Under the pieces are notes generated by a model. That model searched no databases, had not been told where the DNA came from, and saw nothing but the letters and a program-made list of their open reading frames with translations. This document shows, in pieces, positions 1 through 41,653 of a stretch of DNA of 41,653 bases; positions within the stretch are counted from its first letter, which is position 1; each line of letters opens with the position of its first letter. The stretch lies in contig JACRLC010000021.1 in the NCBI GenBank assembly GCA_016235425.1, forward strand, positions 1-41,653, written 5' to 3'. The stretch is from Chloroflexota bacterium. GTDB taxonomy: Bacteria; Chloroflexota; Anaerolineae; Anaerolineales; Villigracilaceae. The position numbers and the translations under genes are program-made.

Positions 1-130
1 AATGAATGCCTTGAATACTCCAAGAAGAAGGTTGTCGGAGAGCCGGATGAGGGAAAACCTCATGTCCGGTTCGATGTGGCAGGGGATGGAAACCAGGATT
101 TATATCCCAGGCGCCATCCCTTGACCCTAC
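1..130 (+). mobile_element. Group II intron, 3' end (domains V and VI)
   Basis: Positions 40-72 fold as a classic domain V: GAGCCGGATGAGG pairs with CCTCAT and CCGGTTC across a GAAAA loop, with the AGC catalytic triad at 41-43 and a two-base GT bulge. Domain VI follows, with stem GGGATGG (83-89) and CCATCCC (114-120). The intron probably ends near 130 (CCCTAC). The catalytic core and any reverse transcriptase lie upstream of the window, so whether the intron is complete is unknown. It abuts an imperfect palindrome resembling an integron attC site, the kind of target used by group IIC-attC introns. Domain V is read directly; class and exact end are inferred. Confidence 0.8.
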
Positions 131-248
131 CAGCCGACAAGTGGGATTCGCCGCGTTTTTTGAGAGTTTTCAACGCCTCGACAGGATTCCGTTTTCAAGG
201 CTTGTCCGCGTCCCGCCCACTTGCGGGTAACGCAAACCGTTGGCTGGC
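130..248 (+). other. attC-like imperfect palindrome
   Basis: A 118-bp imperfect inverted repeat: CCAGCCGAC (130-138) opposes GTTGGCTGG (239-247), and CAAGTGGG (138-145) opposes CCCACTTG (216-223). Size and paired arms resemble an integron recombination site. The core GTTGGCT deviates from GTTRRRY at one base. The right arm carries 15 extra bases between the inner and outer boxes, which is not canonical. The site begins exactly where the group II intron ends. It may alternatively be a repeat unrelated to integrons. Confidence 0.4.
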
Positions 249-275
249 TTAGATCATCACTAAGAGATAGAAGGT

Positions 276-947
276 ATGAGCAAATATAAAGAAAAGGGTA
301 ATCACGAAAGATGGATAAGTATTATCACGGTTGGAGCAAGCATTATTGCCTTATTCTTTTCGTGGCAAGCAAATAAACGTGCTTCACAGCAGGCTACTCC
401 CCAAATTCTTGTTCTAGACACCACATGGAATGGGGGTGGTTATCATTCCATCGAAAGTGGCCAACAAGCCACATGTAAGCACATAGTCAGGTTAACAAAT
501 CTTGGCGGGATCTCTACTGCAATTACTGGCTATAGAGTAGGTATCTTTTTGCAGCAGAATGAGATATCGAACGCATTGGAGTTTGAAAGTTCATTCTCGA
601 CTATTATAAAGCCCGATAGATTAACTCCAAATATTCGCAATTTTGAAATTTATCTTTTACTCAACACGTCTCAAGTAGATGTTCCGAATCCTTTTGACAA
701 CAAGGATGTTTTGGAATTGCCTTACAGAATAGAACCTTATAGCACTTTTGATATTCAAACCGCGGTTAACTTCTCTTATGATGCCAATTTGAAGTTAGAG
801 AGTCCTCGTTACAATGATCCAGGTTCGTCTTACTATGCTCCATCAGTACTCGAAGGCTATACCCCGATTACGTTAGTGTATGTGTTCGAAACAGCAAATG
901 GGCAAGTGATAATGAGTCCCACGGTCGCTTGCTGGTATATTAAATAG
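276..947 (+). CDS. Hypothetical membrane-anchored protein (cassette-borne)
   Basis: 223 residues. A basic N-terminus is followed by one transmembrane helix (about residues 14-30, IISIITVGASIIALFF-like) and a roughly 190-residue, mostly beta, extracytoplasmic part. I recognise no domain. The start lies about 28 bp after an attC-like core, and the gene is markedly more AT-rich than the his region, which suggests transfer. The sequences immediately outside it, GTTGGCTGGC (239-248) and GCCAGCCAAC (967-976), are perfectly complementary. That is what is expected when a single integron cassette is inserted, because the cassette's first bases derive from its own recombination site. There is no strong Shine-Dalgarno sequence; GAAGG is 3 nt upstream of the start. 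Confidence 0.6.
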   Translation: MSKYKEKGNHERWISIITVGASIIALFFSWQANKRASQQATPQILVLDTTWNGGGYHSIESGQQATCKHIVRLTNLGGISTAITGYRVGIFLQQNEISNALEFESSFSTIIKPDRLTPNIRNFEIYLLLNTSQVDVPNPFDNKDVLELPYRIEPYSTFDIQTAVNFSYDANLKLESPRYNDPGSSYYAPSVLEGYTPITLVYVFETANGQVIMSPTVACWYIK

Positions 948-966
948 AAAGTCTTATGGTCGAAAC

Positions 967-1097
967 GCCAGCCAACACAGCGTTCTCAGAAACAACATTA
1001 TCACGAGCGCCCTGAGCAGGCCATCGGACTCGTCCATCCAGGCGGATTCGCGTCAGGTTTGAACGAAAACGCTAAAAATCACACGAGCGGTTAAATG
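967..1097 (+). other. Second attC-like site (cassette end)
   Basis: GCCAGCCAAC (967-976) is followed 2 nt later by AGCGTT (979-984). Its complement AACGCT lies at 1068-1073, and a perfect GTTRRRY core, GTTAAAT, is at 1090-1096. Spacing (outer and inner boxes adjacent on the left, about 16 nt apart on the right) matches the upstream site at 130-248. Internal pairing is weak, so this rests on symmetry with the first site and on the complementarity to 239-248. Confidence 0.35.
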
Positions 1098-1104
1098 CAA
1101 AGCA

Positions 1105-1130
1105 GGCGTTCTCATCCGAGGACGCCTTTT
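1105..1130 (+). terminator. Intrinsic terminator
   Basis: GGCGTTCTC (1105-1113) pairs with GAGGACGCC (1118-1126, one G-T pair), followed by TTTT (1127-1130). It could end transcription of the cassette gene, and it marks the region between the cassette and the IS110 remnant. Confidence 0.6.
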
Positions 1131-1149
1131 CTCATTCCTGCCTGTCTCC

Positions 1150-2550
1150 TCAAGCAGGGACGATGGGGACGAGTTGATAGCCGAGTTTCGCGGCTTTCTT
1201 CGTCACATATTTGACCTGTTGTTCTTCATACTTCTTTTCGTATTCAGATACGTCTATCTCTTCGAATTCCACTTTGTACTTCAACATCCGATAGACCACG
1301 CGGGCGATGGCGTGCGCCGTGGCGACGGTTGCCTGGCGGTTGTCCATGTGCGCCCGGAAACGTTTGTACATCAGCCGAAGACACAATTCGAGCCCTTCAC
1401 CGATTGCGCCGCCATCCGAAAGGCCTGTCCGGCGCGGTTCTTCGTTTTCAACGTCTTGTTCTTCAAGACCTTCCCGCCTGAAATCTCGTGCTTGGGCGCC
1501 AGTCCCAACCACGAACAGAAATTCCCTTCCTTCGGAAATTGGCTCAAATCCGTTCCGCATTCGACGATCACCGTCTGCGCCACCCCCACCCCGATCCCAT
1601 CCGCCGCACTCAAGTCCACGCCGCTGATGCGCTTCAGGTGTTGCCGAATCTCTTCCTGATTCTTCGGCGCATTCTTGCTGTGCGAGTTGCGCTTCTTCAG
1701 CGGCAGCGGCTTCAATTCCCCCGCTTCCCACTCCGGCCGCGTCAATGCGTACAGGCGGTCAATCTCCGCGTCGCACACCTCCACCTGCCGCGTGTAAAAA
1801 TCATACAACTCCAGCGACTGCTTCAAAGTGAAAAGATGTTCCGCACGCCACGTCCCGGTTAACGCCCGACCGATCTCTTCTGCACTTTTCTTGCAGTTCC
1901 GATCCCGATACGCCGCCAATACTTGCGGATCGCGTTCTCCCGCCACGATGGCGCGGATAATGGCCTGTCCCGTCTCCCCGGTGATGTCGCTCAACGCCTG
2001 CGATAACTGCACGTTCATGCTTCGACAAGCTCAGCACAGGTTTGCAGCATCGCCTTCTGCATGTGCAAAATGTGCGGCGCACGATGTTCCAGCAGTTGCG
2101 CTCGATGGCGCAACAGGGTCCGCAGGGCCACCAGGTCCGCTTGCGGGCGGAAGGAACTCTCCAGCAATCCGTAACTGTGCAGGGTCTGAATCCATTGCCC
2201 GTCCAGGATGTCGCTCTTGCGTCCCGGCACCCTCCGCAGCGAGCGCGAACTGATCAGATGACATTGGAAGCCCATGCTTTCCAAGACTTCAAACAACGGA
2301 AGCCAATACACGCCCGTGCTTTCCATCGCCACCGTTTTTACGTGATGCTCTTTCAACCACGCTCCGATGTTCTGCAAATCCACCGTGTAATTGCCGAAGG
2401 CTTTCACAATCTGGGTGTTCTCATCCCCGCCAACGCAGACCACGATCTCTTCCGCACCGATGTCTATTCCTGCGGCGTCTGCGTTCACCCGGCTCATCCC
2501 GACAAATGGATGGGCTTCTTCGATCCCTTTCGCTTGCCTCTTCTTCTCAT
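1150..2550 (-). pseudogene. IS110-family transposase, multiply frameshifted
   Basis: Three reading frames together spell one IS110 (DEDD, RuvC-like plus Tnp-20) transposase. The N-terminal part (2015-2497) has AAGIDIGAEE, VAMESTGVYW and DILDGQW, covering the DEDD residues. The middle (1371-2018) carries the Tnp-20 part (DGIGVGVAQTVIVE, FCSWLGLAPKHEISGG). The C-terminus (RQATVATAHAIARVVYRML) is in a third frame down to the stop at 1150. Lesion 1: a 23-nt palindromic-repeat insertion at 2019-2041 between LQ and MNVQL. Lesion 2: a frameshift near 1375-1400 after GSNCVFG. Lesion 3: a strong Shine-Dalgarno AAAGGAG (2559-2565) precedes an ATG at 2550 that opens MRRRGKRKGSKKPIHLSG and then stops, out of frame with SRVNADAAGID, so the original N-terminus is also shifted. 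The element is almost certainly inactive. No terminal repeats are evident, as is usual for the family. Confidence 0.9.
2019..2041. repeat. Small palindromic repeat inserted in the transposase
   Basis: The 23-nt segment contains CTTCGACAAGCTCAGC, a member of the CTTCGAC...GAGCTCAG-type repeat family also seen at 8944-8983 and 13091-13137. Removing exactly these 23 nt restores the transposase frame (LQ-MNVQL), so this is an insertion relative to the parent gene. Confidence 0.75.
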
Positions 2551-3016
2551 TTCAGTTACTCCTTTGAAAGATATTGGCAAGCCCGGCCACTCATGGGTGT
2601 TAGCTTTCTCAACGGGGTCGCTTCAAGACAAACTCTCGTCTTTCGCGCCGCCAATATTTAAATCAACTTGACCGGAAACCATGGTGCAGTACGGGACGCG
2701 CTCTGAGGCGCGCTCTCCATTGCTTTGTACGGCTTGCGTGCTTGCCGCTTCGGAGTATACTTTTGCAATTGCTGGCTGGTTTCTCTCGTATAAAATGATA
2801 ATGATGGCGCACCCATCTTCTCGGGTGCAGTGGATGGTGGGGAGTCCGCGCGATTTTCGAGCATTTTTCCCTGGACAGTCCGCCAGGACAGGCTGGCTTC
2901 AAGTTTTTTCTACTCCCAGGCAGAGTCCGCACCCTGCTCCGTTATCCGTCAGCGCCAACCATTCGGCGGCCATCTTGCACAACAATCCATGCAAGAGCAA
3001 TACCAGGAGAGTGTAA
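2551..3016. other. Non-coding stretch with IS110 left end and a promoter
   Basis: No gene is supported here. The segment next to the transposase (about 2551-2680) would hold the element's non-coding left end, which in IS110-group elements encodes the bridge RNA. I cannot assign loops. Beyond it lies a plausible plus-strand promoter, TTGCAA (2763-2768), 18-nt spacer, TATAAA (2787-2792), and then a small hairpin, GCACCC (2807-2812) with GGGTGC (2821-2826). The promoter points at the gene starting at 3017. Confidence 0.45.
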
Positions 3017-3679
3017 ATGTCCAAACGCAGAGACCCTTTGCTTGAGGCGCTAAAAGAAGGCAAATCCTATACCTGGACAATGCCAGATGGCGGCAATTTA
3101 GCCTCTATGCGTGAGGCTATCAAACATGGGCAAACTCTAACAATGTCGCCCATTGTAAATCCCAGTGAAATACAAGTCGGCGACCTCGTTCTCGTCAAAT
3201 GGCATCAAAGCGACATATTTCACCTGGTGGGAGAGATTCAAGGTGATCAGTTTCTTATCGTCAACAGTTTGGGCAAGATCAATGGTTGGGTAAGTGCAAA
3301 AGAAATTCTTGGCAGAATAACAAACATCATTGAACCAGAGCCGCGTCCAGATGTGCCAATCATGTTGGAGCAGCTGGATATGGCCTATCGCAGCCTGATA
3401 CAACTCGAGCAGGCCGCCGATGATGAAGCACAGCGATTGCTTGCAATTGTTGAGGATTTGCGTTGGTACGCGGACAGAATCGGCATCGAGCGCTGGAATA
3501 AAATGCCACGGTCGAATAAATGGAGTTTTGAACAGAATTTATGGCGGCTTACAAAGCGGGCCAAAAAGGCGGTTGCACCTGTCCCAAATCGCATTCATTA
3601 CTTTATTGATTGCGGCAAAGAATGCGTTGGATTGGCAAGCGAGATTTTTGCCCTATTTGAATACAACGGTTCGAATTGA
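3017..3679 (+). CDS. Hypothetical protein with S24/LexA-like beta domain
   Basis: 220 residues. Residues 50-95 (VGDLVLVKWHQSDIFHLVGE, then FLIVNSLGKINGW) resemble the beta-rich core of S24/S26-type peptidase folds, as in LexA C-termini, but I cannot point to the Ser-Lys catalytic pair, so proteolysis is not claimed. The C-terminal half (about 110-210) is helical and rich in Glu, Arg and Trp. AGGAG lies 7 nt before the ATG. The gene stands alone on the plus strand behind the IS110 remnant, with a possible promoter at 2763-2792. Confidence 0.65.
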   Translation: MSKRRDPLLEALKEGKSYTWTMPDGGNLASMREAIKHGQTLTMSPIVNPSEIQVGDLVLVKWHQSDIFHLVGEIQGDQFLIVNSLGKINGWVSAKEILGRITNIIEPEPRPDVPIMLEQLDMAYRSLIQLEQAADDEAQRLLAIVEDLRWYADRIGIERWNKMPRSNKWSFEQNLWRLTKRAKKAVAPVPNRIHYFIDCGKECVGLASEIFALFEYNGSN

Positions 3680-3821
3680 AAACCAAAAAGCCGCTGAACA
3701 AAGTGTTGGGCAGGCAACTATCTTAAGAGGTCCTATTCGAATAAATCGACTCTGGTTCCGGCGTTTTCATTTTAGAAGTTTCGGTTTAAGAGAGAACTAA
3801 TGTAAAGAAGGAGAATATGCC

Positions 3822-4319
3822 ATGTCCGATTCGCAAGCGCAAATTATCGTGGCTGTCATTGCCGCATTGGGAGCCATCATTGCCGCTGTAACCCCTTCTA
3901 TTATCGCAAAGTCTCATAAAGGTGCTCCTCCCAAAATTCCAACAATAGTATTGTCAGGAGTGGTAGGTTTGATAGTTGGGATTGGAGTGGGTGTGCTTGT
4001 TGCATTCCTGCTTAGGCCAGTGGACCCTTGTTCCCGTGCAAAAATAGACTCTCCACAGGGAACCAGGGAAAGAAGAAATGCCGCCGCCTATGTTGTTTCA
4101 AGTGACGTCAAGATTTCATGGGTAACTTCCGATCCTGCTGTTCGTTGTGTAATGACCGTCCAGTACTACCAAAGTAACCAGGTTGGAAAAACTTATGAGA
4201 ATGTAGTATCAGGGGATACCATTAATATTGGCGCACCTGATTCAGGCGAAACAGAAATAAAAATCTGGATTCCCGACACCGAAATCATAGTTGATGATAT
4301 TTGGGTTTGGGTAAAATAA
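3822..4319 (+). CDS. Hypothetical two-helix membrane protein
   Basis: 165 residues. Two hydrophobic helices (about residues 6-28 and 41-66) flank a short loop with KSHKGAPPK. A 95-residue beta-rich domain with two cysteines (DPCSR and VRCVM) follows, presumably outside the cytoplasm. AAGGAG lies 8 nt before the ATG. I recognise no family. Its base composition is closer to the cassette gene than to the his operon. Confidence 0.65.
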   Translation: MSDSQAQIIVAVIAALGAIIAAVTPSIIAKSHKGAPPKIPTIVLSGVVGLIVGIGVGVLVAFLLRPVDPCSRAKIDSPQGTRERRNAAAYVVSSDVKISWVTSDPAVRCVMTVQYYQSNQVGKTYENVVSGDTINIGAPDSGETEIKIWIPDTEIIVDDIWVWVK

Positions 4320-4357
4320 CATATATAAAGAAGTCAGTTAACAGCTTTGAGATACAA

Positions 4358-4393
4358 CCCTGTTCTGTCCGCAGATGAACTGCGGGCAGAACA
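4358..4393. repeat. Long hairpin between convergent genes
   Basis: CCTGTTCTG and CCGCAG pair with CTGCGG and CAGAACAGG around an ATGAA loop, giving about 15 bp with one bulged base on each side. No T-tract follows on either strand, so it is a palindromic repeat or a weak bidirectional terminator between the genes ending at 4319 and 4420. Confidence 0.6.
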
Positions 4394-4419
4394 GGACAGT
4401 CGAAGACGAAGGGCGGAGA

Positions 4420-5463
4420 TTATTCGGGCGCGCGGATGGAAAATGCCGCGACGAAACCTCCGATGGTAACAGTCACAACGAGCAATCCCATTATCAAACT
4501 GAACGATGCAGGGGATGACTCACTGACTGGCAAAGGGGTTCGGGAAGGAGGAATTGTCATCGTCGGGAAGCCGGGAACGACCGCGAGGGAAGTCAGCGTT
4601 TTCGCGGAGGGAGGCGCAGGTGACAGATCGGGTGTCCCAGTGACTGGCGCGGGTTGCGTGGCCCCCTTTTGGACAAGCAGGAGTTGTCTCTCGTAAATGG
4701 TCGAATTTTCTCCCAGGTGGTTCCAAGCGCGCAGGTTTTTGATGGTCGTGCCGTAAGTCACGGCAATGCTCCAAAGGGTTTGTCCGTATTTCACTTCGTG
4801 GAAGACATCGCCGTTGGGGTATGCGGTGTTACGAAAAACGGGAACCACGTACTGCATCCCACCAACTGCAAACTGAGTTGCCTCGGCGGCATACGCAGTC
4901 CGCGTCAGTGGAATGCCGGTGAGAATGGGATAGGCATCGGATTGTGGTTGCCCGCTGTTGGTCTGGAGGGCCGTGTCAATGACGATGTAAACCTGGTCAC
5001 TGACCGCCACCCCCGCGCCGATGTCACTGCGGAATTCGGAAAGCATGGTGTTTGTGTGAGGCTCGTCGCTCAACCAAATGTTAACCGCTTCTTCCGCAGT
5101 GTCCGCGGCAACCCAGTTCTCGGAGCGATATCCATCCATGGACAAATCTCCCGAAAGCGGATAGCCCAGCATGATCAGAAGCTGCCCAAGCGTTACGCCA
5201 TCCGGCCGCTCGTGACCGGCCGCGCCTTCCGTCCCTGCAATGACATCCGCCTGGGATTGTGCGACCTGCATCAGGATCGGATGCACGCTCAATGGCGGCA
5301 GGCCGCGCGCGAGGCGAAGTCCGTTCACGGCGTTGATCACTTCCGAGGGGGTTGGTGGTTGAGTCTGAGCTAAAGGACGCGCGAAAACTTCCTCGGACCG
5401 AAGCAGTTCAAAGGTCAGAAAAAGAAGCGCAAAACAAATTGTCCAGTTCGTACATTTCTGCAT
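4420..5463 (-). CDS. Secreted CAP/SCP-domain protein with LysM and C-terminal anchor
   Basis: 347 residues. The order is: signal peptide (about 1-30); CAP domain (SCP/PR1 type, about 38-170, with NAVNGLRLARGLPPLSVHPIL, GHERPDG, RSENW and DIGAGVAV); linker; LysM domain (about 215-268, VKYGQTLWSIAVTYGTTIKNLRAWN); Pro/Thr-rich spacer; C-terminal transmembrane helix (about 322-342). LysM suggests peptidoglycan or polysaccharide binding, and the terminal helix tethers the protein to the membrane. AGGAG lies 5 nt before the ATG. The gene is followed closely on its upstream side by a lipoprotein gene in the same direction, and both look like envelope proteins. The role of bacterial CAP domains is not well defined. 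Confidence 0.85.
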   Translation of the reverse strand: MQKCTNWTICFALLFLTFELLRSEEVFARPLAQTQPPTPSEVINAVNGLRLARGLPPLSVHPILMQVAQSQADVIAGTEGAAGHERPDGVTLGQLLIMLGYPLSGDLSMDGYRSENWVAADTAEEAVNIWLSDEPHTNTMLSEFRSDIGAGVAVSDQVYIVIDTALQTNSGQPQSDAYPILTGIPLTRTAYAAEATQFAVGGMQYVVPVFRNTAYPNGDVFHEVKYGQTLWSIAVTYGTTIKNLRAWNHLGENSTIYERQLLLVQKGATQPAPVTGTPDLSPAPPSAKTLTSLAVVPGFPTMTIPPSRTPLPVSESSPASFSLIMGLLVVTVTIGGFVAAFSIRAPE

Positions 5464-5527
5464 AAGACTCCTGCCTCGATAACGGAGAATGTTGAACTTG
5501 TCTTCTCTACAGAAGTTGTCAAAGGAT

Positions 5528-6223
5528 TTACTTCACGACGATGGATACCTCCAAAGCCGCGCCGAACATGTTGCCGTCACCGTCTGCCAGCCGCCAATAG
5601 CTTGTATAGGTTCCAGGGTGCTTCGGAGCATCCATATTTATGGAAATTTCAGTCCATTCGCCGACCGCCACAACTTTTCCAAGCCGCGTGGGTGGGGCAT
5701 CGAAAGATTCGCCGCTTACAAGAACAAGGGAGTAGACATACAGCCACTCACAGGTTCCAATGTTTTGAACCTTCCAGACCTTATTGAAATTTTCCTGCGG
5801 GGCAAGCTCTGCTCCACTGGGAATGGTCACGTCACGGATAAATGCAAGATTGTTACAACCGGAACCTAATGAGCCGGGATCAGTGGTTGCGGTTACGTAA
5901 GTCCCGGTTGCGATCGGGGTCAGTGCTGTGACAGTTCCAAGCGTAGGTGCGTAGTAAATATAGGTCGCTGTGGGCTGAACAAGGGGTGTGGGGGATACAA
6001 AGGGTGTGATCGTTGGAAACGGTGTAAGCGTAGGTGTGGGCGTTTCGGTGGCCGGTGTGACCATGGCCGTCTGCGTCTCAAAAAATGACGCTACCATGGT
6101 TCCCACTCCGGATGTCATCATGGCATCCACACCCGGCTCAGTGGGTGCAGTTTCGGCTCCGCAGGCGGTTAGCAAAAGGGCAATCGTTAATATCACAAAC
6201 CACATTCTTTCAGATAACTTCAT
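5528..6223 (-). CDS. Lipoprotein with NBR1-type Ig-like domain
   Basis: 231 residues from the chosen ATG at 6223, which has GGAGG 5 nt upstream. A longer frame to 6268 has no ribosome site. The N-terminus is a lipoprotein signal, with LLTAC at residues 17-21 (Cys21 lipidated). A Thr/Pro-rich spacer (about 50-110) follows, then a C-terminal Ig-like domain of the NBR1 type (about 125-231), recognisable by IPSGAELAPQENFNKVWKVQ, GTCEW and GTYTSYWRL. Such domains are common on Chloroflexota surface lipoproteins and probably mediate protein or polymer contacts. It is a neighbour of the CAP/LysM gene. Confidence 0.85.
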   Translation of the reverse strand: MKLSERMWFVILTIALLLTACGAETAPTEPGVDAMMTSGVGTMVASFFETQTAMVTPATETPTPTLTPFPTITPFVSPTPLVQPTATYIYYAPTLGTVTALTPIATGTYVTATTDPGSLGSGCNNLAFIRDVTIPSGAELAPQENFNKVWKVQNIGTCEWLYVYSLVLVSGESFDAPPTRLGKVVAVGEWTEISINMDAPKHPGTYTSYWRLADGDGNMFGAALEVSIVVK

Positions 6224-6328
6224 GGGGGCCTCCGATACCCTATCATAATTGAAAAATCCACCCGCCAAAAAGCTCTCATTTAAAACCGTTCAAACACGAA
6301 GGAACACGAAGGAGAAACCTTTTAGTTT

Positions 6329-7492
6329 TTAGCCTGCAACCAGTGGCAGGAGCATTTTCAGGGCGGTCAGTAGGGCGTCAATATCATCCTGAGTATTGTA
6401 AGCTTGCACGGAGATACGGATGAACTGCCTATTCTGCCATTGGATCATCGGAACTTCCACCCGATATTCATCGTAGAGCCGCCGCTTGAGAATGGCAAGA
6501 TCAGATTGCGGAAGCGGCGCAATTCCCATCTGGCTGTAAAAATCAGAATCAAGCGGATATAGCGGAGGCAGACCGGAGAGCGCGCAGATGCGTTCAAGCG
6601 CCTGCCGAAGCTGGGTACGGCAATCGCGGCGGACCGCGTCCCAATCATTTTCCTGCATAAACCTGATGGCCGCAGGGACTGTCAATGCCGCGGCGGGGTC
6701 CTTTGTGCCTGTCCATTGGAGGAGATCAATAAAACGTGAGCCGGTGGTGGTTTCCGGGGTCGGCTTGAAGCCCCAACTCACGATCAACGGTTCCACGAGG
6801 GGCTGAAGTTCGCGCCGCACAAAAAGAAAAGCCGCGCCTTTGGGACTCAACATCCATTTGTGGCAATTCCCAAAAATGACATCGGCTCCAAGCTCCTGCA
6901 AATCCACCGGGATTTGGCCGGGCGAATGCGCCGCATCTACGATGGTCAAGATGCCTGCGGTCCTGGCACGATGGCAAATCTTTTCCACGGGAAAGCGCAA
7001 GGCCGTTGGGGATGAAATGTGGCTGAGATAAATAACCTTCGTGCGCGCTGTGACGCCGCGCCAGAATTGCTCGACGATCTCATCTTCCGATATTACCGGC
7101 AGTGAAATAGGTTGATGGATATATTTTGCATCCCTCTTCCCGCAGATGAAGTCCCAGGTGTAATCACAAGCGCCGTACTCATGATCGGTGGTCAGAATTT
7201 CGTCGCCTGATTCCAAATCCAATGAGCGGGCAATGACATTGACGCCATGCGTTGCATTTGGAATATAGACGAGATCATCGGCGTCGGCATTGAGGTATGT
7301 CCCCAGCACAGTGCGGGATTCCTTCATCAACTCGTTCCATTCACGGCCGAGAAAAAGCACAGGCTGGCGTTCGAGACGTAATTGCCAATCCTGGCAGGCT
7401 TCAAAGACCGGTTTTGGCGTTGCGCCAAAGGAACCATGATTGAGAAAATGAATTTGGGAATCGAGGAGGAATTGATTTTTCAGGGATGACAT
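6329..7492 (-). CDS. Class V aminotransferase (isopenicillin-N epimerase-like)
   Basis: 387 residues, the full length for fold-type I PLP enzymes of class V. FLNHGSFGATPKPVF (16-30) is the typical N-terminal motif. Asp186 in VDAAHSPGQ contacts the pyridine ring, and HKW with Lys212 (GNCHKWMLSPKG) forms the Schiff base. The closest flavour is the isopenicillin-N epimerase / cysteine desulfurase-like branch; the substrate is unknown. A TATAAT hexamer (7499-7504, minus strand) ends 6 nt before the ATG and no Shine-Dalgarno sequence is present, so the mRNA is probably leaderless and transcribed separately from the his operon, 19 bp upstream. Confidence 0.85.
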   Translation of the reverse strand: MSSLKNQFLLDSQIHFLNHGSFGATPKPVFEACQDWQLRLERQPVLFLGREWNELMKESRTVLGTYLNADADDLVYIPNATHGVNVIARSLDLESGDEILTTDHEYGACDYTWDFICGKRDAKYIHQPISLPVISEDEIVEQFWRGVTARTKVIYLSHISSPTALRFPVEKICHRARTAGILTIVDAAHSPGQIPVDLQELGADVIFGNCHKWMLSPKGAAFLFVRRELQPLVEPLIVSWGFKPTPETTTGSRFIDLLQWTGTKDPAAALTVPAAIRFMQENDWDAVRRDCRTQLRQALERICALSGLPPLYPLDSDFYSQMGIAPLPQSDLAILKRRLYDEYRVEVPMIQWQNRQFIRISVQAYNTQDDIDALLTALKMLLPLVAG

Positions 7493-7498
7493 GAAGCA

Positions 7499-7504
7499 AT
7501 TATA
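7499..7504 (-). promoter_or_regulatory. -10 box of a leaderless promoter (aminotransferase)
   Basis: TATAAT on the minus strand with 6 nt (TGCTTC) to the ATG, placing the transcription start at or next to the start codon. No convincing -35 box is seen. Confidence 0.6.
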
Positions 7505-7511
7505 AGATGCC

Positions 7512-8651
7512 TCACCCCAACAACGGAGTGAGCCGGGTCATCAACATTTCCCAATTTTCAAAGTGAGGCACGCCAGCTTTGTCGAACGCAGCGGCTTTGG
7601 ATTCGCTCCCTGATGTCAACCCAAAGGCGCGGACGGTCACATCCAACCCTGCTTTTTGTAAAACTTCGCCAGCACCCCAGGTTGAGCGAATTCCGCCCAT
7701 TGTATCTTCAACGACCATCAACTCAAACGAGCGTGGCAAACTCGAGAACACACTGTTTAATTGACCTGTCTGTTGCCAATCGGCGGCGGCCTGGATGGCG
7801 GGCCACTCTTCGCCTGTAAATGCCGCGGCGGTTGCGGCCAGAGCCTGGACAGGCGAGGGTTTCAACAAAGCCGCGGCGTCAAGCCCGCGTTCTTTTGCGA
7901 GATATTCCAATCGTCCATAGCCAATGAGAGGGATATCAGGGAGGCCGACAAGTTCCAGTGCGTTCTCCGCTTCGGGCGCGTACCCGACGTGAGAAGTATC
8001 CACCTCCCGCGGCGGCGCGGATGGGCGCGCGGTGATGGATGCCAGATATACATCAGGCTGGCACAGCTTTTCCAGAATCGCTTCGTTGAGATTGGACTTG
8101 TCATGCGAATATAAAAATGATTCCGTCTCCACTTCCGCGGGCAGGTTGTACGTCTCGCTGAACACGCGGCTTCCAAGTGAATAATGCTGGAACAGGCGGG
8201 TCGTATGTGAAAAATTGACATTGCGCGAATCGTGCAGAAGGCTTCGACGCAAGTCTGCTGGAATAAACGGGAAGCATCCGTGTTGCAGGGCGGACTCGGT
8301 TGGATATATATCTGGTAGTACCTCAAACTCAGGGACAGTCACATCGCCCGGCACATATCCATTCATCCTGCGGCCAATCTCCGCCGCGGCGGAGGCCAAA
8401 TCAGAGGGGAGCTTGGCTTCAGGCCAGTGCGAGAGAATGTCATTCCACGCCGCACCGAGCAAAACGGGAACCATGTCCCATTCGCTGAAAATGCCGTGCT
8501 TTTCCAGTTCGGCAATCTTCTCTTCGTGGAAATCAAAATGAGGCACGCCCATCAAACCGGCAAAATAATTCAACGTGGCGTGCAGGGCGGCGCGGTACCC
8601 GCCAGGGTTTACCAACACGCCATCAACATCAAGCAGGATTACCTTCTTCAT
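7512..8651 (-). CDS. HAD-superfamily phosphatase, candidate histidinol-phosphate phosphatase
   Basis: 379 residues with all four HAD motifs: I, LLDVDGVLV (Asp8 nucleophile, Asp10); II, ITARP (Thr207); III, LLKPSP (Lys264); IV, VVEDTMGG (Glu315-Asp316). A large cap/insert fills residues about 20-190, making it longer than ordinary HAD phosphatases. Its ATG overlaps the hisE stop (ATGA at 8648-8651), so it is the last gene of the his operon and translationally coupled to hisE. The operon's HisB lacks the N-terminal phosphatase of the fused enterobacterial enzyme, and no other histidinol-phosphate phosphatase is in the window. Family and fold are seen; the histidinol-phosphate activity is inferred from context only. 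Confidence 0.85.
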   Translation of the reverse strand: MKKVILLDVDGVLVNPGGYRAALHATLNYFAGLMGVPHFDFHEEKIAELEKHGIFSEWDMVPVLLGAAWNDILSHWPEAKLPSDLASAAAEIGRRMNGYVPGDVTVPEFEVLPDIYPTESALQHGCFPFIPADLRRSLLHDSRNVNFSHTTRLFQHYSLGSRVFSETYNLPAEVETESFLYSHDKSNLNEAILEKLCQPDVYLASITARPSAPPREVDTSHVGYAPEAENALELVGLPDIPLIGYGRLEYLAKERGLDAAALLKPSPVQALAATAAAFTGEEWPAIQAAADWQQTGQLNSVFSSLPRSFELMVVEDTMGGIRSTWGAGEVLQKAGLDVTVRAFGLTSGSESKAAAFDKAGVPHFENWEMLMTRLTPLLG

Positions 8652-8923
8652 CGGTGACGCTTCTCCAATTCAGCCAGAATATCTGCCGGGGACAATCCAC
8701 GTGCGGCGAGCAAAACAAGCGTATGATACGTCAAATCGGCGACTTCCTCAATCAGGCGTTTATCATCCTGCGCCAGGGCGGCCACCACCACTTCTGTGCC
8801 TTCTTCGCCGACCTTCTGCGCGATTTTGGGCAGGCCCTCTTCAAACAGACTCGACGTGTACGATTTTTCGGTTGGGTTGTCCTTGCGGTCTTTAATTACG
8901 TCAAACAGCCATTGAATGCTCAT
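8648..8923 (-). CDS. hisE: Phosphoribosyl-ATP pyrophosphohydrolase
   Basis: 91 residues from ATG 8923, which has GAGG 6 nt upstream; an in-frame extension to 9067 runs through hisI and a repeat and is not used. HisE hydrolyses phosphoribosyl-ATP to phosphoribosyl-AMP, the second step of histidine synthesis, in the cytoplasm. The MazG-like helical fold shows in the motifs SYTSSLFEEGLPKIAQKVGEEGTEVV and EEVADLTYHTLVLLAARG, with the acidic metal-binding residues (EEGTE, EEVAD). It is a stand-alone protein, not fused to HisI. Its stop overlaps the start of the HAD gene. Confidence 0.93.
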   Translation of the reverse strand: MSIQWLFDVIKDRKDNPTEKSYTSSLFEEGLPKIAQKVGEEGTEVVVAALAQDDKRLIEEVADLTYHTLVLLAARGLSPADILAELEKRHR

Positions 8924-8943
8924 GATTTTCCTCATAAAGGATA

Positions 8944-8983
8944 ATTCGTCCTTCGACTGCGCTTCGCTCCGCTCAGGACGAAT
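8944..8983. repeat. Palindromic repeat between hisI and hisE
   Basis: ATTCGTCC (8944-8951) and GGACGAAT (8976-8983) enclose CTTCGACTGCGCTTCGCTCC, a GC-rich imperfect palindrome of the CTTCGAC...CTCAGG type. The hisI stop codon (8973-8975) lies inside it. Confidence 0.75.
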
Positions 8984-9302
8984 AAACGCGATAAAAACAA
9001 CTTCGATTTCCAGTGTGACAAGCCGGCCCTGTGGGATGGACACGCACGAGCAGAGTATCCGCATCACAATCCACGCGGACTTCGACCACGCGCTGGATGT
9101 TTCCCGATGCGGCGCCCTTGTGCCACAGTTCGCCGCGACTGCGTGACCAAAAGTGAGTCTCGCCTTTCTCCAAAGTGAGCCGCAAAGATTCTTCGTTCAT
9201 GTAAGCCAGCATCAACACTTCGTTGGTGTCTGCATCCTGCACAATGGCAGGGACGAGTCCGTTGGCATCAAATTTGATTTTTTCAATCAAAACTGTTTTC
9301 AT
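8973..9302 (-). CDS. hisI: Phosphoribosyl-AMP cyclohydrolase
   Basis: 109 residues from ATG 9302; a TTG at 9347 is possible but less likely. HisI opens the adenine ring of phosphoribosyl-AMP (third step). It shows the conserved [12 protein letters not shown], the [16 protein letters not shown] block, the Zn/Mg-binding [12 protein letters not shown], and the cysteines of [11 protein letters not shown]. The final residues (about SS and the stop) are encoded by the palindromic repeat at 8944-8983, so the original 3' end may have been replaced. The gene lies 53 bp after hisF, and the ribosome site is weak. Confidence 0.92.
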
Positions 9303-9355
9303 CTCACCATCCGTTTCCAATCCGTCTATCCGATTCGCCGAAGGCAATCCGTTGA

Positions 9356-10117
9356 CTACATTCTCACAGGCACGCCCAACGCCTGCAACCGCCTCTTCAA
9401 CTCAGGAATGCGTAGTTTACCATCATGAAAAAGCGACGCGGCCAGCGCGGCGTCTGCTTCGCCGTTTGTCAGCACTTCCGCAAAATGGGATGGCGTCCCC
9501 GCGCCGCCCGAAGCAATCACCGGAACCGACACGGCTTGAGCGATGGCCCGCGTCAATTCGATGTCATATCCGGCCAATGTTCCATCCGCATCCATGCTGG
9601 TGAGCAGGATTTCGCCCGCGCCAAGCTCCACGCCGCGCACTGCCCACTCGACCGCGTCCAGCCCAGTTGGAATCCGCCCGCCGTTGACGTAGACTTCCCA
9701 GCCCGCCGCGTCCTCGCGTCGACACGCGTCAATGGCGAGCACGATACACTGCGCGCCGAAACGCGACGCGCCTTCGGATAAAAGCTCCGGCGTCCGCACC
9801 GCCGCAGAGTTGATGCTGATTTTGTCGGCGCCGGCCAGCAACAAGCGGCGCATATCGTCCGCGGTTCTGATTCCGCCGCCGACCGTCAACGGCATGAAGA
9901 CGGTATCAGCCACGCGCCCGACCAAATCCAACGTGGTTTCGTGGCCTTCGTGTGTGGCAGAAATATCGAGAAAGACCAACTCGTCCGCGCCTTGCTCATC
10001 GTAAAGCCGCGCCTGCTCAACGGGGTCGCCCGCGTCACGCAGATTTACAAAATTCACACCCTTCACCACACGCCCATCTTTGATGTCGAGGCAGGGGATG
10101 ATTCGTTTTGTCAGCAT
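9356..10117 (-). CDS. hisF: Imidazole glycerol phosphate synthase, cyclase subunit
   Basis: 253 residues from ATG 10117, with AAGGAG 6 nt upstream. This (beta-alpha)8 barrel pairs with HisH to form imidazole glycerol phosphate and AICAR from PRFAR and ammonia. Asp11 in [13 protein letters not shown] and the aspartate of LAIDACR are the catalytic pair. Phosphate-binding loops are [10 protein letters not shown] and [11 protein letters not shown]. The length is normal. The 10 bp to hisA are filled by the end of a long palindromic repeat. Confidence 0.95.
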
Positions 10118-10127
10118 GAAAATCTCC

Positions 10128-10913
10128 TTACGCTCCCTCATCCCCAGCCCTTCCCCCTCTGGGGGAAGGGAGTTTTCCCCTCTCCCTTCGGGAGAGGGTT
10201 AGGGTGAGGGACTCTTTCAAATCCACCGCCCCCTCATACAACGCGCGGCCAATGATGACTCCGGCCAAACCAGCTTCCCGCGCGGCGCGCACATCGTCCA
10301 AAGTGTGTACACCGCCAGAAGCGATTACGTCAAGACCGCTCACATCAGCCAACTCGCGCGTAGCACTGATATTTAACCCACCGCCCAAACCGTCCCGGCT
10401 GATATCTGTGAAAATAATGGTACGCAGGCCCAAAGTCCGCATTTGACGCGCTGTTTCAGACGCGGAAACTCCGCTTTCCGCCTGCCATCCATGCAGGCGG
10501 ACCATGCCGTTTCGCGCGTCGATTCCTACAGCGATTTTTTCTGCGCCAACTTTTTTTATTGCAGTGACAATCACATCGGGTTGTTCAATTGCAAGCGTGC
10601 CAAGTATTGCGCGGCTCACGCCCAACTCAATCACACGCTCAATCGCGTCGAGCGAACGCAGTCCGCCGCCAAACTGAACCTGTGCGCCAAGTTTCAAAAT
10701 TGCCTCAAGCGCGGAACGATTCGCGTCATCGCCCTCGCCGAACGCACCATCCAAATTGACAACGTGCAGCCAGCGCGCGCCCGCACCCAGCCAGCGGCGC
10801 GCCGTCTCAGCCGGGTCGTCACTGTAACTCGTCAGGCGCGCCGGGTCGCCTTCCTGCAAACGCACCACACGGCCGTTTCGCAAATCAATCGCCGGAAAAA
10901 TTTCAAAGCTCAT
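10128..10913 (-). CDS. hisA: ProFAR isomerase
   Basis: 261 residues; typical HisA has about 240-245. It catalyses the Amadori rearrangement of ProFAR to PRFAR. The barrel starts [16 protein letters not shown] (catalytic Asp10) and has FGGGLRS, the second acid in FTDISRDG, and [10 protein letters not shown]. The last roughly 27 residues (from [12 protein letters not shown]) are encoded entirely by a repeat (10135-10210), so the natural C-terminus has been replaced or extended by a mobile palindrome. ATGA overlap with hisH (10910-10913) indicates translational coupling. Confidence 0.95.
10135..10210. repeat. 76-bp double-hairpin repeat, copy 1
   Basis: Two adjacent palindromes, CCCTTCCCCCTCTGGGGGAAGGG-like and CCTCTCCCTTCGGGAGAGG-like, bounded by CCCTCATCCCCA and GGGTGAGGG. 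An inverted copy lies at 23621-23693. This copy encodes the C-terminal tail of HisA. Confidence 0.85.
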
Positions 10914-11524
10914 GCCGCCTCCAAAAAGTTTTTCAAAATCCGCAAGCCCACCAACTGGCTTTTCTCCGGGTGGAATTGCACACCGAAAATATTTTCACGG
11001 CGCACCGCGCACGCGTAGGGCAGGCCGTAATTTGTGGTTGCAAGAACGTCGGATGAATTCCACGGCTGACAGTAATACGAGTGATTGAAATAGACATACG
11101 CCCCGGAGAGGACTCCGTTAAACAGGGTCGCATCTTTCTCGACCTCAACCTGATTCCACCCCGTATGCGGAATCTTGATCCCGGGCATTTTCTGGAAATG
11201 CACCACTCGCCCGGGCAATAATCCAAGCCCCGCGTGTTGACCCATCTCTTCGCCAACGTCAAATAACGCTTGCATCCCAACACAGATTCCAAACAATGGG
11301 ACGCCGCGCTCCGCGACATCTTTGACAGCAGACTCCAGCCCGCGCACACGCAAACCATCCATAAAATCGCCGAACGCACCCACGCCAGGCAATACCACAC
11401 GCCTGCCCGATAAAACTTTCTGCGGGTCATCAGTGCGTAACACATTCGCGCCAACACTCTCCAACGCCTTTTGCACGGAACGGAGATTGCCTGTGCCAGC
11501 ATCAATCAGAACAACATCATTCAT
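10910..11524 (-). CDS. hisH: Imidazole glycerol phosphate synthase, glutaminase subunit
   Basis: 204 residues, class I glutamine amidotransferase. It releases ammonia from glutamine for HisF. The catalytic triad is visible: Cys81 in FGICVGMQ, His185 and Glu187 in VQFHPEKSQ. The N-terminus IDAGTGNLRSV and the PGVGAFGDFM oxyanion region are typical. Start at 11524 with AAGGAAG about 7 nt upstream. Its 3' end overlaps hisA by 4 bp; upstream is a long perfect hairpin separating it from hisB. Confidence 0.95.
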   Translation of the reverse strand: MNDVVLIDAGTGNLRSVQKALESVGANVLRTDDPQKVLSGRRVVLPGVGAFGDFMDGLRVRGLESAVKDVAERGVPLFGICVGMQALFDVGEEMGQHAGLGLLPGRVVHFQKMPGIKIPHTGWNQVEVEKDATLFNGVLSGAYVYFNHSYYCQPWNSSDVLATTNYGLPYACAVRRENIFGVQFHPEKSQLVGLRILKNFLEAA

Positions 11525-11539
11525 TGATTACTTCCTTCT

Positions 11540-11590
11540 GTAACGCGAGATTTATCTCGCCTTACGCAAGCGAGATAAATCTCGCGTTAC
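11540..11590. repeat. Perfect 21-bp inverted repeat between hisB and hisH
   Basis: The arms 11540-11560 and 11570-11590 are perfectly complementary (21 bp) around CTTACGCAA. Each arm is itself palindromic (GCGAGAT...ATCTCGC). The hisB stop codon (11587-11589) lies in the right arm. No T-tract follows, so it is more likely a mobile palindrome than a terminator, although it would form a strong intercistronic hairpin in the mRNA. Confidence 0.9.
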
Positions 11591-12174
11591 AACATCCCCT
11601 TCGTGGATGGGATTGCTCCTGCGCGGCGCGGGTCGAGTTGAGTTGCGGAATCCAATGCGCGCGCCCAGGCTTTGAAGAGGGCTTCGGCCTGGTGATGGTC
11701 GTCGCGGCCATAAAGCACGCGGGCATGCAAATTGCATCGCGCCGTTACAGCAAACGACTCGAAGAAATGCGGAAACAAAGTGGTTGGAATATTTCCAACA
11801 TAAGGCGCGTGCCATTCAGCTTGAACCACTGCATAAGGCCGCCCGGACAAATCCACTGCAACGTGTGCCAGTGTCTCATCCATCGGTGCGAAGCAATCAC
11901 CCATGCGGACAATGCCCCTGCGGTCAGCAAGCGCCGCGTCGAAAGCCTGTCCCAGCGCCAGTGCCACATCTTCGACGGTGTGATGCGTGTCAATGTGAAG
12001 GTCGCCCTTTGCCTGCATGGATAAATCAAACAACCCATGAACCGCAAGATGCGTCAGCATGTGGTCGAGGAAGCCAATGCCCGTGGAAATTTCGTGCCTG
12101 CCCGTTCCATCCAAATCCAGTTTGATTGCAATCTGTGTTTCGCTTGTTTGACGGGAAATTTCAGATATTCGCAT
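11587..12174 (-). CDS. hisB: Imidazoleglycerol-phosphate dehydratase
   Basis: 195 residues, the monofunctional dehydratase without the N-terminal histidinol-phosphatase of E. coli HisB. It converts imidazole glycerol phosphate to imidazole acetol phosphate. The Mn-binding histidine and glutamate clusters are clear: [48 protein letters not shown] sits 5-6 nt before ATG 12174. It is separated from the upstream hisC by about 930 bp that contain an oppositely oriented toxin-antitoxin pair. Confidence 0.95.
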
Positions 12175-12198
12175 GTTTGCTCCTTTTCATTCCATCGC

Positions 12199-12387
12199 CG
12201 TTGGTCGAGTAGACACGAGCTATCCTTGCGAGCGGCCTATCGCCCTGCCCTGGCGGGCTGGGCCAGGGAGACCACCACATTTTCAAGCAACATTTTGTTT
12301 TCACGCAACCTGTTGGCCTCGATACAGCGGCAGAGGTTGAGTAGTTCTGCAAGAGTGTATCGAAACCCGCCGCCTACTCGACCAACG
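12199..12387. repeat. Element with 14-bp inverted ends, between hisB and yefM
   Basis: CGTTGGTCGAGTAG (12199-12212) and CTACTCGACCAACG (12374-12387) are perfect inverted repeats 161 bp apart. Next to the right arm is a TTTCGATACAC-type sequence on the minus strand, as in dispersed TCGAGTAG...TATCGAAA repeats. No target duplication is evident. A 72-codon minus-strand frame crosses it but looks like repeat translation. With the TA promoter, this fills the 12175-12494 gap. Confidence 0.6.
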
Positions 12388-12439
12388 AGTTGTTTTTGAA
12401 CAACCTGTCTGGCAGCTGGATATCGGGCTAAACTTACTC

Positions 12440-12482
12440 TTGACATTTTAATCATTTAGCCGTACAGTACTTCTGTACAGAA
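12440..12482 (+). promoter_or_regulatory. Promoter and YefM-type operator of yefM-yoeB
   Basis: TTGACA (12440-12445), a 17-nt spacer and TACAGT (12463-12468) form a near-consensus sigma-70 promoter. The perfect palindrome TTCTGTACAGAA (12471-12482) contains the TGTACA core bound by YefM in E. coli, with a second GTACAG half overlapping the -10 box. Binding here would block transcription, which fits autorepression by the antitoxin complex. Confidence 0.75.
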
Positions 12483-12494
12483 TGGAGAACCTTT

Positions 12495-12785
12495 ATGACT
12501 ATCGAATTCACCTACACCAGCGCTCGTGAACAACTCGCCAGCCTGCTCGACCGTGTCACAAAAGACCGCGAGGTCATTATCATTCAGCGGCGCGGCTACG
12601 AGGACGTTGCCATGATTTCGGCTGATGAACTCGCCAGCCTGACTGAAACCGCTTATCTTATGCGTTCACCGCAAAACGCCGAGCGGATTTTGTCCGCTTT
12701 AGCGCGCGCCTTGAAGAATGAAGGCCAATCACAAAGCATGGACGACTTGCGCCGCGAGGTGGGGCTTGAAACCAAAAAAGCGTGA
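12495..12785 (+). CDS. yefM: Antitoxin of YefM/Phd family
   Basis: 96 residues, the normal size. The N-terminal DNA-binding domain is recognisable (FTYTSAREQLASLLDRVTKDREVIIIQRRGYEDVAMISADELASL), and a C-terminal tail that would wrap the toxin follows. GGAG lies 7 nt before ATG. The gene overlaps the toxin by 20 nt. The pair sits inside the his operon on the opposite strand, between hisC and hisB, so his read-through RNA would be antisense to it. The operator upstream matches the YefM recognition core. Confidence 0.9.
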   Translation: MTIEFTYTSAREQLASLLDRVTKDREVIIIQRRGYEDVAMISADELASLTETAYLMRSPQNAERILSALARALKNEGQSQSMDDLRREVGLETKKA

Positions 12786-13041
12786 AGCGGTCTTCCAGCG
12801 AGAGTTCATCGAGGATTTGCGATATTGGGTCGAAACTGACCGTAAACTGGCTTTGCGCGCTTTTGAGTTGATTGACACAATCCTGCGCGGCCCATTTGAA
12901 GGGGTTGGAAAACCCGAGCCTCTAAAATATATTGCTCCTGGTTGTTGGTCGCGGCGGTTGACACAGGAACATCGCGTCGTCTACCTCGTGCGCGATAACC
13001 GAATTGACTTTTTGCAGGCAAGATATCATTACAGCAAATAA
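12766..13041 (+). CDS. yoeB: Toxin of YoeB/Txe family, mRNA interferase
   Basis: 91 residues from the likely TTG start at 12766, with GAGGTGG just upstream. An ATG at 12718 would add 16 residues unlike any YoeB. YoeB is a RelE-fold endoribonuclease that cleaves mRNA in the ribosomal A site. Family hallmarks: EDLRYWVETDRK, GPFEGVGKPEPLKY, WSRRLTQEHRVVYLV and the C-terminal ARYHYSK, supplying the Glu, Arg and His-Tyr catalytic residues. It therefore looks intact. Overlap with yefM couples toxin synthesis to antitoxin. Confidence 0.9.
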   Translation: MKPKKREAVFQREFIEDLRYWVETDRKLALRAFELIDTILRGPFEGVGKPEPLKYIAPGCWSRRLTQEHRVVYLVRDNRIDFLQARYHYSK

Positions 13042-13090
13042 TTATTTGTGGAATCCAACGCCCCGACGTTGGACTGCCGAAGTCAGGAGA

Positions 13091-13137
13091 CCCTTCGACG
13101 AGCTCACCTGTGCCTGCGGCACTGGCGCAGGCAGGAC
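13091..13137. repeat. Palindromic repeat at the hisC 3' end
   Basis: CCCTTCGACGAGCTCACCTG followed by TGCCTGCGGCACTGGCGCAGGCAGG, of the same CTTCGAC/GAGCTCA class as 2019-2041. The hisC stop (13104-13106) and its last roughly 10 codons lie inside it. Confidence 0.7.
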
Positions 13138-14237
13138 GGCGCTTCGGACTCCGATTTCAACGCTTTCAATAAAATATCTGTATCCTGCGGCCTCCCTACG
13201 CTGACACGAATGTGGTCGCGCAGACCTGGTTTGTTGAAATAACGCACGAAAATCCCGAACTCATTCGCCAATCGCGCCTTGAGTTTGGACGCGTCTCGTT
13301 CGATAACATGGCAAAGGATAAAATTCGATTGCGTGGGATACGGCCGCAAATACGGAATTTCCTGCAACTTCGCAAACAGACGTGCCCGTTCATTTATTAA
13401 ACGAGCGACAACATCCGTCAACTCATCTACATGCGCCAAAGAGACCTGCGCCGCCACACTCGCCGCTACATTGACGTTGTACGGTTGCTTGGCTTTCCAC
13501 AACACCGGCATCAGCCACGCTGGGAATGCGCCATACCCCACGCGCAGGCCGGCCAGCCCCGCCCACTTGCTAAACGTGCGAAGCACAACCAAATTTTCAC
13601 GCGCTGGAACTTCGCGAATGCGGCTCAAGTCAGCGCCCAGGTTCTCGCCAGCAAACTCGATGTAGGCTTCGTCCAACACCACGAGCACGGGCAGGTTCAG
13701 CAACGAGTCAATTGTTTTCGAGTCAAGGACTGAGCCATCCGGGTTATTTGGCGTGGCAACAAAAAGCATCTTTGGGCGATGAGTTTCTACTACTTGGCGA
13801 ATGGCTTCCACATCCAACGAAAAATCCGCGCGTCGTGGGACTTCAATCACTCTTGCCGCGTTCAACTCAGCATCGAAGGCATACATCCCAAAAGTCGGCG
13901 GACAGGAAAGGATGCAATCGCCTGGTTCCAAAAATACTCGCATCAGTAAATCGAGCAATTCATCCGCGCCCGCCCCAGCCAAAAGATATTCCATCGGCAC
14001 GCCCGTGAACGCCGCGAGCGATGTCCGCAAAGCGCGGCTTTCAGGGTCGGGATAAATGTGTGGGAAATTCAATTTGCCAAGCGCCTCGCGGACAACGGTC
14101 AACGGGCCGTAGGGATTCTCGTTCGCATCCAGTTTGACGATTTGCGAAGGCTCGCGTCCCAGCCGCGCGGAGAGCACTTCAAACGGCTCGATAGGCGTAT
14201 ATGGCGGGAGAGATTCAAGATGAGGGCGGATGTTCAT
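13104..14237 (-). CDS. hisC: Histidinol-phosphate aminotransferase
   Basis: 377 residues from ATG 14237, with GGAGAG 6 nt upstream; an extension to 14270 is not needed. This fold-type I PLP enzyme converts imidazole acetol phosphate to histidinol phosphate. Seen: KLDANENPYGP (35-45), ATPNNPDGS (161-169), Asp189 in VVLDEAY, and Schiff-base Lys224 in RTFSKWAGLAGLRVGYG. The C-terminal APSCLRQCRRHR is encoded by the palindromic repeat at 13091-13137 and is not native. It follows hisG by 93 bp and precedes the inserted TA locus. Confidence 0.93.
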   Translation of the reverse strand: MNIRPHLESLPPYTPIEPFEVLSARLGREPSQIVKLDANENPYGPLTVVREALGKLNFPHIYPDPESRALRTSLAAFTGVPMEYLLAGAGADELLDLLMRVFLEPGDCILSCPPTFGMYAFDAELNAARVIEVPRRADFSLDVEAIRQVVETHRPKMLFVATPNNPDGSVLDSKTIDSLLNLPVLVVLDEAYIEFAGENLGADLSRIREVPARENLVVLRTFSKWAGLAGLRVGYGAFPAWLMPVLWKAKQPYNVNVAASVAAQVSLAHVDELTDVVARLINERARLFAKLQEIPYLRPYPTQSNFILCHVIERDASKLKARLANEFGIFVRYFNKPGLRDHIRVSVGRPQDTDILLKALKSESEAPSCLRQCRRHR

Positions 14238-14330
14238 GCGAATCTCTCCGAGGGTGAGAGTGCATCGCACTGCCTGGAAACGGAATCAAATTGGAGCGGG
14301 GAAAGAAGCGGGGTTTTCATCCTCACATCC

Positions 14331-15332
14331 TCACTTATTCAACGCAGCCAACATCGCACTGTAGCGCGGCGGCTCTTCTTCAAAAATATATGTAATCGGC
14401 GAGACGATAATCCCGCTCCCGCCAATGAGACGTAATTCGCCAACGGCTTGGGTGAGTTTGTCACGCCGCACGACGACGGAAACCGAATACCAACGCTGGT
14501 CACTTTCGCGGACGACAATCGGGCTGATGGTCGGCCCCTGCAACCCGCCGACGGTGGTTTCGCTAAACATCTTCTCCGCAATCGCTTCGGGACTCTCGCC
14601 GCGCATATTGGCAATCACGAGCAGGTTGTCTTTTGCGCGCAAGTGGGCTTCGATATATTCAAGCAAACGACGCGCCATCTCCAACGTTTCGGGCCGCGTC
14701 TGCAACGCTTTGCGGTTCGCAATCAAAGCGGCCTGCGAAGGCTGGATGACTCCGTCTTTCAACGGACGCAGACGGTTATCCTGCAAAGTCTGGCCGGAGG
14801 AGACGAGGTCTGAGATGATGTCGGCGTAGCCAATCGTCGGCGCGGTTTCGAGCGTGCCTTCGGCGGCAATCAAAGTATGAGGAATTTCATGCCGGTTAAG
14901 AAATCGTTCAGTGAGGACAGGAAACTTGGTCGCCACGCGCAATGGACGTTCAAGCGAAGCCGAAAAGGTTTTGAGTGAGGCAATGTCCGTCACCTGCTTC
15001 CATGATTCAGGCACAGCGAGCGTGAGCGCGCAATGACCAAACCCAAGCGCATCGTGCAAAACGAGAACATCGCCGTTTTCGCCGCGCTTCTCTTCGATAA
15101 CGTCGAGACCCGTGATGCCGAAGTCCACGCTTCCCTGCCGCACGCTGACCACGATATCGCCAGGCCGCTGAAAGATGACTCCCAAATCAGGCAGGGCAGG
15201 AAGTTCTGCCTGGTATTGCCGCGGGTTGGGCTTGAACACCGTCAGCCCCGCGGCGGAGAGAAAGCCGAGCGCCTGGTCTTGAAGGCGGCCTTTGGATGGG
15301 AGCGAGAGTCGAATGCTTGAGTTTGATTGCAT
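14331..15332 (-). CDS. hisG: ATP phosphoribosyltransferase, long form
   Basis: 333 residues. HisG condenses ATP with PRPP in the first, committed step. The N-terminal catalytic domains (about 5-215) include LSLPSKGRLQ, SVDFGITGLDVIEE and EGTLETAPTIGYADIISDLVSSG (PRPP loop). The C-terminal HisG_C domain (about 220-330, ending YIFEEEPPRY) is the allosteric ACT-like domain that binds histidine. Because it is the long form, no HisZ subunit is expected. Start at 15332 with AAGGAA upstream. It lies about 25 bp after the his attenuator terminator. Confidence 0.95.
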   Translation of the reverse strand: MQSNSSIRLSLPSKGRLQDQALGFLSAAGLTVFKPNPRQYQAELPALPDLGVIFQRPGDIVVSVRQGSVDFGITGLDVIEEKRGENGDVLVLHDALGFGHCALTLAVPESWKQVTDIASLKTFSASLERPLRVATKFPVLTERFLNRHEIPHTLIAAEGTLETAPTIGYADIISDLVSSGQTLQDNRLRPLKDGVIQPSQAALIANRKALQTRPETLEMARRLLEYIEAHLRAKDNLLVIANMRGESPEAIAEKMFSETTVGGLQGPTISPIVVRESDQRWYSVSVVVRRDKLTQAVGELRLIGGSGIIVSPITYIFEEEPPRYSAMLAALNK

Positions 15333-15356
15333 GGCAAATTCCTTATTTGAGATAAC

Positions 15357-15381
15357 AAAAAACCCCGGTCAATGACCGGGG
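15357..15381 (-). terminator. his attenuator terminator
   Basis: In the minus-strand transcript CCCCGGTC (15381-15374) and GACCGGGG (15370-15363) form a perfect 8-bp GC-rich stem with an ATT loop, followed by six U (15362-15357). It lies between the histidine-rich leader frame and hisG. The leader segment at 15443-15433 (TGACCAGGCGG) mimics the terminator's 3' arm and can pair with its 5' arm (TGACC with GGTCA, plus GG-CC pairs), giving a competing antiterminator. Confidence 0.9.
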
Positions 15382-15409
15382 TCTGCTGAGCAAGTAGGTT
15401 GAACTGGAG

Positions 15410-15496
15410 TTAACCTTGTAAGCGCAGAGAAACCGCCTGGTCATTCAGGGGCTGGGTAAAATGATGGTGATGGATGTGCGCAAACAGAGTTTTCAT
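15410..15496 (-). CDS. hisL: his operon leader peptide
   Basis: 28 codons, ATG 15496 to TAA 15410. The peptide begins MKTLFAHIHHHHF, with five histidines in six consecutive codons (residues 7-12), and continues for 16 residues to ...RLQG. It has no Shine-Dalgarno sequence. The TATACT at 15507-15512 places transcription start within about 3 nt of the ATG, so translation is probably leaderless. A ribosome stalled on the His codons would leave 15443-15433 free to form the antiterminator; one that continues would cover it and let the terminator form. This is the established enterobacterial logic applied here by inference. Confidence 0.88.
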   Translation of the reverse strand: MKTLFAHIHHHHFTQPLNDQAVSLRLQG

Positions 15497-15506
15497 GTTA
15501 AGGCGC

Positions 15507-15512
15507 AGTATA
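15507..15512 (-). promoter_or_regulatory. his operon promoter, -10 box
   Basis: TATACT on the minus strand, 10 nt before the leader-peptide ATG. TATGCA with a 17-nt spacer is a weak -35 candidate. The divergent MFS promoter (-10 at 15555-15560) shares the same 75-bp region. Confidence 0.7.
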
Positions 15513-15554
15513 CCAACGACAGAAGCATTTGCATAGAGGAAATAATCAATCGTT

Positions 15555-15560
15555 TATAAT
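15555..15560 (+). promoter_or_regulatory. -10 box of MFS gene (leaderless)
   Basis: A perfect TATAAT, 9 nt before the ATG at 15570. No Shine-Dalgarno sequence lies in the gap (CAATCCGCT). No strong -35 at 17 nt. Confidence 0.65.
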
Positions 15561-15569
15561 CAATCCGCT

Positions 15570-16823
15570 ATGTTATCAAAAATCTTTGGTCATTCCGACA
15601 TCCCAAAACAATACCATTCCAACTTCCTCCACCTCTACTTCGATATCGCCTGGTTCGGTGTATTAAGCGGCTCCGCCATCAACTTCCTCAACATCTATGC
15701 CACGCGCCTCGGCGCAACCGGCCTGCAAATCGGCCTCATTGCCGCCATGTCTGCCGTCGTCAACCTCTTCCTCGCCATTCCCGCAGGCCGCTGGATCGAA
15801 AGACGCCACACGGGCCGCGCGGTCTTCTGGTCATCCATCTTCTTTCGCATCGGCTACCTTCTTTGGATTCCCCTCCCCTGGCTCTTCGACGAGCAGGGTC
15901 AAATCTGGGCGCTTATCGTCCTCACCTTTTTCATGGCAATTCCACTCACGCCCCTCGGCGTCGGCTTCAACGCCCTCTTCGCCGAAGCCGTCCCCGACCG
16001 CCACCGCGCCCACGTCGCCAGCATGCGCAACATCACCTTCGCCATTGCCTATATGACCACCTCCTTCGTCAGCGGTTACATCCTTGAACATGTCGCCTTC
16101 CCATCGGGTTATCAAATCATTTTTGGGATTGGGGCATTCGGCGCGGCGATGAGCAGTCTCCACATCTATTTTGTCAAACCCCTGCAAGCAGAATCCCCTG
16201 CGACTCTTTCCGCCCCTCAACTTGATTCCGCCAAAGGGACATCCTCGCCCCGAAACTTTATCTCCGCCCTCCGCCTCGACGTATGGTCAACCCCGTTTAG
16301 AAACGTTCTTCTCGCCCTGCTGGCATTCCATCTGACGCACTTCCTGACCAACCCCATCTACCCGTTGTACAACGTCCGCGTCCTCCAACTCAACGACGAC
16401 AACATCGGCACAGGCACCGCACTCTACTACCTGACCATGCTCATCGGCTCCTTCCGATTCACGCGCATTGCCCACCGTCTCGGCCACAAAAAAGTGACGG
16501 GCGTCGGCGTGGCAGGCATGGCAATCTACCCGTTCCTGCTGGCATTCGCGCACCAGGTCTGGCATTACTATGCCATCTCATTGCTTGGCGGCTTCACGTG
16601 GTCACTCGTCAACGGCGCGTATGCAAACTACATGCTCGAACGCATCCCCCCCACCGACCGGCCGTCGCACCTCGCGTGGTACACCATCATCCTGAATTTT
16701 TCCATTCTCGCGAGCTCCCTCATCGGCCCCCTCGTCGCCGACCAAATCGGACTCGCCGCCGCGCTCATTCTCTTCGCCGCCCTGCGCCTCCTCGCGGGCC
16801 TGGGCATTCTACGGTGGGGATGA
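15570..16823 (+). CDS. Major facilitator superfamily transporter
   Basis: 417 residues with about 11-12 hydrophobic helices in two halves. The loop after helix 2 (AGRWIERRHTGRAVF) resembles the MFS motif A region (GxxxDrxGrr). Further helices include IWALIVLTFFMAIPLTPLGV and LLRLLAG-type segments near the C-terminus. An inner-membrane secondary transporter; substrate not predictable. It is transcribed divergently from the his operon through a shared 75-bp promoter region, which could hint at co-regulation but does not prove it. It uses many CTC/GCC codons like its neighbours. Confidence 0.85.
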   Translation: MLSKIFGHSDIPKQYHSNFLHLYFDIAWFGVLSGSAINFLNIYATRLGATGLQIGLIAAMSAVVNLFLAIPAGRWIERRHTGRAVFWSSIFFRIGYLLWIPLPWLFDEQGQIWALIVLTFFMAIPLTPLGVGFNALFAEAVPDRHRAHVASMRNITFAIAYMTTSFVSGYILEHVAFPSGYQIIFGIGAFGAAMSSLHIYFVKPLQAESPATLSAPQLDSAKGTSSPRNFISALRLDVWSTPFRNVLLALLAFHLTHFLTNPIYPLYNVRVLQLNDDNIGTGTALYYLTMLIGSFRFTRIAHRLGHKKVTGVGVAGMAIYPFLLAFAHQVWHYYAISLLGGFTWSLVNGAYANYMLERIPPTDRPSHLAWYTIILNFSILASSLIGPLVADQIGLAAALILFAALRLLAGLGILRWG

Positions 16824-16862
16824 AATTAGGAGCAAGCACCACCATTCGCCGGGATTCCATCA

Positions 16863-17014
16863 ACCCTGAAAGGGTGAACTGATTGTAGACGTAATTTGCA
16901 TTTTGTTTCAAAACCCCGAAGGGGGTGACATGATTTTACATTCATCATGCCATCCCTTCGGGATTACCACCCCAATTACATCCATCTGCTAGAATCATCA
17001 CATCCCTTCGGGAT
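16863..17014. repeat. Cluster of four small stem-loops (TTCGGG type)
   Basis: Four short palindromes lie in 150 bp: ACCCTGAAAGGGT (16863-16875), CCCCGAAGGGG (16914-16924), ATCCCTTCGGGAT (16952-16964) and ATCCCTTCGGGAT (17002-17014). The first two are each followed by a similar GTGAACTGATT / GTGACATGATT tail; the last two are followed by TACCAC / TGCCAC. They fill the 253-bp gap between the MFS gene and smpB. Spacing and sequence vary, so this is not a CRISPR array. Confidence 0.75.
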
Positions 17015-17064
17015 TGCCACACAACACTCCATCCATCTTTCTTCTTTCATCCTCCAACTCGTGG

Positions 17065-17070
17065 TAATAT
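17065..17070 (+). promoter_or_regulatory. -10 box of smpB (leaderless)
   Basis: TAATAT ending 6 nt before the GTG start; no Shine-Dalgarno sequence in CAAACC. Confidence 0.5.
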
Positions 17071-17076
17071 CAAACC

Positions 17077-17535
17077 GTGACTGAAAACTTCAAAATCGTA
17101 GCCAACAATCGCAAAGCAAGCTTCGAATACTTCCTGATGGAAAAATTCGAGGCGGGACTCGCTTTAACCGGAACAGAGATCAAATCCATTCGCGCGGGCC
17201 AAATGAGCATCGCCGAAGCATACGTGGATATTGAAAACGGCGAACAGGCCTGGCTGATCGAGTCGCACATCGCGCCTTACGAACAAGGCAATCGCTTCAA
17301 CCACGATCCCAAGCGCAAACGCCGCCTGCTTCTCCACAAAAAGGAGATCCGCGAACTCTGGAACAACGTCCGCCAGAAGGGCATGACGGTTGTTCCCACG
17401 CGCGTCTATCTAAAAGATGGCCGCGCCAAAATTGAGATTGCATTGGCAAAAGGCAAGAAAGCCTACGATAAACGCGCCACCATCGCCAAACGCGACGAAG
17501 CGCGTAACAACGAAAGAGCATCAAGAGTTAGATAG
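17077..17535 (+). CDS. smpB: SsrA (tmRNA)-binding protein
   Basis: 152 residues, GTG start. SmpB binds tmRNA and delivers it to stalled ribosomes for trans-translation. All family blocks are present: NNRKASFEYFLMEKFEAG, LTGTEIKSIRAGQ, YEQGNRFNHDPKRKRRLLLHKKEI, and the C-terminal KGKKAYDKRATIAKRD tail that enters the decoding centre. The start codon is only 6 nt from a TAATAT -10 box, so the mRNA is probably leaderless. No tmRNA gene is seen nearby. A long hairpin follows the stop. Confidence 0.96.
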   Translation: MTENFKIVANNRKASFEYFLMEKFEAGLALTGTEIKSIRAGQMSIAEAYVDIENGEQAWLIESHIAPYEQGNRFNHDPKRKRRLLLHKKEIRELWNNVRQKGMTVVPTRVYLKDGRAKIEIALAKGKKAYDKRATIAKRDEARNNERASRVR

Positions 17536-17600
17536 TTCTTAGTTACGCAGTCGGGTAGTTCTCTCGTCACCGAACTATCCAACTACCGAACTAAGAACTA
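17533..17600. repeat. Nested inverted repeat after smpB
   Basis: TAGTTCTTAGTT (17533-17544) pairs perfectly with AACTAAGAACTA (17589-17600). Inside it, CGGGTAGTT pairs with AACTACCG, with one bulge. There is no T-tract. It could act as a cruciform or a repeat element, and would stabilise the smpB 3' end. Confidence 0.75.
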
Positions 17601-17623
17601 ACAAACCAGGGAACTACAAAACT

Positions 17624-18406
17624 ATGCAACCATCTACCATCGGCGGAATCAACCGCCTTCCCGAATCCGAAAAACGGGCCATCTATACCCGCTATATTCC
17701 CCGTAAACTTTTGGAACATTTTCATCTACCCGATACGGATTCCCAACGCATACAGCAATTCATGGAGTTCAAATTCGCGCCAGGCTCCAGTGACGTGGAA
17801 ATGCGTCTATTTCACGAGCAACGTTTCCCTGACCCAATCCTGTACGCGCACCTGGCCGACACCATGAATGGACAGATCCACGTCCTGCTCTACATCCTCA
17901 ACGATCCGGATGCCCCGCGCTTCGACGTGGATAAAATGCCCGACGGTGCACCGACAAAGTTCGGCACTTTGCAGAGAAATGTCGAGGCGGAGAAAATGGC
18001 GCTCGAGGCTGGGCTGGCCCCCGGTCAGGTAAGACGCGGGCTGAGGTTGTTGGGAAATGCGATCGACGCGTTCGAGGGCTTCGTCACGAGTCTCGGTCAC
18101 GACATGTATTTCGTCGAGCCGCTGTATTATCACAACGCGGTCATCTTCGAGCGGTACGGATTCAGCTACCAAATGGGCAAACGCCTGATGGAGAGCATCC
18201 ACGCTGGTTTTCAGCCCGAAGGCGACTTGTCCGCCCAATTGGATGGGTCGAATCCGTTTCGCCAGGCTGGCGCGGGGAATAGCATTCGGCGGCGCTCATG
18301 GGCAATCCACGATGGCATTCTCGGCGAACCATTCACAAATGTGACGATGTACAAACGAGTGGGGAAAGCGGCGGGAATTTCCACCACTCCCGGTTGCGCA
18401 TGGTGA
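17624..18406 (+). CDS. Conserved hypothetical protein
   Basis: 260 residues, soluble, no signal peptide. I do not recognise the family. The segment YYHNAVIFERYGFSYQMGKRLME (about 167-190) loosely recalls the C-terminal part of GNAT acyltransferases (FYERYGF), but no acetyl-CoA loop is visible. It contains FHEQRFPDPILYAHLADTMNGQIHVLLYILND near residues 63-94, a His/Asp-rich stretch. It ends 4 bp before the SIS-domain gene and is therefore probably cotranscribed and possibly coupled with it, which hints at sugar-phosphate metabolism. Confidence 0.7.
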   Translation: MQPSTIGGINRLPESEKRAIYTRYIPRKLLEHFHLPDTDSQRIQQFMEFKFAPGSSDVEMRLFHEQRFPDPILYAHLADTMNGQIHVLLYILNDPDAPRFDVDKMPDGAPTKFGTLQRNVEAEKMALEAGLAPGQVRRGLRLLGNAIDAFEGFVTSLGHDMYFVEPLYYHNAVIFERYGFSYQMGKRLMESIHAGFQPEGDLSAQLDGSNPFRQAGAGNSIRRRSWAIHDGILGEPFTNVTMYKRVGKAAGISTTPGCAW

Positions 18407-18410
18407 CGTT

Positions 18411-19448
18411 ATGTCACTTATTTCTGAAATCAACGAACAACCAAAACGTCTCGAAAGTCTCTTGTCCGCGCAAAGAAAAACCGTGGACAAAATCGCGCAG
18501 GCCATTCGTACACGCGACATCGAGTACGTCTTTCTGGCGGCGCGCGGCACATCAGATAACGCTGGGCGATATGCGAATTATTTATGGGGCGCGTTGAACC
18601 AACTGCCCATCGCGCTGGCGACGCCTTCGCTCTTCACGTATTACCAAAAGCCGCCGCGCTTGAGGAATGCGCTCGTGATGGGCATTTCACAATCGGGGCA
18701 GTCGCCGGATATTGTCAGCGTGCTGGAGGAGGGCAAACGACAAAACTGCCTGACGTTGGCAATCACAAACGAGCCGAATTCGCCGCTCGCAAAAACCGCG
18801 GACTTCGTGCTGGATATTCAAACCGGCCCTGAACTCGCCGTGGCCGCGACAAAAACGTACACCGCCGAGCTAATGGCAATTGCGATGTTGTCAGTCGCGA
18901 TGAGCGGGGACAAAGCGCAATGGAAGGTGTTGGGAAAAGTCGCGGGCTGGGCGAAGGAGGTGCTCAAACAAAACGAACGAATCGAGCAATTCGCACAGCG
19001 CTATCGCTACATGCGCCAGTGTGTTGTGCTGGGACGCGGCTACAACTACTCCACCGCATTTGAATGGGCTTTGAAATTGAAAGAATTGACCTACGTGGAA
19101 GCCGAGCCATATTCGTCGGCAGATTTCCAGCACGGCCCAATCGCCATGATCGAAAACAGTTTCCCGGTCATGGCTGTGGCTCCCGAGGGCCGGGTCTTTG
19201 AAACCATGAAGAGGGCTCTCGCCCATTTGAGAAACGACTTCGGTGCGGAACTGGTCGTCGTCTCGAACAACAAAGACGCACTCGCCCTTGCCCAAACCCC
19301 GCTCTCCATCCCAAAAGAAATACCGGAATGGCTGACGCCGCTGGTGAGCATCATCCCCGCTCAGTTATTTGCCTACCATCTCACCCTTGCAAAGGGATTT
19401 GATTCCGAAAAGCCGCGCAGCATCCGCAAGGTGACGGAGACAAAGTAG
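18411..19448 (+). CDS. SIS-domain sugar-phosphate isomerase/deaminase (GlmS C-terminal-like)
   Basis: 345 residues with two tandem SIS domains (about 25-175 and 195-335), as in the isomerase half of GlmS, but without the N-terminal glutaminase. Seen: FLAARGTSDNAGRYANY, GISQSGQSPD (sugar-phosphate loop), ELAVAATKTYTAEL, GRGYNYSTAFEWALKLKELTYVEAEPYSSADFQHGPIAMI, and the C-terminal KGFDSEKPRSIRKVTETK, which matches the GlmS-type end. Such proteins (AgaS/GlmD/FrlB types) deaminate or isomerise amino-sugar phosphates in the cytoplasm. Exact substrate unknown. It lies 4 bp downstream of the hypothetical gene. Confidence 0.88.
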   Translation: MSLISEINEQPKRLESLLSAQRKTVDKIAQAIRTRDIEYVFLAARGTSDNAGRYANYLWGALNQLPIALATPSLFTYYQKPPRLRNALVMGISQSGQSPDIVSVLEEGKRQNCLTLAITNEPNSPLAKTADFVLDIQTGPELAVAATKTYTAELMAIAMLSVAMSGDKAQWKVLGKVAGWAKEVLKQNERIEQFAQRYRYMRQCVVLGRGYNYSTAFEWALKLKELTYVEAEPYSSADFQHGPIAMIENSFPVMAVAPEGRVFETMKRALAHLRNDFGAELVVVSNNKDALALAQTPLSIPKEIPEWLTPLVSIIPAQLFAYHLTLAKGFDSEKPRSIRKVTETK

Positions 19449-19457
19449 AAGTTTTCA

Positions 19458-19483
19458 GGAGTGCGGACTTAAGTCTGCGCTCC
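19458..19483. repeat. 26-bp palindrome between convergent genes
   Basis: GGAG...GCGGACTTAAGTCTGC...CTCC, nearly perfect, lying exactly between the SIS gene stop and the stop of the convergent cysteine-cluster gene (19485). It may serve as a bidirectional terminator; the T-rich GTTATTTAT follows on the plus strand. Confidence 0.7.
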
Positions 19484-19484
19484 G

Positions 19485-20183
19485 TTATTTATATCGCGCA
19501 AAACGCGGCAGCCGATCGTCCTTTACTCGAGTCACCCTCTCGTTGAGGGGACTCACCAGATAATATCCCCCGTTTCGATGCAACAACGGAAATCGTTTCT
19601 TTCGCTTGATAAATTCAGCGCGCATTTTTTCAGAGTGATACGCGTAGTTCTCGAACTCATCCTGAAACAGGGCAAAGAGATGGTCGTAAGTCTTGACGAA
19701 TTCTTCGCGATATTTCACCGTCACACGCGGCAAATTGCTGATCACCCAGCACTTCGGCTCAAACTCCCACTCATAAGCCAGCCCGATAAAACGATAATCT
19801 GATGTAACGTAGGGAAAGAACGGAAACTGCCTGCAACTTAGCGCGCGAAAATCGCGCTCACACCAACTTGGCCCCAGGCACGCCAGCAGAATCATATTGC
19901 CTGGCATTTCATTTTTCAAAGTTTCTTTTGAAGCGGCATCGCCTTCACATTCATCCCCGCGAAATTTGTGCCATAAATTTGTACGGCCTTGAAGATATTT
20001 CCATTCGCTTTTATATGCGGCTGGGACGGCGTGGCAAATGTCACAGCAAAACGGTTTGCCGTTCGGGTTATGCGGCGCACATTTTTTACCGCAATCGAGG
20101 GATGTGACTGGCGAATCAAATCCATCATAAAGTTTGCGAACATCTTCTTTGCCCAGGTCATTGATCGTTCGAAGCGGTTTCAT
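19485..20183 (-). CDS. Cysteine-cluster (YkgJ-like) metal-binding protein
   Basis: 232 residues from ATG 20183. Two cysteine groups, CGKKCAP...FCCDICHA (about 31-51) and CLGPSWCERDFRALSCRQFPFFP (about 102-125), resemble the zinc/iron-chelating YkgJ-type cluster, although spacing is longer than in small YkgJ proteins. The rest is soluble with many aromatic residues. Substrate and partners are unknown; some YkgJ-like proteins are linked to metal-dependent modification. TAGAAT (20194-20199) lies 10 nt before the ATG with no Shine-Dalgarno sequence, again leaderless in appearance. Confidence 0.7.
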   Translation of the reverse strand: MKPLRTINDLGKEDVRKLYDGFDSPVTSLDCGKKCAPHNPNGKPFCCDICHAVPAAYKSEWKYLQGRTNLWHKFRGDECEGDAASKETLKNEMPGNMILLACLGPSWCERDFRALSCRQFPFFPYVTSDYRFIGLAYEWEFEPKCWVISNLPRVTVKYREEFVKTYDHLFALFQDEFENYAYHSEKMRAEFIKRKKRFPLLHRNGGYYLVSPLNERVTRVKDDRLPRFARYK

Positions 20184-20212
20184 CGTCAAAATGATTCTAA
20201 CCGACAGGAAAC

Positions 20213-20241
20213 AAAAAGACCACAATCACTTGTGGTCTTTT
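20213..20241 (-). terminator. Intrinsic terminator after tRNA-fMet
   Basis: AAAGACCACA (20215-20224) and TGTGGTCTTT (20231-20240) are perfectly complementary around ATCACT, with A5 and T4 tracts, so it works in either direction. It lies just downstream of the tRNA on the minus strand and before the cysteine-cluster gene. Confidence 0.85.
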
Positions 20242-20248
20242 CATCAGG

Positions 20249-20320
20249 TAGCGGGGGCAGGACTTGAACCTGCGACCTTCGGGTTATGAGCCCGACGAGC
20301 TGCCACTGCTCCACCCCGCA
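20249..20320 (-). tRNA. Initiator tRNA-Met (CAT)
   Basis: 72 nt without CCA. The anticodon loop CTCATAA gives CAT. The anticodon stem has the three consecutive G-C pairs of initiator tRNA (GGG/CCC), the D-stem has the A11-U24 pair, and the T arm is GCAGG-TTCAAGT-CCTGC. The acceptor stem has a mismatch at 1:72 (U-U here, where C-A is usual), the discriminator is A73, and ACC is encoded but not the full CCA. A consensus promoter lies 17 nt upstream. Confidence 0.93.
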
Positions 20321-20337
20321 TCGTTTGAAGCCCGCCG

Positions 20338-20366
20338 ATATTACCATAGCTAATATCCAAAGTCAA
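20338..20366 (-). promoter_or_regulatory. Promoter of tRNA-fMet
   Basis: TTGACT (20361-20366), a 17-nt spacer and TAATAT (20338-20343) on the minus strand, about 17 nt before the tRNA 5' end. Confidence 0.8.
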
Positions 20367-20455
20367 GCAAATAATTATTGAAGTTCAAGGTATCCGCAAA
20401 ATAACAAATCAATGACACAGTACTATCGGTTGAAAGCATTTGTTAAGATATGGTG

Positions 20456-20461
20456 TATAAT
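20456..20461 (+). promoter_or_regulatory. -10 box upstream of response regulator
   Basis: TATAAT preceded by TG. TTGAAA at 20430-20435 is a possible -35 but at 20 nt spacing. It would give a leader of about 90 nt before the ATG at 20560. Confidence 0.5.
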
Positions 20462-20559
20462 ACGAAAACCTTAACAAGTCTTGTTCCCGGAAAATCAGCA
20501 ACTTGATTTATTATTTTCAATCAATTAATTATGGGACAGGCTTTTATCTGAAACGCTAT

Positions 20560-21216
20560 ATGAAGAACGCAACACTTTTGGTTATCGAAGGACGACACGC
20601 AGAAATCCCTTCTTTTGCCGCAGACCTGCAGAAGAAGGGATTTGATGTACACATTGCCCAAAACGGCAGTCAGGCTGTCACCCTTTTAAAAGAAGTCAGC
20701 CCAAGCCTGGTTGTGATCAACGCCGCATCGCTTCGCAGTACGGGATTGCGGATTTGCCAATCGCTTCGCGAAAAAGATTCCAAACTGCCAATCATTCTTA
20801 TCCTGGAAAACGACAAGTCCGTTGATAAAGATGTAGCCGACGCCATCCTATCCTTGCCGTTCACCGTGCAAAAACTGGTCAACCGCATCAAGCCGCTCCT
20901 GCCGGGCGACGGCAAAAACGTTTTGCACGTTGGCCCCATTCGGCTCGATCTTGAAAAACGCCGCGTACGCTCCCTGGGCAAGAACACCAAACTCACGCCG
21001 CGCCTCGTCACATTGCTTCACCTCTTGATGGACAAGCACGGCGAAGTCATTGAACGCGAATCACTTTTCAAAAAAGCATGGGAAACAAATTACACCGGCG
21101 ATACCCGCACCCTCGACGTTCACATCTCATGGCTTCGCCGCGCAATCGAACTCGATCCCGATAACCCCAAATTCCTGAAGACCATCCGCGGCATTGGCTA
21201 CCGCTTAGATATCTAA
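20560..21216 (+). CDS. OmpR-type transcription regulator with degenerate receiver
   Basis: 218 residues from ATG 20560; a TTG at 20503 is possible but unsupported. The N-terminal receiver-like domain (about 3-110) keeps the fold but not the chemistry: the acidic pair after strand 1 is reduced (LLVIEGRH), the phospho-acceptor position in VVINAAS is Asn, and the usual Lys before Pro-Phe is lost (ILSLPFT). The C-terminal winged helix-turn-helix (about 118-218: LTPRLVTLLHLLMDKHGEVI, TRTLDVHISWLRRAIE, IRGIGYRLDI) is intact. It should bind DNA without phosphorylation. No kinase is adjacent. It ends on a palindrome shared with the convergent methyltransferase. Confidence 0.9.
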   Translation: MKNATLLVIEGRHAEIPSFAADLQKKGFDVHIAQNGSQAVTLLKEVSPSLVVINAASLRSTGLRICQSLREKDSKLPIILILENDKSVDKDVADAILSLPFTVQKLVNRIKPLLPGDGKNVLHVGPIRLDLEKRRVRSLGKNTKLTPRLVTLLHLLMDKHGEVIERESLFKKAWETNYTGDTRTLDVHISWLRRAIELDPDNPKFLKTIRGIGYRLDI

Positions 21217-22425
21217 TTGATATTGCTCGCCCGTCACAGTCACCAGCCGGACGCAAACCCTGCGCCCGGTCTTGATTTTTAATTCAAGAGGAAGAACTCC
21301 GCTTCGCGCGTGACGTTGGGCCTGCGCGGCGCTCTTGAATAGTTTTCCATCCCAGGCTGGATCCACCTCCCAATAATCCAACTCGAGAGCAGTTTCCAAA
21401 CTGACAGAATTTTGCGCCAGGTTTATCTTCGTCTTTTTGGGGTGGGCAAAGGATAGCCGGGCCGAAGATTCATATTCCAAAGAAAACACAGAATTCGATT
21501 CCGAAAGGCGGCTTTGCGTCGTGTGGACAGCGCGCAGGGTCTCATCACAGGCAATAAACCTGCGTCCGTGACAGGCGGCTACAAAAGGAGTCGTCCCCGA
21601 ACCGCAGAAAAAGTCAGCGACCAAATCACCGGGGTTGGACGAGGCCAGGATAATGCGTTCCAGCAGAGCCTCCGGCTTTTGGGTGGGATAGCCGGTACGC
21701 TCGTTGTGCAAGCGCGCGACCACCGGGAAATACCACCAATCTTCCGGAACTTTGCCGCGATCCAAATCCGGCACTTTGCCGAAACCCGCTTTGCGTGATG
21801 ACCTAAAGGTTGTAACTGTATTTGGGTTATACGGCTCACGCACGGCGTCAGCGTTGAAAGTGTAATCCCTGCCTTTCACGCAAGCCAAAATCGTATCGTG
21901 CTTGCGGTTGAAGGCGCGCTTGATCGGCGACGGGCCATGATATGCCCAGATGATTTCATTCAACAAATTATCTTCGCCGAAAAATTCATCCAATAAAAGG
22001 CGGGCGTAGGCGTCTGCGTGCCAGTCGAGGTGGAGGTACAGCGTCCCATTTGGAGAGAGCAGACGGTACATCAACTCCAGGCGTTCATATAAAAATTGCA
22101 GGTAGGAATCAAGGTCGAGCCAGGCATCGTGGTAGCCTTCGGCTAACTGCCATTCTTCAGGCTTGCGCGAATCCTCCCCGCGGCCAATGCGGGCTGAGAA
22201 TTTGCGGTTGGTAAAAAATGGCGGGTCGGCGTAAATGAGGTTGATGCGGCCTTCGTATTCAGGCAGGAGCGCGGACATTACCGCGAGATTATCCCCTCGG
22301 ATCAATCGGCTCTCCGGGCGCGCATTTGGGTAGCCGAGTCCGTTCGGGTGGATGATCGAGTCTTGTATAAGGGAGGCAGGTTTGGGGGCCGCGTGATGCT
22401 TGCCCGGCCAGGTGAGTGAAGGCAT
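21205..22425 (-). CDS. Beta-class DNA methyltransferase (N6-adenine or N4-cytosine), solitary
   Basis: 406 residues. Motif order is beta class: IV, IYADPPFF (Asp67-Pro-Pro-Phe70), then the target-recognition region (about 90-235), then YPTQKPEALL (246-255) and motif I, DFFCGSGTT (271-279), which binds S-adenosylmethionine. A C-terminal extension of about 110 residues (about 295-406) follows the core. No restriction endonuclease gene is adjacent, so it is an orphan methyltransferase, possibly regulatory or a relic of a restriction system. Its stop overlaps the regulator gene by 12 bp in convergent orientation. Confidence 0.9.
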   Translation of the reverse strand: MPSLTWPGKHHAAPKPASLIQDSIIHPNGLGYPNARPESRLIRGDNLAVMSALLPEYEGRINLIYADPPFFTNRKFSARIGRGEDSRKPEEWQLAEGYHDAWLDLDSYLQFLYERLELMYRLLSPNGTLYLHLDWHADAYARLLLDEFFGEDNLLNEIIWAYHGPSPIKRAFNRKHDTILACVKGRDYTFNADAVREPYNPNTVTTFRSSRKAGFGKVPDLDRGKVPEDWWYFPVVARLHNERTGYPTQKPEALLERIILASSNPGDLVADFFCGSGTTPFVAACHGRRFIACDETLRAVHTTQSRLSESNSVFSLEYESSARLSFAHPKKTKINLAQNSVSLETALELDYWEVDPAWDGKLFKSAAQAQRHARSGVLPLELKIKTGRRVCVRLVTVTGEQYQLDI

Positions 22426-22486
22426 GGGATGTGTCTAATGTTCCGGTGTAGAGTCTGTTTGGGATCAGGAAGTCCCGCAAAAGAAT

Positions 22487-23569
22487 TTAGTTGTGGATTT
22501 CCACTTGCGTGCCGCGCGTGCTGTGGTTGGAGATGGCCTGCGTGGTGTGCGGCGGGCGCGCCCAGCGGAAGATCCAGTTGGCTTCGTTGGAGCGCATGTT
22601 GACACAGCCGTGACTCATGGGCGTGCCGAAGTTTTCGTGCCAGTAGGTCCCGTGAAATGCGTGGCCGACCTCAGTAAAGAAGGATGTCCACGGGACGCCG
22701 GGCAGAACGTAGCCATCGGCGTCGGCGAGCAGGTTGCCTTTCTCGCCGAGGTTGAAATAGCTGTTGCCCATGTGTTTGGAAGGGTATTTGTCAATGATGT
22801 CGAATTTTCCGCTGGGAGTGGTAGTGGAAAGTCCCCTGTCGCCGCTGATGCCGCCGCCGGGAATGCCGGAGGAAATTGTGGTCTCGAAGACGACCTTCCC
22901 GTATTCGTATGCAGTGAGTCTTTGCGTTGTCAGATTGACTTCAATTTTCTTTTGTTCGGGCGGAACGTCGGGACTGATGGGATCGAACATTTCAAGCGGG
23001 AGCATTCGCAGGTGCATGGCGCGCACGTAATACGGGACATTTGAATCCAACTCGTCGTAGATGCGATACCAATCCGGCGAGCCATCCGGGCCGGCCTGCG
23101 CCAATTGATCGACCCAGTGGACGGAGCTGTAATACAGTGGTGGAAGGAGTTCCTGCCAGCTTTTGGTGGTTTTGATGTAGCGATAGGCCTGCGTAAATGG
23201 AACAGTCACTTCGGCAAGAAGACGCGTGCCCTCAGGGATGGATTGGGGCTTTTGGTAAATGAACCTGACGCGTTGCAGGCGTCCGCGATGCAAATAACCT
23301 CCCCACACCCGATACCAGACTGGGTTATGCTTCGGTTCCTTCGCAATGACTTCTTCATAAACGTGGACAAGCTCATCGCGCACGACCATGCGAACGATGT
23401 CGCTGTCGTCGGTGGGTTCCCTGCGAACAGGCATTTCGGCGGTTGCGATGCGAACGAGGCTGCTATCGTCAAAATCCGCGAGGTTGGGAAGAAATGGGCC
23501 GGCCGCCATACCTCCCAGGGTGAGACCGCCAACTTTGAGGAAATCACGCCTTGAAAATCTGGATTTCAT
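22487..23569 (-). CDS. Tat-exported L,D-transpeptidase (YkuD domain)
   Basis: 360 residues. The N-terminus has a twin-arginine signal (SRRDFLK, residues 6-12) and a hydrophobic stretch to about 28. Residues 40-190 contain a likely SH3-like region. The YkuD domain (about 207-335) shows HGTYWHENFGTPMSHGCVNM with His306, His320 and catalytic Cys322. Such enzymes form 3-3 peptidoglycan cross-links or attach proteins outside the membrane. That is notable because many Chloroflexota have unusual walls. TACAAT (23577-23582) lies 7 nt before the ATG with no Shine-Dalgarno sequence, indicating a leaderless mRNA. Confidence 0.92.
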   Translation of the reverse strand: MKSRFSRRDFLKVGGLTLGGMAAGPFLPNLADFDDSSLVRIATAEMPVRREPTDDSDIVRMVVRDELVHVYEEVIAKEPKHNPVWYRVWGGYLHRGRLQRVRFIYQKPQSIPEGTRLLAEVTVPFTQAYRYIKTTKSWQELLPPLYYSSVHWVDQLAQAGPDGSPDWYRIYDELDSNVPYYVRAMHLRMLPLEMFDPISPDVPPEQKKIEVNLTTQRLTAYEYGKVVFETTISSGIPGGGISGDRGLSTTTPSGKFDIIDKYPSKHMGNSYFNLGEKGNLLADADGYVLPGVPWTSFFTEVGHAFHGTYWHENFGTPMSHGCVNMRSNEANWIFRWARPPHTTQAISNHSTRGTQVEIHN

Positions 23570-23576
23570 GGCGAGG

Positions 23577-23582
23577 ATTGTA
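23577..23582 (-). promoter_or_regulatory. -10 box of L,D-transpeptidase gene (leaderless)
   Basis: TACAAT on the minus strand with 7 nt (CCTCGCC) to the ATG. Confidence 0.55.
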
Positions 23583-23620
23583 CCCTAGAATCTTTAAGAT
23601 TTAATGGCTTACCTTACGCA

Positions 23621-23693
23621 CCCTCACCCTACCCCTCTCCCTTCGGGAGAGGGGACTCCCTTCCCTTTTCGGGGGAAGGGTTGGGGATGAGGG
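23621..23693. repeat. Double-hairpin repeat, copy 2 (inverted)
   Basis: Reverse-complement relative of 10135-10210: CCCTCACCCT, then CCTCTCCCTTCGGGAGAGG, then CCCTTCCC...GGGAAGGG, ending GGGGATGAGGG. Here it is intergenic. Confidence 0.85.
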
Positions 23694-23731
23694 AGAGCCA
23701 CTGTGTAACATCAGTAATGAGAGGCGGGAAC

Positions 23732-23765
23732 AAAAAACCGCCCTTCGCGTGGCGGAGGGCGGTTT
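23732..23765 (-). terminator. Intrinsic terminator of SWIM gene
   Basis: On the minus strand AAACCGCCCTCCGC pairs with GCGAAGGGCGGTTT, with six T following. It is just after the SWIM gene stop at 23782. Confidence 0.85.
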
Positions 23766-23781
23766 GTGTATTCAATTGTAA

Positions 23782-24024
23782 TCAGGCTTGCACAGATTCG
23801 GGGATCATATCTTTGAGCAGGATTTCGAGGGCCATGGTGTGGCCGCAGCGCTGGTGAGTGATGAAGAATTCGCAATCGCAGGTAAACGTGCCGTTATCAA
23901 ATGTGACTTGATGTTCGTTGTTATCGCCGTGGAAAGTAAGGTTGAATTTGTTGAAGCGGAAGCGCTTCCGGTCTTCTGCGTATCTTTTTGCTTTTTCGAG
24001 CTTGCCGATCAGTCCGTAGTCCAT
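23782..24024 (-). CDS. Small SWIM-type zinc-finger protein
   Basis: 80 residues. CDC at about 49-51 followed by HQRCGH (about 57-62) gives the CxC...CxH zinc pattern of SWIM domains, on a beta-hairpin start (HQVTFDNGTFTCDCEFF). SWIM fingers bind DNA or proteins; here the protein is just the finger plus a basic N-terminus (KAKRYAEDRKRFRF). AAGGAG sits 9 nt before the ATG. It has a private consensus promoter 128 bp upstream and a terminator hairpin between promoter and gene, so its expression may be attenuated. Confidence 0.85.
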   Translation of the reverse strand: MDYGLIGKLEKAKRYAEDRKRFRFNKFNLTFHGDNNEHQVTFDNGTFTCDCEFFITHQRCGHTMALEILLKDMIPESVQA

Positions 24025-24056
24025 TTTTTAGTTCTCCTTTTCGGGAAGAAAATAAA

Positions 24057-24087
24057 CAAAAAGACACGCGGGGATAACCGCGTGTCT
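24057..24087 (-). terminator. Leader terminator upstream of SWIM gene
   Basis: AGACACGCGG and CCGCGTGTCT (24062-24071 and 24078-24087) form a perfect 10-bp stem around GGATAA/TTATCC, followed on the minus strand by TTTTTGTTTATTTT. It sits between the SWIM promoter and the SWIM start codon, so it is either an attenuator or a barrier to read-through from the GH13 gene. Confidence 0.85.
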
Positions 24088-24091
24088 CGTC

Positions 24092-24127
24092 TCACCAAAT
24101 CATCGTCTTTTCCTCAAATAAGCGCAT
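24092..24127 (-). CDS. Possible leader mini-frame (MRLFEEKTMIW)
   Basis: An 11-codon frame in the SWIM leader ending Trp-stop directly before the terminator hairpin. An internal ATG (MIW) is preceded by GAGGA. Size and position are those of a leader peptide, but no repeated amino acid points to a signal, so this may be chance. Confidence 0.25.
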   Translation of the reverse strand: MRLFEEKTMIW

Positions 24128-24151
24128 AGGACAGATCTACCTTATGTTGGC

Positions 24152-24180
24152 AGTATAGCCCCATTCAAAGTGCAAGTCAA
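24152..24180 (-). promoter_or_regulatory. Promoter of SWIM gene leader
   Basis: TTGACT (24175-24180), a 17-nt spacer and TATACT (24152-24157) on the minus strand. Transcription would start near 24145 and run about 120 nt before the ATG. Confidence 0.85.
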
Positions 24181-24290
24181 CACCCAAACGGGGGGTGTAA
24201 TGAAATCGTATGGAACTTGTAGGGTTGGGGGATGCAAGGGACTATACGCATCTCGCGGGATAAAAAGCGGATTCCGTTAAATAACATCCA

Positions 24291-27224
24291 CTACAACTGG
24301 GAAGATTTCTTTTTATTCCTGATTCCAGCTTTTGGCTTTATGGCAGTATTCAAGGCTTTTGTTGATTTCTTTACCGAGGGACTTTTCTTCTTCGCCGCTT
24401 TTTTACTTGAAGCAGAACCTTTACCCGTTGATGCTTTCTTTGGCATTTTAGAATTTTTCACTACCTGCTTTACAACTTTCTTCGTTGCCTTTTTCTGCTT
24501 TTCAGCGGGTTTCTTCGCCGCGGCCTTCGTGCTGACAGATTTCTTCCCAATTTCCTTTTTCGCCACAGCCTTCTTCACAGCAGACTTGCGCGGCTTCTTG
24601 ACTTTTGGCGTTTCAACTTCCTCAATCACTTTCGCGCCGAACATTTCATTCCACTTTCCTTGCATAGACTCTACGCCAGCGCCATTCAATGCGTCATTTA
24701 CCAATTCCCAATCACTTCCCTCCACGAATGTCCAATCCATGAACACGTGATGTTGGTATGCGCCGAGTTCGGCATACATGCCTTTGTCCCATAATTCAGC
24801 GCAGGGATGGATGTATTCCAAATGCGTGACGTAATCCTTGAAGATGACGTAACCTTCGCGCGGCAAAGCCAGCGCTTCGCCGAGGGGTTTTTGAATCAAC
24901 TGTCCTATGTTTTTATCCAGCGCGGCGGCGGAGGTTTTGATCCAGCCGCGGGTATCGGCGAATTTGTTATGGTAGATGACCAGGCCACGTTCATCTGCAA
25001 AGCGATTTGAGTAAGCAAAGACATTTTCGTCTACGCGGTCGTTGGCGGTAAAAAAGTCGTAGAGCTGGAATGCGTCCACTTCGGCGAACAGGTATCGGCG
25101 GTGAAGGATCGGGAAAATTTTCCATTCGTGGCCGCGGATGAGTCCCTCATTCGGCATCTCGTCCCATTTTGGTTTGCGGAACTCCATCCCATATTTTTCG
25201 CGGAAGCCTTCAACCTGTCCGTGACCGATCATGGGCAGGCCGGGCAAAGTGGCGAGGACCGTACACACGCCGAAATATTTATCGCCGTCGCCGAACTGCT
25301 CGACGGCGGTCTTTTCATCGGGGTTGTTCATGAAGTTGACGTAACGCTTGAGGATCTGCGGATCGAATTCCAGCGTGTTCTTGATGGCGGCGCGATACTT
25401 CTCGTTGTCTTCGTCGCGCAACATGTGCATGAACGCCGAATTGTAAACACGGTGCATCCCCAGTGTGCGGACAAAATAGCCTTCAAGCATCCAGAACGCT
25501 TCAGCCAGAAGGAGCGTATCCGGCACCTCGACTGCGACGCGGTCAACCACTTCGCGCCAAAACTCATTTGGGAGCGCCGCGTCAAAATCGGACCTGGTCA
25601 TGCCGTGCTCAGCCCGCGAGGGGATCGCGCCGCCCGCGCCGGGTTCGGGAAACCACAAGCGTTGGATGTGTTTCTTTGCAAGTGTCATAGCCGCGTCGAA
25701 GCGGATGACCGGGAAGTTGCGCGCCACGTGCAAAATGGTTTGGATCACCGCTTCGCGCACTTCGGCTTTGGAGTAATCGAGTTGCGCTGTGTCGTTCCAC
25801 GGGAAGGATGTGCCGTCGTTGCCATGATAAATGCAGCGTGTTTCGTTTGAAGCGCGGTCAAAACGTTTGAACACCACCGAAGCATCCGAATGGTTGTAAT
25901 AATGGTCTTCGAGAATGATGCCCGCGCGGCCGTCGTCCGAGAGGTCTTCGGAGTCGAAAGTGTAGGAAGGATACGGCGGATACGAAAGCGACAGGAACCA
26001 GTCGGGATGATCCATCACCCAATTTGAGTCAATGCCCATGTGGTTTGGAACCATGTCCGCGGAGAGACGCACGCCGCGTTGCCAGGCGCGCGTCCGCAAG
26101 TTGGAGAGCGCCTCCCAGCCGCCGAGATCGTCCGCGATGTCGTAGGAATACAGGGAATACGCGGAGGCGACGGCGTCACCATCTCCCATGCGCTGTTTGA
26201 TTCGCTGGCTGGCGCGACTGCGCTCCCACAAGCCAATCAGCCACAGGCCTGTAAAGCCGCGCGAGGCGAGCAAATCCAATTCCGCGTCGGGGATTTGGTC
26301 GAGCGTCTTGATCCAACGTCCGTATTTGCGTGAAAGCTGTTCGAGCCAAACGTAGGAATTCTTTGCAATTAGCACGAGCCGCGGCATCCAATCGCGGTCG
26401 GGGCTGTAGCGTTCGTATTCGGGTTCACCGCCGTAGGTTGGCACTTCAGCGGAAAAATGAAAATGGCCCGGCCCCTGGTGTCGGATGACTTCTTCGCGGA
26501 TGAAATCCATGCCGCGCAGGATGCGGTTGACGAACGCATCGCCCAGCACGTCCCCCCATTTATCGAGAATGAACTGCAATTGCCCTTCGAGCGAATAAGG
26601 CGAGGCCAGCGCGGGAGCGCGCAGAATGTCAATCAGACTCTCCGGCGACTTTCCCCCGGCATCCAGCGACGCGAATTGGAACAGGAAACTTTCAAGGCCG
26701 CTCACAAATTGAACGTAGGCATTTATTTGACGCAATGGGGCTTCGTCGAACAATTCAAGATACGGATGGATGGCGGGATTCAGGTTGGCATTGTTGACCA
26801 GCAAAAGTTCCTCGATGTAATGCTCGCGGAGTTTTTCATCCCTGACCGCGATGTATTCCGCGGCGGTGATTTCTCCGCGATAAACGGTCATCGGCGGAAA
26901 TCGCTCGATAAAATTCACGAAGACTGAATCAAAGTCATTGCCCAGAATGGACAGGAGGTGCAGGGCCGCGTTCGTCAGGAGGCCATGATTGCGCGAGATA
27001 TATTGATGAACCAGCACGCGCAAAGCCTCGTCAATTAAGAAAAGTGCATAAATATCGGAGGCAGGTATCGGGTCCGCGCGATGCGCTGATATTTGGGCCG
27101 CGAATGCCCGGGCGGAGGAATAATCCTCAAAGATCACGCGTCCGCCGGGGCGGAAGAAGTCCGCAGAAAAATTGTATTTGATCCGGGAGGTTTTGGAGGT
27201 GAGCATACGGCAATGATAACTCAT
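24291..27224 (-). CDS. GH13 alpha-amylase-family protein with histone H1-like lysine tail
   Basis: 977 residues from ATG 27224 (ATG 27206 also possible). An N-terminal helical domain (about 20-320) precedes a GH13 barrel (about 325-690). Conserved regions: GFTGLWLIGLWERS; region I, ADMVPNHMG (about 387); region II, VIRFDAAM with the nucleophile Asp (about 507); region III, LLLAEAFW with the acid Glu (about 570); region IV, MNNPDEKTA with the stabilising Asp (about 632; NPD replaces the usual NHD). A likely beta domain follows. The last 105 residues (about 870-977) are an Ala/Lys/Ser-rich tail (KKPRKSAVKKAVAKK and similar) like histone H1 or AlgP. There is no signal peptide, so it is probably cytoplasmic and acts on alpha-glucan; the exact reaction is not assigned. 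It is divergent from a histidine kinase. Confidence 0.85.
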   Translation of the reverse strand: MSYHCRMLTSKTSRIKYNFSADFFRPGGRVIFEDYSSARAFAAQISAHRADPIPASDIYALFLIDEALRVLVHQYISRNHGLLTNAALHLLSILGNDFDSVFVNFIERFPPMTVYRGEITAAEYIAVRDEKLREHYIEELLLVNNANLNPAIHPYLELFDEAPLRQINAYVQFVSGLESFLFQFASLDAGGKSPESLIDILRAPALASPYSLEGQLQFILDKWGDVLGDAFVNRILRGMDFIREEVIRHQGPGHFHFSAEVPTYGGEPEYERYSPDRDWMPRLVLIAKNSYVWLEQLSRKYGRWIKTLDQIPDAELDLLASRGFTGLWLIGLWERSRASQRIKQRMGDGDAVASAYSLYSYDIADDLGGWEALSNLRTRAWQRGVRLSADMVPNHMGIDSNWVMDHPDWFLSLSYPPYPSYTFDSEDLSDDGRAGIILEDHYYNHSDASVVFKRFDRASNETRCIYHGNDGTSFPWNDTAQLDYSKAEVREAVIQTILHVARNFPVIRFDAAMTLAKKHIQRLWFPEPGAGGAIPSRAEHGMTRSDFDAALPNEFWREVVDRVAVEVPDTLLLAEAFWMLEGYFVRTLGMHRVYNSAFMHMLRDEDNEKYRAAIKNTLEFDPQILKRYVNFMNNPDEKTAVEQFGDGDKYFGVCTVLATLPGLPMIGHGQVEGFREKYGMEFRKPKWDEMPNEGLIRGHEWKIFPILHRRYLFAEVDAFQLYDFFTANDRVDENVFAYSNRFADERGLVIYHNKFADTRGWIKTSAAALDKNIGQLIQKPLGEALALPREGYVIFKDYVTHLEYIHPCAELWDKGMYAELGAYQHHVFMDWTFVEGSDWELVNDALNGAGVESMQGKWNEMFGAKVIEEVETPKVKKPRKSAVKKAVAKKEIGKKSVSTKAAAKKPAEKQKKATKKVVKQVVKNSKMPKKASTGKGSASSKKAAKKKSPSVKKSTKALNTAIKPKAGIRNKKKSSQL

Positions 27225-27240
27225 GTTTGCTTTGATTTGA

Positions 27241-27248
27241 GTTATACT
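27241..27248. promoter_or_regulatory. Overlapping divergent -10 boxes
   Basis: The 8 bp GTTATACT read TATACT on the plus strand (27243-27248, 8 nt before the kinase ATG) and TATAAC on the minus strand (27246-27241, 16 nt before the GH13 ATG). Polymerases for the two genes should exclude one another. Confidence 0.5.
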
Positions 27249-27256
27249 TTCGCAAC

Positions 27257-29536
27257 ATGCCTGCATTCGATCCTGCACTTGTGCGCTTCACCATCCTGCT
27301 TCTGCTGGCCGCGTTGTATTTGCCTGTCATCGTATATGCGATCCGCAATCGCGAGGGACAGGAATCCGCCGTATGGCTGGTGGTCTTTTATTCACTGCTT
27401 GGGTTGTCCCTGGGAGTAGGCGAGGCCTATTGGCATGAAGGGGTTATCGGGGATGCAGCATCACAGTTTCTTAATGACACTGAAATTTATGGCGCGTTCG
27501 CACTTGCGATCATGGCGATGTTCGTCATCCAAACCTTCCTGCGAAAATCATCATGGTGGGTCTGGTTTGGTTTTGCGTCGTTGTGGGCGCTTGTGCTGAC
27601 GCTGTTTTTGTCGAACGCATTCAACCTGCCGGACCCGGTGTGGACAAACGGCACGTTACTCCTGCCGCGCGCGCGGCTTGCGCCGGGCTGGGCCGTGCTA
27701 GGCTGGCTGATATTAATCATCAGCGCCATTATCACCGTTGCCAATGCCGCGCGGCACGCGCGCCAGCCGCTTTATCGCAACCGCTTGAATTATTGGACTC
27801 CCACATTCCTGTTGATGCTTGCCAACGACATCATGCTTTTCGCAGGCGTGGAAATTGCCGGCAATCCCCTGCGATTGGGCATTGCGCTCCTCATGGCATA
27901 CATCGTTTGCACGCACGATATGCCGGACATGCGCCAAATCCTGCGACGCGCAGTGGTGTATGTCATTACCACGATACTGATCGTCGGCCTGTACGCGGCG
28001 GGGTTCACGGCATTGGAATCGGCGTTTGGCTCACAGCAAAATTTCAACCCCCTGGTTCTCGGAGCGATCGTTTCGCTAATTCTGGCGCTGATCTTTACCC
28101 CGCTGGTAAGCGGCGTCCGCCGTCTTGTGGGCGTGTGGATGAAGGTGGATCAATACAATCCCAGCCGCACACTTCATGAATACAGCCAGAGCGTCAGCAA
28201 CATTCTGGACATGGATCGCCTGGCAAGTGTGGCGGTGGGCATCACGCTTGAGATCATGCAAATCGAACGCGGCTTTCTCTTCCTTGTGGACTCGGACCGG
28301 GAGGCAAGCGGGCAAAAAAAATATCGCCTGCGTTCGGCGCGCAGTCCTGAAGAAAGACAAATGATCGCGATTGAGCTGGATGACGACAGCCCGATCGTTT
28401 CCTATTTCATCCGCGAACAGCGCCCGCTTCTTCAATATGACCTGGACCTGCTTCCGATATATCGGTCTGCTTCGCCTGTTGAGCGCGACTGGTTCGACAA
28501 CCTGCAATCCGAAGTGTACGTGCCGATCTTCGCCAAACGCCAGTGGATCGGCCTGCTCGCCTTCGGCTCGAAGCTCAGCGGCAACCGCTACACAGACGAA
28601 GACCTCGTCACCTTGAGCGCGCTCGCCAACCAGACCGCGGTCGCATTGGAAAATGCGCGTTTGGTGGATAACCTGATGCGCCTCAACACCGAACTGCGGA
28701 CGGCGCGCCGCGCGCTCGAAAAGAACAACCGCGACCTGGAACGCATCGACCAGGCCAAGTCCGATTTCATCAGCATCGCTTCGCACGAACTACGCACCCC
28801 GCTGACGGTCATCAAAGGCTACACCGAGATGATCCTTGAAGACTCGAACCTCGACCCAAATTTGAAAATGGTGATGAAGGGCATCCACGACGGGACGAAC
28901 CGCCTGCACGAAGTGATGGATTCGATGTTCGACATCGCGCAGATCGACGCGCGCTCACTCATGCCGCATCTTCAATCCGTGGATTTGAGCGTGTTGATCC
29001 TCGAAGTGTGCAATTCGCTGGAAAAAATGATCAAGGAACGACGGCAATTACTGACCATCGAACTCCCCATGCTCCCGCTCGTCAAATCCGACCCGAACCT
29101 CCTGCGAAAACTCTTTCACCACTTAACGAATAATGCCATCAAGTTCACCCCAAACAATGGCAGGATCAGGATTTCAGGGCGTTCCATCCCGCCGGTCATT
29201 GACCTGCCGGAGGGCGCAGTGGAAATCATTGTCAGCGATACGGGCGTGGGTGTGGATCCCAACTTTCGCGAGATCATCTTTACCAAGTTCTACCAGCCCG
29301 GCGATCTGGGCAAACATTCCACAAGCAAAATGCGCTTCAAAGGCAGTGGCGCAGGCCTGGGACTGGCGTTATCCAAAGGCATTGTGGAAGCGCACGGCGG
29401 ACGCATCTGGGTGGAAAGTCCCGGCTACGACGAAATCCATTTTCCGGGGAGTGAATTTCACGTGCTGTTACCGTTGACCAAACCGGCGGAGGACGAGTCA
29501 ATCAAGGTCAGTGAGCCCGTGAAATCACAGATCTGA
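27257..29536 (+). CDS. Membrane sensor histidine kinase with GAF domain
   Basis: 759 residues. The N-terminal half (about 8-290) has about eight to nine hydrophobic helices. A linker, then a GAF-like domain (about 310-475: LASVAVGITLEIMQIERGFLFLVD, VYVPIFAKRQWIGLLAFGS, LVTLSALANQTAVALENARL). A short coiled coil is followed by HisKA with phospho-acceptor His510 (IASHELRTPLTVIKGY). The ATPase domain has the N box (LTNNAIKFTPNNG), G1 (DTGVGV) and G2 (GSGAGLGLALSKGIVEAHGG). No receiver or partner regulator is adjacent. The -10 box lies 8 nt before the ATG with no Shine-Dalgarno sequence. It is divergent from the GH13 gene, with overlapping promoters. Confidence 0.93.
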   Translation: MPAFDPALVRFTILLLLAALYLPVIVYAIRNREGQESAVWLVVFYSLLGLSLGVGEAYWHEGVIGDAASQFLNDTEIYGAFALAIMAMFVIQTFLRKSSWWVWFGFASLWALVLTLFLSNAFNLPDPVWTNGTLLLPRARLAPGWAVLGWLILIISAIITVANAARHARQPLYRNRLNYWTPTFLLMLANDIMLFAGVEIAGNPLRLGIALLMAYIVCTHDMPDMRQILRRAVVYVITTILIVGLYAAGFTALESAFGSQQNFNPLVLGAIVSLILALIFTPLVSGVRRLVGVWMKVDQYNPSRTLHEYSQSVSNILDMDRLASVAVGITLEIMQIERGFLFLVDSDREASGQKKYRLRSARSPEERQMIAIELDDDSPIVSYFIREQRPLLQYDLDLLPIYRSASPVERDWFDNLQSEVYVPIFAKRQWIGLLAFGSKLSGNRYTDEDLVTLSALANQTAVALENARLVDNLMRLNTELRTARRALEKNNRDLERIDQAKSDFISIASHELRTPLTVIKGYTEMILEDSNLDPNLKMVMKGIHDGTNRLHEVMDSMFDIAQIDARSLMPHLQSVDLSVLILEVCNSLEKMIKERRQLLTIELPMLPLVKSDPNLLRKLFHHLTNNAIKFTPNNGRIRISGRSIPPVIDLPEGAVEIIVSDTGVGVDPNFREIIFTKFYQPGDLGKHSTSKMRFKGSGAGLGLALSKGIVEAHGGRIWVESPGYDEIHFPGSEFHVLLPLTKPAEDESIKVSEPVKSQI

Positions 29537-29568
29537 AGGCTGTCTCCCAAAATGCACCCTTGTCAATT

Positions 29569-30204
29569 TCACGCGTTACTTGCCGCGCGCTTTATCAAAT
29601 TAATGACGGTTACAGCAAGGCCAGCCAGTCCATAAAATAGCGCCAGGAAAAACAGGATAAATTTGATCGAGGCACAGAATGCGGCAACTTCGGGGAAGGA
29701 CGAGTCGACATCTCCAAGCAGAACGCGCCAAAGCGCGTAATTTTCCACCATATCGAACAAAGCGGCTCCAAACGCCCCCCAGCCTGCCACCGCGCCGAGG
29801 GACTTTATCCAACCCGAAAATTTCCCCATGGCCAACAATGTGCCAAAGGCTAATGCAAACGCGTAAGTTGGCATGAAGAGATAATCGAGGCCAAGGCTGA
29901 ATGCCGCAGAGAGACGCGCATTCGCATCCCATGAATCAACCATGCGTTTTGACGATTCCGGTGATTCCAGAAGAGGCAGAGCTTCCCTGGCCTTTGGACA
30001 AAACAACCGCAAGTCAATCATGACTTTCGATACCCGCGGTGAGGCGGCCAACTCGAACGAGACAATACCGCACGGCGCGGCGGGAGTCTGAAGAGATTTG
30101 TCCGCTATACCCAAAGCGGCGAGCAGGATAGCGGTCAAGGTGAGAAGCGTGCAGAAGAGAGGCTTGCGTAAGCTTAACGGGAGAAAGTCCAGGGGGTGAA
30201 TCAT
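29569..30204 (-). CDS. Hypothetical integral membrane protein
   Basis: 211 residues with four predicted helices (about 15-35, 108-128, 136-156, 178-202). The loop between helices 1 and 2 (about 36-105), probably outside, contains PAAPCGIVSFELA and LRLFCPKA, two cysteines that may pair. I recognise no family. GGAG is 6 nt before the ATG. It is convergent with the kinase gene, 32 bp away. Confidence 0.75.
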   Translation of the reverse strand: MIHPLDFLPLSLRKPLFCTLLTLTAILLAALGIADKSLQTPAAPCGIVSFELAASPRVSKVMIDLRLFCPKAREALPLLESPESSKRMVDSWDANARLSAAFSLGLDYLFMPTYAFALAFGTLLAMGKFSGWIKSLGAVAGWGAFGAALFDMVENYALWRVLLGDVDSSFPEVAAFCASIKFILFFLALFYGLAGLAVTVINLIKRAASNA

Positions 30205-30263
30205 TTTTGTCTCCGTAGAATCGTGTAGCGTGTTCCGTTTTCCGTGTCTACCTGTCTACTTGT

Positions 30264-31397
30264 TTACTTGATCTCTTTTCTGAACACACGATGATTCTTG
30301 TATTCCACGCCGTTGAGATTCTTCAGGTCCGCGCGCATCTGGCGGGTGGTTTCGGCGACCTGGGTCATTTCAACGTGTGCGAATTGATTGAAGCCTAAAA
30401 CGGTTTTTCCCATTTCATAATAAAGCAGGGCGTTGCCTCCCTTGCCCTGATGTTCGGGAAGGATGCCCATGCCATTGCCTGAAACGGTTTTGGTGCGCTT
30501 CATCTCAAGCAGAATGTCGAAAAGGCCAAATGGGAAGAGGCGTCCCTTCGCGCGTTGAAGCGCGGCAGAGACGTCGGGAAATGCGAACAGGAATCCGACG
30601 ATCTTGTCCTTGTACATGATCACTTTGATGAGGCGCGCATCCGCGACCAGAAAGACATTATCCACCGCGTATTTGATGTCGCCTTCCGAGAAGGGATAGT
30701 ATTCCCAGTTATGGATGAAAGCCTCGTTGTAGGCATAGCCAATGCGCGGCGCCCACTGGACCAGCTCGCGTTTGCTCTTGAACTTTTTCACCCACAAATC
30801 GCCGCGCTCGATGACGCGTTGTGCGATGCGTTCAACGCGTTCGGGAATTTTGAACGAATCAGCAGGCAGGTAACAGGAGACGAAGTCCACTTCCTTTTCA
30901 AAGCCAAGCGCTTCGATGAGCCTGGGATAATAATCATAGTTATAGTTCATCATCGTCATCATCTGGCGATGCTCAAAACCTTCGATAAGGATGCCGTAGC
31001 CATCGAAAGGCGAGAGTCCCTTTGGGCCGATCAATGTATCCATGCCGCGTTCCTTTGCCCAGGCGATGACCGCATCGAATAATGCCTTGGCTGCTTCCAG
31101 GTCATTGATCGTGTCGAAAGCATAGAAATGGGCCTTTTTGGTTTTGTGATAATCGTTGAAACGCTTGTTGTTCGCGGCGCAGATGCGGCCAACCACTTTC
31201 CCATCGCGTACCGCCAGGAAGAAATCCGCTTCGGAATGCTCGAAAAATGGATGCTTCTTTCGGTTGAGCGGAAGATATGCATCCACATAAAGCGGCGGCA
31301 CCCATTGCGGACAGTCCTTATAAAGATCGTACTGAAACTCAACGAATCGCCTGACCTGTGATTTATTCCCCATATCTACTTTCTCAATGGTGAGCAT
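30264..31397 (-). CDS. GNAT-like N-acetyltransferase family protein
   Basis: 377 residues from ATG 31397, which has AGGAG 7 nt upstream; a longer frame to 31490 lacks a ribosome site. It shows an N-terminal GNAT-like half (FVEFQYDLYKDCPQWVPPLYVD, then FFLAVRDGKVVGRICAANN) and a C-terminal half with an acetyl-CoA-type loop (PEHQGKGGNALLYYEMGK). The shape is that of the large YghO-like GNAT proteins found in many bacteria. Substrate unknown; cytoplasmic. It is followed by the four-helix membrane protein gene in the same direction (60 bp gap). Confidence 0.8.
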   Translation of the reverse strand: MLTIEKVDMGNKSQVRRFVEFQYDLYKDCPQWVPPLYVDAYLPLNRKKHPFFEHSEADFFLAVRDGKVVGRICAANNKRFNDYHKTKKAHFYAFDTINDLEAAKALFDAVIAWAKERGMDTLIGPKGLSPFDGYGILIEGFEHRQMMTMMNYNYDYYPRLIEALGFEKEVDFVSCYLPADSFKIPERVERIAQRVIERGDLWVKKFKSKRELVQWAPRIGYAYNEAFIHNWEYYPFSEGDIKYAVDNVFLVADARLIKVIMYKDKIVGFLFAFPDVSAALQRAKGRLFPFGLFDILLEMKRTKTVSGNGMGILPEHQGKGGNALLYYEMGKTVLGFNQFAHVEMTQVAETTRQMRADLKNLNGVEYKNHRVFRKEIK

Positions 31398-31601
31398 GGG
31401 ATAACTCCTGCAAGGGGATTGGAAAGTCTTGCATCCGTAGTATATAACACTCTCAATCATATTAAGACGTGATAAAAGTCCCTGCTTCAAACTGACATTG
31501 GATCAGCCCCCATCAACCTTGAGCGCCCGCAAAAACATGATAGACGCTAAACGCGCCGGGTAGTACAATAAACACCTATCCCTTCATAAAAAGGATTTCC
31601 C

Positions 31602-32876
31602 ATGCCTTCGTTTAATGACAAGTTTAATGACAATTTGAAGAAGTATGCTGACCTGGTAATCAAGGTTGGATTAAACCTGCGCGCCGGACAAAGATTGATC
31701 ATCAACAACGCCTCCACCCGCGGCGTTCCTTTGCACACAGCGCCATTCGTCCATGAAGTAGCCCGCGCGGCCTACGAGGCAGGCGCACGTTTCGTGGACG
31801 TGATCTGGAATGACGAAGAACTCCTGCGACTGCGCGCCCAATTGGCCCCGCGCGATTCGGCGAAGGAATATTCCACCTGGCACATCAATGGCCTGATGAA
31901 TAATGTTGAAAACGGCGGTGCAATGTTGAGCATCCGCTCGAACGATCCGAATTTGTTCAGCGGCCTCGATGCCGACTTCATCGGCGCGATGCAACAAACC
32001 CACCTTGAGCAATTCAGCCCGGTCACCGAAGCGGTCACCATAAACAAATTGAACTGGCTGGTCATCGCCGCATCCAGCCCCAAATGGGCGGCAAAACTTT
32101 TCCCCGCTCTCTCACAGGAGGAGGCAGAGGCGAAACTCTGGGAGGCGATTTTCCAAATCACGCGCGTCGATCAGCCCGACCCGATCGCGGCATGGGAAAC
32201 TCACATCAGGAACCTGCACGCGCGTTCCAAATATTTGACCGGCAAACAGTATAAAGCGCTCAAATACACCGCTCCCGGCACGGACCTGACAGTTGGCCTG
32301 CCGGACGGACACAAATGGATCAGCGCCCGCGAGATGGCCCAAAACGGAATCGAGTTCACGGCCAACATGCCGACGGAGGAAGTCTTCACCATGCCGCACC
32401 GCGAACAGGCAGACGGCGTCGTCACCGCGGCCATGCCCCTCGTTTACAGCGGCATTCTGATCGAAGATTTCAGCCTGACATTTGAAAAAGGCCGCGTTGT
32501 AAAAGTCAGCGCGAAGAAGGGCGAGTCCACGCTCAAGAATATGGTCGAAGCCGATGAAGGCGCGTCCCGCCTCGGTGAGGTGGCGCTCGTGCCATACAGC
32601 TCCCCCATCTCCCAACGCGGACATCTCTTCTACGATCCGCTCATTGACGAAAATGCCGCAAGTCACCTGGCCGTCGGACGCGCCTACCGCACGAACATGG
32701 CCGGCGGCGATGAGTTGACTGAAGCCGAATTCATGGCACGCGGCGGCAACGTCAGCATCAACCACGTGGACTTCATGATCGGCTCCAACAAAATGGATAT
32801 TGACGGTGTGAAGCAGGATGGCTCGACGGAACCCGTCATGCGCCAGGGTGAGTGGGCGATTCAGCTTAATACCTGA
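31602..32876 (+). CDS. M29-family metallo-aminopeptidase
   Basis: 424 residues, a normal length for M29 (AmpS/PepS/aminopeptidase T). It removes N-terminal residues from peptides using two metal ions. Metal-ligand regions are visible: MPTEEVFTMPHREQADGVV, MVEADEGASRLGEVALV, HLFYDPLIDENAASHLAVGRAY, and NVSINHVDFMIGSNKMDIDG. Cytoplasmic, no signal. AAAGGA lies just upstream of the ATG. A TACAAT hexamer (about 31565-31570) is a possible -10. An intrinsic terminator follows at 33093. Confidence 0.93.
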   Translation: MPSFNDKFNDNLKKYADLVIKVGLNLRAGQRLIINNASTRGVPLHTAPFVHEVARAAYEAGARFVDVIWNDEELLRLRAQLAPRDSAKEYSTWHINGLMNNVENGGAMLSIRSNDPNLFSGLDADFIGAMQQTHLEQFSPVTEAVTINKLNWLVIAASSPKWAAKLFPALSQEEAEAKLWEAIFQITRVDQPDPIAAWETHIRNLHARSKYLTGKQYKALKYTAPGTDLTVGLPDGHKWISAREMAQNGIEFTANMPTEEVFTMPHREQADGVVTAAMPLVYSGILIEDFSLTFEKGRVVKVSAKKGESTLKNMVEADEGASRLGEVALVPYSSPISQRGHLFYDPLIDENAASHLAVGRAYRTNMAGGDELTEAEFMARGGNVSINHVDFMIGSNKMDIDGVKQDGSTEPVMRQGEWAIQLNT

Positions 32877-33092
32877 CAAGTGAACTCCTTGTTTTTTGCC
32901 TGCACTGAGCCGCAGGCACACGTGTGCAAGAATTTTTGAACCGCCAAGCACGCAAAGGCCGCTAAGAAAAACCTTTAAAATCTCCGCGCTCTCACCTGCG
33001 CTTGCGTGCGATGCAAGTGTAGCAGACTTCGCGGTAAACTTTTTCGGCTCGTCCAAGTTAGGGCAGTGAATAAAAAGGAAACGGAAACAGGC

Positions 33093-33121
33093 AAAGGCCC
33101 CGCGCGAAGCGAGGCCTTTTT
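33093..33121 (+). terminator. Intrinsic terminator
   Basis: AAAGGCC (33093-33099) pairs with GGCCTTT (33113-33119), with inner CGC...GCG, then TTTTT. It lies 217 bp after the aminopeptidase stop and overlaps the -35 region of the next promoter. The 298-bp gap between the two genes holds no other recognisable feature. Confidence 0.8.
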
Positions 33122-33148
33122 GCATCCAGCCCAAACTTGTGCGATAAT
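33120..33148 (+). promoter_or_regulatory. Promoter of membrane-protein cluster
   Basis: TTGCAT (33120-33125), a 17-nt spacer and GATAAT (33143-33148), 26 nt before the start codon at 33175. Confidence 0.65.
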
Positions 33149-33174
33149 TGCGCCACCCCCACAAGGAGGAAGAC

Positions 33175-33759
33175 ATGGCAACCAAACCGAAACCCAATCC
33201 CGATGAGATCCTCATGGCGGAATTCGAATATATTGCCAACACCGCGTTTCAGGCAAACGAAGACCGGTCACGCGTGGCTTCGTTTTATTTTGTGTCTGTC
33301 GGTTCGCTCGTTGCGGCCATTCTGGGAACCCAATTCGCCAGGGACGAACTGAGGAGCGTCGCATTGCCATTTGGCTTGTTGTTTCTTATGCTCACCCTTC
33401 TTGGCGCATTGACCAGCGCACAGCTTGCCCGCCTGCGCGTCGCATGGCACGAATCCGCAGAGGCGATGAACACCATCAAGGATTTCTACATCAAACACAA
33501 CAAGGAAATCGAACCGGCCTTCAAGTGGAGGAGAACCTCCATCCCCAAAGCGGACAAGTTCATGAGCATCGCCAATTTGATGGCGCTCGAAGTGGCCCTG
33601 CTGGCCGCCCTGACAACTGCCGCGGCAGTCTACTTCCTTCTCCTCGCATTGGGTGATGTTGCATGGTGGAACTGGCTCGTGGTGGGGCTGTCCCTCTTGA
33701 TCGGCTGGCTCCTCCAATGGCTCTGGTATAAATCCCTGCTCAGAGGAAATCGTGAATAA
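33175..33759 (+). CDS. Hypothetical four-helix membrane protein
   Basis: 194 residues from ATG 33175, with AAGGAGG 6 nt upstream. Two pairs of hydrophobic helices (about 36-52 and 60-80; about 130-155 and 162-184) flank a helical cytoplasmic segment containing WHESAEAMNTIKDFYIKHNKEIEPAFKWR. The layout resembles small two-hairpin membrane effectors, but I cannot place it in a family. Its end overlaps the next gene by 8 bp, so the two are coupled. Confidence 0.75.
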   Translation: MATKPKPNPDEILMAEFEYIANTAFQANEDRSRVASFYFVSVGSLVAAILGTQFARDELRSVALPFGLLFLMLTLLGALTSAQLARLRVAWHESAEAMNTIKDFYIKHNKEIEPAFKWRRTSIPKADKFMSIANLMALEVALLAALTTAAAVYFLLLALGDVAWWNWLVVGLSLLIGWLLQWLWYKSLLRGNRE

Positions 33760-34132
33760 TCAAAAACAAACCATCAGTTTGATCCTGCGAATGCTTGGCG
33801 GAGGTATTCTCGCCGCATTGTTAATTTCAACCGGCGTTGCATTGTATGGATGGCTGAAAAGCTGGCAGACCGCCACCCAATTCAGCAATGGGATGTTCAT
33901 CTCCGGCTCGATCGTGATCATCCTGGGAGTATTAGCTGTTGCAGGCGGATTCACCTCGCGCGGCAATTTTGGGATCACCTACAGCCAAAGCGCTGGTGAC
34001 GCGTCCACACCTGAGCGCACCAGGCAAATGATCGTTGACCTTTTACGCGGCTACAACGCGCTCGCGGTATCTGCCATTACCGGGTCAGCGTTGATCGGTC
34101 TCTCCATTCTTATCTACAACATTTTTGGATAA
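33752..34132 (+). CDS. Hypothetical membrane protein
   Basis: 126 residues, GTG start inside the end of the preceding gene (8-bp overlap; AGAGGAAAT upstream). Three hydrophobic helices (about 11-33, 46-66, 103-124) with a short soluble loop (STPERTRQMIVDLLRGYN). No family recognised. Coupling with the four-helix protein suggests a membrane complex. Confidence 0.7.
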   Translation: MNNQKQTISLILRMLGGGILAALLISTGVALYGWLKSWQTATQFSNGMFISGSIVIILGVLAVAGGFTSRGNFGITYSQSAGDASTPERTRQMIVDLLRGYNALAVSAITGSALIGLSILIYNIFG

Positions 34133-34136
34133 TCTC

Positions 34137-34709
34137 ATGCCTCGAAACTACGAAAACCAATCCCCCACGGCATTTCAGCGACTCCCCGAATACAAACGCG
34201 GCGATGACTGGATCCGTGCCTTCCTTTGCACAGCCCAGGTGGGACACATCGCCACATCCTGCGACGGACAGCCGTTCCTAACCCCAAGCATATTCTGGTA
34301 CGACGAAGCGAATCACCAGATCATCTTTCACTCGAATATCGCGGGGAGAGTCCGCTCGAATATCGAGGCCAATCCAAAGGTCTGTTTGGAAGCGAGCGAG
34401 TTGGGGAAATTGCTCCCATCGAATGCCGCGCTGGAATTCTCATTGCAATATCGCAGTGCGATGGTTTTCGGCACCGCGCGACTCGTCACAGATCCGGATG
34501 AAGCTCGCCGCGTGCTTTATGGCCTGATATCCAAATACTTCCCGAAGATGACCGCAGGCAAAGAATACCGCGAAATCACGGACAAGGAACTGCGCGCCAC
34601 ATCGGTCTATGCCATCGCCATCGAATCATGGAGTGGGAAAGAAAACTGGAAAGACCGCGCCCACCAATCCGATGAATGGCCTGCGCTGGATGAGAAGTGG
34701 TTTGAGTAA
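34137..34709 (+). CDS. PPOX-family flavoprotein (pyridoxamine oxidase-like)
   Basis: 190 residues from ATG 34137; a TTG at 34125 would overlap the previous gene. The split-barrel fold of PNPOx-like FMN proteins is indicated by VGHIATSCDGQPFLTPSIFWYDEANHQIIFHS, then GRVRSNIEANPKVCLEASE and MVFGTARLVTDPDEARRVLYGLISKYFP. It is closest in style to the NimA/5-nitroimidazole-reductase-like branch, but function is not settled. Last gene of the 33175-34709 group. Confidence 0.85.
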   Translation: MPRNYENQSPTAFQRLPEYKRGDDWIRAFLCTAQVGHIATSCDGQPFLTPSIFWYDEANHQIIFHSNIAGRVRSNIEANPKVCLEASELGKLLPSNAALEFSLQYRSAMVFGTARLVTDPDEARRVLYGLISKYFPKMTAGKEYREITDKELRATSVYAIAIESWSGKENWKDRAHQSDEWPALDEKWFE

Positions 34710-34837
34710 CACCATGTCGTTGCGACGAAGCAATCTCCCCGCGATGGTGAAGATTGCAGGCAGGCCGTGGAAGGTGTGTCGAAGGCCTATCAGTTAATCA
34801 ACTGATGGCTCGTTTTCATGGGGGATATTCCAAAAGC

Positions 34838-35040
34838 ATATTGACTGGTGATTACCCACATCTTTTACGCCCGCCAATTTCAGAGAAAAAAAGCAAAACC
34901 TCAGCCGCGGATTTCACGAATTTTCGCGAATTGGTTTTAAAAATCCGTGTGAATTAGCGAAATTCGCGGCAGAATGCTCTGTCTGGCTTTGAGGCTTTGA
35001 ATGTCGGATACGGACTTGTGGGTAATCACCAGATATTGAC
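34838..35040. mobile_element. MITE-like element with 16-bp terminal inverted repeats
   Basis: CTGGTGATTACCCACA (34845-34860) and TGTGGGTAATCACCAG (35017-35032) are perfect inverted termini of a roughly 188-bp element. It is flanked on both sides by ATATTGAC (34838-34845 and 35033-35040), a probable 7-8 bp target duplication. No coding capacity. Inside is a second imperfect palindrome, GCCGCGGATTTC...GAAATTCGCGGC (about 34903-34970). It occupies most of the 530-bp gap between the PPOX gene and the phosphodiesterase gene. Confidence 0.8.
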
Positions 35041-35064
35041 TCTTGCTATTCAGATGATTAGAAT
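35036..35064 (+). promoter_or_regulatory. Promoter of phosphodiesterase/5'-nucleotidase gene
   Basis: TTGACT (35036-35041), a 17-nt spacer and TAGAAT (35059-35064). The -35 box overlaps the right target duplication of the MITE. It gives a leader of about 170 nt, in which I see no clear structured element. Confidence 0.7.
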
Positions 35065-35241
35065 AAACTTTGTATCATTCTTGTCACCCGTCAACTGTTT
35101 TAGACAACCTCTTTAGTGGTAGTTATTTGTGAAAGGCGGTGGTGATGGGCAAAATATGGTTGATGTTACGAAGAGAAACGGCCGCGCATTTGCCCGTGCT
35201 GTGGCCGAATCGTATGTCAATTTTGCCAGGAGAGAATGATA

Positions 35242-38200
35242 ATGGTTAAATCAATATTGGTTGGACGAAGCAGGGTGCCATATCGTGCGCCTCTGCTTCG
35301 TTTGTTTTCAGTCCTGCTGATCGTTTCTTTATTGGTACTGCCGGCAGGAGCCTTAGCCGCATCAGGCGATGCGCCAGCCAACGCACCGCTAGCCAGCAAG
35401 GTGATCTTCTTTTCGTCCGATGGAATGCGCCCCGATCTGGTGGATAAATACGTCAAAGAGGGTGCAATGCCCACCTACGCCGACCTGATCAAAAAAGGCG
35501 TTCAGGGCGAGAACGGCATGTTACAGGGATTCCCGCCCAACACCGGCGTTGGATGGTACACGCTGGCAACAGGCACATGGCCGGGCGAACATGGCTCAAC
35601 CAACAACACCTACCATCGCACCGGCGAAGGCAGCTTCAACAACCGCACGAGTTTTGCGGCTTTGGGAACGCTCCAGGCCGACACATTGGCCGCAGCGTCG
35701 GAACGCGCGGGAAAGAAAGTGGCGCAGATCAATTGGGTGGGCGGAGCCAACGCAGGCATTGCCGGGCCAACTGTTGACTTTGTCAACTTCTTCTCCACTC
35801 GCGGCGTGCTGGCGGCTCCACTCAATACGACCGAGCAGGCTGGCGCGGCGGCCTTTGGCATTTCCTATCAGGTAGCCGCGTTTGCCCCGGCCAGCGGCTG
35901 GATAAACGTTCCCGCAAGCGACCCGGCTGCGCCTCCACAACAAACTGCGCTCACCGTTGCCACAACGTTCGCATCGCAGAATCCCACGCGTGTTTACGAT
36001 CTTTATATTTACGACAGCGTCGTGGATGGCACGGCAGTCTATGACCATGCCCTGCTTGTCCGCAGTGCCGCGGCAAAGGATGGAAGCCAGGCATCGTTGG
36101 ACCTGGCAGTGGGCGACTTCAAAGAGATCAAGCTTACGGGGGCAGACGGCCTGATTGGCGCACGCGCAGGGAAGACCGCCGGTTTCTACGTCAAACTCAT
36201 TACGATGGCATCCGATCTGTCATCCTTCAAACTGTACTTCACTTCAGTGGAACGCGTCATTGCCACCTGCGGAACAGCGGCCTGTGCCGCCCTGCCCGGC
36301 GGCGGCCTGGAAAACTACCTCGCAGACAATATGCCCACCTTCATCTCCGCGGACTTTGCGCCTCTCGAAGCGCGCATCATTGATGAAGCGACTTACGTTC
36401 AACAGGGACGCGATCTCGAAAAAACCTTCTCAGACGCGGTGTTGAACTTCATCCTGGGAACGCTTCAGCCGGATACCGACATCGCTTTTGTCGGCTACCC
36501 GGTAACGGATGAGTTCTCGCATCAGTTCATGGCGCTGGTCACCCCAACGGATATGGATGGCGATCCAAATCCATACTTCGATGATCTCGAAGGCAACGGC
36601 ACGCCGGATGGACTCATCAGTGTGCGTGAAGGATATATCCGCAGTGCCTACGAGGAAGCCGATGCCTTCCTGGCGCTCACACGCACCTACATGCCGGATG
36701 CAACCGTCTTTGCCGCGTCCGATCATGGGTTTGCCCCACAGTGGTATGCCGTCAATGCAGGAAAGGTGTTGTTCGATGCGGGTTTGCAGGCCCCTGAACA
36801 AACCAGCAATTGCCGCGCGGCCGCCACCACCAACCAGGCCAAGGCGTGTTGGGCAGGCGGCACCGTCCAGGTTTATATCAACCTGGCAGGGCGCGATCCG
36901 GGCGGTGTTGTGCCCGCCGCGGACTATGAAACTGTTCGCAGCCAGATCATCAGCGCCTTCACGAACCTAACCGACCCGGCCAACCCCGGCGCTCAGATCG
37001 TGGACCGGATCATGCTGAAAGAGGAACTACGCAACGTGGACGGCAGTGATTCCCTGCACCCGAGCCGCAGTGGTGACGTTATCATCGTGCTGAGGCCGCC
37101 CTATCAGTTCGACGCGGCCACGCCCGGACAGGCTGTTGCTTTCTCGCAGTTCTTCGGCCAGCACGGCTACCTGCCCGATCTTGTTGACCTGGAACACAAC
37201 GTCAATATGCACGCGACGTTTATCGCCTCCGGCCCGGGAATTGGCAAAGAAGACCACATCGAAGGGGTGCGCGCGATCGATCTTGCGCCAACCATCGCCT
37301 TCCTCATGAACATCCCAGGCCCGCAAAACGCGCGTGGTCGGATCATGTACGAAGTTGTAGAAAAGTCTGGCCGCTACAAGGAAATCACGATCCTGGATAT
37401 TAGCGACTATCACGGCCAGCTCGTGCCGCTCTCCGAAACTGCCGATAACGTCACCGGCACCGGGGCCAGCAACCCGTCCTTTACGATTGGCGGATCAGCC
37501 TTCCTGAAGACGTGGTTCGACGTTTACCGCGCGGAGGCTGAGAATGGTTCGGTCACGGTTGCCGCGGGCGATTCGGTCGGCGCGACGCCTCCGATTTCCT
37601 CCTTCTTCGGCGACACGCCCACCATCGAAATCATGAACGTGATGGGCTTCGATCTCGATGGATTGGGCAATCACAACTTCGACAAAGGCCAAAACTATTT
37701 ACGTACCACGTTGATCCCGCTTGCGGAGTTCCCATACGTATCGTCCAATGTGGTCAACAACAAAGGCAGGACCCCGGCTGAGTGGAAGCCATCCGTCGTC
37801 TTCGATACATTTGACGGAGGCAAGGTGGGCTTCGTCGGGTTTACAAATGAGGACGCGCCATCCCTGGTATTCCCCGGTTCGTTCGACCCGTTCCATGTGG
37901 ACCCGAGGCTTGCCCGCGTTCAAGCAGAAGTGGATCGCCTCCGAAGAAAGGGCGTCAAGACCATCATCGTCATCGGACACGATGGCGCAACCGCCGGGAC
38001 GCTCACCAACCCCACCGGCCCGTTGATCAGCCTGGCCGATTCTCTCACAGGGGCGGATGCTGTCATTGGGGACCACACCGATTTCCAGGTCCTGACAACG
38101 AGACCGAATGGCATATTGGTGGTTGAAAATCGAAGCAAGGGAATCCGCTTTACACGCGTCCGTCTCGTTCTGGATACAAAAGCCAAGGCCATTGTCTACA

Positions 38201-39000
38201 AGACCGCTGATTTCCACAAACCGTGGAATATTGGCACGGCGGCTGATCCCGACATTCAGGCCCGCATTGACGATTTGAACTCCCAGCTTGCACCGATCCT
38301 GGGTACAGTGATCGGCGACTCGACCGTCTTCATTCCACGCGCCGATGCCTGCGGCAATTCAGCGGGCCGCACGTGCGAATCCAAGGTTGGGAATGTCGCC
38401 GCCGATTCCATGCGCGTGACCTACGGCGTGGATTTCGCAATCACCAACTCTGGCGGATTGCGCGCCGATCTCACCTGTCCAACGACGGATAACCCAAGCG
38501 ACTTCTGCCCGGCTTACACGCCTCCACCCTACCCGATCTCGCGCGGCCAGGTTTTGGGTGTTCTGCCGTTTGGCAACGTAGTCGTCACGCTGGCGGTCAA
38601 TGGCGCTGAATTGAAGACCATGCTGGAGAACGGCGTTTCCAGTATGCCATCTGTCAACGGACGCTTCCCACAGGTCTCCGGCTTGTGCTTCACCTACAAT
38701 ATTTCTGCGCCAGTTGGGAGCCGTGTCACGGGCGCAGTGCGCCAGGCCGCGGACGGAAGCTGCACGGGTCCCGCCGTTGACCTGACCGCCGGTTCCACTT
38801 ACACGATTGCAGAGAACGATTTCATGGTGAGCGGCGGCGACGGCTATCCCAACTTCCTCAGCCGCGCCACCACGCGCGACATCATGGATCAGGTACTGGC
38901 GGATTACATCACATCCCATACGCCGATCAGCCCGTCCATTCAAGGGCGCATCGTCTGTACGACAGGCGGTTCGCCTGCCTGCCCGGTGGTGACACCGTAG
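35242..39000 (+). CDS. Secreted NPP-type phosphodiesterase fused to 5'-nucleotidase
   Basis: 1252 residues from ATG 35242 (AGGAG 9 nt upstream; ATG 35236 is only 3 nt away). Signal peptide about 1-38 (...[11 protein letters not shown]). Domain 1 (about 45-710) is an alkaline-phosphatase-fold type I phosphodiesterase: metal Asp in [11 protein letters not shown], the nucleophile region [49 protein letters not shown] and [11 protein letters not shown]. Domain 2 (about 715-1240) is a UshA-type 5'-nucleotidase: [39 protein letters not shown], and the C-terminal substrate domain with [10 protein letters not shown] and [15 protein letters not shown]. One secreted chain could cut nucleic-acid or nucleotide phosphodiesters to 5'-nucleotides and then strip phosphate, scavenging nucleoside and phosphate. 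Confidence 0.9.
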
Positions 39001-39036
39001 TTGCCGAATTCCATTTTGCATCCAATCATGTTGCGA

Positions 39037-39054
39037 GCCAGAGGCGACTCTGGC
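39037..39054 (+). terminator. Small hairpin after the fusion gene
   Basis: GCCAGAG and CTCTGGC pair perfectly around GCGA. No T-tract. A weak terminator or processing hairpin between two secreted-protein genes, so partial read-through is likely. Confidence 0.4.
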
Positions 39055-39111
39055 CTGCAATCTAAAAGAGCGTTTTGAATTCGGCTGGTGATAAACAGCA
39101 AGGAGATAATC

Positions 39112-41139
39112 ATGAAATTTACTTCAAAAATTTTTTCTGCGTTCACACTGCTGATCCTTATTTTCAGTGTTGCTCCCGTTTCAACGGTGAGCGCGGCCGC
39201 CAACCTTGGCGCGGAGACTTTCACCAATACCACCGCACCGGACTGGACGCTTTTGGGCACCGCCGTATTAACCGCCAACACCATTGATGGCCCCGGAACC
39301 GGCTGGTTACGCTTAACCGATGCGGCCACTAACCAGGCCGGCTCGGCAATCAGCAACACTGCATTTCCAAGTACGAATGGCGCAGAAATCAACTTCGAGT
39401 ATGCCACTTATGGCGGCAACGGCGCGGATGGATTCACATTCTATTTAATTGACGGCGCCACCGCCTCTCCCTCTGTGGGCGCGGTTGGAGGTTCTCTCGG
39501 CTATTCATGGAGAACGCCGGCCCCCGCGGCCCCCGGCGTGACCAATGGCTATGTTGGCATTGGCTTTGATGAATTTGGCAATTTTTCCAGTGCGGGATAT
39601 GGCAATTGTGTTTCACCATCCTGCCCCGGTCGAAGCCCGGATACCATCGCCCTGCGCGGCGCCGGGAACCTGAACACCGGCTTTCAATATCTTACACAAG
39701 CCAGCGCCGCGATTGCAACGACAGACCGCGCGGGAAAACATACGGTTCGCATCACCATCACACCGGGTCAACTGATCACAGTGGAAATGAGTACGGGAAG
39801 CGGCTTTACGACTTACGTCAACCAATTTGATATTTCCAGCCAGACCCTTCCTCCCACCCTCAAAATGGGATTTTCTGCAAGCACGGGAAGCAGTACCAAC
39901 ATTCACGAAATTCGCAACCTGCTAGTGACCGGCGCCGCGCCCGCTACAACAGCACTCGCCTCCTCGCTCAATCCATCCAATAGTGGAAATTCGGTCACAT
40001 TCACAGCAACCGTTACCGGGACCGGAACACCCACCGGCACAGTATCCTTCTACGATAACGGGACCTTGCTCGGCACCGGGACGCTGGACGGCAGTGGAGT
40101 CGCAACATTTACCACCTCATCGCTAACGGTTGGCGCACATCCCATTACTGCCGTCTATGGAGGGGACAGCACATTTGGCAGTTCAACATCAAACACGGTG
40201 AATCAGGTTGTCAATTCAACCACCGCCTTGATAATCACAGCCTCCGGCGCGGCCACGGTGAAACCCGGCGACCAGTACGTTTACACCTTCAACTACACTA
40301 CCAGCGCCGCCGCCAATGGCGCACAAGTCGCTTTCACCCTGCCCTCCCACACCACCTACGTTTCCGACTCCGGCAGTTTCTGCGGATCGGCCGGCGGAGT
40401 AGTGACCTGCAGCCTGGGTTTGATTTCAGCAAACGGCTCGTTCACCGTCACCACCCTGGTGGACAAACTCAAAAAGATCGGCTCCAATCACGTTCTCGAC
40501 AGCACAGCCTACAACATCAGTGCTACCGGTGTTTCCGCTGTGAACGGCACGGCAACCGTGGCGGCTCTCGTCGTAACACCCTTTGCCGATGTGGACACAG
40601 GATACTGGGCAGTGGATCACATCCAGGCCATTTGGGCGGCTGGGATCACAAGCGGCTGCATCGCATCCCCTTTGACCTACTGTCCCGAAGCCAACATCAC
40701 CCGCGGAGAGATGTCCGTCTATATTGAACGCGGCATTCACGGCAGTTCGTACAACCCTGGCACCCCGGCCCTTACCTTCACAGATACGTCCACTCACTTC
40801 GCCCGATATTGGATCGAAGCCTTGAGATCCGACGGCATCACCAGCGGCTGTACCACTACCACCTACTGCCCCGGCTCGGCCATCACGCGTGCCGAGATGG
40901 CCGTCTTCCTTCTGCGCGGGAAATTTGGCGCGAGTCATGTTCCTCCCACGGCAACTGGATCGGTCTGGTCGGATGTTTCCCCCTCGCACTGGGCGGCTGG
41001 CTGGGCTGAAGAACTTGGCACAAGCGGTATCTCCAGCGGTTGTGGCGGAGGCATGTACTGCCCGGAAAACCCCGTCACTCGCGCGCAAATGGCGGTTTTG
41101 ATGCAACGTACCTTCAACCTCACCCTGCCAACCCCATAA
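39112..41139 (+). CDS. S-layer-anchored lectin-like surface protein
   Basis: 675 residues from ATG 39112 (AAGGAG 6 nt upstream; a GTG at 39088 is not used). Signal peptide about 1-29 (ending VSAAA). An L-type (legume) lectin-like domain (about 30-280: FEYATYGGNGADGFTFYLIDG, GYVGIGFDEFGNF). A Big_3-like Ig domain (about 283-375, TVSFYDNGTLLGTGTLDGSG). A DUF11-like beta domain (about 378-490). Three SLH repeats (about 495-675), each with Asp-Val/Thr near the start and a TRxxM motif. Each repeat carries a SGC...YCP cysteine pair. It is probably held to the envelope by SLH-glycan contacts and binds carbohydrate. Confidence 0.88.
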   Translation: MKFTSKIFSAFTLLILIFSVAPVSTVSAAANLGAETFTNTTAPDWTLLGTAVLTANTIDGPGTGWLRLTDAATNQAGSAISNTAFPSTNGAEINFEYATYGGNGADGFTFYLIDGATASPSVGAVGGSLGYSWRTPAPAAPGVTNGYVGIGFDEFGNFSSAGYGNCVSPSCPGRSPDTIALRGAGNLNTGFQYLTQASAAIATTDRAGKHTVRITITPGQLITVEMSTGSGFTTYVNQFDISSQTLPPTLKMGFSASTGSSTNIHEIRNLLVTGAAPATTALASSLNPSNSGNSVTFTATVTGTGTPTGTVSFYDNGTLLGTGTLDGSGVATFTTSSLTVGAHPITAVYGGDSTFGSSTSNTVNQVVNSTTALIITASGAATVKPGDQYVYTFNYTTSAAANGAQVAFTLPSHTTYVSDSGSFCGSAGGVVTCSLGLISANGSFTVTTLVDKLKKIGSNHVLDSTAYNISATGVSAVNGTATVAALVVTPFADVDTGYWAVDHIQAIWAAGITSGCIASPLTYCPEANITRGEMSVYIERGIHGSSYNPGTPALTFTDTSTHFARYWIEALRSDGITSGCTTTTYCPGSAITRAEMAVFLLRGKFGASHVPPTATGSVWSDVSPSHWAAGWAEELGTSGISSGCGGGMYCPENPVTRAQMAVLMQRTFNLTLPTP

Positions 41140-41158
41140 CGAATAGTATTTCACAAAG

Positions 41159-41206
41159 GATTGGCCTTTTCGGCTTCTGGGCCGGGACAAGGCGAAAAGG
41201 CCAATC
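41159..41206 (+). terminator. Long terminator-like hairpin
   Basis: GATTGGCCTTTTCG (41159-41172) pairs perfectly with CGAAAAGGCCAATC (41193-41206). The following TTCAT is a poor T-tract, so termination may be weak. It follows the SLH gene. Confidence 0.7.
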
Positions 41207-41238
41207 TTCATAACAGCAACTTTGCAGGTGCGCGGGCG

Positions 41239-41244
41239 TATAAT
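41239..41244 (+). promoter_or_regulatory. -10 box of DUF4342 gene
   Basis: TATAAT, 16 nt before the ATG at 41261, with GGAGG (41251-41255) in between. The -35 region overlaps the preceding hairpin's flank and is not clear. Confidence 0.6.
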
Positions 41245-41260
41245 TTCCCTGGAGGTACCC

Positions 41261-41512
41261 ATGCCCGAACAAAAATTTAGAACCGAAGAATTCCGCGTCA
41301 ACGGCGAGGAACTACTTGCAAAGATCAAGCAACTTTTGCACGAAGGCAACATCCGCCGCATCATTATCAAAGACAAGGATGGGAAAACGATCATGGAAAT
41401 CCCGCTCACGATTGGGGTAGTGGGTGTTTTGCTTGCGCCCACACTGGCGGCCCTCGGCGCGGTCGCCGCACTGCTCACCGAGGCAACTGTGCTCGTGGAA
41501 AAAGCAGAGTAA
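41261..41512 (+). CDS. DUF4342 domain protein
   Basis: 83 residues from ATG 41261 (GGAGG 5 nt upstream). It matches the DUF4342 pattern: FRVNGEELLAKIKQLLHEGNIRRIIIKD, then GKTIMEIPLTIGVVGVLLAPTLAALGAVAALL. The final 35 residues form a hydrophobic hairpin that may sit in or on the membrane. Function unknown. It is short and self-contained with its own promoter. The remaining 141 bp to the window end hold nothing I recognise. Confidence 0.85.
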   Translation: MPEQKFRTEEFRVNGEELLAKIKQLLHEGNIRRIIIKDKDGKTIMEIPLTIGVVGVLLAPTLAALGAVAALLTEATVLVEKAE

Positions 41513-41653
41513 AAACTCGACTTTTGCACCTTAAAAACCAATACACCAGACAGTCCATTTTAACTTGAAAAGGCTCTCAATTCGCAGGACTGGGACAATA
41601 CCTAACCTGCCCGCATTCTTTAGAAAAGCGGAACAACAACTGCTTGAGAATTG

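Follow-up and report, generated by a model that had tools for sequence, protein, structure and literature searches.

The window, a stretch of 41,653 nucleotides (positions 1 to 41,653 of contig JACRLC010000021.1, assembly GCA_016235425.1, Villigracilaceae), carries a presumed histidine biosynthesis operon on its minus strand. NCBIfam models give the gene order hisG, hisC, hisB, hisH, hisA, hisF and hisI, and hisE (8648-9067) takes its name from its translated frame and position, not from NCBIfam. The hisG frame opens at an ATG at 15332, with AAGGA 7 nt ahead of it. A divergent frame, whose matches to MFS transporter models are weak and all below cut-off, begins at 15570, so that a gap of 237 nt contains the promoter and the leader. 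A YefM/YoeB-like toxin-antitoxin pair is encoded antisense within the operon, in the interval that separates hisC from hisB (12495-13041, plus strand); its toxin matches TIGR02116 at 103.5 bits, and its antitoxin scores below cut-off for YefM and above cut-off for the phd family. The window also holds an Rfam group II intron match at 38-130 on the plus strand (RF00029, 48.2 bits).

Read along the minus strand from 15512 to 15357, the gap presents a TATACT box, a 28-codon His-rich frame and an intrinsic terminator, after which hisG follows (Table 1). An earlier note on this DNA had described these parts, and its coordinates are correct on re-reading the sequence: TATACT is followed after 10 nt by an ATG opening 28 codons, with five His within six codons. 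The GC hairpin and U6 that it reported are likewise there, but the hairpin, ACCCCGGTC-ATT-GACCGGGGT, has 9 bp counting the outer A-U rather than 8. In the 5.0 Mb genome we count CAYCAYCAYCAY 64 times on the two strands together, and we take the layout not to be due to chance.

Table 1. Features of the his leader and operon, with positions in the window
Feature	Positions	Strand	Basis
-35-like hexamer TATGCA, weak	15530-15535	-	sequence; 17 nt before the -10 box
-10 box TATACT, TGG in front (extended -10)	15507-15512	-	sequence
Predicted 5' end, about 3 nt before the ATG	15497-15499	-	inferred from the profile of 120 leaders
Leader ORF, MKTLFAHIHHHHFTQPLNDQAVSLRLQG plus stop (ATG at 15496, stop TAA at 15412-15410)	15410-15496	-	sequence, conservation in relatives
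Regulatory His codons, CAC ATC CAT CAC CAT CAT (His at 15478-15476 and 15472-15461)	15461-15478	-	sequence; His specificity
Outer helix, 5' strand GCGCA, partner 15426-15422	15477-15481	-	MFE fold
Outer helix, 3' strand TGCGC, partly in the extended antiterminator too	15422-15426	-	folds
Segment 1, CCCCTG, 5' strand of the protector hairpin	15446-15451	-	RNAalifold hairpin
Segment 2, antiterminator strand and 3' strand of the protector	15433-15444	-	pairing with the terminator 5' arm
AGGTTAAC/GTT-C-AACCT hairpin over the leader stop codon	15396-15416	-	stalled-state fold, this genome
Terminator hairpin (segments 3 and 4)	15362-15382	-	covariation, 27 sequences
Terminator U-tract, U6	15357-15362	-	sequence
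hisG, first structural gene	14331-15332	-	NCBIfam TIGR00070, 169.5 bits
hisC, hisB, hisH, hisA, hisF, hisI, hisE, remainder of the presumed operon	8648-14270	-	NCBIfam except hisE

The earlier note had proposed comparing the regions upstream of hisG in Anaerolineae, and the comparison bears it out. HisG was detected in 51 of the 100 family genomes, 228 of the 296 class genomes and 192 of the 251 phylum genomes sampled. A short His-rich frame precedes hisG in 30/30 family loci listed, the window included, and a stricter script finds a terminator in 25 of these 30. Across family and class, the full layout is present in 74 of 131 hisG upstream regions (again counting the window), drawn from 13 family labels; 77 frames had been flagged, and three (L071, L074 and L083, the last with a weaker frame located closer) were dropped for a gap of more than 300 nt between frame and terminator or for want of a -10 box. 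An energy-based script places a terminator behind all 74 leaders, and behind all 70 scripted ones. Among the 57 loci in which no leader was counted, 27 have a same-strand frame of at least 126 aa ending no more than 45 nt from hisG and two (L036, L110) are too short to be judged; no leader stands in any of the 20 loci read from lineages f12, f17 and f45, and L076 is also among the 27. As a side observation, 49 of the 100 sampled family genomes gave no HisG match, as did 30 of the 65 near-complete ones, which suggests frequent histidine auxotrophy or another HisG.

Titled GTDB loci give a similar picture: among the best 80 of 257, which are mostly titled Anaerolineales, Anaerolineae or Chloroflexi, 71 have the leader, lying within 450 nt upstream in 70 and farther up in L160. 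The carriers include the isolates Longilinea arvoryzae, Ornatilinea apprima and Levilinea saccharolytica. No leader was counted in nine titled loci. In five of them (L200, L205, L206, L207, L212) another frame closely precedes hisG; L141 is truncated by a contig end, its terminator being visible; L197 combines a terminator with a weak His run; and L138 and L157 lack both a leader and a good terminator. The sets of loci overlap in part, and their 144 leaders reduce to 120 distinct ones. At a greater distance, no His leader was seen in the 32 hisG loci read outside the class (12 of 14 returned, plus 20); in 19 of those 20, hisG sits behind a frame of at least 165 aa no more than 111 nt upstream, so the head of the operon is not seen. 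Within the class, 20/20 loci with a short-form HisG have hisG behind another frame and no His leader, the frame at L340 being spurious. Separately, a metagenome-assembled contig titled Candidatus Zixiibacteriota (L180) encodes a 66% identical HisG behind a His leader of the same design, reflecting either mis-binning or transfer.

The enrichment is specific to histidine. We searched for short frames with TAnnnT 7-11 nt before the start and at least three of the same amino acid within seven residues, and found His in 70 of 129 upstream regions; any other amino acid reached at most 9/129, leaving His the sole enriched residue among the amino acids tested. Controls gave 1/387 shuffled regions and 2/129 on the opposite strand. 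A terminator kept without its His run, which the earlier note named as an outcome that would count against its reading, occurs only in part: L035/L197, L039, L042 and L083 retain a terminator while their run falls below threshold. L113 has a weak terminator and no His frame. The his attenuator is very probably real and widespread in Anaerolineae.

The leader can form competing helices, for which the earlier note had proposed folding it: the 171-nt leader folds with z = -3.1 (1/200 shuffles equally good), and alternative helices are found. In an alignment of 27 close leaders, the terminator is paired in 97.7% of cells with 22 double-change cells, and the antiterminator, which joins segment 2 to the terminator 5' arm, in 85.2% of cells with 13; on cells paired and covariation score, 0/500 shuffles match either helix. 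For the antiterminator, the number of doubly changed pairs is reached by 320/500 shuffles and the number of pair types by 439/500, because few columns vary. Antiterminator pairs 89:166 and 90:165 show double changes in six sequences each, and terminator pairs 166:172 (six sequences) and 165:173 (four) do likewise; columns 89/166/172 and 90/165/173 are thus double-changed in both helices, as an alternative three-way pairing requires. RNAalifold, unprompted, adds a protector hairpin at columns 81-84/91-94 (window 15449-15446 with 15439-15436), paired in 96.3% of cells, whose covariation consists of a single pair that changes from C-G to U-A in three sequences. The outer helix is paired in 87.0% of cells of the 27 sequences and covaries weakly; its GC pairs alternate, so that 79.5% still pair after a slide of two columns.

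In the window, the leader segment TGACCAGGCGG (15443-15433) pairs with the terminator 5' arm as the earlier note had claimed, although the helix is longer than the roughly 9 bp it gave: the stalled-ribosome fold joins 15444-15422 to 15391-15372. The hairpin that it placed over the leader stop codon, AGGTTAAC, also exists, but as the apical part of this antiterminator in the window's fold and not as an additional hairpin. Across 74 leaders, the cognate duplex of leader and arm averages -13.9 kcal/mol versus -11.3 when partners are permuted among genomes, with 0/20,000 permutations as good; this permutation ignores kinship, and a rough correction that keeps one leader for each of 13 dissimilar arms leaves 179/20,000 as good. 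Taken singly, 36 of the 74 leaders fall in the best 5% of their own shuffles for this pairing and 38 do not. The pairing mostly begins 9-20 nt past the last His codon, often 13-17, in most leaders just beyond a stalled ribosome. Leaders differ in the reading frame of its GACCGG motif (17 have it in frame 0, 12 in frame 1 and 7 in frame 2), which indicates that the RNA is kept and the peptide is not.

We folded leaders without the terminator 3' arm under different ribosome positions; in the stalled state the mask reached 12 nt beyond the final His codon. Over 120 leaders, the terminator 5' arm pairs with the leader at a mean of 0.73 with a stalled ribosome, 0.40 with a ribosome at the stop codon and 0.43 with none, and dinucleotide shuffles give 0.46, 0.38 and 0.43. 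The stalled value, well above its control, agrees with the earlier claim that a stalled ribosome leaves the antiterminator segment free. The difference between the stalled and stop-codon states exceeds 0.2 in 82/120 leaders and in 27-40/120 of six shuffle sets; it is 0.2 or less in 38 leaders and reversed by more than 0.2 in four of the 120. In the stalled state, 67/120 leaders exceed all six of their own shuffles. The window leader gives 1.0 when stalled, 0.42 at the stop codon and 0.95 ribosome-free; since the last value resembles the stalled one, only a ribosome at the stop codon favours termination. The earlier note had such a ribosome mask 15443-15433, which we reject for the window, where 20 nt separate the segment from the stop codon; there the ribosome more probably acts by allowing the protector hairpin to form (15451-15446 with 15439-15433). 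In LPDRRAG-type relatives, where about 3 nt separate the segment from the stop, a stop-codon ribosome would cover the segment. At equilibrium with the full terminator, the terminator wins on average in each ribosome state (mean 0.82-0.85), with low values at the stop codon in the single leaders L010 and L021. These foldings are thermodynamic snapshots, and because the terminator wins in all states once its 3' arm exists, the decision must be kinetic. Computation recovers an amino-acid-rich leader frame, an intrinsic terminator, an antiterminator and a ribosome-dependent protector pairing, together with the conservation of these parts, their alternative pairing and its dependence on ribosome position.

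The promoter stands at a near-fixed distance from the leader. Aligned on the start codon, 120 distinct leaders show TTGnCnAA at -39 to -32, a 17-nt spacer and TATACT-like bases at -16 to -11, followed by C at -4 (0.72) and A at -3 (0.64); the window leader has T at -4 and A at -3. From TAnnnT to the leader start there are exactly 10 nt in 64 of the 120, 7 nt in 21 and 9 nt in 17, a count that is biased if taken alone because starts were picked with some weight for a -10-like hexamer 5-13 nt upstream. The -35 element and the C/A initiator played no part in that selection, yet appear in the profile. An SD-like 4-mer stands ahead of the leader start in 1/120 distinct leaders, compared with 40 of the 51 hisG genes whose possible starts a script could place, a test made more permissive by the several starts allowed. 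Given the usual distance from a -10 box to the transcription start, the predicted 5' UTR is 0-4 nt long, most often 3 nt. A near-leaderless frame is supported by the near-fixed distance to a sigma70-type promoter and by the absent Shine-Dalgarno sequence.

We propose that the locus is a ribosome-mediated transcription attenuator of the his operon, as the earlier note suggested, with a probability of roughly 0.9; the proposal is supported by conservation in family and class, covariation of the helices, the frame-independent antiterminator RNA with its GACCGG motif and ribosome-position-dependent folding. Transcription would start a few nucleotides 5' of the leader ATG, so that a ribosome would bind the nascent 5' end with no need of a Shine-Dalgarno sequence. 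With charged His-tRNA present, the ribosome would translate past the His codons and reach the stop; segment 1 (15451-15446) would then pair with segment 2 (15444-15433) as the protector, and the terminator (15382-15362) would form and end transcription before hisG. With charged His-tRNA scarce, the ribosome would stall on the His codons and cover segment 1, which, from the footprint size we assume, presumably lies under a ribosome stalled on the last of them; free segment 2 would then pair with the terminator 5' arm as it emerges, and RNA polymerase would continue into hisGCBHAFIE. We infer the transcription start, the termination efficiency and the histidine response from this arrangement.

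Other amino-acid operons of these genomes offer points of comparison. We read 24 of 25 hisD loci returned, leaving out a partial one. Two of them (L286, L294) have hisD on another contig than hisG, with its own His leader, -10 box and terminator upstream, and in L294 a 96-aa frame lies between leader and hisD; these two speak for the attenuator reading. The other 22, which count against it, have no leader, among them hisD of the window genome, which also lies apart from hisG. The trpE gene of the window genome is preceded by a T-box (L249, 3083-3440, minus strand, contig C100; RF00230 at 76.9 bits, below the gathering score of 93) that contains GGGTGGCACCACGAG, and the trpE upstream regions of two relatives share the GGGTGGCACCACG element. 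T-boxes in Chloroflexi are already known, as extracts of PMC3766115 state. A trpE T-box and a his attenuator in one genome make two kinds of amino-acid sensor comparable in one cell. No Trp-rich leader precedes trpE in 15 of the 16 loci read, and the frame found in L253 is spurious, having no -10 box. Before ilvB, 20 loci gave no convincing branched-chain leader; the frames in L273, L279 and L280 are weak and lack a good terminator.

Alternative accounts of the locus differ in how much of this they keep. The attenuator could be real without being near-leaderless, if transcription began farther upstream and gave a longer 5' UTR that still lacks a Shine-Dalgarno sequence, TATACT being incidental or a second promoter. 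The weak TATGCA of the window and the scoring of -10-like hexamers, which biases the spacing count, lend this some weight, but it has to contend with the unselected TTGnCnAA with its 17-nt spacer and the C/A initiator in the 120-leader profile, with a sharp spacing peak at 10 nt, and with an SD-like 4-mer that is nearly absent before leaders and common before hisG under the more permissive test; we consider it improbable.

Farther from the attenuator reading, a constitutive promoter and terminator might flank a His run that is a chance frame or a metal-binding peptide. The terminators retained with few His codons in L035, L039 and L042 fit this idea; the His-specific enrichment (70/129 regions against 1/387 shuffled), the covariation of alternative helices and a peptide that shifts frame past the His run while the RNA motif remains make it very improbable. 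Equally slight is the chance that the terminator answers to another sensor, such as a T-box, riboswitch or RNA-binding protein, with the leader frame secondary. The T-box before trpE means that T-boxes are available to this genome; at the his leader, by contrast, Rfam gives no match at gathering score, neither T-box nor the His leader RF00514 appears there even at E up to 10, and what is conserved is the His codons together with the surrounding helices. The search at that limit gave nine matches, all with low scores far short of gathering; we reject them as chance-level, including one to Trp_leader, which reached 14.8 bits where gathering requires 41. The ribosome-mediated attenuator remains the reading we prefer.

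How far its near-leaderless form belongs to the mechanism is a separate matter. We give even odds to the idea that the Anaerolineae his attenuator is a rigid cassette across many families, in which promoter and leader start are locked and initiation is always (nearly) leaderless, a deep-rooted lineage with leaderless initiation a working part of the sensor. Extracts of PMC3160421 report leaderless genes at a mean of 4.7% in the four of 12 Chloroflexi genomes showing any; because such genes are few in the phylum, leaderless initiation here would be functional in sensing rather than incidental to the host. If so, the first ribosome would load on the emerging 5' end, synchronising ribosome and polymerase.

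In the open-licence literature that we searched, no his attenuator is described for Chloroflexota, in keeping with the earlier note, which knew of no description in this phylum. Leader-peptide systems are known from Proteobacteria and Actinobacteria, to which Firmicutes were added, according to extracts of PMC2965389; those of PMC9413887 treat his attenuators in Firmicutes, name Proteobacteria and contain Chloroflexi solely in one reference title. A version common across one Chloroflexota class would add a distant phylum to leader-peptide attenuation, with covariation good enough to name its parts ahead of experiment. Because the distance between promoter and start codon is so constant, a role of leaderless initiation in sensing can be put to the test, and cultivated strains carry the attenuator.

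It was in enterobacteria that leader-peptide attenuation was elucidated first, and their ribosome-mediated hisL system is compared here. What the leaders share with hisL (RF00514) is a His-rich leader peptide, competing protector, antiterminator and terminator helices, and an intrinsic terminator of the his operon, a comparison drawn partly from extracts of PMC3896937 and PMC1183508. They differ in giving no RF00514 match even at E up to 10, in having 2-7 His in a cluster within a leader of 15-35 residues where hisL has seven consecutive His, in an antiterminator strand that for most leaders falls within the leader frame, and in having no Shine-Dalgarno sequence and a predicted 5' UTR of 0-4 nt. 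His leaders of Firmicutes have His-codon runs, terminator and antiterminator in common with ours and precede his genes (PMC9413887) or hisS/hisZ paralogues (PMC2965389); they belong to another phylum, and the extracts of both papers do not mention a leaderless arrangement.

The promoter geometry and the missing Shine-Dalgarno sequence agree with the leaderless leader frame of the earlier note, but such frames are already known in Corynebacterium, Sinorhizobium and Mycobacterium. Canestrari 2020 reportedly deals with those of the trpL and polycysteine kind. The ilvBNC transcript of Corynebacterium glutamicum starts one nucleotide before the leader start codon, has no ribosome-binding site and likewise uses three-hairpin attenuation (extracts of PMC11857589); it differs in responding to branched-chain amino acids and in belonging to Actinobacteria. 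Leaderless leader frames with an acting or proposed amino-acid attenuator are described, in extracts, for trpL of Sinorhizobium meliloti (PMC7298713) and for mycobacterial polycysteine frames (PMC9031893), with PMC4633059 a further source; these concern tryptophan or cysteine, in other phyla. As far as our searches reach, the Anaerolineae his leader would be a ribosome-mediated attenuator of a kind already known, found in a lineage new to it and in a conserved form predicted to be near-leaderless.
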